Shown here one piece after another: positions 1 through 52,163 of a stretch of DNA of 52,163 nucleotides; positions within the stretch are counted from its first letter, which is position 1, and each line of letters opens with the position of its first letter. The notes beneath the pieces were generated by a model, which saw only the letters and a program-made list of their open reading frames with translations, did no database searches and was not told where the DNA came from. A program made the position numbers and the translations under genes. The stretch is from Burkholderiales bacterium. Lineage in GTDB: Bacteria > Pseudomonadota > Gammaproteobacteria > Burkholderiales > JABEVD01. Where the stretch lies: NCBI GenBank assembly GCA_019753155.1, contig JAIELG010000041.1:1-52163 (forward strand), given 5' to 3'.

Positions 1-1
1 C

Positions 2-34
2 AGGTTCCTGATCGATGTGTCGAAACTGGCCTGA
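2..34 (+). CDS. Possible C-terminal end of a gene truncated by the window edge
   Basis: An open frame runs in from the window edge and stops with TGA at 32-34, exactly before the stop codon of the convergent OsmC gene at 35. The ten visible residues end in DVSKLA. The tight abutment of two stop codons is what a convergent gene pair would give, but ten residues cannot identify a family, and an open frame this short could occur by chance. Confidence 0.3.
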   Translation, partial: RFLIDVSKLA

Positions 35-451
35 TCAGCCCTCGACGATTTCGAAATCGTGGGTGATGGTCGCGGTTTTGCCGAGCATGATCGAAGCGGA
101 GCAATATTTCTCGGCTGAAAGCTGGATCGCCCTTTCGACCTGGACAGGATTGAGGCCGCTGCCTGCTACGGTGAAATGGAAATGAATCCTGGTGAACACC
201 TTGGGATCCTCCCCTGCCCGCTCTGCATCGATTTCCACGCTGCAATTCGAGATGGGCTGCCGGCCTTTTTTCAGGATATGCACCACATCGATGGCCGTGC
301 AGCCTCCTGTTCCGAGCAGCAGCATTTCCATGGGGCGGGGTCCGAGGTTGCGTCCGCCCCCATCGGGCGGTCCATCCATCAGGACGGCGTGGCCGCTTTC
401 CGTTTCGCCCAGGAAACTGGCATTTTCGACCCATTTGACTCGCGCTTTCAT
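35..451 (-). CDS. OsmC family protein
   Basis: 138 residues, the usual size for an OsmC/OhrA-type protein. Family members are cytoplasmic dimeric thiol peroxidases that reduce organic hydroperoxides or related oxidants. Two cysteines lie where the family has its redox pair: Cys51 in a GGCTAIDVV segment at the start of the central helix, and Cys117 in EKYCSAS. The MEMLLLGTGGC stretch is typical of the YhfA-like branch rather than true Ohr, so the substrate is unknown. It overlaps the upstream YdcF-type gene by four bases on the minus strand, so the two are probably translated together. The family is clear; the branch is inferred. Confidence 0.85.
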   Translation of the reverse strand: MKARVKWVENASFLGETESGHAVLMDGPPDGGGRNLGPRPMEMLLLGTGGCTAIDVVHILKKGRQPISNCSVEIDAERAGEDPKVFTRIHFHFTVAGSGLNPVQVERAIQLSAEKYCSASIMLGKTATITHDFEIVEG

Positions 452-1215
452 GATTTTTCCCGGTTGCCGTGAAGCCGGTATTTTAACTCAAACCAGGCAA
501 GGCCGATGATTTCGTGCATCAGTATTTCGCTCTTCCACAGGGCATTCGCGGCGGGCAGGAATGAAAGGAGGCCGGTCTGGTTCGAAGTTGCGTATCCGGT
601 AGGCGCGGGAATTACGCTGAAACCCGCGTGCCTGAACAGGGTGGACGCTCTCGGCATATGCCAGGCATGGGTGACGAGATAAATCGTTCTGTGTTGCTTC
701 AGGATGACTGCGCTTTTTGAAGCATTGCCTTCGGTGTCGATCGAAGCCTCTTCGGTCCATGTTACGGGGACATGGAAATCCTCGACGAGGACGGTTTTCA
801 TTTGCAGGGCTTCGGAGTCCGCATTGCCAAGCGGGGCCCCTCCCGTGACCAGGATAGGCTTTCGCGTCTTCCGGTAAAGCTTTGCCGCATAGCGCAGACG
901 CTCCAGCGCCCAGGGAGAGACCGTGTTCGCGCCTTCGTATTCGGGCGCATGAAAATAGCTTCCCGCGCCGAGAACCACGATGGCGTCGGCATTCCTGTCT
1001 GATATGTCCACATAAGGCCCCTCGAATGCTCTCATCGCCCGTTCCGAAAAGAAAGGCGTCGATATGATGTAGAGCAGAACGAGAGAGAGGGCCACAAGGC
1101 GTTTCCCGAGTTTCGGTCTGGATTTCAGGAAAAGAACCCCCACTCCCCCGAGCAGAATCAGGTTCAAAGGCGGGAGCAGACAGGCGCTTATAAAATGGGA
1201 TACGAACCAATTCAT
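448..1215 (-). CDS. YdcF/ElyC family membrane protein (DUF218)
   Basis: 255 residues. Two hydrophobic segments in the first 60 residues (about 8-28 and 38-56) anchor it in the inner membrane. They are followed by a DUF218 domain with the motifs DAIVVLGAG near residue 76 and ILVTGG near 120, and a VTHAWHMPRA segment typical of the SanA/ElyC/YdcF group. ElyC and SanA relatives are linked to peptidoglycan or envelope integrity, possibly through lipid-carrier metabolism, but the chemistry is unsettled. It is the first gene of a minus-strand pair with the OsmC gene and is divergent from rplM. Confidence 0.8.
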   Translation of the reverse strand: MNWFVSHFISACLLPPLNLILLGGVGVLFLKSRPKLGKRLVALSLVLLYIISTPFFSERAMRAFEGPYVDISDRNADAIVVLGAGSYFHAPEYEGANTVSPWALERLRYAAKLYRKTRKPILVTGGAPLGNADSEALQMKTVLVEDFHVPVTWTEEASIDTEGNASKSAVILKQHRTIYLVTHAWHMPRASTLFRHAGFSVIPAPTGYATSNQTGLLSFLPAANALWKSEILMHEIIGLAWFELKYRLHGNREKS

Positions 1216-1236
1216 GAGGAAATTCGCTGTTATTGA

Positions 1237-1266
1237 TTGACACAGCCTGCCAATCTAGCATAAAAT
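1237..1266 (+). promoter_or_regulatory. Sigma-70 promoter of rplM-rpsI
   Basis: TTGACA at 1237-1242 matches the -35 consensus perfectly, and TAAAAT at 1261-1266 matches five of six -10 bases with an 18-base spacer. It lies 40 bases before the rplM start in the gap divergent from the YdcF-type gene, as expected for a strongly expressed ribosomal-protein operon. Confidence 0.65.
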
Positions 1267-1305
1267 TCGCAACTTTCCCTAATTCAAGTACCTAGGACTG
1301 GCTTC

Positions 1306-1743
1306 ATGAAAACGTTTTCTGCTAAGCCCCACGAAGTAAAGCACGACTGGATCGTCGTTGATGCGACGGACAAGGTTCTGGGGCGCCTCGCTTCCCAGAT
1401 CGCTTACCGTTTGCGCGGCAAACACAAGGCTATCTATACTCCCCATGTCGATACCGGCGATTATGTCGTGGTCGTCAATGTCGACAAATTGCGCGTGACG
1501 GGCAACAAGCCCGAAGCCAAGATTTATTACAGGCATACCGGCTATCCCGGCGGAATTTATGCGACAAGCTTCTCGAAGATGCATGCGCGTTTCCCCGGAC
1601 GCGTGCTGCAAAAGGCGGTGAAAGGCATGCTGCCGAAAGGCCCGCTGGGTTACGCCATGCTCAGGAAGCTCAAGGTTTACGCGGGGCCGCAGCACCCCCA
1701 TTCGGCGCAGCAGCCGCAACCCCTGGATATCGTGAAAGCATAA
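1306..1743 (+). CDS. rplM: 50S ribosomal protein L13
   Basis: 145 residues, close to the usual 142. It shows the L13 signatures [17 protein letters not shown] near the N terminus, [12 protein letters not shown] in the middle, and [13 protein letters not shown] near the C terminus. L13 is an early-assembly protein of the large subunit that binds 23S rRNA. rpsI starts one base after its stop codon, the conserved rplM-rpsI pairing across bacteria. The ATG at 1306 lies downstream of a good promoter and gives the conserved family N terminus. Confidence 0.98.
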
Positions 1744-1744
1744 T

Positions 1745-2137
1745 ATGGGCGCAAACTACAATTACGGCACTGGAAGGCGCAAATGCGCGGTGGCCAGGGT
1801 TTTCCTGAAGCCAGGAAAGGGCAACATCGTTGTCAACGGCAAGCCGATCGACGAATTCTTCTCGCGCGAAACCGGCCGCATGGTGGTTCGCCAGCCGCTG
1901 GTTCTGACTGATACCCTGGCCAGTTTCGACATCATGGTCAACGTGATGGGCGGGGGCGAATCCGGACAGGCCGGCGCGGTTCGCCACGGCATCACCCGTG
2001 CATTGATCGATTACGATGCGACGCTCAAGCCTGAACTCAAGAAGGCCGGACTCGTGACGCGCGATGCGCGCGAGGTGGAACGCAAAAAAGTGGGCTTGCA
2101 CAAGGCGCGCAAACGCAAGCAGTTTTCGAAGCGTTGA
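1745..2137 (+). CDS. rpsI: 30S ribosomal protein S9
   Basis: 130 residues, the standard length. It has the S9 pattern: [15 protein letters not shown] at the N terminus, [15 protein letters not shown] in the middle, and a very basic C-terminal tail ending KQFSKR. In S9 this tail reaches the P-site tRNA on the 30S head. The family usually ends QYSKR, so the ending here is a conservative variant. It forms one operon with rplM and is followed 13 bases later by a clear intrinsic terminator. Confidence 0.98.
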
Positions 2138-2150
2138 TGCGCTTCATTCG

Positions 2151-2178
2151 AAAAAGCCGCCTTTGGCGGCTTTTTTAT
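2151..2178 (+). terminator. Rho-independent terminator after rplM-rpsI
   Basis: A GCCGCC / GGCGGC stem (AAAAAGCCGCC, loop TTT, GGCGGCTTTTTTA) is followed by a run of six T. It sits just after the rpsI stop and separates the ribosomal-protein operon from argC. The A-rich left flank could make it work in both directions. Confidence 0.9.
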
Positions 2179-2216
2179 TGTCCGTGAAAAGACTATATTC
2201 ATATCGGAGGGGGATC

Positions 2217-3245
2217 ATGATCAAGGCAGGCATAGTCGGTGGGACGGGATATACCGGGGTGGAATTGCTGCGCCTTCTGGCGAAGCATCCGGAAGTGCAG
2301 CTGGAGGCGATCACCTCCCGGAGCGAAGCGGGAATGCGCGTCAGCGAGATGTTCCCCAGCCTGCGCAAAAAGGTGGAGCTGGCTTTCGTCGCGCCGACCC
2401 TCGACAGTCTTGCCGCTTGCGATGTGGTGTTTTTCGCCACGCCCAATGGAATCGCCATGAAGGAAGCGAAGGCCCTGCTCGATGCGGGCATCAGGGTCAT
2501 CGATCTCGCCGCGGATTTCAGGATCAGGGATGTGGCGCTCTGGGAGAAATGGTACGGCATGCAGCACGCCTGTCCCGAATTGCTCGAACAGGCTATCTAC
2601 GGCCTGCCCGAAGTCAACCGCGAAAAAATCGCGAAGGCGCTTCTGGTGGCGAACCCCGGCTGCTATCCCACTGCGGTGCAGCTGGGCTTTCTTCCTCTTG
2701 TCGAAGCGGGGCTGGTCGATGTCGATTATCTGGTGGCGGATGCCAAATCCGGGGTGAGCGGCGCGGGGAGAAAGGCTGAAATGGCTTCCCTGTTTTCAGA
2801 AGCATCCGACAATTTCAAGGCTTACGGCGTTGCAGGCCACAGGCATCTGCCCGAGATCAGTCAGGGGCTTTCCATCGCGGCGAAAAGGTCGGTGGGGTTC
2901 ACATTCGTGCCGCATCTCACTCCGCTGATCAGGGGAATCCATGCGACCCTTTATGCGAGGCTTGTTGCCGATGCCGACCTGCAGCGGCTTTTCGAAGATC
3001 GCTATGCGAACGAGCTTTTTGTGGATGTCATGCCCCCCGGCAGCCATCCGGAGACGAGAAGCGTGCGCGGCTCGAACATTTGCCGTATCGCGGTTCATCG
3101 CCCGCAGGACTCAAGCATCGTAGTCGTGCTGTCCGTGATCGACAATCTGGTGAAGGGTGCAGCGGGCCAGGCGGTGCAGAACATGAACATCATGTTCGGC
3201 CTGCCTGAGGATGCGGGGATCGATCTCGTTCCACTCCTGCCTTAG
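2217..3245 (+). CDS. argC: N-acetyl-gamma-glutamyl-phosphate reductase
   Basis: 342 residues from the ATG at 2217. This start is preferred over in-frame upstream starts, which would read back through the terminator and rpsI, because a strong GGAGGGGG ribosome site lies at 2206-2213 and the protein then begins [14 protein letters not shown], the NADP-binding loop. The catalytic cysteine lies in ANPGCYPT near residue 150. ArgC reduces N-acetylglutamyl phosphate to the semialdehyde in the third step of arginine synthesis in the cytoplasm. argB, the preceding pathway step, lies 7 kb downstream, so the arginine genes are near each other but not in one operon. Confidence 0.97.
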
Positions 3246-3396
3246 CCCGTGTCCAGCATATACCCGTAGCTATTGCCGTCGAACGAGCCTGTAGAAAAAG
3301 GCTGGTGGAAAATGGGGGGTGCCGGGCAGCGTTCAGGTTTCTCATTTCGATGCATGTGTGGTTGTCCACATCCATGCCGAATTTTTCCGAGGCTTG

Positions 3397-4734
3397 TCAA
3401 CCGAGGGCGGCGAGCAGCTTCTGGTGGATGCCGCCGAAGCTGCCGTTGCTCATGACGAGGATGGTGTCGCCCGGCTTCGCCGATCCGGCAATCGCTTCGA
3501 CCAGGCCTTCCAGGTCGGACTTCACGTCGGCATTTTCCCCCAGGGAAGAAAGCGCCGATTTCGCATCCCAGCCCAGATCCCTGTCGAAGCAGAAAACGAG
3601 ATCCGCATCGATAAGGCTCCCCGCGAGGGCATCCTTCATCACCCCCATTTTCATCGTGTTGGAACGCGGCTCGAGTACCGCGATAATTCGCGCGCTCCCC
3701 GCTTTTTCCCTGAGTCCCGCGAGGGTCGTGGCAATCGCCGTGGGATGGTGGGCGAAGTCGTCGTAAACGGCGACGCCTCCCGCAATTCCCCTCAATTCCA
3801 TGCGGCGCTTCACGTTCATGAATTTCGACAAGGCATCGATTCCGGTTTCGGGGGGAACGCCGCAATGTCTGGCGGCAGCGATGGCGGCAAGCGCATTGGA
3901 GCGGTTGTGGGCGCCAAGCAGATCCCATCGCAACGCGCCTTCGAATTTATCGCCGCACAGGATGTCCGTGTGTTCTTCCCGAAGGAGCGCATGCCAGCCT
4001 GCATCGTTCCCGAACCATTCGACAGGACTCCAACAGCCCCTTTCCAGGACTCTCCTTAAACTTTCCCCACAGGCATTGGCGACGATCAGTCCGCCGGACG
4101 GAATTGTGCGCACCAGGTGATGGAACTGGGTTTCGATAGCCGCAAGATCGGGGAATATATCCGCATGGTCGTATTCCAGGTTGTTGAGGACCGCAGTCCT
4201 CGGATGGTAATGCACGAACTTGGAGCGCTTGTCGAAGAACGCGGTATCGTATTCGTCGGCTTCTATCGCGAAGAAGGGCGAATCGGTGAGCCTTGCCGAA
4301 ACTCCGAAATTTTGCGCCACACCGCCGATCAGAAAGCCCGGATTCAGTCCGCCATATTCCAGTATCCAGGCCAGCATCGATGTCGTCGTGGTCTTGCCGT
4401 GCGTTCCAGCCACCGCGATGACCCATTTGTCTTTCAGGATATTTTCGTAAAGCCATTGCGGACCCGAAACATAAGGCAGGTTCTGATCCAGGATCGCTTC
4501 CATCAATGGGTTGCCGCGGGAAACGACATTGCCGATCACGTAAAGATCGGGCGCCAGTTTGATTTGCGCCGGATCGTAACCCTCGATCAATTCGATACCG
4601 AACATTTCGAGCTGGGTGCTCATGGGCGGATAGACCGCCGCATCGCATCCCGTTACCCGATGCCCAGAGGATTTTGCAAGCGCGGCTATTCCTCCCATGA
4701 ACGTGCCGCAAATGCCGAGGATGTGGATATGCAT
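3397..4734 (-). CDS. mpl: UDP-MurNAc:L-Ala-gamma-D-Glu-meso-DAP ligase (cell-wall recycling)
   Basis: 445 residues, the usual Mpl length. An N-terminal Rossmann-like domain (ILGICGTFMGG) is followed by the Mur-ligase ATP loop GTHGKTTT at 110-117, the central EADEYDTAFFD motif and YDDFAHHPTA in the C-terminal half. The EADEYDTAF segment and the absence of a MurC-type N terminus favour Mpl over MurC. Mpl attaches the recycled tripeptide to UDP-MurNAc, returning old peptidoglycan to synthesis. It stands alone on the minus strand; the 151 bases between its stop and argC hold no gene that I can see. Confidence 0.93.
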   Translation of the reverse strand: MHIHILGICGTFMGGIAALAKSSGHRVTGCDAAVYPPMSTQLEMFGIELIEGYDPAQIKLAPDLYVIGNVVSRGNPLMEAILDQNLPYVSGPQWLYENILKDKWVIAVAGTHGKTTTTSMLAWILEYGGLNPGFLIGGVAQNFGVSARLTDSPFFAIEADEYDTAFFDKRSKFVHYHPRTAVLNNLEYDHADIFPDLAAIETQFHHLVRTIPSGGLIVANACGESLRRVLERGCWSPVEWFGNDAGWHALLREEHTDILCGDKFEGALRWDLLGAHNRSNALAAIAAARHCGVPPETGIDALSKFMNVKRRMELRGIAGGVAVYDDFAHHPTAIATTLAGLREKAGSARIIAVLEPRSNTMKMGVMKDALAGSLIDADLVFCFDRDLGWDAKSALSSLGENADVKSDLEGLVEAIAGSAKPGDTILVMSNGSFGGIHQKLLAALG

Positions 4735-4782
4735 GGACTATTCCGCTGTCAAATCGGCGATTCTACCTGTTTTGGGTTTTAC

Positions 4783-4810
4783 TTGAAATCGGAAACGGCT
4801 TTGCTATATT
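4783..4810 (+). promoter_or_regulatory. Promoter of the small heat-shock gene
   Basis: TTGAAA (4783-4788) and TATATT (4805-4810), each five of six to the sigma-70 consensus, are spaced by 16 bases. The -35 reads CTTGAAA, which also equals the sigma-32 -35 consensus, but no CCCCAT-type -10 follows at the sigma-32 distance. Ordinary sigma-70 use is therefore better supported. An AGGAGA ribosome site at 4831-4836 precedes the ATG. Confidence 0.55.
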
Positions 4811-4841
4811 TCGAGTACAGATCAATTTTCAGGAGAATGAA

Positions 4842-5276
4842 ATGGCCAATATCACCCGCTGGGATCCTTTCAGGCTGGAGCCGTTCGATGACGCGATCGA
4901 CAATCTTTTCAAGGGCTTCATGGTGCGCCCGTTCAGCATGGGAACGGAAAGTCCGCAGATCAAGCTGGACGTAAAGGAAGACGACAAGGCTTATACGGTG
5001 CATGCCGATATTCCGGGTGTAAAGAAGGAAGACATTCATGTGACGATAGACGGCAACCGCGTTTCATTGAGCGCGGAAGTCAGGAAGGAGAAGGAAGAGA
5101 AAAAAGGGGAAACCATACTTCGTTCCGAGCGCTGCTTCGGCAAGGTTTACCGGGCTTTCAGCCTTGGCCAGGAAGTCGACGAGGAGGCGGCACATGCGAA
5201 ATACAGCGATGGCGTTCTCGAATTGACCCTCCCCAAGAAAGCTCCAGTGGAGTCCAAGCGCTTGACTATCGAATGA
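4842..5276 (+). CDS. Hsp20/alpha-crystallin family small heat-shock protein
   Basis: 144 residues. A short N-terminal arm begins MANITRWDPF, a start typical of bacterial class-A Hsp20 proteins. The alpha-crystallin domain spans about 42-135 and contains the ADIPGVKKEDI and DGVLELTLPK motifs. Such proteins form oligomers that hold unfolding clients for DnaK/ClpB. The gene is monocistronic: it has its own promoter and an intrinsic terminator 25 bases after the stop. Confidence 0.95.
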   Translation: MANITRWDPFRLEPFDDAIDNLFKGFMVRPFSMGTESPQIKLDVKEDDKAYTVHADIPGVKKEDIHVTIDGNRVSLSAEVRKEKEEKKGETILRSERCFGKVYRAFSLGQEVDEEAAHAKYSDGVLELTLPKKAPVESKRLTIE

Positions 5277-5300
5277 TTCACCCCATTAGGCGTTCCATGA

Positions 5301-5333
5301 GCCCTTGCCGGATTTCCCGGCAAGGGCTTTTTA
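5301..5333 (+). terminator. Rho-independent terminator after hsp20
   Basis: GCCCTTGCCGG and CCGGCAAGGGC form an 11-pair perfect stem around a short ATTT loop, followed by TTTTTAT. It is one of the strongest hairpins in the window and ends the monocistronic heat-shock transcript. Confidence 0.93.
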
Positions 5334-5388
5334 TCTGGCCGCGATTATTGCCTTGACTCTCCGGAAAGTTTAAATCAGAATCATTCGT

Positions 5389-5415
5389 TGTTACAGTACG
5401 TAACAGGCGCGTTAC
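5389..5415 (+). promoter_or_regulatory. TGTTAC/GTAACA palindromic operator candidate
   Basis: TGTTAC (5389-5394) and GTAACA (5400-5405) form an inverted repeat with a five-base centre, and a third half-site GTTACA begins at 5411. The cluster lies 37 bases before the lipoprotein start, about where a promoter or operator would be. Two GTAACA copies also precede the outer-membrane protein gene at the other end of the window. The binding protein is unknown. Confidence 0.35.
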
Positions 5416-5451
5416 AAAAAACTGGTCGAGAACTGGACTAAGGAGAGAACT

Positions 5452-5583
5452 ATGCGTAGTTTTATGATTTTGATTGTTTTATTTGTTGTCGCCGGTTTGA
5501 GCGGGTGCGGCGGGGGCGGGGGCAGTGGTGCCGGAACAGGTACTGGTGCCGCCGGTGGCGGCGTCAAAGGCGTAGCCAGATAA
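5452..5583 (+). CDS. Very small glycine-rich lipoprotein (43 residues)
   Basis: Too short for most gene callers but well supported: an AAGGAGAG ribosome site at 5440-5447 precedes the ATG. Residues 2-16 are hydrophobic and are followed by the lipobox LSGC, with Cys19 as the lipidation site. The rest is Gly/Ala/Ser/Thr only (GGGGGSGAGTG...), ending KGVAR. After signal cleavage just 25 residues would remain on the lipid. No folded domain is possible. It may tether or assist the large secreted protein that starts ten bases downstream, or it may be the surviving head of a longer lipoprotein. Function unknown. Confidence 0.6.
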   Translation: MRSFMILIVLFVVAGLSGCGGGGGSGAGTGTGAAGGGVKGVAR

Positions 5584-5593
5584 GGGAGAGAAA

Positions 5594-7429
5594 ATGACTA
5601 AGTTCAAGAAAATAGCTGTTGCACTGATGTTCTCCGGGGCCATGCATGCACAAGCCGCTTCGGTTAGCCGGGCGCCGCTTGTCACGGGAACCACTTACAC
5701 CATTTCCGTCGGCATCGCCAACACCGATCCTGCTGCGGCCTCGCCTCTTCTCACCACATACGGCACGCTGAATGCCACGGCAGACGCCAACCAGCAACTC
5801 CAGTTCCAGTTCCCGGCGTCCACATTCACGAACTGCACCCAGCCCATGCTGCTCGTGATCCAGGATCCGAACAATATCGTGGTGCGCAGGGATGTCGTTC
5901 CCTGTCCCACATCGTCTTCGGCGGATGAGCCGGTCGGCGTCACTCCGAATACCACCACCCAGGCGCAAGTGAATTTGGTTGCAGGAACCGACCCGATATC
6001 CACGGTCTTTTCCAATCTGTTCGTGCGCAACAATCTTGCCGACAACGAACTGCAGATCGTCGGTACGGCGATCAAGCACGGCATCAGCAACGCCGGTGGA
6101 TTCATCGATTATCTGAAAACCACTCGCGGCGTTACCCAGCAGCAGATCGACACCTACAACAGCAACATCAATGCCAGGCTGACGGACCCCAATTCGGGTT
6201 ACAACGTATTGATGAATGCCGCCGCTAACGCCACGGCAAACTCCGTCGACGACAGCTCGAATCGAGGAAAAGCGGCGGGATTGCTGCTCCAGATCCTGCT
6301 CGATGCGGCCGACGACCCGAACCGCCTTCCCCTGCCTACCGATATTCCGCGCGATTTTATAGTCGAAGCGGTCGATGCCATGGGATCCATTGTCGCTCCC
6401 GAACTTCTGGCATCCAATGCCAAATATCTGGGGGGAGATACCACGCAGCTTTCGGACGCGGCGATGAGCAGCGTGCAATCGACCTCCCAGAGCGCCATCA
6501 AGAAACTCAAGGCGAACCGGGTGATAGCCGATTTCACCGATGCGATGACGGTGCTCGGGGCAAGCGCAGCCGACAAGAAGCAGTTCGCTGATGCAGTGAC
6601 CGCCCTGAGTGCCGCCATGGATACCGCTTATGCGAAATTCGAAGCTGCGGCATTCAACAGCGACCCGAATTCGGCGAATGCGGAAGGGGATGCGAATACG
6701 ATCAATACTGCTGAAACTTCCCTTTCCGGCGACCTGGGCGCCGCCTTCAGTACTTTCCAACAGGCTCTCTCGGCAAGCAATGCCCGCATGTCCACGATGA
6801 TCCAGAATATGTGTCCGTTGAGCGGGGGGGCGGCAGGAGCGGCGGGATGCCCGACGCAGGCGGATCTGCAGGTGCCTGCTTACGATGCGAACGGGAACCC
6901 TGTTGTCGATAAAAACAACAATCCTGTGATGCTTAACTGGCCGATCAACAAGGTGGTGCTCACCGACTGGATTTCGGGCGTGCTCAATGCCGGCGGATCG
7001 CTGGCTTATACGCGGGCCGCTGATGCCATTCCTGCTTCGGTTATTCCATGGGTAGGCAATTGCACAAAAAGCGGGACAGTGGTGACGCCAATGGTTCTCG
7101 ATCTGGCATCCTGCACCGCAGCCGGGGGAGCCTGGACCAGAACCGATTTCACCACGTACAGTGGAATGGTTGCTTCGGAGAGTGCCCAGATGGGAGTCGG
7201 CGAGGATATTTCCATTCTTGGTGCGATCAGGGATGCCGCGCTTGTCACTGCTTACGCCATCACCGACCAGGCTGCCCAAATGCAGGCTGTCAGTGCGGCG
7301 GAGAAAGCGTATACGGACGGCATAATAAGGCTTGCAATGAACTTGAGCGGAACCACTAACGGCACTGCCGCAATCGGCATGGCGCAGCAATTCGCAATCA
7401 TCATCCTGATGCAGGATCCGAGCCTCTAA
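5594..7429 (+). CDS. Large secreted protein of unknown function
   Basis: 611 residues. An N-terminal Sec signal (KKIAVALMFSGAMHAQA, cleavage near residue 21-22 at AQA-A) sends it to the periplasm or outside. I do not recognise the mature protein. It is Ala/Thr/Asn/Asp-rich and low in basic residues, with long helical-looking stretches between about 130 and 400. Its few cysteines appear to occur in pairs (MCPLSGG and GCPTQ; NCTKSG and ASCTAAG), which suggests extracytoplasmic disulphides. A GGGAGAG ribosome site lies at 5584-5590, ten bases after the tiny lipoprotein gene, so the two form an operon. A terminator follows at 7449. The 649-residue frame on the other strand is a shadow of this gene. 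Confidence 0.75.
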   Translation: MTKFKKIAVALMFSGAMHAQAASVSRAPLVTGTTYTISVGIANTDPAAASPLLTTYGTLNATADANQQLQFQFPASTFTNCTQPMLLVIQDPNNIVVRRDVVPCPTSSSADEPVGVTPNTTTQAQVNLVAGTDPISTVFSNLFVRNNLADNELQIVGTAIKHGISNAGGFIDYLKTTRGVTQQQIDTYNSNINARLTDPNSGYNVLMNAAANATANSVDDSSNRGKAAGLLLQILLDAADDPNRLPLPTDIPRDFIVEAVDAMGSIVAPELLASNAKYLGGDTTQLSDAAMSSVQSTSQSAIKKLKANRVIADFTDAMTVLGASAADKKQFADAVTALSAAMDTAYAKFEAAAFNSDPNSANAEGDANTINTAETSLSGDLGAAFSTFQQALSASNARMSTMIQNMCPLSGGAAGAAGCPTQADLQVPAYDANGNPVVDKNNNPVMLNWPINKVVLTDWISGVLNAGGSLAYTRAADAIPASVIPWVGNCTKSGTVVTPMVLDLASCTAAGGAWTRTDFTTYSGMVASESAQMGVGEDISILGAIRDAALVTAYAITDQAAQMQAVSAAEKAYTDGIIRLAMNLSGTTNGTAAIGMAQQFAIIILMQDPSL

Positions 7430-7448
7430 GGTTCCGGCATCCTGTGCG

Positions 7449-7479
7449 GCGGGCACGACGGCAGTCATGCCCGCTTTTT
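7449..7479 (+). terminator. Rho-independent terminator after the secreted-protein gene
   Basis: GCGGGCA and TGCCCGC form a seven-pair stem with a 12-base loop, followed by five T. It lies 20 bases after the stop of the 611-residue protein gene. Confidence 0.75.
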
Positions 7480-7503
7480 GATTTCCGGGTGTAGAATCCT
7501 CAA

Positions 7504-8157
7504 ATGCAAACAAAGCGCCTGTTGCTGGCCTGCTCGGTTTCCCTTTTGCTGCATCTGTTCATTTTTGCGGGAGTCGGAGCGAAAAAGCCTTCCCCCTTCC
7601 AGCCCATCAGCATCCGGGTGGAACTTGCAACATACCGGAAGCCCATAGAAAAAATCCCGGAAGCGATCCCTCCCGAAGAAAAATCCCCGCCTGAAGACGC
7701 GCCGCCTGAGGACGCTCCGTCTGAAGAAAATTTGCCGGAGGAGAAGCCCGCGGATGAAAAACCGCCCGAGATCCCGAGAAACGAGAGCGTGAAAGCGCTT
7801 TCGATGATGTGGGGAAAAACCGCCATGATAAATGCCAGGATGCGGCAGATGCAGCGCTTCATCGAGGCCGCGAGGGCGAATCTTTCCGCCCAGTTTGCAA
7901 AGACCATGGCCCCGAAAGAAAGAGAAGTCTATGCGGATCAGAAATGCAGCGCCATGCTCGAAGGCGAGACAGCACCCAGGGTTAGCTGTCCCGATCCGAA
8001 TCTTTCCGAGCTGATCCTGAAAAAAATAGACTGGGCTTCGCTTCCGAAGCCCAGTGAATTCGGACTTCCCCGGCTCGATATGGAAATCGGCATGGCGCTT
8101 TCCGTGCAGGGAATCGGTATCGGATTCCAGTTCCGCGAAGCCGCCGTGCCGCGATAG
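7504..8157 (+). CDS. Membrane-anchored proline/glutamate-rich protein, TonB-like architecture
   Basis: 217 residues. One N-terminal transmembrane helix (about 5-26) is followed by a Pro/Glu-rich stretch from about 40 to 95 with repeats such as PPEDAP and EEKPADEKPP, then a soluble domain with two cysteines (QKCSAML and VSCPDP). This inner-membrane anchor plus stiff periplasmic linker resembles TonB or TolA, and the C-terminal part has a weak DLS..L..K...WASLP pattern. I cannot place the C-terminal domain in a family, and no exbB/exbD-like genes lie nearby. TonB-like is a description of the architecture, not a functional claim. Confidence 0.6.
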   Translation: MQTKRLLLACSVSLLLHLFIFAGVGAKKPSPFQPISIRVELATYRKPIEKIPEAIPPEEKSPPEDAPPEDAPSEENLPEEKPADEKPPEIPRNESVKALSMMWGKTAMINARMRQMQRFIEAARANLSAQFAKTMAPKEREVYADQKCSAMLEGETAPRVSCPDPNLSELILKKIDWASLPKPSEFGLPRLDMEIGMALSVQGIGIGFQFREAAVPR

Positions 8158-8167
8158 GTTTTACACA

Positions 8168-8228
8168 TGATATAATCCGCTCCTAAGAGCGAGGCCGGGA
8201 ACCGGAAGGTTTTGACGGTACAACCTTC
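8168..8228 (+). promoter_or_regulatory. Extended -10 promoter and leader hairpin before the GGDEF-EAL gene
   Basis: TGATATAAT at 8168-8176 is a perfect extended -10 element, and no good -35 is visible, as is common for such promoters. The predicted leader of about 70 bases contains a hairpin with arms GAAGGTT (8205-8211) and AACCTTC (8222-8228). The leader does not resemble the known cyclic-di-GMP riboswitch consensus, so I call only the promoter and the hairpin. Confidence 0.5.
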
Positions 8229-8252
8229 AAATCGCCCATAGGGGGTCGGGAC

Positions 8253-10229
8253 ATGCAGAGAATCAGGCGTGAAAATATTGTTCTGGTGTCGGAACAGGAT
8301 CCGTCCATGCGCTCGATGCTGGGCGGGAAAATGATGGAACTGGGTTTCCGGGTACTCGATGCCGAGGATTGGCGCCAGGCCGTCCGGTTGGCTGAAGAGC
8401 ATGAGCCCGATCTGGTTTTGCTGGGTGAGGGCATGGACGATGCGCTTGGAGCGATGCAACGCCTCGACCTGAAGCAGACCACCCTCGTTCTGGTCGTCGA
8501 AGCGGAATCGCTGGAAAGCGTCGATGTGAGCGGCGTTGCCGATTTTATCCTGAAGCCGGTGAACTGGGCGTCATTCGGGCATCGCATCCGCCGTGCGATG
8601 CAGGCCGGCGATGCCGTGCGGAAGCTCGTGTTCGTGGCAGAGGCCATTCCGGACAAGATGTTCCGGATGGGAAGCGACGGCATCTGCCGGAACTTCAATT
8701 ATTTGAACGGAGCGCCCGGCAAGCCCGTGGCGGATTATTTCCCGGACGATATTGCCGAGATTGTTCTCGATGAGGCCAGGGTCGCCATGAGAAGCGGCAA
8801 GGTTCAGGAGGTCGAGTATGCCGTTCAGGTCGAAGAAGGCATTCGCAATTACGAAGCTCGCCTTGCGCCGCTGAGCGCGGACGAGGCGCTTGTCTTGGTT
8901 CGCGACATCAGCGAAAGGAAGCGGGCCGAAGAAAGGATGCGGTACATCGCCTATTTCGACAGTCTCACCGGCTTGCCGAATCGGCTGGCGTTCCTGGCGA
9001 GTCTGGAAGGCGAACTGAAGCGCAGCGAAAAGGACAACAAGAAGTTTGCGGTGCTTTTCCTGGATATCGATGCTTTCAAGAATATCAATGAATTGCTTGG
9101 GCGAAATGTCGGCGATCATCTGCTTCAGGGCGTGGCGGAAAGGTTGAGAGCCTGTGTGCGCCAAAGAGATCTGATATCCCGTTTCAATGACATGCCCAAC
9201 CATGTTGCCAGATTTGGCGGGGACGAATTCACCGTGCTGCTGACGGGCATCGAGCGCGTCGAAAATGCGTTTGCGGTTGCGAAGCGCTTCAAGGAGGCGA
9301 TGGGGCATCCGTTCATCATCGATTCCAGGGAAATTATCGTGACTTGCAGCATCGGAATCGCAATGTGTCCGGAAGACAGCAGGGATGCGGCATCGCTTCT
9401 CAAATTTGCGGAATTCGCCATGCATCGCGCCAAGGATTCGGGTAAGGACAGAATCCAGCTTTACAGCAGTTCGCTGACGAAACAAATGCTTTACCGCCGC
9501 GATCTGGAAAGCAGTTTGCGCAAGGCACTGGAAAAGGGGGATTTCACGCTCCAATACCAGCCCCAAATCGAGCTTGCAAGTTCGAGGATAACCGGAGCTG
9601 AAGCGCTCATCCGTTGGAAGCGTTCCTCAAATATCCTCGTTCCCCCGGACGAATTCATTCCGCTTGCGGAGGAAACGGGACTCATCCTGCAGATGGGCGA
9701 ATGGGTTCTGCGCACGGCATGCGCGCAGGCAAAAACATGGCAAGACAGGGGGCTGGGAGAAATCCGGGTTTCCGTCAATTTGTCTTCCCGTCAACTCAGG
9801 GATAAGGACTTCAAACGGAAAGCGCTCGCCATTCTCGATGAAACCGGGCTTGCGCCGGATCTGCTCGAACTGGAACTGACCGAGAGCAGCCTGATGAATG
9901 ACGCCGGCACCGACATGCTACGCGGGCTCATGGAAGCGGGCGTTCATATCGCCGTTGATCGATTCGGCACGGGGTATTCTTCGCTGGGCCAGCTCAAACG
10001 TTTTCGCCTGAATAAATTGAAAATAGACAGGAGCTTCATCGCCAACCTGGAATCCAGCCCCGACGATGCCGACATGACGCAGGCCATCATCGCCATGGCG
10101 CATGGACTCAAGATGGAAGTCGTTGCAATGGGGGTCGAAACCATGGCGCAGGCCGATTTGTTGCGCGGATACGGCTGCCCACGGGCTCAGGGGTTCTTGT
10201 TCGACCATAATGCAGAATCCCTGATGTAA
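8253..10229 (+). CDS. Hybrid REC-PAS-GGDEF-EAL protein; likely cyclase with degenerate REC and EAL domains
   Basis: 658 residues. A receiver-like domain spans about 6-115, a PAS-like domain 125-222, GGDEF 230-402 and EAL 410-655. The receiver lacks the phospho-acceptor: where DLVLLD is expected it reads DLVLLG (Gly58), although the Lys101-Pro102 pair remains. The diguanylate cyclase motif is intact (GGDEF 322-326), preceded by a longer loop than usual between an RQRD motif and GGDEF. The EAL motif (450-452), Asn509, Glu544, Lys590 and Gln646 are present, but the DDFGTG motif reads DRFGTG (Arg570) and AEGVE reads AMGVE (Met626). Both lost positions are needed for catalysis in studied phosphodiesterases. 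I infer a cyclic-di-GMP cyclase with a binding or silent EAL domain. Confidence 0.92.
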   Translation: MQRIRRENIVLVSEQDPSMRSMLGGKMMELGFRVLDAEDWRQAVRLAEEHEPDLVLLGEGMDDALGAMQRLDLKQTTLVLVVEAESLESVDVSGVADFILKPVNWASFGHRIRRAMQAGDAVRKLVFVAEAIPDKMFRMGSDGICRNFNYLNGAPGKPVADYFPDDIAEIVLDEARVAMRSGKVQEVEYAVQVEEGIRNYEARLAPLSADEALVLVRDISERKRAEERMRYIAYFDSLTGLPNRLAFLASLEGELKRSEKDNKKFAVLFLDIDAFKNINELLGRNVGDHLLQGVAERLRACVRQRDLISRFNDMPNHVARFGGDEFTVLLTGIERVENAFAVAKRFKEAMGHPFIIDSREIIVTCSIGIAMCPEDSRDAASLLKFAEFAMHRAKDSGKDRIQLYSSSLTKQMLYRRDLESSLRKALEKGDFTLQYQPQIELASSRITGAEALIRWKRSSNILVPPDEFIPLAEETGLILQMGEWVLRTACAQAKTWQDRGLGEIRVSVNLSSRQLRDKDFKRKALAILDETGLAPDLLELELTESSLMNDAGTDMLRGLMEAGVHIAVDRFGTGYSSLGQLKRFRLNKLKIDRSFIANLESSPDDADMTQAIIAMAHGLKMEVVAMGVETMAQADLLRGYGCPRAQGFLFDHNAESLM

Positions 10230-10241
10230 AATGAAGCATAG

Positions 10242-11147
<906 letters not shown>

Positions 11148-11151
11148 AAAA

Positions 11152-11793
11152 TTGCGCGCTAGGGTATGGGTTTTCGATCTCGACAATACGCTGCATGATG
11201 CAACGCCGCATATTTTCCCCCATATCAACCGGGGCATGACGGAGTACCTGCAAAAACATCTGGGTCTGGATCGGGAAGAGGCCGACAGCCTGAGAAAATT
11301 CTACTGGGAGCGTTATGGCGCGACCCTGCACGGGATGATGCTTCATCACGACATCAAGCCGGGGCATTTCCTGGCGCAGACTCATCATTTTCCCGAGCTT
11401 GCGAAGATGGTGGTGGGCGAGTCCCAGTTGAGGCATTCCCTGCGCGATTTTTCGGGGAAGAAGATTGTTTTTTCCAACGCGCCGCTGCATTATGCGCGTG
11501 CCGTGTTGAGAATATTGAGGATAGATGACCTGTTCGACGGGGTTTTTTCGATAGAATATGCAAAATTCAGGCCCAAGCCGGATGCATATGGTTTTTTCCG
11601 GATTTTCAGGAAAATGGGGCTGAATCCATCCCGATTCATCATGGTCGAGGATACGCTCGCCAATCTCAGGATGGCGAAGAAGCTCGGAATGAAAACGGTC
11701 TGGGTGACTGATTCGCGCCATAGGCCGTCCTATGTCGACATGAATGTCTCGTCGATCCGTGACCTTTCGAGAAGGCAATTCATATTCAACTAG
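11152..11793 (+). CDS. Pyrimidine 5'-nucleotidase, HAD superfamily
   Basis: 213 residues. The HAD motif I DxDxT appears as FDLDNTLHDA at about 8-17. Motif II is FSNAP near 106 and motif III/IV is KPDAYGFF plus VEDTLAN. This SDT1/PpnN-like pattern fits yeast Sdt1-type pyrimidine nucleotidases. The only plausible start is TTG at 11152, because any later start would remove motif I; no strong ribosome site precedes it, so it is probably coupled to argB, whose stop lies four bases upstream. It likely dephosphorylates UMP/CMP or damaged pyrimidine nucleotides in the cytoplasm. Confidence 0.85.
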   Translation: MRARVWVFDLDNTLHDATPHIFPHINRGMTEYLQKHLGLDREEADSLRKFYWERYGATLHGMMLHHDIKPGHFLAQTHHFPELAKMVVGESQLRHSLRDFSGKKIVFSNAPLHYARAVLRILRIDDLFDGVFSIEYAKFRPKPDAYGFFRIFRKMGLNPSRFIMVEDTLANLRMAKKLGMKTVWVTDSRHRPSYVDMNVSSIRDLSRRQFIFN

Positions 11794-11802
11794 AGGACAA
11801 GC

Positions 11803-12381
11803 ATGTCGGCAAAAACGGGCGAAAGAAAGCTGCAAATCCTGCAAACCCTGGCGCAAATGCTGCAATTGCCCAGCGGCGAGAAAATCACGACCGCATCCCT
11901 TGCGGCAAGGCTCGATGTTTCCGAGGCTGCGCTTTACCGGCATTTCGCCAGCAAGGCGCAGATGTTCGAGGGTCTGATCGAGTTCATCGAGCAGACGCTT
12001 TTCGGGCTGATCAACAAGATTTCGGCGGAAGATGCGAGCGGACTGAAGCAGGTCGAGGCGATCATGTCGCTGCTTCTGGGTTTTGCGAAAAAGAATCCGG
12101 GGATGACCCGCGTGCTGATCGGGGACGCGCTCGTCAATGAAAACGAGCGGCTTCAGGGCAGGATCAACCAGTTGCACGACAGGCTGGAAGCGACATTGAA
12201 GCAGTCCCTGCGTTTTGCAACGAGCCAGGGCGAGATATCCGGCGATCTGGACGAAGCGGTTCAGGCGAATATTCTGATGTGCTATGTCGTCGGACGCTGG
12301 CACCAGTTCGCAAAAAGCGGCTTCAGGCGCGACCCCATGGAGTCCTGGACTCAGCAGTGGGCGATGCTGTCGAAATTCTAA
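11803..12381 (+). CDS. slmA: Nucleoid occlusion factor SlmA (TetR family)
   Basis: 192 residues. The N-terminal TetR helix-turn-helix reads LAARLDVSEAALYRHFASKA, followed by the SlmA-type segment EFIEQTLFGLINKI. SlmA binds specific chromosomal sites and blocks FtsZ ring assembly over the nucleoid. It follows the nucleotidase by nine bases, with a GAGGACAAG ribosome site before the ATG. It is the last core gene before the foreign Dnd block; composition changes right after its stop codon. Confidence 0.9.
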   Translation: MSAKTGERKLQILQTLAQMLQLPSGEKITTASLAARLDVSEAALYRHFASKAQMFEGLIEFIEQTLFGLINKISAEDASGLKQVEAIMSLLLGFAKKNPGMTRVLIGDALVNENERLQGRINQLHDRLEATLKQSLRFATSQGEISGDLDEAVQANILMCYVVGRWHQFAKSGFRRDPMESWTQQWAMLSKF

Positions 12382-12387
12382 CCGTGT

Positions 12388-12418
12388 TTGCCCGGATGGC
12401 CTGGAAACGGGGGATAAT
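12388..12418 (+). promoter_or_regulatory. Weak promoter candidate before the dnd operon
   Basis: TTGCCC (12388-12393) and GATAAT (12413-12418) are separated by 19 bases, a long spacer. It is the best sigma-70-like pair in the 104-base gap between slmA and dndC. No operator or DndB-type regulator gene is visible. Confidence 0.25.
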
Positions 12419-12485
12419 GTAAAGCATATGCCCGTCCTTCTCCTGGACTCGGCCACTACAATTGCGATGTCGCTAACAGGCCTCA

Positions 12486-13649
12486 ATGATGCATATGTTT
12501 AACGAAATACTGGATGCTCGTGCCGATGGCGTCCCAGGACCGGTCTTGATGAGGAGCGAGACTGACTTTTGGGATGCGGTGGTGCATTCCGTTCGTGAGG
12601 AATATCTATCGGAAACTCAGGATTATCCATGGATTATCGGGTTTTCTGGCGGCAAGGATTCGACCGTTGTTGCCCAGGCTGTTTTCGAGGCCTTGCTGCA
12701 AATTCCGCCATTTCAGCGAAAGCGACATGTCCATTTGGTATCCAACGATACTCAGGTAGAAAGCCCGCTGGTCATGGCGCACTTGATCAAAGTGCAAGCT
12801 GCGATTGCCAGCATGGCTGAAAGCTTTCGCTTGCCTGTCACGGTCGTGACGACCCGCCCGGCTCCGGACAAAACTTTCTGGACGCTGTTGATCGGAAAAG
12901 GCTACCCCAGCCCGAACCAGACGATGCGCTGGTGCACCGATCGCCTGAAAATTCTGCCGACCAGCCGGTACATACTGGACAACGTATCTGCCCATGGCGC
13001 GGCTATCGTGGTACTGGGCGTGCGCCTTGATGAAAGTGAAAGTCGCCGTAATTCCATCAACAAGTTTCAAAATCTCGCGGGCTCGGATCTCACGCCGCAC
13101 AACGAGTTGCCGGGGGCGTTTATTTATCGCCCAATCGTTCACCTCACTGTGGATGACGTGTGGGAAGTGCTGGGTCGTTGTCAGCCCCCATGGGGGGGGG
13201 CTCATCGAGACCTGATCCAATTGTACCGGGATGCCGAAGGGGGTGAATGCCCGGTGGTGTTGAGCAAGGATGAGGCACCCGGGTGCGGAACGTCGAATAG
13301 CCGGTTTGGATGCTGGACATGTACGGTGGTCGAGAAAGATAAAAGCATTCAGGGATTCATTGATGTGGGCAATCGCCACTTCAAATCCCTGGTGGATTTC
13401 CGGGACTGGCTCAAAGAAATCCGCAACAAGCCTGAATACAGGCAGGTAGAACGCAGAAACGGTCGGACTCAATTCGATCTTGTTACAGGCAAGCATATTC
13501 CTGGGCCGTTCACCATTCAGGCACGTAAGATGATCCTTGACCGCCTGCGGGAAACCGAGGAAGAATTCGGCGGCCAGCTTATCAGCAAGGGAGAAATAGA
13601 CATCATCGAGTCAACATGGGCTGAAGAACTGGTTCAGAAGGGGGAGTGA
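12486..13649 (+). CDS. dndC: DNA phosphorothioation sulfurtransferase DndC, short form
   Basis: 387 residues. It has the ATP-pyrophosphatase loop SGGKDST at 54-60, then the DndC marks SNDTQVESP (87-93), RWCTDRLKI (Cys150), GVRLDESESRR, and a cysteine-rich NSRFGCWTCTVVEKDKS block. Cys255, Cys267, Cys276 and Cys279, with Cys150, are the candidate iron-sulphur ligands. DndC activates the DNA phosphate and works with a cysteine desulfurase to place sulphur in the backbone. Known DndC proteins are usually around 500 residues, while this one stops after the LISKGEIDIIEST segment. The next small gene may supply the missing tail. No dndA or dndB accompanies it. Confidence 0.9.
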   Translation: MMHMFNEILDARADGVPGPVLMRSETDFWDAVVHSVREEYLSETQDYPWIIGFSGGKDSTVVAQAVFEALLQIPPFQRKRHVHLVSNDTQVESPLVMAHLIKVQAAIASMAESFRLPVTVVTTRPAPDKTFWTLLIGKGYPSPNQTMRWCTDRLKILPTSRYILDNVSAHGAAIVVLGVRLDESESRRNSINKFQNLAGSDLTPHNELPGAFIYRPIVHLTVDDVWEVLGRCQPPWGGAHRDLIQLYRDAEGGECPVVLSKDEAPGCGTSNSRFGCWTCTVVEKDKSIQGFIDVGNRHFKSLVDFRDWLKEIRNKPEYRQVERRNGRTQFDLVTGKHIPGPFTIQARKMILDRLRETEEEFGGQLISKGEIDIIESTWAEELVQKGE

Positions 13650-13655
13650 ATAAAA

Positions 13656-13856
13656 ATGCCAGAAGTGTATTTGGGTGATCTGCCGCTATGGTCGGACAAC
13701 GTAGCCAGAGATGTAATGGAGAAATTGTGCCAAAAACATAATGTTCCTGTAGATGTGTTCACAGAGCTTGTGGCAATTCAACGCCATAACCAAGACAGAA
13801 GCAAGGCGTTTGGTATTTATGACGCCATCAGCGAAGCCTTGAGCCGGATGGATTGA
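13656..13856 (+). CDS. Small Dnd-associated protein, possible detached DndC C-terminal domain
   Basis: 66 residues, six bases after dndC and nine before dndD, so clearly part of the operon. It is mostly helical: KLWS-like PLWSDNVARDVM, then CQKHNVPVDVFTELVAIQR, then a conserved-looking GIYDAISEALSRMD end. From memory, full-length DndC proteins end with a similar helical segment (LC.EHGV....L..L...... GIY..L...L), so this may be the DndC tail encoded as a separate chain. It also resembles what databases call a DNA-modification-associated small protein. The biochemical role is unknown. Confidence 0.7.
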   Translation: MPEVYLGDLPLWSDNVARDVMEKLCQKHNVPVDVFTELVAIQRHNQDRSKAFGIYDAISEALSRMD

Positions 13857-13865
13857 AAGAAAATC

Positions 13866-15911
13866 ATGTGGATTTCCCGGCTTGAACTCATCAATTTCAA
13901 AAGCTACCAACATCAGGTTTTTGAATTTCCCTCGCCCAGTCAAGGCAAGAACATCATTCTTATAGGTGGGATGAATGGCTACGGTAAGACGACCATTCTG
14001 GAAGCGCTCTATCTGGGACTCTATGGTAAAGACTCCATCATCCACCTTGCCCGCGCTGGCATCAAAGGTGACGTGGGCTACCCGGTTTTTCTTGAGCGCG
14101 CTTTACACGGTCATGCATTAAAAACCAAACGCGATACCATGAGTGTAATGGTGGAAATCAATACCAACGACCATGAAGGCTTTCAGGTCATTCGCAAGTG
14201 GTTTTTTTCACCCAAAGGCGATTGGAGAGACGAAGAAATTCTGATATACGATATCCGTGATGGCATTCGTATCCAAACTCGCAATGCGGATCAGATTGAA
14301 GAAATATTGGATCAATACTTCGTTCCTGCACACTTGGCACCATTCTTCTTCTTTGATGGTGAAGAAGTGAAGCGTTTAGCCGACCATAACCGTGTTGAGC
14401 AAATCAAAATGGGCATGGAAGGTTTGCTTGGCGTGGTTCTGCTCCGCAAATTAGAAACCCGGTTGCAGCAGTATCAGGCTAACAAGAGCCAGGGTGTGCC
14501 AAAAGTCGATGAAGAAAAACACCGTCAATTGCTGGAGGAACTCACTCAGCACGAGCAACTGCTGGAAGAATCGCAACAGAAGAAAATTAAGGCTCATGAG
14601 GAATTGGACATACTCAAAGCCGAACGTAGTAATTTGATGCACCGTATCATGGCACTTGGAGGCGGTGGTGGCGATATTGCAAATGCACGAGATATCGTTG
14701 AAGAATTGACCCGTGCGGAAATTGACCTGAAAGAATGCCAGGATGATGTGGAGCAGGTATTGGGATCCAGTCTCTCATTCCACTTGATTTCGCAGGAGAT
14801 TCGTAACGCTTATGTGAATCAGATAAAGGCTGAAGAAGAACGTATTAAGTGGGACACCCGTAAGAACAGTCTGGAACCAGATAAAGAGAAATTTGTTTCG
14901 CGTTTTTTCGCAGATGATGCCCCAGCATTTAATCCTGACCTTACCATTGAACAGCATACGACGATTACACACCGCCTAGAAACTGCGTGGGAAAGCCTGT
15001 TTTATCCTTTACCAGAGGGCTGTGCGGAAGAAATCATCCACGATTATATCCATGGCGCGAAACGTCAGCAGGTTATTGGCATGATGGAAAATTTAAGCAT
15101 CGGTGCTCAGGACATACTTGGCCTTCTGGAACGACGGGATAACCTTCATGAGAAGATTCGCAACCTTCGCAACCGTCTGGCCAAGATTGAAGGGATTGAC
15201 CGCGATGGAACATTGGCCGGACTCAATACCGAAATGAGTGCCATACATGGCAAAATTGACCAGAAACAGCACGAACTAGGGGCAATTGAGAAGCAAGTTT
15301 CCACGCTCCAAATCAACATCAACAACGAACGTGCCAACTACCAGCGCGAACACGAGAAGTTTCTGAAAGCAAATCCGGTAAAATCGGATGTTGCCCGCGC
15401 AGATAGGGTATGCAAATTAATCGAGGAACTGGTTCCCAGCCTTTATGCGCTCAAGACAAACCGTTTAGCCTATGCCATGACTAACGTTTTCCAGCAACTA
15501 TCACACAAGAAGCAGGTGGCTCGAATTGAAATTGATGAAACAGGGAAATCCCGTCTCATCAGTTTCGAAGGCAACGAAATCACATTTGATAAATCTGCGG
15601 GTGAAGACCAGTTATTTGCCACTTCGCTGCTAGCAGGGCTTGCCGAAATCTCTGGCATTAAGGCACCATTGGTGGTGGATACCCCATTGGCACGCTTGGA
15701 TAGCAACCATCGCAAAAATATCTTGAATTACTGGATTTCTGATAAGAGCCGACAGGTATTTCTGTTGAGCCAAGACAAGGAAATCGATGCGCAAGTTTAC
15801 AATGAACTACATGACAGCATTGCGCAGTCATATCTGCTTCAACACCAGCAAATCGGTAATGGCGTGGGTATGACGGTAGCCACCAAAAATGCCTATTTCG
15901 GAGGTCAGTGA
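13866..15911 (+). CDS. dndD: DNA sulfur modification protein DndD (SMC/RecN-like ATPase)
   Basis: 681 residues. The N-terminal half of the ATPase carries Walker A in GMNGYGKTT (35-43), following the LELINFKSY start typical of SMC/Rad50-type proteins. A long coiled-coil region (about 190-520) connects to the C-terminal half, with the ABC-type signature SAGEDQLFATS (about 577) and Walker B PLVVDTPLARLD (about 600). No CxxC zinc hook is visible. DndD supplies ATPase activity and probably strand nicking or DNA handling in phosphorothioation, in a DndCDE complex. Its stop overlaps the next gene by four bases (ATGA). Confidence 0.9.
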   Translation: MWISRLELINFKSYQHQVFEFPSPSQGKNIILIGGMNGYGKTTILEALYLGLYGKDSIIHLARAGIKGDVGYPVFLERALHGHALKTKRDTMSVMVEINTNDHEGFQVIRKWFFSPKGDWRDEEILIYDIRDGIRIQTRNADQIEEILDQYFVPAHLAPFFFFDGEEVKRLADHNRVEQIKMGMEGLLGVVLLRKLETRLQQYQANKSQGVPKVDEEKHRQLLEELTQHEQLLEESQQKKIKAHEELDILKAERSNLMHRIMALGGGGGDIANARDIVEELTRAEIDLKECQDDVEQVLGSSLSFHLISQEIRNAYVNQIKAEEERIKWDTRKNSLEPDKEKFVSRFFADDAPAFNPDLTIEQHTTITHRLETAWESLFYPLPEGCAEEIIHDYIHGAKRQQVIGMMENLSIGAQDILGLLERRDNLHEKIRNLRNRLAKIEGIDRDGTLAGLNTEMSAIHGKIDQKQHELGAIEKQVSTLQININNERANYQREHEKFLKANPVKSDVARADRVCKLIEELVPSLYALKTNRLAYAMTNVFQQLSHKKQVARIEIDETGKSRLISFEGNEITFDKSAGEDQLFATSLLAGLAEISGIKAPLVVDTPLARLDSNHRKNILNYWISDKSRQVFLLSQDKEIDAQVYNELHDSIAQSYLLQHQQIGNGVGMTVATKNAYFGGQ

Positions 15912-17443
15912 TGAGTGATATCAGCTTGGAAAATGTGCTGGTCTCCAATTTCCAGACTAGCACAGAAGCCGACAAAATTACTGAAATGCTAAAAGGGAAG
16001 TTGGGCCTTTCCGTGCGGTATCGTGTTGCACGCCTTGCCATTGGACGCTCGCTGGGCGAACCAAACTTCCCCACACAAAATGTGGATGCCCAAGGGAAAA
16101 CCATTAAGGGCGATTTGCTGTTTGGATTGGATGAATACCCGTTATGGGTGGGGTTGCTCATTACCAACATCAAAAAGCACGTCCAAAGACCTGAGCTTAC
16201 GATTGCAACTTTACAAAGTGCCGTCAGGCGGCATTGGCATCGAGGCATCATGCTTTTGCTGGATGACTGGAACGAAGCGGGGGAGGACCCTCGAAGGTTT
16301 TGGGAAATATTGATTCATCGCCGGGCCATGCTGCCCGATACTGTTTCCAAGTCGGGCAAGTTTGGCGAGATTCATCAAGACGACGGGATGGGTTTCACTG
16401 GCATGGCCAAAGCCGTCTATGTCGATTTGGGTAGGGGTGTAGATGCGCCATACGATCAATACAAACGTCTGGTGAATGGCGTTGGCACTTCTCCTCACAT
16501 GGCAATTATGGGGCAGTCCGGATCAGGCAAGACTCGCATCATGAAAGAGGTATTGAAGCAGATTCATATACAAACCACTGCACCAGTAATTTTGTTGGAC
16601 CTGGGTAAGGGCGACTTGGCCAACGATACGGCATTGATTGACACATTGGGAGTGAAAATCCTGCGTGTTCCCGAAGACGGTATCCCGCTGGATATGTTTT
16701 ACGGCTCCAAACAAAACGATGAGGTGGCTACTGATACAGTAATGGGTTTTCGTGATTCATTCTCCAATGTGGTGCAAGGTAAGCTGGGGCCGAAACAACT
16801 AGACAATCTGCGGGAAGCGCTAAAACCGCTGTTTTCGACTCAAGAAAAAATAACGCTGGAAGATGTGCGCTCATGGCTTGACCAGTTCTATGAAGAGAAT
16901 GACTTGAAGATGGACAGTGTAATGTCCACCATCAACGATCTGACGCAATATACGATTTTTAGGCCAGACTACTCACCCCTGCAATTCTTTTCACAAAGCT
17001 GGATTATCACCTTTGCCCATGCTCACGACACCATCAAAAATCTGGCGGTTTTTTTGCTGATGGATGCGTTGAATACATACATGAAGCGCTCGCCAGAGGC
17101 GCCACAAGACAGTGAAGGGCATCGCGCAATCCGTTTGGTTCTCGCTGTAGATGAAGCACGTCATCTGTTATCTTCCAGACATGACGCCTTGAGCGACAAT
17201 ATCCGCCTGCATCGTTCCAAAGGCTTGGTGGTTACCCTTGCTTCACAAAGCCCGGATGACTATGATGGCAAGAGCGATGATTATATGGAAAATATTGGAT
17301 TACCCATTTGCTTCAATACGAACGCTGTAGCTACAAAAGTGCTCCAGAACATGTTTCGGGGCAAGGTGAATTTTTCCTCGCTCCCGGCTGGCGTGTTCAT
17401 GACGGTGAAGGATTCTAAGCCTATCAAGGTAAAGGCATTTTAG
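15908..17443 (+). CDS. DndE domain fused to a HerA/FtsK-type P-loop ATPase
   Basis: 511 residues. Residues about 15-135 read like a complete DndE: a KITEMLKGKLGLSVRYRVAR helix pair, IGRSLGEP, then KGDLLFGLDEYPLW and a final RRHWHRGIMLLLDDW. DndE normally is a free protein of about 110-130 residues that forms tetramers on nicked DNA. Here the chain continues into a large ATPase with Walker A GQSGSGKT (202-209), Walker B LAVDEA (412-417) and ASQSPDDYD after it, the pattern of HerA/VirB4/FtsK translocases. A fusion implies that a DNA-pumping motor is physically attached to the modification complex. Start ATG overlaps the dndD stop. The domain calls come from motif reading alone. Confidence 0.8.
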   Translation: MMSDISLENVLVSNFQTSTEADKITEMLKGKLGLSVRYRVARLAIGRSLGEPNFPTQNVDAQGKTIKGDLLFGLDEYPLWVGLLITNIKKHVQRPELTIATLQSAVRRHWHRGIMLLLDDWNEAGEDPRRFWEILIHRRAMLPDTVSKSGKFGEIHQDDGMGFTGMAKAVYVDLGRGVDAPYDQYKRLVNGVGTSPHMAIMGQSGSGKTRIMKEVLKQIHIQTTAPVILLDLGKGDLANDTALIDTLGVKILRVPEDGIPLDMFYGSKQNDEVATDTVMGFRDSFSNVVQGKLGPKQLDNLREALKPLFSTQEKITLEDVRSWLDQFYEENDLKMDSVMSTINDLTQYTIFRPDYSPLQFFSQSWIITFAHAHDTIKNLAVFLLMDALNTYMKRSPEAPQDSEGHRAIRLVLAVDEARHLLSSRHDALSDNIRLHRSKGLVVTLASQSPDDYDGKSDDYMENIGLPICFNTNAVATKVLQNMFRGKVNFSSLPAGVFMTVKDSKPIKVKAF

Positions 17444-17448
17444 GGGAA

Positions 17449-17787
17449 ATGATGAGCGATCACATGAATATGAAGCGACCGGGGCGAGCTGAAATAGAGA
17501 CTATTCTTACTTACGGACTGATAGCCGTTGTGGCCGGAGGTGGAGCTGGTGTCTACCTGCCATTGGCTATGGGCAAAAATATTAGCTCCGATGCGCTTTC
17601 GACATACATTTTTGCCATGCTTGCGCCATTTTGGGTAGATGCGTTATTGCACGAACCCTACTGGAAGAAATTGTCCAAGGTTGTTCGAATGAGGATCGGT
17701 CTTGGTTGTGCGTCGGCAGCAATCCTAGCCATTATTGCGCTCATTAGAGATGGCAAATCTTGGGATCTAGCATTAGCAGGCTGCTGA
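17449..17787 (+). CDS. Three-helix membrane protein at the end of the dnd operon, C terminus altered by an IS
   Basis: 112 residues, starting five bases after the DndE-ATPase gene with a GGGGAAATG start context, so operonic. Three hydrophobic helices lie at about 19-41, 50-67 and 82-99; the segment HEPYWKKLSKVVR lies between the last two. No family is recognised. The last three codons (A-G-C and the TGA) lie in what looks like the inverted repeat of an IS5-like element, so the natural C terminus has been replaced and the original protein may have been longer. A membrane partner for a Dnd complex would be unusual. Confidence 0.6.
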   Translation: MMSDHMNMKRPGRAEIETILTYGLIAVVAGGGAGVYLPLAMGKNISSDALSTYIFAMLAPFWVDALLHEPYWKKLSKVVRMRIGLGCASAAILAIIALIRDGKSWDLALAGC

Positions 17788-18110
17788 AAAACCCGGGCAT
17801 TCACTTGATTTGGTAAAATAGCGGCATTGTGAAACGGAGTGATGGCAATGCGAGGAATAGACGTTCAACCGAGAAATCTGTTCAGTTACATTCAACTGGA
17901 GCAACGCGTGCCGAGCCAACATCCGCTGCGCGCGATTCGCAAGATGGTTGATGTGGCACTCGGTGAAATGGACGCGCTGTTTACCCAGATGTATTCGGGC
18001 ACCGGGCGCCCCTCGATTGCGCCAGAGCGGCTGCTACGCGCCCAGATGTTGAAGATTTTGTATACGGTTCGTTCTGAGCGGCAGTTGATGGAACAGATTG
18101 CCAAGCTAGA
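17777..18110 (+). mobile_element. Left-end remnant of an IS5-family-like insertion sequence
   Basis: The segment starts with a terminal-repeat-like CAGGCTGCTGAAAAAC directly after TTAG, which fits the YTAR-type target of IS5 elements. It continues with a short leader and a transposase start. Homology to a transposase fades near 18100, and no right end is seen before the next gene at 18215. The element is therefore only a left fragment, left by a deletion or recombination that joined the Dnd block to the polysaccharide locus. The right limit is approximate. Confidence 0.7.
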
Positions 18111-18222
18111 GGCTTGGCTGGGGTCCTACATGGCGCTATTTCCAGCGAAACACTTTCACCAATGCCGATTGCGTTCTCTTCGGTTAGATACCAATTGCAC
18201 AGGTCGAAACACACATGCCTAG
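17848..18222 (+). pseudogene. Truncated IS5-type transposase (N-terminal DUF772 part)
   Basis: The frame begins MRGIDVQPRNLFSYI and continues through RVPSQHPLRAIRKMVD and the GRPSIAPERLLRAQML segment, the DUF772 start of IS5/IS1182-type transposases. After SERQLMEQI (near 18102) the familiar sequence stops, and the remaining 40 codons, up to the stop at 18222 inside the next gene, are unrelated. The catalytic DDE region is absent, so it is not functional. Confidence 0.8.
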
Positions 18223-19270
18223 AGTAATCACAAATAAGCGCATTTTCTGGGCTGACGCGTGCCGTGTGTTGGCAATTTTTGGCGTGGTATTGATACATTC
18301 ATGCGGTGCAGTATTTTATAACTACGGAAAAATTCCAAACGATTATTGGTTGTCTGCAAACTTACTGGATTCTTTAGTTAGAGTGGCAGTACCATTGTTT
18401 GTCATGATATCTGGGAGTTTGTTGCTGAAGTCTGCTGACATTCCTTCTGTAAGTTTAATGAATATTAGCAGGCGTATTGGTAAAGTGTTGCTTCCCCTTA
18501 TTGTCTGGAGCATGTTTTATCTGTGGTGGGTTGATCACAACACGCCTGGTAAAATAATTAATCCGGTTGAATGGTTGCAAAAGTTCTTAAGCCAACCAGT
18601 GATGTATCACTTATGGTTTGTTCACATGATTGTCGGCTTGTATATCTTGCTGCCAGTTTGGCAAGTGATTTTCAAAGCCTGTGAGGCTAATGCCTATTTT
18701 CAATGGTATTTTCTTGTTGTTTGGTTAGTTATTAATAGCATCAGTGTTTATATTCCAATGCCATTCCTTGTACCGATGCAGATGACGATGATATTTGGTT
18801 ATGGGGGTTACTTTATTCTTGGTGGAATGTTGAATGCAACGCGTTGGATTAATGTTGGATTATTAAAATGGGCGATGTTTTATTTAACAGGAGTGCTGGC
18901 AACATTTCTAATTACGTGGATGCGTACCAGCAGTAGTGGAGTGCCAGACGAACTAGCCTATTCGTATTTCAGTCCGAATGTTTTGCTCGCATCTATTGCT
19001 GCATTTATGATGATTCGAAAAATACGCACCCCCAATGGATGGGGAGTGCGAATCGTACAGTGGGCGAGCGATGCATGCTTTTTTGTATATTTTATCCATA
19101 TTCTTGTTCTAGAGTTTCTTCGTTATGGTACCTTCGGAGTGAAAATTTCTACCAGTGACATCCATCCCGGACTTTCAATTCCGTTGTTGGCAATCGCAAC
19201 CTTTGTATTTAGCATGGCTGTCGCTGGGTTAGTCAGGCTGATCCCTGGCAGTCGTCGCATTTTTGGTTGA
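18215..19270 (+). CDS. Acyltransferase 3 family membrane protein (WecH/OafA-like O-acetyltransferase)
   Basis: 351 residues with about ten transmembrane helices. The family marks are visible: ADACRVLAIFGVVLIHSC with the conserved His28, and VRVAVPLFVMISGSLLL after the second helix. AT3 proteins move acetyl or other acyl groups across the inner membrane onto sugars of O-antigen, enterobacterial antigen or exopolysaccharide. It is strikingly AT-rich (row 18721-18780 has 21 G+C of 60). Its start lies inside the tail of the transposase remnant, so its native promoter may have been lost. It likely decorates the local polysaccharide. Confidence 0.88.
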   Translation: MPRVITNKRIFWADACRVLAIFGVVLIHSCGAVFYNYGKIPNDYWLSANLLDSLVRVAVPLFVMISGSLLLKSADIPSVSLMNISRRIGKVLLPLIVWSMFYLWWVDHNTPGKIINPVEWLQKFLSQPVMYHLWFVHMIVGLYILLPVWQVIFKACEANAYFQWYFLVVWLVINSISVYIPMPFLVPMQMTMIFGYGGYFILGGMLNATRWINVGLLKWAMFYLTGVLATFLITWMRTSSSGVPDELAYSYFSPNVLLASIAAFMMIRKIRTPNGWGVRIVQWASDACFFVYFIHILVLEFLRYGTFGVKISTSDIHPGLSIPLLAIATFVFSMAVAGLVRLIPGSRRIFG

Positions 19271-19287
19271 GGAAAGTTGAGTTCATA

Positions 19288-20529
19288 ATGAGTGCCGCAC
19301 TGATCCCCCCTAGTAAAGGTCGTATTCTGCTATTCAGCTACGCCTTCCCACCAATGCATGTACAGATGACAGCAGCTGTGTATAAACCCATGGCTGCCAT
19401 CACGCGTTCTGGCTTTGCTGTGGATGTCGTGTGCGCAGACTCTTTTTGTAAAGAGTTGCCGCTAGATTACAGCCTGTTGCTTTTTGCAGAAAATACGTTT
19501 AAAGACATAACGCGGCTTCGCCCCTCTACTACACTTGCCAGCCGTTTGCGGGCATCATCGCGCGTGTTCTCGCGGATACCTGATTTGATGACGGTGCTCA
19601 GTGAATCTGCATATGAGACGCTGATGGACATGGACTTAAGCAAGTACGATGCGATTATGACCTGGTCGCCTTTCCATTCAATTAACGCGGTGATGGTGCG
19701 TGTCAAGAAGGCGCGCCGCAATGTGCGTTGGATTGCACAATTTAGCGACCCCTGGGCTGGCAACCCACTCGAGGTAAATCGCCTGACAAAGTTCTGGAAC
19801 GAACGTAATGAGCCACGTGCGGTCAGTGCCGCCGACTTCATCGTGCACAGTTCGCGTTATTCACTCGATCTGATGTTGAAGAGCCATCCGAAAGCGTTTC
19901 AACGCAAAACAGACGTGATCCCGCATGCATACGACGAAGCGCTCTTTCCGCAACGCCCCAAAGCCCACAACGAAAAAATTCTGCTGCGTTATGTCGGTGC
20001 ACTATATGGTCGCCGCTCTCCAGAGCCCTTGTTTCACGCTCTGGTAAGCTTGTTCATGCGTCGCCCTGATTTGCGTGGCAAACTTTGCGTAGAGTTCATC
20101 GGCTCGATACCGCCGGAAATGCTCCAGACAACAGTTGCATTAAGCTTGCCTGAAGGCACAATCCTCACTGTCGGCAGTCTGCCATTCGTGGAGTCAATCG
20201 AGAAGATGTACGATGCCGATATCCTGGTATTGGTCGAGGCCAATATTCGCCAAAACCTTTTCTTGCCGAGTAAGTTGTCGGACTATATGGGCTCACGCAC
20301 CCCGATTGTTGGTTTGGTTCCACCTGGAGGATCAGAGGACGCTCTCAAACAGTTGGGCTGTTGGCATGCCCGTCCCGACGATATTGACGGAATTTCGCGA
20401 GCAATAGAAGACGCTGTGGTTCACGTTATGACTCGCCCAGATGATCAGTGGTGCGATGAATCCTATCGAAACACGTTCAGTGGTAATCATGTGGCCAGCC
20501 GCTTCACCGACATCATCGGCAGGTTGTAG
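19288..20529 (+). CDS. Glycosyltransferase, family 4/1 type
   Basis: 413 residues from the ATG at 19288 (GGAAAG at 19271); an upstream TTG at 19267 overlaps the previous stop and is less likely. The N-terminal domain starts RILLFSYAFPPMHVQ, a GT4-like opening. The C-terminal domain has a donor-site-like stretch with DADILVLVEANI and PSKLSDYMGSRTPIVGL, the E-plus-Gly pattern of GT-B enzymes. Donor and acceptor cannot be read from the sequence. It follows the acyltransferase in the same direction and is part of the first polysaccharide block. Confidence 0.8.
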   Translation: MSAALIPPSKGRILLFSYAFPPMHVQMTAAVYKPMAAITRSGFAVDVVCADSFCKELPLDYSLLLFAENTFKDITRLRPSTTLASRLRASSRVFSRIPDLMTVLSESAYETLMDMDLSKYDAIMTWSPFHSINAVMVRVKKARRNVRWIAQFSDPWAGNPLEVNRLTKFWNERNEPRAVSAADFIVHSSRYSLDLMLKSHPKAFQRKTDVIPHAYDEALFPQRPKAHNEKILLRYVGALYGRRSPEPLFHALVSLFMRRPDLRGKLCVEFIGSIPPEMLQTTVALSLPEGTILTVGSLPFVESIEKMYDADILVLVEANIRQNLFLPSKLSDYMGSRTPIVGLVPPGGSEDALKQLGCWHARPDDIDGISRAIEDAVVHVMTRPDDQWCDESYRNTFSGNHVASRFTDIIGRL

Positions 20530-20555
20530 GCAGCTAACAATCTCAACCGCCCACT

Positions 20556-21593
20556 ATGCGAACTGATTTTATCCTCTATGCACCGAATGTGCACACCGGG
20601 GGGGGTATCGTTCTTCTAAATGAGTTATTGTCCGCCTGGCCGGCAGGAAAGCCGCTTCAGGCGTTCCTAGATGTTCGAGCCCGTGGGAATTTGGTACTAC
20701 CCACAATCGCCGAGGTGACATGGGTAGCACCACGCGTGCTGACTCGTTTGCATGCTGAGCTTTTGGCGTATCAAGCAGGCAACAGTAAAAATGTAACTAT
20801 GTTTTGCTTTCACGGCCTGCCACCGTTGTTACCTCTTCGTGGGAACGTAGTTATTTTTGTTCAAAACCGTCTACTGATTGAGCACGGAAGCCTTACCGAA
20901 TACCCGTTTAGAGTTCGCATACGACTTTGGACAGAGCGACTGTGGAGTCACGCATTGCAAGGCCGATGCTCGCACTATATCGTGCAAACACCTTCAATGG
21001 CGGCTTCGTTAAAGTATTGGCTTCAGTATGAGGTGCCTGTATCGGTGATGCCATTTATTTCCGCTGCTCATTCGGCGACAATACCTAACACAGATACCAC
21101 AGGGCAAAAATATGATTTCGTGTACGTGGCCAGCGGTGAGGCACATAAGAATCATCGTAACCTGCTTGAGGCTTGGCGTCTGCTCGCTGATGAAGGGCTG
21201 AAGCCCTCACTAGCACTGACGATCGATCCAGAGTCATATCCTTTTCTGGCTAATGAAATTTCCAGACACAAACAGGAGTATGGACTGAATATCGTAAATC
21301 TTGGCCATGTGCCAGCGGCGGACATTCCCGCATTCTATCAATCTTCGTCCGCGTTAATCTTCCCCTCTCAAGTTGAATCATTTGGTCTTCCCTTGATTGA
21401 GGCCACTCAACTGGGTTTGCCCGTGCTCGCACCTGAGCTGGATTATGTGCGCGATGTGATTCAACCTGCGGAAACTTTTGATCCAAACTCACCCGTCTCT
21501 ATTGCTCGCGCAGTTAGGCGCTTTCTGGATAATGCAGAACCAATCATTCAACTTCATTCGGCAGAAGAATTCTTGGCGGAACTGTTTAAATGA
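20556..21593 (+). CDS. Glycosyltransferase, family 4/1 type
   Basis: 345 residues. The acceptor-domain start has YAPNVHTGGGIVLLNELL, the glycine-rich loop of GT-B enzymes that often includes GG. The C-terminal domain has YVASGEAHKNHRNLLEAW and the donor motif PSQVESFGLPLIEA with an E...G...E arrangement. The gene ends overlapping the next start by four bases (ATGA), so the two are coupled. Sugar specificity is unknown. Confidence 0.85.
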   Translation: MRTDFILYAPNVHTGGGIVLLNELLSAWPAGKPLQAFLDVRARGNLVLPTIAEVTWVAPRVLTRLHAELLAYQAGNSKNVTMFCFHGLPPLLPLRGNVVIFVQNRLLIEHGSLTEYPFRVRIRLWTERLWSHALQGRCSHYIVQTPSMAASLKYWLQYEVPVSVMPFISAAHSATIPNTDTTGQKYDFVYVASGEAHKNHRNLLEAWRLLADEGLKPSLALTIDPESYPFLANEISRHKQEYGLNIVNLGHVPAADIPAFYQSSSALIFPSQVESFGLPLIEATQLGLPVLAPELDYVRDVIQPAETFDPNSPVSIARAVRRFLDNAEPIIQLHSAEEFLAELFK

Positions 21594-22819
21594 AGGTGCT
21601 GATTTGGACGCAATACTTTTGGCCTGAAAATTTTCGGATCAACGAATTGGTAACTACCCTTCGTCGAGAGGGGATTGATGTCACCGTTCTAACCGGGAAG
21701 CCAAACTATCCGTCCGGAAGAATATTTCCAGGTTACAGAACTACGGGAATTCAGCGGGAAGAATTTTCTGGCGCGGAAGTCATCAGGATACCCCTTCTGC
21801 CCCGAGGAAACGGTTCATTCAAAGGACTTTTACTGAACTATCTATCGTTTATTTTTTCAGGCTATCTTTTCCCCCCATTTGCGCTGCGTCGGAAGAAATT
21901 TGATGCGATATTTGTCTATGCACCATCACCATTGCTTCAGGCATTACCTGCCATTTTTATTGCATGGATCAAGGGTGCCCCGCTGATTATCTGGGTACAG
22001 GATATCTGGCCAGAAGCACTTCAGGCCACTGGATTTATTAAAAACTCATGGTTGCTGTGGCTGGTTGAACTTACGGTTCGTTATATTTATCGCTCGGCTG
22101 ATTCGATATTAATCCAGTCAAAGGCTTTCCGTCCCTCAGTGGAGCGGTTGGCTGGAGATAAGCGAAAGATACATTTCTATCCGAACTCTTCTGAGGATTT
22201 TGTGGGTTCTTCAGATGCCCATAGTCCCCAATCTGGGGTGGCGTCCGAAATCGAGCAAAATTTCTCGGTAGTGTTTGCTGGGAACATCGGTTCAGTGCAA
22301 TCGTGCAATACAATTATTTCAGCAGCCAAGCTATTGCTTGAGTATCCGCAAATCATATTTTATCTCGTCGGGAGCGGTAGCCAAGCTGCTTCTATAGCTT
22401 CAGATATCAAAAGTACCGGTCTGAATAATGTTGTGATGACGGGGCAATTGCATCCTTGTGAGATGCCTGCAATATTCGCTGCCGCATCAATTCTGTTAAT
22501 CACGCTGGCAGATGTCCCCGGCATAGATGGGACAATACCGAGCAAGTTACAGAGCTATCTGGCAGCCGGAAAGCCCATTATCGCAAGCATGAATGGCGAA
22601 GGTGCCAGAATGCTATTGGATGCCAATGCAGGGATTGTTTGTCCTGCCGAAGATGCCAATGCTTTGGCCTGTGCGGTGAAGCAAATGCATGAAATGTCGC
22701 CCGATGAGCGCGCTCGTTTCGGACAGAATGGTCGGGTGTATTTCAAAACCCATTTTGATATGGCTCGGCGGGCACGCGAACTCATTACCCACTTTGAAAA
22801 TATTTCAGGCCGAAAATAA
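21590..22819 (+). CDS. WbuB/WcaI-type glycosyltransferase (GT4)
   Basis: 409 residues. The N terminus VLIWTQYFWPENFRINEL with the TGKPNYPSG motif following is characteristic of WbuB/WcaI-like GT4 enzymes. WbuB of O-antigen loci transfers N-acetyl-L-fucosamine; WcaI acts in colanic acid. The C-terminal domain has VFAGNIGSVQSC and the donor segment SKLQSYLAAGKPIIASM. Specificity cannot be inferred here because no FucNAc pathway genes are visible in the window. It is the last gene before a 302-base gap. Confidence 0.85.
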   Translation: MKVLIWTQYFWPENFRINELVTTLRREGIDVTVLTGKPNYPSGRIFPGYRTTGIQREEFSGAEVIRIPLLPRGNGSFKGLLLNYLSFIFSGYLFPPFALRRKKFDAIFVYAPSPLLQALPAIFIAWIKGAPLIIWVQDIWPEALQATGFIKNSWLLWLVELTVRYIYRSADSILIQSKAFRPSVERLAGDKRKIHFYPNSSEDFVGSSDAHSPQSGVASEIEQNFSVVFAGNIGSVQSCNTIISAAKLLLEYPQIIFYLVGSGSQAASIASDIKSTGLNNVVMTGQLHPCEMPAIFAAASILLITLADVPGIDGTIPSKLQSYLAAGKPIIASMNGEGARMLLDANAGIVCPAEDANALACAVKQMHEMSPDERARFGQNGRVYFKTHFDMARRARELITHFENISGRK

Positions 22820-23121
22820 TTCAAGCGTTTGTTGACAAAATCTAATGGCGACAAATCAAAATTAATCTCAATTTCAAACAGAGCTGGCTCCGGTTGTTTG
22901 AACAGCGGAATCCGAATTTTAAGTGGATCCCCTGCTGATTTCACGCTGCCTGTTCAACCGTCGGCAGCATTGTAAACCTCCCCAAATCAGTGCCAGTCAA
23001 AACTAGAGTTTTCGGGGTGGTGAAGCACTCTGTACTCGACACCCAAATCTCGAGTGCTTCGCTTGCCAAGACCCTGGGAAACTGGTTAAACTACCACCGC
23101 GTTCAATTAGTGAACAGTGTC
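22820..23121. other. Intergenic gap with no clear gene; possible debris
   Basis: About 300 bases between the WbuB-like gene and the EPS regulator. No convincing gene is seen. On the minus strand a GGGGAGG ribosome-like site near 22985 precedes an ATG that opens only a nine-residue frame, and a longer minus frame further left (beginning MKSAGDPLKIRIPL, ATG at 22944) runs back into the glycosyltransferase; both look like debris of an element. A weak promoter pair is noted among the rejected items. Confidence 0.4.
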
Positions 23122-23481
23122 ATGTTGACGGACGAATACAGATACAAAATCTTGAAGCATCTGGAAACCAACCCCGAGATCAGCCAGAGGAAGTTGGCGA
23201 AAGAACTCGGCATAAGCCTGGGGCGGGCAAACTATTGCCTCAAGGCCCTCATCGAAAAAGGGCTTGTGAAAGCGAATAATTTTCGCAACATGAAAAACAG
23301 GAGCGGCTACGTCTATTTCCTCACCCCGAAGGGGATCGAAGAAAAGGCCAGAATTACCTTGCAGTTTCTCAAATTCAAAATAGTCGAGTACGAAGCGCTG
23401 AAATCCGAAATCGAGAATTTGCAGCGTGAAGCCGAAGGAATTTCGCCCCCTCGCCAGGAAGTGAGGCAGGATGCTGCATAA
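23122..23481 (+). CDS. MarR-family EPS-associated transcriptional regulator
   Basis: 119 residues from the ATG at 23122, chosen because the family begins with an LTDEYRYKIL-like start; a GTG at 23110 is also in frame. A winged helix-turn-helix occupies about 8-75 (ISQRKLAKELGISLGRANYCLKALIEKGLVK), followed by a helical tail with EYEALKSEI. This is the pattern of the small MarR regulators found next to exopolysaccharide genes in exosortase-type betaproteobacteria. It probably controls the adjoining polysaccharide genes. The next gene starts inside its last codons (overlap of 11 bases). Confidence 0.88.
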   Translation: MLTDEYRYKILKHLETNPEISQRKLAKELGISLGRANYCLKALIEKGLVKANNFRNMKNRSGYVYFLTPKGIEEKARITLQFLKFKIVEYEALKSEIENLQREAEGISPPRQEVRQDAA

Positions 23482-23863
23482 CAATATGCGTTCAGTGCTG
23501 GAACAATTGTTGCTGGATGAGCCTGGCATCGAATTCGCGGTGCTGGTAGGAAGCCGTGCCGATGGTTCGGCGCATGCAGACAGCGACTGGGATATTGCTT
23601 TGCAGTGGCGTCCGCACCTTGACTGGCTGGTGGGGTTGGGCAAGGCGGAGACATTGCGCGGTAAAATGGCTGAAGCAATGGGGGTGCCATGGGACAAAAT
23701 CGATCTGATTGAGCTGCGACGTGCCAGTTTGGCGATGCGCGCCAACGTTGCCGAAAACGGAATCCCGCTCAAAGGCGAGGACTCCCTGGAATGGGCACGT
23801 TTTTTGACCCGCACCTGGCGCGAACTGGAGGATTTTTATTGGGAGCAGGCTCATGCGGCTTGA
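23471..23863 (+). CDS. mntA: MntA-like nucleotidyltransferase antitoxin (type VII toxin-antitoxin)
   Basis: 130 residues. It has the minimal nucleotidyltransferase motif GSx10DxD: Gly27-Ser28 and Asp39/Asp41 in GSRADGSAHADSDWD, with a third acidic position in KIDLIEL. MntA antitoxins add AMP groups to a tyrosine of the partner HepT and so silence it. An alternative start, ATG at 23486, is possible. It overlaps both the regulator before it and the HepT gene after it (11 bases), so the three are coupled. Confidence 0.88.
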   Translation: MLHNNMRSVLEQLLLDEPGIEFAVLVGSRADGSAHADSDWDIALQWRPHLDWLVGLGKAETLRGKMAEAMGVPWDKIDLIELRRASLAMRANVAENGIPLKGEDSLEWARFLTRTWRELEDFYWEQAHAA

Positions 23864-24266
23864 TTTGTACCAGGCGGAAACAGCGCGCATTGCCAATGAG
23901 CAGTCGGCATTGTTGATTCTGGCAAGGGAGATCATGGCACAGCGCTCCTTGAGTTTGTTAGAGCAAGGCGGTGTGTTGCACGCATTACAAGTGCTGATCG
24001 AAAACGCGATCGGTAAAGCCAAGCACCTTCTCAAGGCGCGCAATGAGCTCGTTCCTGTTTCGGCATACGATGCATTTATTGCACTCGGACGCCTGGGGGA
24101 AATCGATACGCAAAACCTTCCTGCATGGAATGCGGTGATCGGCTTGCGTAACCGTATTGTTCACGACTACATGAATGTCGATATGGGCAAGGTGCTGGAG
24201 CTGGTGACGTCCGGGAAAGATAAATTTATCACCGATTTTTTGCTCAGGTCGATTGATGTCAATTAA
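23853..24266 (+). CDS. hepT: HepT-like HEPN ribonuclease toxin (type VII toxin-antitoxin)
   Basis: 137 residues, all helical. The HEPN catalytic motif Rx4HxY is intact as R99-NRIV-H104-D-Y106, with Tyr106 the expected site of modification by MntA. HepT toxins are ribonucleases kept off by MntA-driven adenylylation. Its start overlaps the mntA stop by 11 bases, the classic tight pairing. Placement inside a polysaccharide locus suggests stabilisation of a mobile or variable segment, or phage defence. Confidence 0.88.
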   Translation: MRLDLYQAETARIANEQSALLILAREIMAQRSLSLLEQGGVLHALQVLIENAIGKAKHLLKARNELVPVSAYDAFIALGRLGEIDTQNLPAWNAVIGLRNRIVHDYMNVDMGKVLELVTSGKDKFITDFLLRSIDVN

Positions 24267-24383
24267 ACAAGATTTCGGAATACGAGGTATTGAATTCTGG
24301 GATAGAGCGCATGCAGCGCGAAGCCTCTGAATTGACTAACCCATGACCGTAAATGATTCGTTCGTCGAACGTGTGCTGTTTCA

Positions 24384-24818
24384 GTGGACAAGCTCGGATC
24401 AGCCATGGAGTCGTTAACCGCGGCATTGACAGCAAAAATTCAAGCCATTTATCTCCACGGCTCATGGGCGACTCGGTGGACGCGGGAAGACAGCGATATC
24501 GATTTGGCCATCCTCGCGCAAGCAAGGCTGAGTTTCAAGGAAAGAACAGACATCTTCGGGGAAGTTTACGCGGCCCTCGGGGAGGGGAACGAAATCGATT
24601 TGGCAGAGCTTTTTCATGCGGACAGTGTATTTTCCGCACAGGTTGTAAGCGGGGGCGAGCGTATCCTGGTATCCGACCGCGCCGCCGCTGATCGCTTTGA
24701 GATGATGGCGTTAAGCAATTATGCGCGTCTTAACGAAGAACGCATGGGGATCATTCTCGAAAACGATGTCGCCGCCTTCTCGAGGCAGATGATTCAAAAT
24801 TTCACTGATCCCCAATGA
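24384..24818 (+). CDS. Second MntA-like nucleotidyltransferase, no HepT partner
   Basis: 144 residues from a GTG at 24384; the ATG at 24405 is an equally possible start and no ribosome site decides. It carries the same GSx10DxD motif (Gly26-Ser27, Asp38 and Asp40 in GSWATRWTREDSDID) and a later EIDLAELF acidic site, plus a C-terminal helical extension. No HEPN gene follows; its stop overlaps the ABC permease start by four bases. It may serve the upstream HepT, act on another target, or be the survivor of a second pair. Confidence 0.78.
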   Translation: MDKLGSAMESLTAALTAKIQAIYLHGSWATRWTREDSDIDLAILAQARLSFKERTDIFGEVYAALGEGNEIDLAELFHADSVFSAQVVSGGERILVSDRAAADRFEMMALSNYARLNEERMGIILENDVAAFSRQMIQNFTDPQ

Positions 24819-25642
24819 ACATGAACAGCGAACTCATCATCGAAGCGGGCCGAACCGAACGGCATTACTGGCGAGACCTGTGGCGCTACCGGGAACTTTT
24901 CTATTTTCTCGCATGGCGCGACATCCTCGTGCGCTACAAGCAGACAGCGATAGGAGTGCTATGGGCGCTCATCCGTCCGCTGCTCACCATGGCCGTCTTT
25001 ACCCTGGTTTTCGGAAAGCTGGCAAAGCTGCCGTCGGACGGCGTGCCTTACCCCATACTGGTGTTTGCCGCCATGCTGCCGTGGCAGTTTTTTGCCAACG
25101 CATTCACCGAAGCGGGGAACAGTCTGATCAGCAACGCCAACATGATTTCGAAAGTGTATTTCCCTCGCCTCGTGGTCCCGACCAGCGCGGTAATCGTGAG
25201 CTTCGTCGATTTCCTGATTTCCGGAGCCATTCTCGTGGGCCTGATGTTATGGTACGGTTATCTTCCGGACTGGCGCATCGCCCTCCTCCCGTTCTTCATC
25301 CTGATCGCATTCGCTGCGGCAATGGGGTCAGGTCTATGGATCGCCGCGCTCAACGTCAGATACAGGGATTTTCGCTACATCATCCCCTTCGTGGTGCAGT
25401 TCGGGCTTTACGTTTCGCCTGTCGGATTCAGCAGCTCGATCGTTCCCGAGAAATGGCGCCTCATCTATTCGCTCAACCCCATGGTCGGGGTAATAGACGG
25501 GTTCCGCTGGGCAATCCTGGGAGGAAACGTGACAATCTTCTGGCCTGGATTCCTGCTCTCCAATACCCTGGTCATGCTGATGCTGGTGACGGGAATCCGG
25601 TACTTTCGCAAGACCGAAAAAACCTTTGCGGACGTGATCTAA
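24815..25642 (+). CDS. wzm: Polysaccharide ABC transporter permease (Wzm-like)
   Basis: 275 residues with six transmembrane helices, the ABC-2 permease fold. Family marks include YFLAWRDILVRYKQT near the N terminus and the YLSPVGF-like YVSPVGF near residue 205. Wzm forms the channel that exports undecaprenyl-linked O-polysaccharide across the inner membrane. It is followed two bases later by the ATPase gene. Composition is GC-rich, like the core genome, unlike the glycosyltransferase genes on either side. Confidence 0.93.
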   Translation: MNMNSELIIEAGRTERHYWRDLWRYRELFYFLAWRDILVRYKQTAIGVLWALIRPLLTMAVFTLVFGKLAKLPSDGVPYPILVFAAMLPWQFFANAFTEAGNSLISNANMISKVYFPRLVVPTSAVIVSFVDFLISGAILVGLMLWYGYLPDWRIALLPFFILIAFAAAMGSGLWIAALNVRYRDFRYIIPFVVQFGLYVSPVGFSSSIVPEKWRLIYSLNPMVGVIDGFRWAILGGNVTIFWPGFLLSNTLVMLMLVTGIRYFRKTEKTFADVI

Positions 25643-25644
25643 TC

Positions 25645-26937
25645 ATGGCACCTGTCATCAAGGTCGAGAATCTCTCGAAAAAATACATCATCGGCCATCG
25701 GAAACAGGAACGCTACACTGCACTGCGTGACGTGGTGGCGAATGGCGTCAAGCGCACGATAGGGAAATTGCTGCATCCGCATGCCGGGCAAAATGATCCC
25801 GAACACGAGGAATTCTGGGCACTGAAGGATGTCAGTTTCGACATTCAGCAAGGTGACCGGGTAGGCATCATCGGACGCAACGGTGCCGGCAAATCGACTC
25901 TGCTCAAGATACTCTCCCGCATTACGGAGCCGACTTCCGGAAAAATCTCCATCAAAGGCCGGGTGGCAAGCCTGCTTGAAGTCGGAACGGGCTTTCATCC
26001 CGAACTGACTGGAAGGGAAAACATTTATCTCAACGGCGCGATTCTCGGCATGAGCCGCGCCGAGATCAAGCGGAAATTCGATGAAATCGTCGCTTTCGCC
26101 GAAGTGGAGAAGTTTCTCGACACCCCGGTCAAACACTATTCAAGCGGGATGTATGTCCGGCTCGCGTTTGCGGTTGCAGCACATCTCGAACCGGAAATCC
26201 TGATCGTCGATGAAGTGCTGGCGGTCGGCGATGCCCAGTTCCAGAAAAAGTGCCTGGGGAAGATGGAGGAAGTGTCCCTTACAGGTGGGAGGACCGTCTT
26301 GTTTGTAAGCCATCAAATGGGAGCCATAGCGCAGTTTTGCAACAAAGCACTTCTTCTTGACAAGGGCATGATTACCCAGAGCGGTGAGGTCAAGCATGTA
26401 GTCAACTACTACATGAACCTCTCAGCGAACAACATGGATGGATTTAAGGCTGAAACAGCCGCTGGTCACAAGGATGTTGCCATCGTAAGGGCTCAATCTT
26501 ATGATATCGATGGCAATCCGTCAGTCAATTTCATGCATGATCAAAAAATTGTCATCGTGATTACCTGCAAAGTTAATCGATGGATCAATGGCGTGGATGT
26601 GCGTGTTGCCGTGAGAGACTCTAAGCGAAATGTTTTTACTACGGATACAGAAGGCATGGAATTGCTCGCTCAAAACGAAGAAGCGCCAGAGGAACTACAC
26701 GCCACCGTGGTGATCCCCGCGGGAATTCTGAGACCAGAGCAGTACTTTTTCAAGCTCGCCGCGTATATTCCGAATCAGGCCATACTTGACCTCGTTGAAG
26801 ACGCATTATCCGTCACCGTTGTAGATGGCGGTTCCAAATACGCGGCAAGCGAAGGCCTGGATTACGGGTGTGTGTTTGTCGATTGCAAATGGGTAATCGA
26901 CACAAATCCATCTCATCAGAAAGCGTTGTCGTTATGA
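25645..26937 (+). CDS. wzt: Polysaccharide ABC transporter ATPase with C-terminal binding domain (Wzt-like)
   Basis: 430 residues from the ATG at 25645. The ABC domain (about 1-255) has Walker A GRNGAGKST at 77-85, the signature SSGMYVRLAFA near 164 and Walker B EILIVDEVLAVGD. It is followed by a Wzt_C-type beta-sandwich (about 265-420) of the kind that reads the non-reducing end cap of the O-chain. Base composition falls sharply between the two parts (35 of 60 G+C in row 25861-25920, 20 of 60 in row 26521-26580), which suggests that the specificity domain was swapped. Its stop overlaps the next start (ATGA). Confidence 0.93.
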   Translation: MAPVIKVENLSKKYIIGHRKQERYTALRDVVANGVKRTIGKLLHPHAGQNDPEHEEFWALKDVSFDIQQGDRVGIIGRNGAGKSTLLKILSRITEPTSGKISIKGRVASLLEVGTGFHPELTGRENIYLNGAILGMSRAEIKRKFDEIVAFAEVEKFLDTPVKHYSSGMYVRLAFAVAAHLEPEILIVDEVLAVGDAQFQKKCLGKMEEVSLTGGRTVLFVSHQMGAIAQFCNKALLLDKGMITQSGEVKHVVNYYMNLSANNMDGFKAETAAGHKDVAIVRAQSYDIDGNPSVNFMHDQKIVIVITCKVNRWINGVDVRVAVRDSKRNVFTTDTEGMELLAQNEEAPEELHATVVIPAGILRPEQYFFKLAAYIPNQAILDLVEDALSVTVVDGGSKYAASEGLDYGCVFVDCKWVIDTNPSHQKALSL

Positions 26938-27755
26938 AAATGTTTAACAAACAAATCCAGCTTCGAGAATTTTCTCCACCTATAATCTTTAGGTTATTAA
27001 AAAAGGTTAGATATGGACTCATGTCTTCCGCTGCAAAAAAAGCCATAGAAGAGCAGATCGCAAAAGAAGAGGCAAATCGCGTTCGACCTTACACAAGCCC
27101 CGTACTGAAATCTTATAGCCAATTCAACGAGGATCTGTTGATTGATCTTCTTTTTTTATCAAAGGATAATGGCTTTTATGTTGATGTAGGCGCCAATGAT
27201 CCAGTATTCAATAGTAATACCAAACGCTTTTATGACAAAGGTTGGCATGGAATCAATATTGAGCCGGGCGTCGAGCAATTTGAAAAATTCGCTTCGAGCA
27301 GGCCACGCGACATAAATTTAAACGTTGGCGTGGGATCCGTTAAAGGAAAAGTTGTTTTCTATAAGGTGGTCGGGGACTCAACACTCTCATCATTCAACAA
27401 AAACGTTGCTGAGAAAATGGCAACCAAATTTAAACTAAGCGTTGACGAGACTGACGTGACAGTTTTCCGGCTGGAAGATATATTCGATACCTACGTAAAG
27501 AACCGACATGTCGATTTCATCTCGATAGATGCAGAAGGCATTGATCTTGAGGTATTAAAAAGTAATGACTGGGATAAATTCAGACCATCTCTAGTCATGG
27601 TAGAAGTGGACAGCCAGTACTCTGAAATAATCACATATATGTCCAGCCACAATTATCTTCACGTTTTCAATAACTTTCACAACGCTTTCTTTTTGGATAG
27701 GAAAACGTCAGAAATAACTTTAAAAACCTTAGTAGATGATGCCCTCGTTCAATAA
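26934..27755 (+). CDS. FkbM family methyltransferase
   Basis: 273 residues from the ATG at 26934, overlapping the wzt stop. The SAM-binding loop appears as FYVDVGANDPVFNSNT at about 82-97, then GINIEPGVEQFEKF and the IDAEGIDLEVL segment late in the domain, all FkbM hallmarks. The enzymes put methyl groups on sugar hydroxyls. Next to Wzt, such a methyltransferase often makes the chain-terminating cap that the Wzt C-terminal domain recognises, a plausible job here. It overlaps the next gene by 20 bases. Confidence 0.88.
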   Translation: MKMFNKQIQLREFSPPIIFRLLKKVRYGLMSSAAKKAIEEQIAKEEANRVRPYTSPVLKSYSQFNEDLLIDLLFLSKDNGFYVDVGANDPVFNSNTKRFYDKGWHGINIEPGVEQFEKFASSRPRDINLNVGVGSVKGKVVFYKVVGDSTLSSFNKNVAEKMATKFKLSVDETDVTVFRLEDIFDTYVKNRHVDFISIDAEGIDLEVLKSNDWDKFRPSLVMVEVDSQYSEIITYMSSHNYLHVFNNFHNAFFLDRKTSEITLKTLVDDALVQ

Positions 27756-28770
27756 TGGTCTAAAAATTTCGGTATGCATCCCCGTCTATAACTGCGCGGA
27801 ATTCTTGGGACAGGCCCTAGATTCAATTCTTCCGCAGACTGACGACCGAATCGAAGTAGTCGTGTACGATGGCGGATCTACAGATGGGACGCCCGAGCTG
27901 ATGAGTTATTATTCCAAGGCTTGGGCCAATTTACGTTATCACAGGGACAGCCATCGTGGCGGAATAGATGCCGACTTGGCGACCTGCGTCGGATTCGCAC
28001 AGGGCGAATATTGCTGGCTATTCAGCGGTGATGATGTAATGCGCCCAGGAGCAATTGAGAGGGCTCTTAATTGGTTAAATGAGAAACACGACATCCTGAT
28101 ATGCAACCATACAATTTGCAACAAGGAAATGGTTATATCTCATGTACATACGGTATTGCAGCCTGACCAAGCATTCACTGCAAACTTAGCAAATAAAGAG
28201 GAACGGCTGGAATGGTTCCGACGTGCCGTTACATCGGAAGCCTATTTTAGTTTCCTCAGCGGTCTGATCGTTCGTCGCGAGAAATGGCATAACGGGACAT
28301 TACATGAGGCATTTAACCGGAGCTGTTGGGGGCATGTGGCCCGTGTATTTGGGTTGATATCTTCCGGACTGAAGGTTTGCTATGTTGCGGAGGTGTGGCT
28401 GGATCAGCGCGGTGAAAATGATTCATTCATGGACAAGGGGATTGTTAACCGAATAAGGATTGGAATCGAAGGATACCATATGCTTGCGGATAACTTTTTC
28501 GGGCACGACAGCATCGAAGCTTTCCATATCAGGCGGGTAATTCGGCATGAATTTCCGCTCATGACAATGTTGTATACCAAGGTTCAATGCCACCTGCATC
28601 CAGAAAAGGAAGACAGAGTGCTCCTGGATCGGCTTGCCAAGTTGGCCTATTGTGATAATTCACCCGCCATCCTGTCAGACAGACTCATTTATTTAGCAAC
28701 TTCATACCGGCTATTCGTTGTAGTCAGATTCGCATACCGAGCCTTCAAAAAGATCCGCCGGATATTGTAG
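27736..28770 (+). CDS. Family 2 glycosyltransferase
   Basis: 344 residues. The GT-A domain has ISVCIPVYNCAEFL, the VVYDGGSTDGT nucleotide-binding motif and CWLFSGDDVM with the DxD-like metal site. The C-terminal region (FHIRRVIRHEFPL) is shared with the next gene, so the two are paralogues in tandem. It begins inside the FkbM gene. Sugar specificity is unknown; GT2 O-antigen enzymes often add rhamnose, galactose or similar. Confidence 0.87.
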   Translation: MMPSFNNGLKISVCIPVYNCAEFLGQALDSILPQTDDRIEVVVYDGGSTDGTPELMSYYSKAWANLRYHRDSHRGGIDADLATCVGFAQGEYCWLFSGDDVMRPGAIERALNWLNEKHDILICNHTICNKEMVISHVHTVLQPDQAFTANLANKEERLEWFRRAVTSEAYFSFLSGLIVRREKWHNGTLHEAFNRSCWGHVARVFGLISSGLKVCYVAEVWLDQRGENDSFMDKGIVNRIRIGIEGYHMLADNFFGHDSIEAFHIRRVIRHEFPLMTMLYTKVQCHLHPEKEDRVLLDRLAKLAYCDNSPAILSDRLIYLATSYRLFVVVRFAYRAFKKIRRIL

Positions 28771-28780
28771 GATTCCTGAA

Positions 28781-29794
28781 ATGATCCGCCTGTCGATTTG
28801 CATACCAACATACAACTACGGCGAATTTATCGGCCAGACACTGGATAGCCTTCTGCCGCAAGCCACTTCGGAAGTCGAAGTAATCGTTCTGGATGGCGGG
28901 TCGACCGATAACACGACCGAGAAAGTTGCCGCCAGACAGCGAAATTATCCGCAACTGTCCTACCACCACCAGGATTTCCGGGGAGGAATCGACCGGGACA
29001 TCGAAAAGGTGGTCAGTCTGGCGCATGGGCAATACTGCTGGCTATTTTCTGCGGATGACATCATGGCGCCGGGGGCGATTGACAAGGTGCTGGCTGCCAT
29101 TGAATCAAACTGCGATATCTATCTGTGCGAGCATGATTTGTGCAATCTGGAAATGGAACCCATTGGCAAATATCCGCCGCCTTTCAACGGCCTTTCCCAT
29201 TCCAGGTTATTCGATTTAGTGGACTCTTCGCAGAGAGCCGAATATTTTCGTTTGGCCAGGACCAGCGAGGCTTTTTTCAGTTTTTTGGCAGGGCCAATAT
29301 TCAAGAAAACAGTATGGGATAGCCCAAACATACCTGACTCGTTTCGCAGCACATGCTGGATCGTTGCCGGCCACCTATTAAGCATGATTCCCTTAGGCAT
29401 CACTGTGCAATATATGGGGGAAACACTGCTTAGCAAACGGGAAGGGAATGACTCTTTCTCGAACGGCAGTATGGTCAACCGGCATCGCATCACCATCGAA
29501 GCTTTTCAACATGTAGCCAATGTGGTGTTCGGTGAGCATTCCGAAGAAGCATTTCATATCAGGCGCGTTCTTCAGTTCGACATTCCCTTTCGCGCCCTGC
29601 TATTTTCAAAATTGAAAGCAGCCGAGCATCCCGAGACCGAAGACATCAATATTCTAAATCGTATCGCAAGAATGCATTACACCGACCCGAGCCTGAGCAA
29701 CCGGGTAAAATACCTTCTGTACAAAATGGCCTCTCCCATTTTTCTCAAAGCCGCATTTGGATTTAAAAAATGGCTGCGGAACACATGGGCATGA
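28781..29794 (+). CDS. Family 2 glycosyltransferase, paralogue of the preceding gene
   Basis: 337 residues. The motifs match the upstream copy almost position by position: LSICIPTYNYGEFIGQTLDS, VLDGGSTDNT, CWLFSADDIMAPGAID and FHIRRVLQFDIPF. The gene lies ten bases after its paralogue. A second copy with altered donor or acceptor could add a different or repeated sugar of the same chain. Confidence 0.87.
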   Translation: MIRLSICIPTYNYGEFIGQTLDSLLPQATSEVEVIVLDGGSTDNTTEKVAARQRNYPQLSYHHQDFRGGIDRDIEKVVSLAHGQYCWLFSADDIMAPGAIDKVLAAIESNCDIYLCEHDLCNLEMEPIGKYPPPFNGLSHSRLFDLVDSSQRAEYFRLARTSEAFFSFLAGPIFKKTVWDSPNIPDSFRSTCWIVAGHLLSMIPLGITVQYMGETLLSKREGNDSFSNGSMVNRHRITIEAFQHVANVVFGEHSEEAFHIRRVLQFDIPFRALLFSKLKAAEHPETEDINILNRIARMHYTDPSLSNRVKYLLYKMASPIFLKAAFGFKKWLRNTWA

Positions 29795-29876
29795 ATTTGA
29801 TAGGGTTGAATTGCAATTGGCCCGCAGCGCGAGGTTATCATGTCCGACAGCGCCGTATAGAAAGCATGGCCAGATT

Positions 29877-31076
29877 ATGAGAATATTAATCGTCATGACT
29901 CACTATCCCTATCCTCCCAGGACGGGCAGCGCGATACTCGCCTATCGGAATATAAAGGAATTGGCGAAAAGACATTCTATCCATTTTGTATGTGCCGATG
30001 ACGCGAAAGAACGAGGAGATCTTGACGAATTTGTGGAGCATATTGAATTTGTGAGGCGAAAAAATCGATCACTTTTTATAAAGCTGCTTCGCTATGCCTT
30101 CTATATGTTGCGCGGATTTCCCGCCTGGATGATATCGAGCATGTCTAACGAGATGCGCAGTCGAGTAACCCAATTGATCGACCAACAGGATTTCGACGCC
30201 ATATTGCTTTATGAAATTACTGCAATTCAGTACTGCCCACAATACAGCTATAAAAACATGATCGTCAACATCGAAGACCCACCGTCACTCAAACTTGATC
30301 GCCTGAGGGCACTCGAAGTATGGTCCTTTTGGCAAAAAGTCAGTCTATATGTTCTAGGAAAATTAACCGCGCGATATGAGAAAAGCATTATCCCAAAACT
30401 GGCAAAGGTTCTTGTGCTTTCCGAAACAGATCGGCAAGACATGAATAAGCAACAGGGTTACAACAATCTTGGGTACATAACGTATGGAATAGACGAAATA
30501 CCTTCTACTGAGATCGTCTCATACGAAAGGCGCACGAAAGGGATGATTGTTTTTTCCGGAAATATGCATCACCCACCCAATGTCGATGGTGCCTTGTTTT
30601 TTTTGCGGCATATTTTTCATCTGGTGTTAAAGGAATATCCCTCCGCAAAACTTTGGATTGTTGGGACTTCACCGGATAATCGCATCATCGCCGCCGCAAG
30701 GTGTTTTAAAGAACATGTTGTCATTACCGGAAAAGTGAGCAGTCTTACGCAATATCTAAGCCATGCTTCAGTTTGCATTTGCCCGGTCAGATTGAAAATT
30801 GGCGTCCAGACGAAAATTCTTGAGGCATTATGTTGGGGTACACCTGTAGTCACGACTCATGCCGGAAACAACGGCATACAGGGTTCATCCGGCAAACAGC
30901 TTTGGGTCGAGGATGCTCCGGATCAATTCGCACATCATGTTGCAGCGCTCCTTCGAGGGGAGAACTGGCGCACACTCTCCGGAGAAGGCAGAAAGCTGGT
31001 AACGGAGCATTTCACTTGGGAAAGAAGTACGGCAGAGCTTGAACAAAACCTCGAATTTGTCCGAAACGCCGCATGA
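29877..31076 (+). CDS. Family 4 glycosyltransferase
   Basis: 399 residues from the ATG at 29877; upstream in-frame starts would add 40 residues unlike any GT4 N terminus. The protein opens MRILIVMTHYPYPPRTGSA. The C-terminal domain has FSGNMHHPPNVDGALFFL and CPVRLKIGVQTKILEAL. This GNM..PPN pattern is frequent in sugar transferases of the exosortase-linked TIGR03087-type and related groups. It ends just where a gmd remnant begins. Confidence 0.85.
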   Translation: MRILIVMTHYPYPPRTGSAILAYRNIKELAKRHSIHFVCADDAKERGDLDEFVEHIEFVRRKNRSLFIKLLRYAFYMLRGFPAWMISSMSNEMRSRVTQLIDQQDFDAILLYEITAIQYCPQYSYKNMIVNIEDPPSLKLDRLRALEVWSFWQKVSLYVLGKLTARYEKSIIPKLAKVLVLSETDRQDMNKQQGYNNLGYITYGIDEIPSTEIVSYERRTKGMIVFSGNMHHPPNVDGALFFLRHIFHLVLKEYPSAKLWIVGTSPDNRIIAAARCFKEHVVITGKVSSLTQYLSHASVCICPVRLKIGVQTKILEALCWGTPVVTTHAGNNGIQGSSGKQLWVEDAPDQFAHHVAALLRGENWRTLSGEGRKLVTEHFTWERSTAELEQNLEFVRNAA

Positions 31077-31154
31077 TAAAAAGGCGCTCATCACCAGCAT
31101 CACGGGGCAGGACGGTGCCTGTCTGGCCAGCTGCTGCTGTCCAACGGTTACGGG
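31073..31154 (+). pseudogene. gmd: Remnant of GDP-mannose 4,6-dehydratase start
   Basis: The frame through 31078-31128 reads KKALITSITGQDGACLA, matching the conserved Gmd start KALITGITGQDGxYLAELLL. A one-base deletion near 31129 then shifts the frame; in the other frame the next codons read LLLSNGYG, again as in Gmd. Similarity ends near 31154 and the rest of the gene is gone. Gmd makes the precursor of GDP-fucose and related sugars. Confidence 0.72.
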
Positions 31155-31237
31155 TTATCGGCAAAAGTGGGAGCCAAATGTGAGTTTTCATGAACTCGTA
31201 ATTCTGATAGTGAATGCCGATCTGAAACCGCTTTGCG

Positions 31238-32200
31238 ATGCCAGCTAACTCACCCTCTGATCCACAACCGATGCTCAGTATACTGATCCCTGCATACAAC
31301 TATGCCGATGGTGTACGCCGCATCGTCGCCCCTCTCCTCGCAGAGAATCGGTCCGATATCGAGATTCTGGTTTCTGATGACAGCAGCAATGACGAGGTTG
31401 AAGTCATGATGCAAGCACAGGGAACCCACGCCTATCTGCGCTACACCAGGAATGTACCTTCCATTGGAGCCGTCAACAACTGGAACAGCCTACACCAGAA
31501 GGCGCAGGGTAGTTATGTTATTCTGATTCATCATGACGATTTCCCATTATCGGAAACCTTTGCCTCAGAACTTATCGCAGAACTCGAAAAATACTCATGG
31601 CCGGATACCCTCATCCTTTCCCGCCTTACTTATGATATTGCTGGCGACAGGATAAAACTTGGTATCTGCAATTATTTCAGGAGCATCATTGGGCGGCATT
31701 TTCCATCATATCTGTTCTTGAGAAACGTGATAGGGCCACCATCTGTGCTGGTAGTGAGGCGCGACTTGTTCAAGGGTTATGATCCCGCATTGAAATGGCT
31801 GGTTGACGTGGAAGCTTACTTCAGATTCCTGACGACGCAAACCCGGCGAGTAGCTTTCAGCCACTTGATGATGGCCACTTCTTATGGCTTACCCAATGGA
31901 ATTTCCACCACGCTAAGGGGCCAGGAAAAAGGCATTGCGAATACCGAACTTGCCCACCTTGAAGCAAAATATCCGGACAGTAGATTCCTGCGCCATATCC
32001 GGGGAACAGATGTTGCGGGAAAACTCCAGAGCGCACTTGAATGGCCACTGTGGGGGACTGTTAGAACAATCAGTTCGGTCTGTAATTTATTAATGCCCAC
32101 GGCGTCTCTCTCTATTGCTGTATCCCATCGCGCGCATTTCACGGGATCCGTTACCCTGAAGGAGAAAAGTGTTGGGTCGTGGATTCCTCCAACATTTTAA
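31238..32200 (+). CDS. Family 2 glycosyltransferase
   Basis: 320 residues. The GT-A domain opens LSILIPAYNYADGVRRI and has SDDSSNDEV and an IHHDDFPLS segment with the metal-binding acidic pair. Start at the ATG 31238; a later in-frame ATG at 31271 would also keep the domain. The region before it holds the gmd debris, so this gene was probably placed here by the same rearrangement. Confidence 0.85.
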   Translation: MPANSPSDPQPMLSILIPAYNYADGVRRIVAPLLAENRSDIEILVSDDSSNDEVEVMMQAQGTHAYLRYTRNVPSIGAVNNWNSLHQKAQGSYVILIHHDDFPLSETFASELIAELEKYSWPDTLILSRLTYDIAGDRIKLGICNYFRSIIGRHFPSYLFLRNVIGPPSVLVVRRDLFKGYDPALKWLVDVEAYFRFLTTQTRRVAFSHLMMATSYGLPNGISTTLRGQEKGIANTELAHLEAKYPDSRFLRHIRGTDVAGKLQSALEWPLWGTVRTISSVCNLLMPTASLSIAVSHRAHFTGSVTLKEKSVGSWIPPTF

Positions 32201-32245
32201 TGGAACATATCAGCAACCATTCCACTTAACCGTTAAAAGAATGAA

Positions 32246-32917
32246 ATGTTTTTCCCCAAAAAAATAACGTCGATCCGCCCTCAAGACAACGTTCTGGAAA
32301 TCGGGCCAGGATCAACCCCTCATCCCAGAAGCAATGCTTTTCTTGAATTTAATTTCAATACGCATCTGGACAAGATTTCGCAACGCGGTGGGGTTGCTAA
32401 AGAACCAGTTTTTGGCCACAGGCCAGTTTATTACTATGATGGAGGAAAATTTCCTTTTGAGGATAATCAGTTTGATTATGTGATATGTTCCCATGTAGTA
32501 GAACATGTTTCTGATCCTGCGGAATTTCTACATGAAATTTTCAGGGTTGGCTCGGGAAGAGGTTACCTTGAATACCCGTTGATTACTTACGAATATATGT
32601 ATAATTTTAAAGTCCATCTACATTTCGTAAAATTTGATTTCGACCTGATGGTACTGAGATATCTACCAAAATCTGATACCACATTCTCAGAATTTGCAGC
32701 CGTGAGCGCATTATTCAACAAGACCCTCGAACATGGCTGGAGTGATCTATGTGCAGCTAATAAGATGCTGTTTTTTGAAGGTTTCGAATTCCATCGCCCC
32801 TTTGCAGTGGAAAAAACATACGAAATAGAGAAACTACTGCCACATCTTTCTTTTGTCGTTCCGAAGAAAGCCGTGCGCAAGTTTATCGGTCAGGTATTAA
32901 ACAAGCTCGGCTTGTAA
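32246..32917 (+). CDS. Class I SAM-dependent methyltransferase
   Basis: 223 residues. Motif I appears as VLEIGPGSTPHPRS at about 16-29, followed by FPFEDNQFDYVICSHVVEHV near 70-90, the DxxxC/D..EH pattern of class I methyltransferases. C-terminal residues are not of a known special group. It may methylate a sugar or lipid in the polysaccharide pathway, but the substrate is not inferable. About 230 bases without a convincing gene separate it from the epimerase gene. Confidence 0.75.
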   Translation: MFFPKKITSIRPQDNVLEIGPGSTPHPRSNAFLEFNFNTHLDKISQRGGVAKEPVFGHRPVYYYDGGKFPFEDNQFDYVICSHVVEHVSDPAEFLHEIFRVGSGRGYLEYPLITYEYMYNFKVHLHFVKFDFDLMVLRYLPKSDTTFSEFAAVSALFNKTLEHGWSDLCAANKMLFFEGFEFHRPFAVEKTYEIEKLLPHLSFVVPKKAVRKFIGQVLNKLGL

Positions 32918-33148
32918 TTCCGCTATTTATTAAGAGAGCTATCGATAATACGAATGCATACAGGTTATACAACACAAAAGCAGAGTACCGAAAATAAAAA
33001 ATCCAGATAGCGCAGGTCGACTTCATCCCATGGAACAACAAAGAACACAGTCGAAGCAAAACAACTCATCATCACCGACAACCATTCTGGAATATGGTTG
33101 CAGCCTCCCCCAGTTAGAAAAGGTGGCCTCGTTAATGAAAATAGCATT

Positions 33149-34090
33149 ATGAAACATTGTTGTGTTGTGGGGGGCACCGGATTCATCGGGGTGAAGGTGG
33201 TTCACGCCCTTAGGATATCAGGTAGAAAAGTCACCGTTGTGGGCAGAAGTACGCAGCCCTCAAGACTACTACCGGAAGATGTGGCTTACTTTGCAGGAGA
33301 CATCGCAGATAATAGATTCATGGCAGCACGGTTGCAAAATGCAGACGAAATCATTGACCTCGCCTATTCGAGCGTGCCCAAGACCAGTTTCGAAAATCCT
33401 GTCGGAGATATTCTAAGCAACCTGCCTGCCTCCGTAGGGATGTTCGAACTCGCCTGCACATTTCAGATCAAAAAAATGATCTTCGTTTCTTCAGGAGGGA
33501 CCATTTATGGGGAACCGCTCGCGCTTCCCATTCTGGAAACCCACCCAACCGATCCGATCTCTCCCTATGGCATCACCAAGCTGGCATTGGAGAAATATGC
33601 ATTCATGTTTCACAGACTCAAGAATCTCCCCATTACATGCGTTCGACCTTCGAACCCCTTTGGGGAAGGGCAGAAACCATATATAGGACAAGGTTTCGTT
33701 GCAACAGCCATCGCGTCAGTCTTGTCCGACACCGAGATCACGTTATTTGGCCACACTGGAACGGTGCGTGATTATATCTATATCGACGATCTTGCCAGGG
33801 GCATCGTTGCCGCGCTGGATTCTGGGTTGCCCGGTGAGTGCTACAATATAGGCTCAGGCATCGGACGAAACAACACGGAGATCGTCGCTTCAATATCCCG
33901 CATTGCAATAGAATATGGCATGGAGCCACGGGTGCACCGCCAGCCTGAAAGGCCTTTCGATGTCAGCGCAAATATCCTGGACTGCAGCAAGCTACACAAA
34001 ATTTCAGGATGGGAACCCCATATCGATTTCGAGGAGGCAATTCACCGGACATTCACTTGGTACTTAGCGCATGTCCATGATTATCAGTAA
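33149..34090 (+). CDS. NAD-dependent epimerase/dehydratase (GalE-like SDR)
   Basis: 313 residues from the ATG at 33149; an upstream TTG at 33098 would add a poor N terminus. The Rossmann motif VVGGTGFIG sits at about 6-14, the catalytic Tyr and Lys in SPYGITK, with VSSGGTIYGE before it. It fits extended SDR nucleotide-sugar epimerases or dehydratases acting on UDP- or GDP-sugars. The exact sugar cannot be fixed. Its end overlaps the fucosyltransferase start by 20 bases. Confidence 0.82.
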   Translation: MKHCCVVGGTGFIGVKVVHALRISGRKVTVVGRSTQPSRLLPEDVAYFAGDIADNRFMAARLQNADEIIDLAYSSVPKTSFENPVGDILSNLPASVGMFELACTFQIKKMIFVSSGGTIYGEPLALPILETHPTDPISPYGITKLALEKYAFMFHRLKNLPITCVRPSNPFGEGQKPYIGQGFVATAIASVLSDTEITLFGHTGTVRDYIYIDDLARGIVAALDSGLPGECYNIGSGIGRNNTEIVASISRIAIEYGMEPRVHRQPERPFDVSANILDCSKLHKISGWEPHIDFEEAIHRTFTWYLAHVHDYQ

Positions 34091-34955
34091 TATCCTTGGC
34101 GGCCTCGGCAACCAGATGTTTCAATATGCAGCCGGGCGAGCGCTATCGTTGAGTAATCACACAGAACTGTGCCTCGATATCAGCGGATTTGAAAGCTACA
34201 AATTGCACCATGGATTTCTATTGAATCAAGTCTTTTCGCTTCCGGCGAACATTGCTTCGAAGCGCGACATCAGGAAAGTGCTGGGATGGCAGGCTTCTCC
34301 CAAACTCAGAAGAGTTTTGTTTCATCCGCGATTTTCCTGGCTGCGCAGCAAGCGGATGGTCGTGGAGCCGCATTTCAATTTTTGGTCAGGCTTGGGCGCG
34401 GCTCCATCCGACTGCTACCTGTACGGATATTGGCAATCTGAAAAATACTTTGCGGATCATACCGACACCATCAGGGCCGATTTCGCTTTCGCCCGCCCCC
34501 TGGATGAGCGAAACCGGCAAATAGTGGAAATGATGCGCCAATCCAATGCCGTCAGCCTGCACATTCGTCGCGGGGATTATGCATCCGACCCGAGAACCTT
34601 GTCCACTCACGGATTATGCCCGCTCGAGTATTACCGTGCTGCGGTAAAAATTGTCGCCGACCGCGTCGCATCGCCAAGCTTTTTCATATTTTCGGACGAT
34701 ATCGCCTGGGCGAAGGAGAATCTTGAAATTTCCATGCCTTGCCATTTCATCGGCCACAACCAGGGGGCAGAGAGCTGCAGGGACATGCAGTTGATGAGTC
34801 AGTGCAGACACCATATCATTGCCAACAGCTCCTTCAGCTGGTGGGGAGCGTGGCTCAATCCGGACCCGCAAAAAATCGTGATTGCGCCCAGAAAATGGTT
34901 CGCCGACGGCAAGGCGGTGGAAGACTTGATACCCGAAAACTGGTTGCAGATCTGA
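34071..34955 (+). CDS. Alpha-1,2-fucosyltransferase (GT11)
   Basis: 294 residues. All GT11 signatures are present: GGLGNQMFQYA at about 10-20, HIRRGDY at 164-170 and NSSFSWWGAWL near the C terminus. GT11 enzymes move L-fucose, or less often another sugar, from GDP-fucose onto galactose of O-antigens and blood-group-like glycans. GDP-fucose needs Gmd and Fcl, yet the only gmd trace in the window is broken, so donor supply must come from elsewhere in the genome. Translation is probably coupled to the overlapping epimerase gene. Confidence 0.93.
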   Translation: MSMIISNILGGLGNQMFQYAAGRALSLSNHTELCLDISGFESYKLHHGFLLNQVFSLPANIASKRDIRKVLGWQASPKLRRVLFHPRFSWLRSKRMVVEPHFNFWSGLGAAPSDCYLYGYWQSEKYFADHTDTIRADFAFARPLDERNRQIVEMMRQSNAVSLHIRRGDYASDPRTLSTHGLCPLEYYRAAVKIVADRVASPSFFIFSDDIAWAKENLEISMPCHFIGHNQGAESCRDMQLMSQCRHHIIANSSFSWWGAWLNPDPQKIVIAPRKWFADGKAVEDLIPENWLQI

Positions 34956-34961
34956 CTGATC

Positions 34962-35822
34962 ATGAATAGTTCTCCATTGGTCAGCATCGTTCTTCCAGCA
35001 TTCAATGCCGAAAAAACTGTGGGCGATGCCATCGCCTCCATCCTGCTGCAAAGCTACCCCAACTGGGAATTGCTGTTCATCGACGACGGCTCAAGCGACA
35101 AAACATTGGATGTCGCCAGGCGTTTCAAGGACCAACGCATCAAGATATTCGCAGACGGAACAAACCTGGGACTGCCCGCGCGTTTGAACGAAGCCATAGA
35201 CAGGGCTGCTGGAAAGTATTTTGCGCGCATGGATCAAGATGATTTGTGTTTCCCCGAACGACTGGAACGACAAGTTGAATATCTGGAAGCTCACCCCGGC
35301 ATCGACCTGCTCGGAACGCGCGCAATGACTTTCATCTCTCCAAGCCAGGCAACGGGATTGTTCCCTTTCCGGGAAACGCATGAAGAAATCTGTCGACAGC
35401 CATGGAAAGGATTCTATCTTCCGCATCCAAGCTGGATGGGAAGACTCGAATGGTTCAAAAAACATCGTTATCATAATGTCGACCGTGCGGAAGATCAGGA
35501 TCTTCTGCTCAGAAGCTACCCCTCAAGCCGTTTCGCCTGTCTCCCAAAAATCCTGTTCGCCTACAGGCTGCGCAACAAGGTTTCTCTGAAAATCAATCTG
35601 ACTGCACGGAAAAGCCTGCTTCTGTCACAGATCAAAGTATTCTGCGGCAGGTCAGAGTGGGAATACCTGATGCTGTCAGTGCTCGCCTATACCGGAAAAT
35701 GTGCGCTCGATTATTATAAATCGTTGACTGGCGCCCGCCAGAGGGAGGAAGATGCAAACCTTCTCGACATTCTGTCTCGGTGGGAAAAGCTGAAGTCTGA
35801 AGTCGCAGAAATGCAGCGGTGA
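34962..35822 (+). CDS. Family 2 glycosyltransferase
   Basis: 286 residues. GT-A motifs: VSIVLPAFNAEKTVGDAI, FIDDGSSDKT and ARMDQDDLCFPERL with the acidic metal site. It starts six bases after the fucosyltransferase stop. Specificity unknown. It ends the second block of chain-building enzymes. Confidence 0.87.
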   Translation: MNSSPLVSIVLPAFNAEKTVGDAIASILLQSYPNWELLFIDDGSSDKTLDVARRFKDQRIKIFADGTNLGLPARLNEAIDRAAGKYFARMDQDDLCFPERLERQVEYLEAHPGIDLLGTRAMTFISPSQATGLFPFRETHEEICRQPWKGFYLPHPSWMGRLEWFKKHRYHNVDRAEDQDLLLRSYPSSRFACLPKILFAYRLRNKVSLKINLTARKSLLLSQIKVFCGRSEWEYLMLSVLAYTGKCALDYYKSLTGARQREEDANLLDILSRWEKLKSEVAEMQR

Positions 35823-35852
35823 TCACAAGAGCTCTACGCCCTCAACTTCAAA

Positions 35853-35880
35853 TTGACAGCTTGTTAGTTATAGCCATAAT
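35853..35880 (+). promoter_or_regulatory. Sigma-70 promoter placed right at the next start codon
   Basis: A perfect TTGACA (35853-35858) and CATAAT (35875-35880, five of six) are separated by 16 bases. The -10 ends six bases before the ATG at 35887, so the transcript would begin at or next to the start codon. No ribosome site exists in the gap, which fits a leaderless mRNA. Confidence 0.5.
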
Positions 35881-35886
35881 AGCCTG

Positions 35887-37038
35887 ATGAAAATCGCAAG
35901 GATCGCCACAGTCCCGTTTTTCCTGTACAACCACCTGCGCGTGCAGATCGCGGCAACGGTTGCGGCCGGGCACGAAGTCGTTCTGGTTTCGAGCGGCGGG
36001 GAAGAATCGGAATGGCTGAAAGCCATTCCCGGAGTCAAATTTCGTGAAATCGACATTCCAAGAAAAATATCCCCCCTGCGCGATCTCAAGGCGCTATGGC
36101 AGCTCTTTCTTTTCTTCAGGCAGGAGAAATTCGATATTGTCCACTCCACCACCCCGAAAGCGGGGATGCTCTGCGCCATTGCGGGGTTTCTCGCCCGCAC
36201 CCCGATCCGCCTGCATACCTTCACAGGCCAGGCCTGGGTGGAGCTGCACGGCCTGGTACGCACGCTCGCAAAAGCCGGCGACTGGGTGACTGCGCGCCTG
36301 GATACGTTTTGTTATGCGGACAGCGCGTCTCAGGTTGATTTTATCGCTACAGAGGGAATCATCTGTAAAGAAAAAATCCTCGTCATAGGATCTGGGTCGC
36401 TCTCCGGTGTTGATCTCAACCGATTCGATCCTGCAAAATGGGCCGACTCAAGGGCAACAACTTTTACCGAACTCGGCATTCCGGAAGGATACAAAGTCAT
36501 CACCTTCATCGGGAGATTGACTCGCGACAAGGGAATTGAAGAACTTGTGGCAGCCTTCCGCGTTCTGCGCAACGCGGAACTGAAATGCATACTGCTTCTG
36601 ATCGGCCCGGGCGAAATGCAGGACGGATCGCTGTCGAATTCGGCAAGGGCAATGATTGATCCGGATATACGCCATATCGGCTATTCTCACGAGCCGGAAC
36701 GCTACCTCGCCGTCACGGATATTTTCTGCCTGCCGAGCTACCGGGAAGGTTTCGGCAACGTGGCGATCGAGGCGGCGGCAATGGGGGTTCCCACAGTCGG
36801 GACAGACATCGTTGGGTTGCGGGATGCCGTGGTCCAGGGCGAAACCGGAATTCTCGTCCAGCCGAAGGACGACAGTGCTTTGGCTCATGCGTTAAAAAAG
36901 CTGCTGGTCGACGAGAACCTGAGGAAGAGCATGGGAATGGTCGCAAGAGCCAGGGCAGTACGCGAATTTTCATCCGACAAGGTGAATGCCGCCGTGCTTT
37001 CCGAATACGAAAGACTTTACCGGTTGAGCAAAGCCTGA
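35887..37038 (+). CDS. Family 4 glycosyltransferase
   Basis: 383 residues. N-terminal GT-B domain with IARIATVPFFLYNHLRVQI and a TTPKAGMLCAIAGFLA stretch typical of the WbpY/WcaL/PglA-like group that adds N-acetylated sugars. The C-terminal domain has FIGRLTRDKGIEELV and the donor motif PSYREGFGNVAIEAAAMGVP. It begins a new transcription unit with its own promoter, and the WbpV/WbpL/WbpM-like genes follow, so it may act early in chain assembly. Confidence 0.87.
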   Translation: MKIARIATVPFFLYNHLRVQIAATVAAGHEVVLVSSGGEESEWLKAIPGVKFREIDIPRKISPLRDLKALWQLFLFFRQEKFDIVHSTTPKAGMLCAIAGFLARTPIRLHTFTGQAWVELHGLVRTLAKAGDWVTARLDTFCYADSASQVDFIATEGIICKEKILVIGSGSLSGVDLNRFDPAKWADSRATTFTELGIPEGYKVITFIGRLTRDKGIEELVAAFRVLRNAELKCILLLIGPGEMQDGSLSNSARAMIDPDIRHIGYSHEPERYLAVTDIFCLPSYREGFGNVAIEAAAMGVPTVGTDIVGLRDAVVQGETGILVQPKDDSALAHALKKLLVDENLRKSMGMVARARAVREFSSDKVNAAVLSEYERLYRLSKA

Positions 37039-37054
37039 AGACGCATGCGAACCA

Positions 37055-37083
37055 TTGAATCTTGTTTTCTCCTGCTGTATTCT
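37055..37083 (+). promoter_or_regulatory. Promoter candidate of the broken AbrB/PIN pair
   Basis: TTGAAT (37055-37060) and TATTCT (37078-37083) lie 17 bases apart, in front of the frameshifted antitoxin gene. Both boxes match four to five of six positions. It may still fire and read on into the epimerase gene. Confidence 0.4.
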
Positions 37084-37117
37084 TACCCTACAAAGATCGA
37101 CAGGATTGGGGCAAGAA

Positions 37118-37314
37118 ATGCATGCAGCCACGCTCACCGAGAAATTCCAGTCGGCATTCCAAAAGCATTCCGGGAAGTTCTCGGGTTCAAGGCCGGGCAG
37201 CAATTCGTATTCGTTGCCCAGTGGGACGCCATCGCCATGACTCCTCAGCACAACATCGGCGAAGTACGCGGCTTGCTCAAAGGAGCTGAAAACGTGTGCG
37301 ACCGGGTGGAATGA
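37118..37314 (+). pseudogene. AbrB/SpoVT-type antitoxin gene with a frameshift
   Basis: The first frame reads MHAATLTEKFQ. The continuing domain, GIPKAFREVLGFKAGQQFVFV, is found in another frame and runs to the stop at 37314. A single-base loss at 37150/37151 (CAG-ATC-GGC expected, CAG-TCG found) explains the shift. The joined product, K-F-Q-I-G-I-P-K-A-F-R-E, would be an ordinary 65-residue AbrB antitoxin. The coding part is thus broken by one event. Confidence 0.85.
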
Positions 37315-37415
37315 GCCTGATGCACGTCGTGGATACTTGCGGCTCGATAGCATGGCTGACATCCGATGTCCATTTCGAGGGACTGCCGGAAGTCTGCTTC
37401 TGGCAAAAAAACTGA
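37311..37415 (+). pseudogene. PIN toxin gene with most of its middle deleted
   Basis: A 34-residue frame starts with ATG at 37311, overlapping the antitoxin stop. Its start reads MSLMHVVDTCGSIAWLT, the PIN-domain beginning with its first metal-binding Asp. It then jumps to DVHFEGLPEVCFWQKN, matching the DxHFxGLP ending of PIN toxins. About 90 central residues, including the other acidic residues, are missing. It cannot be active. Its stop overlaps the next gene's ATG (TGATG). Confidence 0.78.
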
Positions 37416-38380
37416 TGAAAATCCTGGTGACGGGCGCGAATGGATTCGTCGGCGAAGTTCTTTGCAGGAAACTCGTCGAGCGCGGATTCGAAGCGAAAGG
37501 CGCCGTCAGGAGCGAAGATATCCCGTTGGCTCCCGGCGTGGAAAAAATCGTTGCCGGATCCATCGACTCAAGCACCGACTGGTCGAGCGCATTGAAGGGC
37601 ATCGATTGCGTGATCCATTTGGCGGCAAGAGTCCATGTCATGAAAGAAGAAAGCCCGGACCCCCTTGCCGAATTCAGGCACGTGAACACGGAAGGCACGC
37701 GACGACTTGCCCTCGCTGTGGCAGAGCATGGCGTGAAGCGTCTTGTCTACGTCAGCTCGATCAAGGTGAACGGGGAAGCCACGAAAGGCGAACCTTTCTC
37801 CGAGCAGGGCGCGCCGAACCCTCAGGATCCCTATGCGCTGTCCAAATGGGAAGCGGAACAATCCCTTCTGGAAATTTCCAGGGAAACAGGACTCGAAATC
37901 GTAATCCTGCGCCCCCCCCTCGTTTACGGCCCAGGGGTCGGCGGAAATTTCATCAGGATGCTCGAATGGTTAAAAAAAGGCATCCCCCTTCCGCTCGGGT
38001 CCGTCAAAAATCGCCGCAGCATGATTCATGTCGAGAATCTCGCCGATGCATTGATCCTCTGTTCGACCCACCCCGATGCAAAAAACGAAACATTCCTGGT
38101 GAGCGACAGCGAGTGCATTTCGACCCCGGATCTCATCCGCATGCTCTCCGAAAAAATGGGGAGAGAAGCCCGGATTTTCCCATTCCCTGTACCACTGCTC
38201 CATGTGCTCGGCAGGCTCACCGGAAAATCCGCTGAAATCGAGAGATTGACAGGATCCCTTGAAATCGATTCATCGAAAATCAGGCAAAAACTGGGCTGGA
38301 AACCACCTCATTCGATTCTCGATGGGTTGAAAGATACCGTGCTCCCGCATCGATCCGAAGATAGGCTCATTTGCAAATAG
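37415..38380 (+). CDS. NAD-dependent epimerase/reductase, WbpV-like
   Basis: 321 residues from the ATG at 37415. The cofactor loop TGANGFVGEVL sits at about 6-16, the catalytic pair in DPYALSKWE (Tyr..Lys), and HLAARVHV in between. The sequence fits WbpV-like enzymes that reduce or epimerise the 4-keto-6-deoxy-GlcNAc product of WbpM to UDP-QuiNAc or UDP-FucNAc. The WbpL-like and WbpM-like genes follow but are split from it by a toxin-antitoxin pair. Its start overlaps the dead PIN fragment. Confidence 0.85.
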   Translation: MKILVTGANGFVGEVLCRKLVERGFEAKGAVRSEDIPLAPGVEKIVAGSIDSSTDWSSALKGIDCVIHLAARVHVMKEESPDPLAEFRHVNTEGTRRLALAVAEHGVKRLVYVSSIKVNGEATKGEPFSEQGAPNPQDPYALSKWEAEQSLLEISRETGLEIVILRPPLVYGPGVGGNFIRMLEWLKKGIPLPLGSVKNRRSMIHVENLADALILCSTHPDAKNETFLVSDSECISTPDLIRMLSEKMGREARIFPFPVPLLHVLGRLTGKSAEIERLTGSLEIDSSKIRQKLGWKPPHSILDGLKDTVLPHRSEDRLICK

Positions 38381-38399
38381 CGCTCACTGCCGCTATAAT
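38371..38399 (+). promoter_or_regulatory. Promoter of the AbrB/PIN toxin-antitoxin pair
   Basis: TTGCAA (38371-38376) and a perfect TATAAT (38394-38399) with a 17-base spacer. The -35 lies inside the last codons of the epimerase gene. Confidence 0.65.
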
Positions 38400-38420
38400 T
38401 TCTTACTTATTTCTTACTTA
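38399..38420 (+). repeat. Perfect 11-base tandem repeat, operator candidate
   Basis: TTTCTTACTTA occurs twice without gap, at 38399-38409 and 38410-38420, starting at the last base of the -10 box and ending 11 bases before the antitoxin start. The position is that of an autoregulatory site bound by an AbrB-type antitoxin, alone or with the toxin. Confidence 0.5.
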
Positions 38421-38431
38421 CAGTGTGTTGG

Positions 38432-38692
38432 ATGGAAACTACCAAGCTTTCGAGCAAGGGACAGGTGATTTTGCCCAAGCATATCCGCGCGGCGCACAAA
38501 TGGGAACCGGGACTTGAGTTTTCCGTCGAAGATACGCCAGAAGGCATCCTGCTCAAACCCCTCAAACCTTTCAAACCTTCCCGTCTGGAAGATTTAATTG
38601 GTTGCGGGAACTATGAAGGCCCACCAAAAACCATCGAGGAGATGGACGCTGCGATCGCAGCAGGCATCAAGTCAGTTTATGATCTCGATTGA
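38432..38692 (+). CDS. AbrB/SpoVT-type antitoxin
   Basis: 86 residues from the ATG at 38432 (an upstream in-frame start is less likely because it overlaps the operator). The swapped-hairpin DNA-binding domain reads TTKLSSKGQVILPKHIRAAH at about 3-22. The C-terminal tail, rich in acidic residues (IEEMDAAIAAGI), should bind and inhibit the PIN toxin. It overlaps the toxin gene by 14 bases, the standard VapBC-like layout. Confidence 0.9.
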   Translation: METTKLSSKGQVILPKHIRAAHKWEPGLEFSVEDTPEGILLKPLKPFKPSRLEDLIGCGNYEGPPKTIEEMDAAIAAGIKSVYDLD

Positions 38693-39071
38693 CACCAATA
38701 TCCTTGTCCGTCTGATCACCCGCGATGACGAAAATCAGGCGCAACGAGCAGCGAAGCTTTTCGAACATAATCAAATTTTTCTTTGCAAAACCGTACTGCT
38801 CGAAACTGAGTGGGTCTTGCGCTTCTGTTATGAATTAAGCAGGAGTGCCATCCTGAATGCCCTTAAAAACACGGTCGGCCTGTCCCAGCTCACAGTCGAG
38901 GACAGCCCGGCGGTGGCTAAAGCGCTTACCCTCTTTGAAAATGGGATGGATTTCGCCGATGCGCTACATCTGGCGTCCGGGCAAAATGCCCCGCAGTTTG
39001 CCACATTCGACGAACGCCTGAAAAAACGCGTGCATGGTATTGCAGATAAGCATCGGATATTTCTGGTCTGA
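38679..39071 (+). CDS. PIN-domain toxin ribonuclease (VapC-like)
   Basis: 130 residues from the ATG at 38679. PIN motifs: SIDTNILVRLITRDD with the first Asp at residue 5, LLETEWVL for the central Glu, and FADALHLASG for the third acidic residue, with TFDE later. All acidic positions are present, so it is probably an active nuclease that cleaves RNA when unblocked. It sits between the WbpV-like and WbpL-like genes in the same direction. Confidence 0.9.
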   Translation: MISIDTNILVRLITRDDENQAQRAAKLFEHNQIFLCKTVLLETEWVLRFCYELSRSAILNALKNTVGLSQLTVEDSPAVAKALTLFENGMDFADALHLASGQNAPQFATFDERLKKRVHGIADKHRIFLV

Positions 39072-39083
39072 ATCCGCCCACTC

Positions 39084-40031
39084 ATGTACAGCCCCCTTCT
39101 TTCATTCGGGATATCCCTTTCCGTCCTCGTCTTCCTGACGAGGGGGAAACTGGTTGGGATGGCGCTCGATCGCCCCAATGAACGGTCCCTTCATACGAGT
39201 CCCGTTCCGCGCACAGGAGGAATCGCCATCCTGTCCGGGATACTCGCCGGATGGATCGTCCTCGGCATGACGGACTGGACGATTCTTGCAGGGATGTCGC
39301 TCCTCGTTTGCATCTCCTTTCTCGACGATCTCGTCAGCATGCCGGTTGTGATCCGCTTCGGCGCACATTTTCTCGCATCAAGCATCTTCGCAGGCACCCT
39401 CCTGCTGCATTCTCACGGCCTGCCCCTGACCGTAGCCTGCGTAATTGCCGTCGTCTGGATGATTAACCTGTATAATTTCATGGATGGCTCGGACGGGCTC
39501 GCCGGCGGCATGGCGCTTTTCGGTTTCGGCTTTTACACCCTGGCTGCATGGCTGACACACGATGAGGATTTCGCTCTGCTCAACATGGCTGTTGCAATGA
39601 GCGCGGGCGCTTTTCTTTTTTTCAATTTCCATCCCGCCAGGATATTCATGGGAGATTCCGGCTCCACCCTCCTGGGTTTCCTCGCTGCCGCGTTCGGATT
39701 GGAAGGCTGGAAAAACGGAGACTGGCCGATATGGTTCCCCCTGATGGTCTTTTCACCTTTCATCGTCGATTCGACGGCAACGCTCCTGAAACGGCTTCTC
39801 CGGAAGGAAAAGATCTGGCAGGCCCACAAGGAACATTATTATCAGCGGCTGATACGCATGGGGCTCGGTCACAGGAATACCGCGCTTCTCGAATACGCGT
39901 TGATGGCCGCAGCGGGCGCATCGTCCATCCTCGCAATCCACCATGCCGGACTTCTGATCGCTGGATGGGGGTTGGCTTTTTTCCTCCTGATGCGTCATAT
40001 TGACCATCGTTGGTCCCACTTCAGCACATAA
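39084..40031 (+). CDS. Undecaprenyl-phosphate sugar-1-phosphate transferase, WbpL/WecA-like
   Basis: 315 residues with about ten transmembrane helices, the MraY/WecA polyprenyl transferase family. Typical motifs: FLDDL in helix 3, NLYNFMDGSDGLAGG with the magnesium-binding aspartates, and FMGDSGS near residue 190. WbpL starts O-antigen synthesis by loading UDP-FucNAc or UDP-GlcNAc-derived sugar-phosphate on undecaprenyl phosphate. It is ten bases from the WbpM-like gene, the usual neighbour, and is the initiating enzyme for the chain in this locus. Confidence 0.9.
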   Translation: MYSPLLSFGISLSVLVFLTRGKLVGMALDRPNERSLHTSPVPRTGGIAILSGILAGWIVLGMTDWTILAGMSLLVCISFLDDLVSMPVVIRFGAHFLASSIFAGTLLLHSHGLPLTVACVIAVVWMINLYNFMDGSDGLAGGMALFGFGFYTLAAWLTHDEDFALLNMAVAMSAGAFLFFNFHPARIFMGDSGSTLLGFLAAAFGLEGWKNGDWPIWFPLMVFSPFIVDSTATLLKRLLRKEKIWQAHKEHYYQRLIRMGLGHRNTALLEYALMAAAGASSILAIHHAGLLIAGWGLAFFLLMRHIDHRWSHFST

Positions 40032-40040
40032 CAACCGTTC

Positions 40041-41858
40041 ATGAATCCCAGAAGCTTCCTCGCCATTTCCCACGATATCGCAGCCGCCCTGCTCGCCTGG
40101 TACGCTTCTTACCTGTTGCGGTTCAACCTGGAAATTCCGGAATTCTATTTTTCGCAAATGTCGGGCTCTCTTGCCTTCGTCCTTCCGCTGCAAACCCTGC
40201 TTTTCTGGAGTTTCGGCCTTTACAGGGGCATATGGAAATATGCCAGCATCCCGGACCTGAAAAAAATCCTGCTTGCTGTCGGAACCGGGATGCTCACCAT
40301 CCCGACTCTGACATACATGTTCCATCATCCCGTGCCCCGTTCCGTGCTCATCTTGGACCCCATCCTGCTGCTCCTCTTCATGGGAGGCAGCCGCCTTGCC
40401 TACCGCTCCTGGAAGGAAAAGAAGCTTTACGGAGTCTCCCAACTGGAAGGCAAGCCGGTCCTGATCCTGGGCGCAGGGGATGCTGCGGCAAATCTCGTCA
40501 AGAGTCTTGAGAGAAGCCGAGAATGGCGCGTCGTCGGGCTTCTCGACAACGATCCGATGAAGCATGCGAGAATGATCCACGGCATCCGCGTTCTCGGCGC
40601 CATTGCCGATCTCGGCGAAATCGCCAAGAACATGTCCGTGGAAAACGCGATCATCGCCATGCCTTCGGCTTCCCACACCGAAAGACGTGAAGCGCTCGAG
40701 ATCTGCGCGGCCGCAGGATTGAAAGCATTGACCGTGCCTTCCTTCGACGATTTGATCGGGGGAAAATTGACGATCTCCCAGATCAGGAAAGTCGAGCTCG
40801 ACGATCTTCTCGGGCGCGATTCCGTTCAGCTCGACATGGGGGGACTCAACGAATTGCTGGCAGGCCGAACCATCCTGGTGACGGGCGCCGGCGGATCGAT
40901 AGGCTCGGAGCTTTGCCGCCAGATCGCAAAATTCAAGCCGGGAAAGCTCATCCTTTTCGATCTCTCTGAATTTTCGCTCTATGGGATCGAGCAGGAGTTC
41001 AAGGGTGACTTCCCCGAAATTCCGATCATCTGCTCGATAGGTGACATCAAGAATGAAGCGCGCATCAGGCAGATCCTGGAATCCCACCGTCCGGAGGTCG
41101 TTTTCCACGCCGCAGCCTACAAGCATGTCCCCCTGATGGAGGAGGAAAATGCCTGGGAAGCGGTCAGAAACAACGTCATGGGAACCTATGTCCTTGCGCG
41201 CGCAGCGCTCGAGTTCGGGGTCATGAAATTCGTTCTCGTCTCCACGGACAAGGCTGTCAATCCGACCAATGTCATGGGCGCGAGCAAGCGTCTGGCGGAA
41301 CTCGTCTGCCAGTCCATGCAGAAAAACAAAGGGACTCGCTTCATCATGGTGCGATTCGGAAACGTGCTCGGCAGCACGGGTAGCGTGATCCCGAAATTCA
41401 AGGCGCAGATCGAAAAGGGCGGCCCGATCACCATAACCCACCCGGAAATCACGCGATATTTCATGTCCATTCCGGAAGCTGCGCAACTCGTGCTTCAGGC
41501 AGGCCTTATGGGATGCGGCGGGGAAATCTTCGTGCTGGACATGGGGGCGCCGGTAAAAATCGTCGACCTCGCCAGGGATCTCATCAAGCTGTCCGGTTTC
41601 AACGAGGGCGAAATCGATATCGTCTATACCGGCTTGCGCCCTGGGGAAAAGCTCTTCGAAGAACTGCTCGCCGACGACGAGCAGACCCTTCCCACGCATC
41701 ACCCCAAGCTGCGTATCGCCAAGGCAAGGCATGAAGATGAAGCTTGGCTCACCGGCCTGCTGCTATGGCTGAACGAATCCGAAGTAAAAAACGACCAAAA
41801 AGTAAGAGCGGACCTTGTACGCTGGGTTCCCGAATATGTCCCGACAAGGCACCGATGA
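40041..41858 (+). CDS. Membrane-bound UDP-GlcNAc 4,6-dehydratase, WbpM/CapD-like
   Basis: 605 residues. N-terminal membrane part with about four helices (10-105), a first CoA-binding-like Rossmann domain (LILGAGDAA near 145), then the catalytic SDR domain with TGAGGSIGSE at about 281-290. In place of the usual Tyr..Lys pair it has MGASK (Met instead of Tyr), as in WbpM. It makes UDP-4-keto-6-deoxy-GlcNAc for QuiNAc, FucNAc or bacillosamine-type sugars. The stop overlaps the ligase start by four bases. Confidence 0.94.
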   Translation: MNPRSFLAISHDIAAALLAWYASYLLRFNLEIPEFYFSQMSGSLAFVLPLQTLLFWSFGLYRGIWKYASIPDLKKILLAVGTGMLTIPTLTYMFHHPVPRSVLILDPILLLLFMGGSRLAYRSWKEKKLYGVSQLEGKPVLILGAGDAAANLVKSLERSREWRVVGLLDNDPMKHARMIHGIRVLGAIADLGEIAKNMSVENAIIAMPSASHTERREALEICAAAGLKALTVPSFDDLIGGKLTISQIRKVELDDLLGRDSVQLDMGGLNELLAGRTILVTGAGGSIGSELCRQIAKFKPGKLILFDLSEFSLYGIEQEFKGDFPEIPIICSIGDIKNEARIRQILESHRPEVVFHAAAYKHVPLMEEENAWEAVRNNVMGTYVLARAALEFGVMKFVLVSTDKAVNPTNVMGASKRLAELVCQSMQKNKGTRFIMVRFGNVLGSTGSVIPKFKAQIEKGGPITITHPEITRYFMSIPEAAQLVLQAGLMGCGGEIFVLDMGAPVKIVDLARDLIKLSGFNEGEIDIVYTGLRPGEKLFEELLADDEQTLPTHHPKLRIAKARHEDEAWLTGLLLWLNESEVKNDQKVRADLVRWVPEYVPTRHR

Positions 41859-43063
41859 GCATGCTCTCCGTTTCCAAAGCAGCCGATTCATCCGCAAAGT
41901 GGGCTGCAGTCGCCGTAGGCTTCTCAGTCCCGATATCGGTTGCGCTCGACAATGCCCTGCTGCTTGCGATTCTCGTTCTTTGGCTCGTCGGCGCCAATTT
42001 CAGGGAAAAATACGGGATCATCAGGAAAAACCCCGTCGCTCTGGCATCTCTTGCGCTCATCGGATTGCTCGCGATCGGGATGCTGTACGGCAGCGCTTCA
42101 ATTCATGAGGCCGTCAACACGCTGGGGAAATACATCGATCTGTTGTTCATCCCGATTTTCATCACGCTTTTCTCCGATTCGAAAACGAGGCGTCATGCCT
42201 TGGCCGCATTCATGACCGCCATGATGCTGACCCTTTTCCTATCCTATATGCTGAAAATGGGGATCTTGCACCAGAATTCCATTCTGCGTGGTTTTGCCGG
42301 GAACCCTTATGTCTTCAAACTGTACATCACACAGAACTTCTTCATGGCTTTCGCCAGCATGGTCCTTGCCACATGGTTTTTCCATGAAAAAGATCCGCGA
42401 AAACGCTTACTCTGGGGAATCCTCACGCTCCTTGCATTGATCAACGTGCTGTTCATGGTGTACGGCAGGACAGGCTATATAGTCCTCGCCCTCCTGGTCC
42501 CCTATCTCTTCATCCGCAAACTTGGGAAAAAAGGCCTTCTGATCGGAATTGTTGTAACGCTTGTATTCGGCTCAATGGCTTATTTCGGATCGAAGGTATT
42601 CCATGAGCGCGTTTCGCTTGCAACAGACGAATTCACGCACTGGCAACCGGAAAAAGCGGCGGACACCACGAATTCCATAGGACAGCGCATGGAATTCTAT
42701 TCCAATACGTTGAAGATAATCGAGAAACACCCCATATTCGGGGTGGGCACAGGGGGATTCGAGCAGGCCTATGCGGCTCAGGTTGCAAATACGAAGATGC
42801 TCCAGACCCATAATCCGCACAATGAATTCCTGCTGATCATGGTCCAGACCGGATTACCCGGCCTCGTTCTCCTGCTTCTGCTTTTCTTCAAGCAATGGCG
42901 CGAAGCATCCAGCCTGTCAGAAAAGGAAACTTACCTGGCTCGCGCACTTGTGCTTGCCATGATCTCTGGCTGTCTGTTCAATTCCTTCCTGCTCGATCAT
43001 GCCGAAGGACTGTTTTTCGCCTTCATGACCGGAGTGCTGTTTTCGGGGAAGACAAAAACATGA
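41855..43063 (+). CDS. O-antigen ligase family protein (WaaL-like)
   Basis: 402 residues from the ATG at 41855, overlapping the preceding stop by ATGA. About ten transmembrane helices. The Wzy_C signature is near the C terminus: TGGFEQAYA followed by HNPHNEFLLIMVQTGLPG, the HN..L......G..G pattern of ligases. It probably joins the exported O-chain to lipid A-core at the periplasmic face, in keeping with the Wzm/Wzt route. Polymerase (Wzy) is less likely because no Wzx flippase or Wzz is seen in the window. Confidence 0.88.
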   Translation: MSMLSVSKAADSSAKWAAVAVGFSVPISVALDNALLLAILVLWLVGANFREKYGIIRKNPVALASLALIGLLAIGMLYGSASIHEAVNTLGKYIDLLFIPIFITLFSDSKTRRHALAAFMTAMMLTLFLSYMLKMGILHQNSILRGFAGNPYVFKLYITQNFFMAFASMVLATWFFHEKDPRKRLLWGILTLLALINVLFMVYGRTGYIVLALLVPYLFIRKLGKKGLLIGIVVTLVFGSMAYFGSKVFHERVSLATDEFTHWQPEKAADTTNSIGQRMEFYSNTLKIIEKHPIFGVGTGGFEQAYAAQVANTKMLQTHNPHNEFLLIMVQTGLPGLVLLLLLFFKQWREASSLSEKETYLARALVLAMISGCLFNSFLLDHAEGLFFAFMTGVLFSGKTKT

Positions 43064-43800
43064 GCCTTTCCGTCATCATCATTGCGAAAAACGAAGCCAA
43101 ATCCATAGGAAAATGCCTGGAATCGGTTTCCTGGGCAGACGAAATCGTCGTGATCGATTCCGGAAGTACCGACGAAACGGTGAAAATCTGCGAGTCGTTC
43201 GGCGCAAAAATTCAGGTCACGGACTGGCCCGGTTTCGGCCCCCAGAAAAACCGGGCACTCGATCTTGCAACGGGAGTCTGGATCCTGTCACTGGATGCCG
43301 ACGAAATCGTCACGCCCGAATTGAAAAATGAAATCCTCGGCGCCATTTCGGGCGCAAACGCACAGGCCTACAGTTTCCCCAGGTCTTCCAGTTATTGCGG
43401 ACGCTTCATGCGTCATGGCGGCTGGTGGCCGGATCGCGTCACCCGTCTTTTCAGGAAGAATTCCGCCCGATTCAGCGACGATCTGGTTCACGAAAAGCTG
43501 ATCGTGGACGGAAAAACCGGGGTGCTTTCCTCCCCCCTGATTCATATCGCCTTCAGCGACCTGGAAGAGGTTTTGCAGAAAATAGACCGTTATTCCACGG
43601 CCGGAGCGATCATGATGGCGAAAAAAAACAAGAAAGCCTCGCTCGCAGACGCGATTTTTAAAGGCATGTGGGCCTTCTTTCGAACCTATGTCCTGAGAGG
43701 CGGCTTTCTCGACGGAAAAGAAGGCTTCATGCTCGCCATATCCAACGCGGAAGGGACTTATTACCGCTACCTGAAGCTCATGCTCATGTCTGGAAAATAA
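43060..43800 (+). CDS. LPS core glycosyltransferase, WaaE/LgtF-like (GT2)
   Basis: 246 residues from the ATG at 43060. It has LSVIIIAKNEAKSIGKCL, VVIDSGSTDET, the LSLDADEIV metal motif and PRSSSYCGRFMRHGGWWPDRV. This pattern matches LgtF/WaaE-type enzymes that add beta-1,4-glucose to heptose I of the LPS core. It is coupled to the ligase gene by ATGA and to the next gene by one base. Confidence 0.87.
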   Translation: MSLSVIIIAKNEAKSIGKCLESVSWADEIVVIDSGSTDETVKICESFGAKIQVTDWPGFGPQKNRALDLATGVWILSLDADEIVTPELKNEILGAISGANAQAYSFPRSSSYCGRFMRHGGWWPDRVTRLFRKNSARFSDDLVHEKLIVDGKTGVLSSPLIHIAFSDLEEVLQKIDRYSTAGAIMMAKKNKKASLADAIFKGMWAFFRTYVLRGGFLDGKEGFMLAISNAEGTYYRYLKLMLMSGK

Positions 43801-44609
43801 TGCGCATCGCGGTGATCGTCACGACCTACAACAGAATCGATGCGCTCCGCGCAGTGCTGGAAGGGTATCTTGCGCAGAGCGACGGGAATTTCGAAATGAT
43901 CGTCGCGGACGATGGCTCGACGATGGCGACAAAAGAACTTATAGAACAATATCAGGCGAAGTCTCCTTTTCCGATCAAACATGTCTGGCAGGAAGACCTG
44001 GGCTTTCGAGCATCCAGTATAAGGAACAGGGCGATCGCAGCTACAGATTCCCCATACCTCATATTCACCGACGGAGACTGCATCCCTTCCAGGAATTTCG
44101 TCGCAAGCCACAGAAAGCTTCTGGAATCCGGATGCTTCCTTTCAGGAAACAGGATATTGCTGAACGAATCCTTCACCATGAAGGTATTGAAGGAAAAAGT
44201 TCCCGTGCATGAATGGAGCCTGTCGCATTGGCTCCTTGCCCGCGTCAAGGGACAAATCAACCGCGTCCTGCCGCTCATCCGGCTCCCCGGCATCCGGCGC
44301 AAAAATGCGCCCGACAGATGGGAAGGCGTAAAAACCTGCAACCTTTCAGCCTGGCGAGATGACCTCTGTAAAATCAACGGACTGGATGAATCCTATGCCG
44401 GGTGGGGACTTGAAGATTCGGACCTTGTGATCCGTCTGTTGAGATCGGGCGTCAAACACAAGAGCGCGAGATTTTCCGCCCTCGTATTCCATCTCTGGCA
44501 CCCCGAGAACGACAGATCCCGCCTTGCCGAGAACAATCGGATGCTTTCCGGATTGATGGCTTCCGATTCCGTCCGCGCAAAAGTCGGGCTGGATCAGTAC
44601 CTGTCATGA
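43800..44609 (+). CDS. Family 2 glycosyltransferase with galactosyltransferase-like C-terminal domain
   Basis: 269 residues. The ATG at 43800 overlaps the last stop base of the previous gene. GT-A motifs: AVIVTTYNRIDALRAVL, VADDGST and TDGDCIPSRNF. A later WGLEDSDLVIRLL segment is the GT7/WaaV-like acceptor motif of chondroitin-type and LPS-core transferases. Likely builds the outer LPS core. Confidence 0.85.
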   Translation: MRIAVIVTTYNRIDALRAVLEGYLAQSDGNFEMIVADDGSTMATKELIEQYQAKSPFPIKHVWQEDLGFRASSIRNRAIAATDSPYLIFTDGDCIPSRNFVASHRKLLESGCFLSGNRILLNESFTMKVLKEKVPVHEWSLSHWLLARVKGQINRVLPLIRLPGIRRKNAPDRWEGVKTCNLSAWRDDLCKINGLDESYAGWGLEDSDLVIRLLRSGVKHKSARFSALVFHLWHPENDRSRLAENNRMLSGLMASDSVRAKVGLDQYLS

Positions 44610-45640
44610 AGATCGCTCATGTCGTAAGGCGCTACGGGGCCGTCGGAGGCATGGAAAAATATGTCCTGGAACTCACGCGCGAACTCGCAAAGCGAGGACA
44701 CGAAATTACCGTCGTATGCGAAAAAAAAATATGCGAGGATTTCGCCGGGATCGAAACACACGAAATGGGGTCGATCAGGCAGAGGCCGCGCTGGCTCTCC
44801 CTCCTGAGATTTTCGAACAGGGTGACCGACTTTTTCGAAAATTACCCGAAAGACAATCTCATCATCCACAGCCATGAGCGGCTCGGCATCCACGACATCA
44901 CGACATTCCACGGCCCGCCCTTCGCCACGATCCGCGAAAAACCCTTGTGGAAGCGCCTGTCCCTGCGCATTCGGATGCAACTCTGGCTGGAAAGAAGGGA
45001 GCTCCTGTCCCCTTCAGTCAAGGCCGTCGTGCCCAATTCGCCCCTCATCAAGAAATTGCTCGAGCAATACTATCCCGATGCCACGCTCCTCGCCCCCATT
45101 CCTCCTGGAGTCGATCCCGTGATTCCCGGAATGCCGCGCGAAGTTCCGGCGCAAGGCGGGGTGATCGGCTTCGTGGGACGCGAATGGAAAAGAAAGGGAC
45201 TCGACATGGCGCTCGCAATCGCCCGCAAATTGCGGGAAAAGCGTCCCGAACTGAAAATGCTGATCATCGGCCCCGACCCTGAAGACATCAGGCCGGCATC
45301 AAGCTTGGACTATTGCATCTGTCCTGGCTGGAAAAACCATCCGGACTTTTCCAGCATGGATATGCTCCTGCACCCCGCAAAGGCCGAACCTTACGGGATG
45401 GTCATTGCCGAGGCCCTGTCGTCAGGAGTTCCCGTCGTGATTTCGGACAGATGCGGCTTCGCCCCCTACCTCCCGAAGGATTCCGGAGAAATCCTGAACC
45501 TCGAACAGGATGTGACATTCTGGGCCGAGGCATGCGACAGGCAGCTCTCGAGAACCAGTCCACCGGAACCCTTCAGGAGAAGCTGGGAGGATGTGGCGAA
45601 AGATTACGAAAAAATTTACCTCGAAATGGAAAAACCATGA
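44606..45640 (+). CDS. LPS core family 4 glycosyltransferase
   Basis: 344 residues. GT-B opening with IAHVVRRYGAVGGMEKYVLEL and HSHERLGIHDITTFHGPP, then IGFVGREWKRKGLDMALAI and the donor motif HPAKAEPYGMVIAEAL. It resembles WaaG-like enzymes that add glucose or GlcNAc to the heptose core. Coupled by overlap to the gene before and after it. Confidence 0.85.
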   Translation: MKIAHVVRRYGAVGGMEKYVLELTRELAKRGHEITVVCEKKICEDFAGIETHEMGSIRQRPRWLSLLRFSNRVTDFFENYPKDNLIIHSHERLGIHDITTFHGPPFATIREKPLWKRLSLRIRMQLWLERRELLSPSVKAVVPNSPLIKKLLEQYYPDATLLAPIPPGVDPVIPGMPREVPAQGGVIGFVGREWKRKGLDMALAIARKLREKRPELKMLIIGPDPEDIRPASSLDYCICPGWKNHPDFSSMDMLLHPAKAEPYGMVIAEALSSGVPVVISDRCGFAPYLPKDSGEILNLEQDVTFWAEACDRQLSRTSPPEPFRRSWEDVAKDYEKIYLEMEKP

Positions 45641-46782
45641 AGCAATTCTTCGCCCCTTGCCCGAGAGGGCTGGAAACCGTGCTTTGCGATGAACTCCGTG
45701 CAATCGGTGCGAACGACGCCGTAATTTTCGACGGCGGAGCAAGCTTCCGGGGAAATCTGGAAATTGCCTACAGGGTAAATCTGGAAAGCCGCATTGCAAG
45801 CCGCATCCTCTTGAAAATCCTGGAATGCGGCTATGAAAACGAAAACGACCTTTACAGGGAAACAGCCTCCCTGCCTTGGGATGCCTGGTTTTCCCCGGAC
45901 CTGACGATCAAGGTCGCCCTGACCGCGACAAAAAGCCGCCTGAACAGCCTCGATTTCGCCACGCTCAGGATCAAGGATGCACTCTGCGACAAATTCAGGC
46001 AATCCCATGGAAAGCGCCCCAGCGTGGATACGGTGAATCCCGATATCCGCATCCATGCCCATTTGACCTCAGACAGGTTTTCGCTTTACATCGACACTTC
46101 GGGAGATGCGCTGTTCAAGAGGGGATTGCGGCAGTCCGCAGGGGATGCGCCGCTCAGGGAAAACCTCGCGGCGGGAATATTGCACCTTTCCGGATGGAAG
46201 CCTGGAATCCCGCTGCTGGACCCGATGTGCGGAAGCGGGACATTCCTCATGGAAGCCGCCCAGATGGCGCTTTCGATCGCGCCTGGATCGGGTAGAAGCT
46301 TCGCTTTCGAGAAGCTGGCCAATTTCGACAGGCAGAAATGGGAAGCCATCCGCAATCAGAGTCTGGAAAAACGCAAACCCGTGGAGGTGCTCAAGATATT
46401 CGGCAGCGACATACTCGGGCGCGCGATCGAGACGGCGCGAAAGAACCTCATCGAGGCTGGCCTCGAAAAAACAGTGGAACTCAAGCAGGCCAATTTCCTC
46501 GAGATGTCCGCGCCGATGCCGAACGGGATCATCGTCACGAACCCCCCTTATGGCGTGAGGATGGGAGAAGGCGATGAACTCGCGGCGCTTTATCCCCGGA
46601 TTGGAGATGCGCTCAAGAAAAAATTCTCGGGCTGGAATGCCTATTTCTTCACGGCGGACATGAGACTGCCCAAGCTGATCAGGCTCAGCACCTCGCGCCG
46701 CATCCCCCTCTATAACGGGGCGCTGGAATGCAGGCTGTTCGAATACAGGATGGTGGAAGGGGGGAACCGCAAAGTCAGGTAA
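45637..46782 (+). CDS. THUMP-domain RNA guanine-N2 methyltransferase (RlmL N-half/YpsC-like)
   Basis: 381 residues from the ATG at 45637, which overlaps the preceding glycosyltransferase by ATGA. An N-terminal ferredoxin-like and THUMP part opens KQFFAPCPRGLETVLCDEL. The SAM-binding motif is PLLDPMCGSGTFLMEAA near 190, and the catalytic motif is VTNPPYGVRMGEG near 305. It corresponds to the RlmL half of RlmKL, which makes m2G2445 in 23S rRNA. Coupling to LPS core genes is unusual in function but may be only positional. The 3' end overlaps the convergent pilU by eight bases. Confidence 0.9.
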   Translation: MKQFFAPCPRGLETVLCDELRAIGANDAVIFDGGASFRGNLEIAYRVNLESRIASRILLKILECGYENENDLYRETASLPWDAWFSPDLTIKVALTATKSRLNSLDFATLRIKDALCDKFRQSHGKRPSVDTVNPDIRIHAHLTSDRFSLYIDTSGDALFKRGLRQSAGDAPLRENLAAGILHLSGWKPGIPLLDPMCGSGTFLMEAAQMALSIAPGSGRSFAFEKLANFDRQKWEAIRNQSLEKRKPVEVLKIFGSDILGRAIETARKNLIEAGLEKTVELKQANFLEMSAPMPNGIIVTNPPYGVRMGEGDELAALYPRIGDALKKKFSGWNAYFFTADMRLPKLIRLSTSRRIPLYNGALECRLFEYRMVEGGNRKVR

Positions 46783-47914
46783 TCTTGAGGTGATCTATTC
46801 CCGACATTAGGTCATGGTCTTTCGACTCGGAGCTGTAGAGTTTGATCTGAAGGCGGAGATCGTTCACCGAGTCGGCATTCCTGAGTGCATCTTCGTAACT
46901 GATGCTGCCATTCTCGTACAGGTCGAAAAGTGCCTGGTCGAAAGTCTGCATGCCAATCTCCCTTGATTTTGCCATGATCTCCTTTATTTCATGAACATCT
47001 CCCTTGAATATCAGGTCCGATATGAGCGGGGAATTGAGCATGACCTCGATCGCAGCCATCCGCCCCTTTCCCTCTTTCTTGGGAACCAAACGCTGCGCGA
47101 TGAGCGCCTTGAGATTCAGGGAAAGGTCCATGAGCAGCTGTGTCCTGCGCTCTTCCGGGAAAAAATTGATGATGCGGTCGAGCGCCTGGTTCGAGCTGTT
47201 TGCATGCAGCGTCCCCATGCAAAGATGCCCGGTTTCCGCGAAAGCGATGGCATGATCCATGGTTTCCCTCTCCCTGATTTCGCCGATCAGGATGACATCA
47301 GGCGCCTGCCTGAGCGTGTTTTTGAGTGCGGCCTCCCAGGAGTCGGTATCCACCCCGACTTCTCGCTGGGTTATGATGCATTTTTTGTGTTCATGCACGA
47401 ATTCGACCGGATCCTCGATCGTGATGATATGCCCCTGGCTGTTTTCATTGCGATGGCCGATCATGGCGGCAAGCGAAGTGGATTTTCCGGAACCCGTCCC
47501 TCCCACGAAAATCACGAGCCCCCTCTTGCTCATGGCCACTTCCTTGAGTATGGGAGGAAGCATCAGGTCGTCGAATTTCGGAATTTCAGTATTGATCAGG
47601 CGCAGAACCAGTCCAACCTGCTGCTGCTGGACGAAGGCATTGACGCGAAAGCGCCCTATTCCCGGCGGGTTGATTGCGAAATTGACCTCCTTGCTCGCTT
47701 CGAACTCCATGGCCTGCTTGTCGTTCATGATGCTGCGGGCAAGTTCCTTGGTATGCTGCGGGGTCAATGCCTGATTGGAAATGGGCGTCACCTTCCCATC
47801 GATCTTCAAGGCAGGAGGGAAGCCTGCCGTGATGAAGAGATCCGATGCCTTCCTGCTGATCATCAATTTGAGCAGGTCGTGTATGAACTTGTTTGTTGTC
47901 TGATTTCGATCCAT
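46775..47914 (-). CDS. pilU: Type IV pilus retraction-associated ATPase PilU
   Basis: 379 residues. Secretion ATPase with Walker A GGTGSGKST, the AspBox TIEDPVEFVHEHKK, Walker B DVILIGEIRE and the His box GHLCMGTLHAN. Its C-terminal extension past the normal PilT end (SSESKDHDLMSG) is typical of PilU. PilU works with PilT to retract type IV pili under load. It starts two bases after pilT stops. Confidence 0.95.
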   Translation of the reverse strand: MDRNQTTNKFIHDLLKLMISRKASDLFITAGFPPALKIDGKVTPISNQALTPQHTKELARSIMNDKQAMEFEASKEVNFAINPPGIGRFRVNAFVQQQQVGLVLRLINTEIPKFDDLMLPPILKEVAMSKRGLVIFVGGTGSGKSTSLAAMIGHRNENSQGHIITIEDPVEFVHEHKKCIITQREVGVDTDSWEAALKNTLRQAPDVILIGEIRERETMDHAIAFAETGHLCMGTLHANSSNQALDRIINFFPEERRTQLLMDLSLNLKALIAQRLVPKKEGKGRMAAIEVMLNSPLISDLIFKGDVHEIKEIMAKSREIGMQTFDQALFDLYENGSISYEDALRNADSVNDLRLQIKLYSSESKDHDLMSGIDHLKIT

Positions 47915-47916
47915 TT

Positions 47917-48960
47917 TCAGTTCGGAAACATGTCCTTGTTGACTGCCTTGGCTCTTGCCTCGGCGGAATAGACGACATTGCGCCTGACGAGATCCAGGAG
48001 GTTCTGGTCCAGAGTCTGCATGCCTATACTCTGCCCGGTCTGGATGGAAGAATACATCTGAGCAACCTTGTTTTCACGTATCAAATTCCTGATGGCAGGC
48101 GTTCCTATCATGATTTCATGGGCTGCGACCCGCCCGCTGCCGTCCTTCTTCTTCAGCAGGGACTGGGAAATGACCGCTCGCAGACTTTCGGAGAGCATGG
48201 CCCGCACCATATCCTTCTCGGCCGCAGGAAAAACGTCGATCACCCTGTCTATCGTTTTCGCAGCCGAACTCGTATGCAGCGTACCGAAAACAAGGTGTCC
48301 GGTTTCCGCGGCGGTCATCGCCAGCCTGATGGTTTCAAGGTCGCGCAGCTCCCCCACCAGGATGATGTCCGGATCCTCCCTCAGGGCTGAACGAAGCGCA
48401 TTGGCGAAGCTCAAGGTATGGGGACCGACCTCCCTCTGGTTGATCAGGCATTTCTTGCTTTCATGCACGAATTCGATCGGATCTTCGACCGTCAGGATAT
48501 GGCCGTATTCGTTTTCGTTGATATGGTCTATCATCGCCGCGAGCGTCGTCGATTTTCCGGAACCCGTGGGGCCCGTCACCAGGACGACGCCCCTGGGCTG
48601 GTTCGCGATTTCCTTGAATATGGCAGGCGCTTTCAGGTCTTCCAGGGTCAACACTTTTGAGGGAATAGTCCGCATCACCGCAGCCGCGCCCCTGTTCTGC
48701 ACGAAAGCGTTCACCCTGAAGCGTGCAAGTCCCGGGAGTTCGAATGAAAAATCGCATTCGAGATTTTCCTCGTAATACTTGCGCTGGGAATCGTTCATGA
48801 TGTCATAGACCATGCCATGCACATCCTTCTGCTCCAGCGCAGGCAAATTGATCCGCCTGATATCGCCATTCACGCGAATCATGGGAGGGAGTCCCGCCGA
48901 AAGATGCAGATCGGAAGCATTGCTCTTGACAACGAATGCCAGTAGTTCCGAAATATCCAT
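47917..48960 (-). CDS. pilT: Type IV pilus retraction ATPase PilT
   Basis: 347 residues from the ATG at 48960-48958 (MDISELLAFVVK), preferred over an upstream in-frame start because it gives the family N terminus. It has Walker A GPTGSGKST, the Asp box TVEDPIEFVHESKK, Walker B DIILVGELRD and the His box GHLVFGTLHTSSA. PilT powers pilus retraction and so twitching and DNA uptake. It is divergent from yggS, as in many Proteobacteria. Confidence 0.97.
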   Translation of the reverse strand: MDISELLAFVVKSNASDLHLSAGLPPMIRVNGDIRRINLPALEQKDVHGMVYDIMNDSQRKYYEENLECDFSFELPGLARFRVNAFVQNRGAAAVMRTIPSKVLTLEDLKAPAIFKEIANQPRGVVLVTGPTGSGKSTTLAAMIDHINENEYGHILTVEDPIEFVHESKKCLINQREVGPHTLSFANALRSALREDPDIILVGELRDLETIRLAMTAAETGHLVFGTLHTSSAAKTIDRVIDVFPAAEKDMVRAMLSESLRAVISQSLLKKKDGSGRVAAHEIMIGTPAIRNLIRENKVAQMYSSIQTGQSIGMQTLDQNLLDLVRRNVVYSAEARAKAVNKDMFPN

Positions 48961-49034
48961 TATAATTCCATAAGTGTTGACGAGGCGCCCCGACAAACCC
49001 GGCCATTGTATGGGCGAAATCTTACGACCAAATT

Positions 49035-49700
49035 ATGGCAACAATCGCATCAGGCTTGCAAGCTGTCAAGCAGCAAATTGAAAAAACCGCCGAAGGCCCG
49101 GTCGCATTGCTCGCGGTGAGCAAGACGTGGCCTGCCGAAGCGGTTAGGGAAGCGCATCGCGCCGGACAGAAGGCTTTCGGGGAAAGCTATGTCCAGGAAG
49201 CGCTCGAAAAAATGAAGGCGCTTTCCGATCTCGATCTGGAATGGCATTTCATCGGCCCGATTCAAAGCAACAAGACCGGGCTCATCGCCGAGAATTTCGA
49301 TTGGGTGCATGGTGTGGACAGGGAAAGGATCGCGCTCAGGCTTTCTCGAGCAAGACCTGAAAGCATGCCCCCATTGCAGGTTTGCATACAGGTGAATGTC
49401 AGCGGAGAAGCGTCGAAAAGCGGCATAGAACCCGAAAAAGTGTTGTCCCTTGCAAACTATATAAGCGGCCTTGCGCGATTGAAGCTGAGGGGGCTAATGG
49501 CGATTCCGGAACCCACGAACGACCCCAGGCTGCAGCGGGCGCGCTTCGCAGAAGTCAGGCTCCTGAAGGAGATGCTCTCGGAAAGCGGATTCGATCTCGA
49601 TACCCTTTCCATGGGCATGTCGGGAGATTTCGAAAGCGCAATCCTCGAGGGGGCGACGATCATCAGGATAGGATCGGCCATTTTTGGAACCAGAATATGA
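49035..49700 (+). CDS. yggS: PLP homeostasis protein, YggS family
   Basis: 221 residues. The PLP-binding lysine lies in LAVSKTWPAEAV, and FIGPIQSNKT and SMGMSGDFESAI are family signatures. YggS proteins carry PLP and keep its level balanced; they do not catalyse a known reaction. It overlaps proC by four bases. The yggS-proC-yggT-yggU order is widely conserved next to pilT. Confidence 0.96.
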   Translation: MATIASGLQAVKQQIEKTAEGPVALLAVSKTWPAEAVREAHRAGQKAFGESYVQEALEKMKALSDLDLEWHFIGPIQSNKTGLIAENFDWVHGVDRERIALRLSRARPESMPPLQVCIQVNVSGEASKSGIEPEKVLSLANYISGLARLKLRGLMAIPEPTNDPRLQRARFAEVRLLKEMLSESGFDLDTLSMGMSGDFESAILEGATIIRIGSAIFGTRI

Positions 49701-50515
49701 AAATATCGTTCATCGGCGGCGGAAACATGGGCTGCGCACTCATCTCGGGATTACTGAAAAATGGGGCGAAAGCGGCAAATATTCATGTCGTGGAACCCGA
49801 TCCGGAAAAAAGATCCCATATCGAAAGCGAATACAAGGTGCGGACCTTCGGGGATATGAGTCCTGAATCCGTATATTGCGACGCGATACTTCTCGCCGTC
49901 AAACCCCAGCAGCTTTCGGTTGTGGCATCGAGGCTGGCCCCGATGCTGACCGATCAACTCGTCATTTCGATCGCGGCAGGGGTGCTCTCGAACGATCTTT
50001 CGAAATGGCTGAATAGCTATGGCAGGATTGTGCGCGTCATGCCCAATACCCCGGCACAGGTATCGATGGGCGTTTCTGCGCTTTATGCCCTGCCCCAGGT
50101 CGATTCGAGCGGAAGGGCGATTGCCGCAAACATACTTTCATCCGTGGGTTCGACCGTATGGCTGGAGCAGGAGGATAAAATGGATGCATTCACTGCGCTC
50201 TGCGGCAGCGGGCCGGCCTATGTGTTCTATTTCCTGGAAGCCATGATCGAGGCTGCGATTGAAATGGGATTCGAGCGCAATGATGCGAAAACCATGGTTC
50301 TCGATACATTTTCAGGCTCGATCAGGCTGGCTTCCGAAAGCGCGGACGAAGCGAAGATTCTGCGCGAGAAAGTCACTTCGAAAGGCGGAACGACCGAGCG
50401 CGCCATCCTGTCAATGGAAATACATGGGGTGAAGCAGCATATCGTGCAAGCGATTTTCGCGGCAAGGGACCGATCCCGCGAAATGGGAATCGAACTGGGT
50501 AAAACAGCATGTTGA
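49697..50515 (+). CDS. proC: Pyrroline-5-carboxylate reductase
   Basis: 272 residues from the ATG at 49697, which overlaps the yggS stop. NAD(P)-binding loop SFIGGGNMGCALISGLL at 4-20, VRVMPNTPAQV near 115 and the C-terminal motif SGSGPAYVFYFLEAM region (here LCGSGPAY) and TSKGGTTERAI. ProC reduces pyrroline-5-carboxylate to proline, the last step of the pathway. Longer upstream frames overlap yggS and are shadows. Confidence 0.96.
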   Translation: MKISFIGGGNMGCALISGLLKNGAKAANIHVVEPDPEKRSHIESEYKVRTFGDMSPESVYCDAILLAVKPQQLSVVASRLAPMLTDQLVISIAAGVLSNDLSKWLNSYGRIVRVMPNTPAQVSMGVSALYALPQVDSSGRAIAANILSSVGSTVWLEQEDKMDAFTALCGSGPAYVFYFLEAMIEAAIEMGFERNDAKTMVLDTFSGSIRLASESADEAKILREKVTSKGGTTERAILSMEIHGVKQHIVQAIFAARDRSREMGIELGKTAC

Positions 50516-51084
50516 ATCAGGGCGCGCTCTTCCTGCTCGATACGGTGTTCGGACTCTTCATCATCGCCCTTTTGCTGCGCTTCTACCTGCAACTGATGCG
50601 CATCCCCTACAGGAATCCACTCTCCCCATTCCTGATCGCGCTCACCGACTTCCTGGTGCGACCCGCAAGGCGCATCATCCCCGGCCTTTGGGGGCTGGAT
50701 CTTGCCACACTCCTGCTCGCCTGGGTGATCGAGCTTTTCGTGCTATCGACAACCCTCTGGCTGAACGGCATGGCGCCACACCCCTTTACCCCGGGCACGG
50801 TCATGGTTCTTTGCCTGCTTGGCACAACGGGCCTTTTGAAGCAGAGCATGCACATTTTCATGCTCATCCTGGTCATTCAGGCTGTTTTGAGTTGGGTGAA
50901 CCCCTATACCCCGATTTTTCAGGTTCTGAACAGCCTGTCCAGGCCCTTTTTGATCTTTTTCCAGAAAAGAATTCCGACCGTTGGAAACGTGGATCTTTCT
51001 CCGTTCATTGTCCTCATCGTTTTCCAGCTTATCCTGACGATTCCACTGACATGGATCGAATCCATCCTGTACGGGATGCTCTGA
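50509..51084 (+). CDS. yggT: YggT family membrane protein
   Basis: 191 residues with two YGGT repeats, each with two hydrophobic helices: the first around residues 8-80, the second around 105-185, with FYLQLMRIPYRNPLSPF and AVLSWVNPYTPIFQVL as the repeat marks. The family is linked to osmotic or envelope functions but is not biochemically defined. It starts seven bases inside the end of proC. Confidence 0.93.
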   Translation: MLNQGALFLLDTVFGLFIIALLLRFYLQLMRIPYRNPLSPFLIALTDFLVRPARRIIPGLWGLDLATLLLAWVIELFVLSTTLWLNGMAPHPFTPGTVMVLCLLGTTGLLKQSMHIFMLILVIQAVLSWVNPYTPIFQVLNSLSRPFLIFFQKRIPTVGNVDLSPFIVLIVFQLILTIPLTWIESILYGML

Positions 51085-51085
51085 C

Positions 51086-51367
51086 ATGTCCTGGTTCCGG
51101 CAGGAAGGGGAAAGTCTGACATTGACCCTGCACATCCAGCCCGGAGCAAAAAAAACCGAGATCGCAGGACTCCATGGGGATGCCCTCAAGATCAGGCTGG
51201 CCGCCCCACCGGTCGAAGGCCAGGCAAACTCCAGGCTTATCGCCTATCTTGCCGAAAAGTTCGGCGTGCCGCAACGCAACGTCATATTGAAGCACGGCGA
51301 AACTTCCCGCCGGAAAGTGCTCGTCATAACCGGGTCGAGCGTTGCCCCTGGGTCTTTGCTTGCATGA
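51086..51367 (+). CDS. yggU: YggU family protein (DUF167)
   Basis: 93 residues, a short alpha-beta protein with LHIQPGAKKTEIAGLHGDALKIRL and PPVEGQANSRLIAYLAEKF, the DUF167 signature. Function unknown. It follows yggT after one base and ends nine bases before the convergent outer-membrane protein gene. Confidence 0.92.
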   Translation: MSWFRQEGESLTLTLHIQPGAKKTEIAGLHGDALKIRLAAPPVEGQANSRLIAYLAEKFGVPQRNVILKHGETSRRKVLVITGSSVAPGSLLA

Positions 51368-51376
51368 ACTTTCGAA

Positions 51377-51931
51377 TCAGAACCTGTACACTGCACCAAG
51401 CGACCAGATATTGATGTTCCGGCTGAGCGTGGCATTGGCGGACGTAATGGCGTTCGAACCGAAACGGTCCCATCCGAAACGCACCCCGAGCGCGGGAGTC
51501 ACCGCGTACTGCACCCCAAGACCGTAAGTTGCCGCAGTGCGCGAAGTACTGCGACTTCCGGAGGCGACGGAAGTCTGATTGTTCTTGGCCCTGGCAACGC
51601 CCAGCTTCGCATAGAGCGAAAAACTATCGGACAATGGAAGCGCAGCAACAGCCGCCAAAGAAAAGGCGTCGGTTTTATTGGAGTATGCTGAACCGCTCGT
51701 TGCGCCGATTCCGGAATACTTGCCAAGCCCGGTGTATTGAGCTTCCAAAGCCCAGTTGCGGTCGAACTGATAGCCCGCCATGACACCGAACACGGTGTCC
51801 GTCGATTTGGTCACCACTCCGGAAGCGCTGGTCTTCGAGCGCCCCACGTCAGCCCCGATGTAAAAACCGCTGTCATCGGCAAACGCGGATGTGCAGACCA
51901 CTGCAAGGATTGCTCCTATTGCTTTATTCAT
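51377..51931 (-). CDS. Outer-membrane beta-barrel protein, OmpA/OmpW-like
   Basis: 184 residues from the ATG at 51931, chosen because a GGAGGGAGAT ribosome site sits directly before it and because the signal peptide (KAIGAILAVVCTSAFA) then starts properly. After cleavage near residue 18 the mature part consists of alternating hydrophobic strands and ends in VYRF, the aromatic C-terminal signal for BAM insertion. Strands such as GFYIGADVGRSK, FGVMAGYQFDRNWALEAQY and LYAKLGVARAK fit an eight-strand barrel. Its role may be adhesion or a small pore. Confidence 0.9.
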   Translation of the reverse strand: MNKAIGAILAVVCTSAFADDSGFYIGADVGRSKTSASGVVTKSTDTVFGVMAGYQFDRNWALEAQYTGLGKYSGIGATSGSAYSNKTDAFSLAAVAALPLSDSFSLYAKLGVARAKNNQTSVASGSRSTSRTAATYGLGVQYAVTPALGVRFGWDRFGSNAITSANATLSRNINIWSLGAVYRF

Positions 51932-51958
51932 ATCTCCCTCCATCAGGTGCAGAAGTAT

Positions 51959-51974
51959 GTAACAATAAGTAACA
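51959..51974. promoter_or_regulatory. Paired GTAACA repeats before the outer-membrane protein gene
   Basis: GTAACA occurs at 51959-51964 and 51969-51974, spaced ten bases (one helical turn); read toward the gene on the minus strand they are TGTTAC twice. They lie 28 to 43 bases before the ATG. The same hexamer forms the palindrome before the small lipoprotein gene at 5389. The site is a candidate for the same regulator. Confidence 0.3.
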
Positions 51975-52163
51975 GCCTAGCCCGCATATTTCATGGGTGT
52001 CCGGAAATTCAGTTTTTTCAGCAGGCGGTTGATGTTCAGTCGCGTTGGCAGAGCAATTGCGTCCCTGAAGAAGCGGTTTCGTGGATTTGGTTGTGTGCGT
52101 CAAGTTGTGCAAAATGGGTGATCATGTAATTGGTTGATCCATTTGCATTGAGGCTGCTTCAGG

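Follow-up and report, generated by a model that had tools for sequence, protein, structure and literature searches.

The stretch of DNA analysed here, called the window below, is 52,163 nt long (contig JAIELG010000041.1) and comes from a draft genome of 59 contigs. Five open reading frames occupy positions 12486-17787, all on the plus strand, separated by 5-9 bases or overlapping by 4 bases. They were originally predicted to be five packed genes of a variant Dnd system with its own DNA-motor domain. Profile searches agree with this assignment: DndC, DndD, DndE and the 66-aa protein Sp all score above curated cut-offs (TIGR03183, TIGR03185, PF08870 and PF20306, respectively), and DndE is fused to a HerA-type ATPase. 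The coordinates also stand. However, the fifth gene is truncated at its 3' end, and its product has two hydrophobic segments over threshold, not three.

The first gene (12486..13649, plus strand) encodes a short form of DndC, 387 aa, which has the PP-loop sulfurtransferase core but lacks the C-terminal domain usually present. The protein scores 344.8 bits with TIGR03183 (cut-off 290.4), and the match covers positions 5-363 of the 447-position model. The PP-loop SGGKDS is at residue 54, and all five Fe-S cysteines of the DndCDE core are present; the corresponding positions (146, 262, 273, 280 and 283 in E. coli numbering) are cysteine in 22 of 22 aligned sequences. No solved structure matched this DndC at 1e-3. 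In the DndC tree, the short proteins form a single clade of 12 of the 22 rows, with support 100/100.

The second gene, sp (13656..13856, plus strand), encodes 66 aa matching PF20306 (Sp-DndD) with 51.3 bits (cut-off 27.2). The Sp profile matches the C-terminus of eight out of nine long DndCs, and in a run over 9254 six-frame pieces its hits at E 1 or better are confined to Sp ORFs and those eight DndC tails. The homology thus holds in both search directions. PADLOC DndC models also match the window Sp (7.2e-4) and the Sp of locus L025 (2.2e-8). Judged by these matches, Sp is what forms the C-terminal domain in an ordinary long DndC, here made separately. In the window, dndC and sp share a frame across one TGA, and a DNA-level TIGR03183 match runs through this TGA. 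Read-through of the TGA was considered and rejected: the two genes have different frames and other spacing in three relatives (L001, L004, L005) and thus are separate genes.

Sp aligns to residues 436-485 of E. coli DndC. The modelled DndD interface of that protein spans residues 433-482, and the substitutions L458D/E462A/R471A disrupt DndD binding in a pull-down (PMC12193691, section 7). We infer that Sp, as a stand-alone version of this domain, docks on DndD. The position of L458 is leucine in all 13 Sp and all nine long-DndC tails. At E462, glutamate is found in one of 13 Sp vs eight of nine tails (Q in the window), and at R471, arginine in five of 13 vs nine of nine (A in the window). Of the mutated interface residues, two out of three are therefore poorly kept among Sp proteins, which counts against the docking reading. 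Another possibility is that Sp is a regulator or trigger, similar to the disordered small protein of CxC/Pbe systems, for which such a role has been proposed (PMC10853773, section 16). The window Sp does weakly match a PADLOC PbeB model (14.9 bits, E 0.0057, residues 20-39), and at L025 and L027 Sp occurs with no DndC seen. However, the Sp profile does not pick up two CxC small proteins (L059, L067) at E 1 or better, and the DndC domain to which Sp is homologous has a mapped interface with DndD. Thus a regulatory role seems improbable, and we retain Sp as a candidate docking subunit.

The third gene (13866..15911, plus strand) encodes DndD, 681 aa, an SMC/Rad50-like ABC ATPase of the DndD clade. 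It scores 282.8 bits with TIGR03185 (cut-off 245.85), its Walker A (GMNGYGKT) and signature (SAGEDQ) motifs are intact, and among solved structures it matches solely Rad50 head domains. PADLOC names it PbeC (model PDLC02733, 2.2e-243), and the window indeed shares with PbeABCD and CxC ABC-ATPase systems the consecutive arrangement of small protein, ABC ATPase and DndE. However, membership in PbeABCD was rejected, since the window DndD lacks the CxC zinc-hook motif (C..?C), whereas the control CxC row L059 has CIC at 321. No PbeA (SF2 helicase-nuclease) was found beside the operon by a Pfam scan of the eight ORFs at 11.8-19.3 kb, and Sp, with only a weak PbeB match, apparently belongs to another family than PbeB.

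The fourth gene (15908..17443, plus strand) encodes a fusion protein of 511 aa, with a ribbon-helix-helix DndE (residues 15-121) followed by a HerA-type ATPase (approximately 190-485). The DndE part matches PF08870 over residues 15-121 with 35 bits (cut-off 25). It is divergent, as its score with TIGR03184 (NCBIfam) is 24 bits, under the cut-off of 71.85. The ATPase part scores 23.3 bits with PF01935 (cut-off 23.2) and resembles the C-terminal ATPase of DndH (PADLOC model, 2.5e-18). A family profile of 16 fusions retrieves DptH (7es4, 1.1e-21) and DndE (7x4e, 2.3e-8) from the PDB. The Walker A motif (202-209), D415/E416, R433/R436 and Q447 are invariant in six close rows. An AlphaFold2 model built from six close sequences (mean pLDDT 40.1, pTM 0.33) was discarded.

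The original prediction raised the possibility of a distinct branch, but the idea that the class is unreported finds no support. Dnd systems with a HerA or FtsK ATPase fused to DndE are already described as clade 3 in PMC10853773 (section 22, crediting its reference 24), where the fused polypeptide likewise adjoins a DndD-related ABC ATPase, and the operon joins this published type. The sections of that paper considered here do not identify the small protein as the C-terminal domain of DndC, and they do not mention an exchange of HerA and FtsK motors on related DndDs or the membrane and TusA genes. What is new here is the division of DndC into two proteins and the likely docking role of Sp; no description of either was found in the literature searched. 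HerA-fused and FtsK-fused systems interleave in the DndD tree, and therefore the motor has been swapped: as far as this tree shows, the two types replace each other on related DndDs.

The fifth gene (17449..17775, with the ORF continuing to 17787, plus strand) encodes a membrane protein. Its ORF of 112 aa is 93% identical to the L004 homologue over residues 2-106, and the homology ends near 17775-17781. The intact homologues, 158 aa in L004 and 168 aa in L001, have three hydrophobic segments each. A membrane protein of 219 aa that follows dndE-herA in genome G311 has no tblastn match to the window protein at 1e-4. The operon ends at a remnant of an IS5-like insertion sequence (17776..18222, plus strand). 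Its transposase fragment of 127 aa (17839-18222) matches DUF772 over the cut-off (31.2 bits) and IS1182 (52.2 bits) and IS5_4 (42.9 bits) below it; at the DNA level, the stretch is 68.7% identical to an IS5-family transposase gene over 49% of its length. The segment GGCTGCTGAAAAACC (17779-17793) resembles a terminal repeat and may be one, though no partner copy was seen. From these alignments, the membrane gene is truncated by the IS5-like insertion.

The original prediction also listed dndB as missing. Indeed, none was found in the window, and neither TIGR03233 nor TIGR04172 has a match in the genome it comes from. However, a gene of the DGQHR/DndB family directly follows the membrane gene in L001 (483 bits) and L004 (489 bits; cut-off 450). 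Such a gene is present in four of ten other loci that have both DndC and the fusion (L001, L004, L021, L022) and was not found in the DNA examined at the remaining six (L003, L005, L019, L020, L023, L024). Among the five close relatives (L001-L005), two have both the membrane and the DGQHR genes, and three (L002, L003, L005) have neither in the DNA examined; the branch is thus variable for these genes. Since both close relatives with the membrane gene carry the DGQHR gene next to it, the latter has probably been lost from the window copy together with the 3' part of the former.

One could then argue that the operon in the window is a remnant in decay, in which the insertion cut the membrane gene, removed what followed and left the rest dead. 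The fifth gene is truncated with an IS fragment adjoining it, the DGQHR family is not found in the window's own genome, and decayed copies occur in relatives: dndD is truncated in L003 and L002, and at L006 nothing but the fusion is seen, its start being incomplete. However, the four core ORFs are intact, and modification does not require DndB (PMC8569181). In the comparison of the window with L001, dN/dS is 0.064 for dndC, 0.080 for sp, 0.056 for dndD and 0.062 for dndE-herA, indicating purifying selection. On the window branch, nonsynonymous and synonymous changes number 3/31 in dndC, 1/0 in sp, 4/45 in dndD and 7/40 in dndE-herA, a strong overall bias to synonymous change. We consider decay of the whole operon unlikely. 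With intact catalytic residues and a dN/dS of 0.06-0.08, the core is probably functional.

No dndA was found in the operon, as had been predicted. Two cysteine-desulfurase homologues are encoded elsewhere in the genome (contigs C10 and C13; 305 and 293 bits vs the IscS cut-off of 643), and IscS can stand in for DndA in vitro (PMC10853773, section 11). The operon shares with canonical DndBCDE(A) systems, with or without DndFGH, the DndC, DndD and DndE families and likely the same chemistry. It differs in the short DndC with a separate Sp, in the motor on DndE and in the lack of dndA in the operon; no DndFGH was seen, and some relatives carry DGQHR_dnd_1 instead of DndB.

The dndC-sp-dndD-dndE/motor cassette recurs in nine other loci (L001, L004, L005, L019-L024). 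A neighbourhood comparison was proposed with the original prediction, as was the claim that no separate restriction gene adjoins the operon. None was seen beside it, while the absence of dndFGH from the whole genome is not firm. TIGR03237 has no match in 11 genomes including that of the window, nor in 14 controls. TIGR03238 has no match in the window genome; one of 17 matched, below the cut-off, and none of 14 controls, and the model missed five genomes whose large protein has DndH as its best PADLOC model. With the window ATPase as query, such proteins are retrieved in G137, G228, G199, G400 and G391, and in the window genome only the query itself. The DndH match in L015, L016 and L032 covers the ATPase end only. 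In tblastn, three queries from Priestia (DptF, DptG and an N-terminal stretch of DptH) matched only themselves. A pattern in which homologues always stand beside dndFGH or pbe genes was not seen, in flanks of approximately 2-10 kb with most flanking ORFs unscanned and weak dptFGH controls.

These data bear on another reading, raised with the original prediction, in which a single complex would mark DNA and police it as well: DndE-HerA would track DNA, DndC would mark self sites, and the motor would stall or expel unmarked invading DNA without a nuclease. The fusion ATPase does resemble that of the restriction protein DndH, as well as DptH in the PDB search; no dptFGH is annotated in the 10-kb flanks of L020-L022 (the gene table being incomplete), and at L025 the Sp, DndD and DndE/HerA trio, with no DndC seen, lies downstream of type I-like methyltransferase and specificity genes, as would a motor without its own chemistry. 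However, profile searches and PADLOC detect no nuclease domain in any of the five operon proteins, and a DndH-like ATPase by itself is no proof of restriction. We regard this reading as unlikely, if slightly less so than a dead operon.

The explanation that we favour, and consider fairly likely as a whole, is a DndCDE-type complex for phosphorothioate modification of DNA, with a docking Sp and assisted by a motor. DndC, a PP-loop and Fe-S protein, would take up sulfur, the probable donor being a housekeeping cysteine desulfurase, and hand it on to the backbone of the DNA. The domain that normally keeps DndC on DndD would here be a subunit of its own, the 66-aa Sp, docking on the head of DndD. 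Target sites would be found by DndD together with the DndE part, and the HerA part would move the complex along DNA or load it. In two of the five close relatives the operon continues with the three-helix membrane protein and the DndB-like DGQHR gene, probably a regulator. In the window, the insertion cut the former and probably cost the latter, so that modification likely stays on under looser regulation.

Two loci (L025, L027) contain the Sp, DndD and DndE/HerA trio with no DndC seen nearby; there, Sp may serve DndD without sulfur chemistry. In L025 (genome G249), the trio, the same as in the window, lies downstream of HsdM/HsdS-like genes for a type I-like methyltransferase and its specificity subunit, and an additional protein with a sub-threshold Mrr_N match is encoded between Sp and DndD. 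The label MADS was considered for this locus, as mad2, mad5 and mad8 models score there and in related proteins; it was rejected, since type I methyltransferase, specificity and DndH models score higher.

Taken together, these arrangements could mean that DndC is modular, its docking domain being a portable adaptor that is separate in one clade, and that the trio is an interchangeable DNA-tracking engine, serving a sulfurtransferase here and a type I-like methyltransferase in L025, with HerA and FtsK motors swapped; we judge the chances of this to be about even. If true, phosphorothioation and other DNA-marking systems share one delivery vehicle. The clade presents a phosphorothioation machine already taken apart by nature, with the enzyme core, dock and motor separate or exchanged, which makes it possible to ask what determines target choice, what recruits DndC and what the motor adds. 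PF20306, described in its Pfam line only as a small protein of certain Dnd systems, gains a candidate function open to immediate testing, and the window DndD turns out to be one that PADLOC labels PbeC.

The operon was originally thought to be acquired, in view of a GC content lower than on the slmA side. GC does drop, from 0.53-0.60 upstream to 0.46 in dndD. However, the region downstream (18-24 kb) is low as well (0.43-0.52), and thus low GC is not specific to the operon. The suggestion of acquisition is nevertheless supported by genome comparison: since four of five other sampled genomes of the same genus have no match to the fusion and carry different genes after slmA, the operon looks horizontally acquired.

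Five tightly packed ORFs follow slmA directly on the plus strand of the window (12486-17787). Profile searches within this region recovered the families of the original prediction, namely DndC (344.8 bits, cut-off 290.4), DndD (13866-15911; 282.8 bits, cut-off 245.85) and DndE (PF08870 at residues 15-121) with a HerA/FtsK-type ATPase C-terminal to it, together with the 66-aa protein Sp (13656-13856) of the Sp-DndD family PF20306. The best PADLOC model for the window DndD is PbeC (PDLC02733, 2.2e-243). However, this DndD does not contain the CxC motif that is present in a control CxC protein, and thus the PbeC label looks wrong. Of the PADLOC models, the fusion ATPase comes nearest to the ATPase at the C-terminus of the restriction protein DndH (2.5e-18). 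In PDB, a profile built from 16 fusions finds DptH (7es4) and DndE (7x4e).

PMC10853773, which credits an earlier paper, reports that in a subset of Dnd systems DndE carries a fused HerA/FtsK motor and stands next to an ATPase related to DndD. The window operon is similar, with the motor fused to DndE next to a DndD-type ATPase. Since, moreover, the name of PF20306 already covers the small protein, this operon type is already described. The homology of Sp to DndC and the exchange of motors, both considered below, are not stated in the available parts of PMC10853773 and PMC12193691 or in the literature searched.

By sequence comparison, Sp is a piece of DndC, that is, its C-terminal domain encoded as a separate protein. 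Short DndCs (355-397 aa, n=12) stop where long DndCs (474-544 aa, n=10 including E. coli) go on, with tails of 82-125 residues in nine long DndCs. With a profile of 13 Sp proteins, the C-termini of eight of these nine exceed the inclusion threshold, and the remaining one, encoded on a Pseudomonas aeruginosa plasmid, scores 3.9 bits (E 0.024); no short DndC is matched above threshold. Among 9254 six-frame pieces of locus DNA, nothing reaches E<=1 with the same profile apart from Sp ORFs and the eight matched tails (E 1.7e-10 to 0.005). Searching the other way round, the tail profile retrieves all 13 Sp proteins and one further marginal match (0.68), and hhalign relates Sp to the tail profile with a probability of 97.4%. 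The DndC models of PADLOC match the Sp protein of locus L025 (2.2e-8, positions 403-457). None of the nine long-DndC loci contains an Sp ORF of the DndD type, and sp adjoins dndC in 10 of the 12 short-DndC loci, the exceptions being L003 without Sp and L056 with Sp further down the operon. In the DndC tree (22 sequences picked by similarity, not a census) a single branch (100/100) sets the short form apart from the long one, which amounts to one change.

A published model places the globular domain of DndD on residues 433-482 of E. coli B7A DndC, and the L458D/E462A/R471A substitutions in DndC disrupt DndD binding in pull-down (PMC12193691, available part). DndC of another E. coli strain has L458, E462, R471 and five cysteines at the same numbers, and the Sp profile aligns with its residues 436-485. 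We infer that in Sp the part of DndC that docks on DndD has become a chain of its own. The leucine equivalent to L458 is present in all 13 Sp proteins and all nine tails. The two other positions differ: E462 is kept in one of 13 Sp proteins versus eight of nine tails, and R471 in five of 13 versus nine of nine, the window Sp having Q and A, respectively. These losses speak for an altered contact of Sp with DndD.

The claim that dndB is missing stands for the window and its genome, where neither TIGR04172 (DGQHR_dnd_1, a DndB-like family) nor TIGR03233 has a match; two close relatives do have a DndB-like gene. In L001 (likewise next to slmA, in a genome of the same genus, G890, which matches TIGR04172; fusion 94% identical) and L004 (fusion 89% identical), the membrane protein gene (168 and 158 aa, respectively) is directly followed by a gene for a DGQHR_dnd_1 protein, a DndB relative (410 and 407 aa; 483 and 489 bits, cut-off 450). 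In the window, homology of the membrane protein gene stops at about 17775-17781, 5' of an IS5-like transposase fragment. Thus the dndB-type gene was probably lost in this genome. Presence of the DGQHR gene varies among the close relatives: L002, L003 and L005 have neither this gene nor the membrane protein gene in the locus DNA examined. On the same scope, four of the ten further loci that carry both DndC and the fusion have it (L001, L004 and the plasmids L021 and L022). In L005, genes for a GHKL-type ATPase and a Methyltransf_35 protein take this place. Two distant loci share this pair 3' of dndE-herA (L005:11885-14147 and L026:6212-8534), and it could be an accessory effector.

A short-peptide-pattern scan for the fusion in 84,980 species genomes yielded six loci (L001-L006). 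The fusion query matched nine of 369 genomes of the class, six of 398 of the phylum and four of 200 of the order, the window's own genome counted each time; several of these matches share the ATPase only, and five that were checked have DndH as the best PADLOC model. In the order sample, one of five other genomes of the genus has the fusion, and the remaining four retain argB and slmA with other genes 3' of slmA. Synonymous divergence between the window and L001 is 0.08-0.46 in the operon, lower than in the two flanking genes compared (slmA 0.73, argB 1.17), which fits exchange of the operon between lineages. Both observations agree with the original idea of an acquired operon. The dndC-sp-dndD-dndE/motor set is also carried by plasmids of Burkholderia glumae, Rhizobium phaseoli, Aureimonas and Methylorubrum. 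No dptFGH genes are annotated within 10 kb in three annotated plasmid loci, the gene table being incomplete, and the absence of dndFGH is not firm. Plasmids and genomes were sampled by similarity to the window, and only some flanking ORFs of the relatives and the window were scanned.

The dN/dS ratios between the window and L001 are 0.056-0.080 in the four core genes, similar to slmA (0.064) and argB (0.052), and changes on the window branch of these genes are mainly silent. Two cysteine desulfurase homologues are encoded elsewhere in the genome (305 and 293 bits, short of the 643 set for IscS), and IscS is reported to stand in for DndA in vitro (PMC10853773). Thus the modification core would be expected to work, with the DGQHR gene probably lost.

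The fusions of L020, L021, L022 and L056 contain an FtsK_SpoIIIE domain (130-160 bits), and those of the window, L019, L023, L024, L025 and L027 match the HerA model PF01935 at 21-29 bits, around its cut-off of 23.2. The DndE part is under the Pfam cut-off in L022, L024 and L026 and is not listed at 1e-3 in L020 and L027; these assignments are based on tblastn matches and alignment to the window and, for L027, also on PADLOC (4.7e-5). In the DndD tree (23 rows, some on long branches, one of which is joined by the CxC row; starred sets only used), the FtsK-fused L020-L022 cluster with the HerA-fused clade of the window (100/100). Outside it are the HerA-fused L019, L023 and L024, as well as Mesorhizobium DndD1, whose partner DndE carries no motor. 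Given these groupings, the simplest reading would be that the motor part was exchanged between HerA and FtsK types.

L025 (1383-10968) contains type I-like methyltransferase and specificity genes, then Sp, an Mrr_N-like protein (23.5 bits, under the cut-off of 29.5), DndD and DndE-HerA, with no DndC match at the locus. Locus L027, which spans a whole 7.5-kb contig, has an Sp-like ORF, DndD and DndE-HerA, again with no match to DndC on the contig. Thus the Sp-DndD-DndE/HerA trio seems not to be bound to sulfur chemistry. In the Mesorhizobium plasmid locus L056 (5793-15047), a single run comprises cysteine desulfurase, short dndC, dndD, plain dndE and Sp, followed by another DndD, an FtsK motor fused to DndE, and an AAA ATPase.

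In L003 (2436-6973), a gene resembling phosphorothioate-dependent HNH restriction genes (NF045808, 124.2 bits, cut-off 180) lies between dndC and a truncated dndD, and its homologue in L002 (140-2723) precedes an even shorter piece of dndD. Possibly these loci have turned from producing sulfur-marked DNA to attacking it. In the genome of the window, a 247-aa ORF (contig C14, 56690-57124) matches the C-terminal HNH half (142-284) of NF045808, a family restricting phosphorothioated DNA, at 67 bits, below the cut-off, the N-terminal half being unmatched. In two plasmids an annotated TusA-family sulfurtransferase gene lies directly 3' of dndE-ftsK (L021:11560-11763, L022:11521-11757), and tblastn found none in the other locus DNA examined; in E. 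coli, the Salmonella genes do not require tusA for phosphorothioation (PMC3519819). Finally, adjoining small ORFs resembling nucleotidyltransferase/HEPN toxin-antitoxin pairs occur in the window (23471-24266), where the pair was judged by eye only, and in L004 (13008-13720), where the second ORF matches PADLOC PDC-S09.
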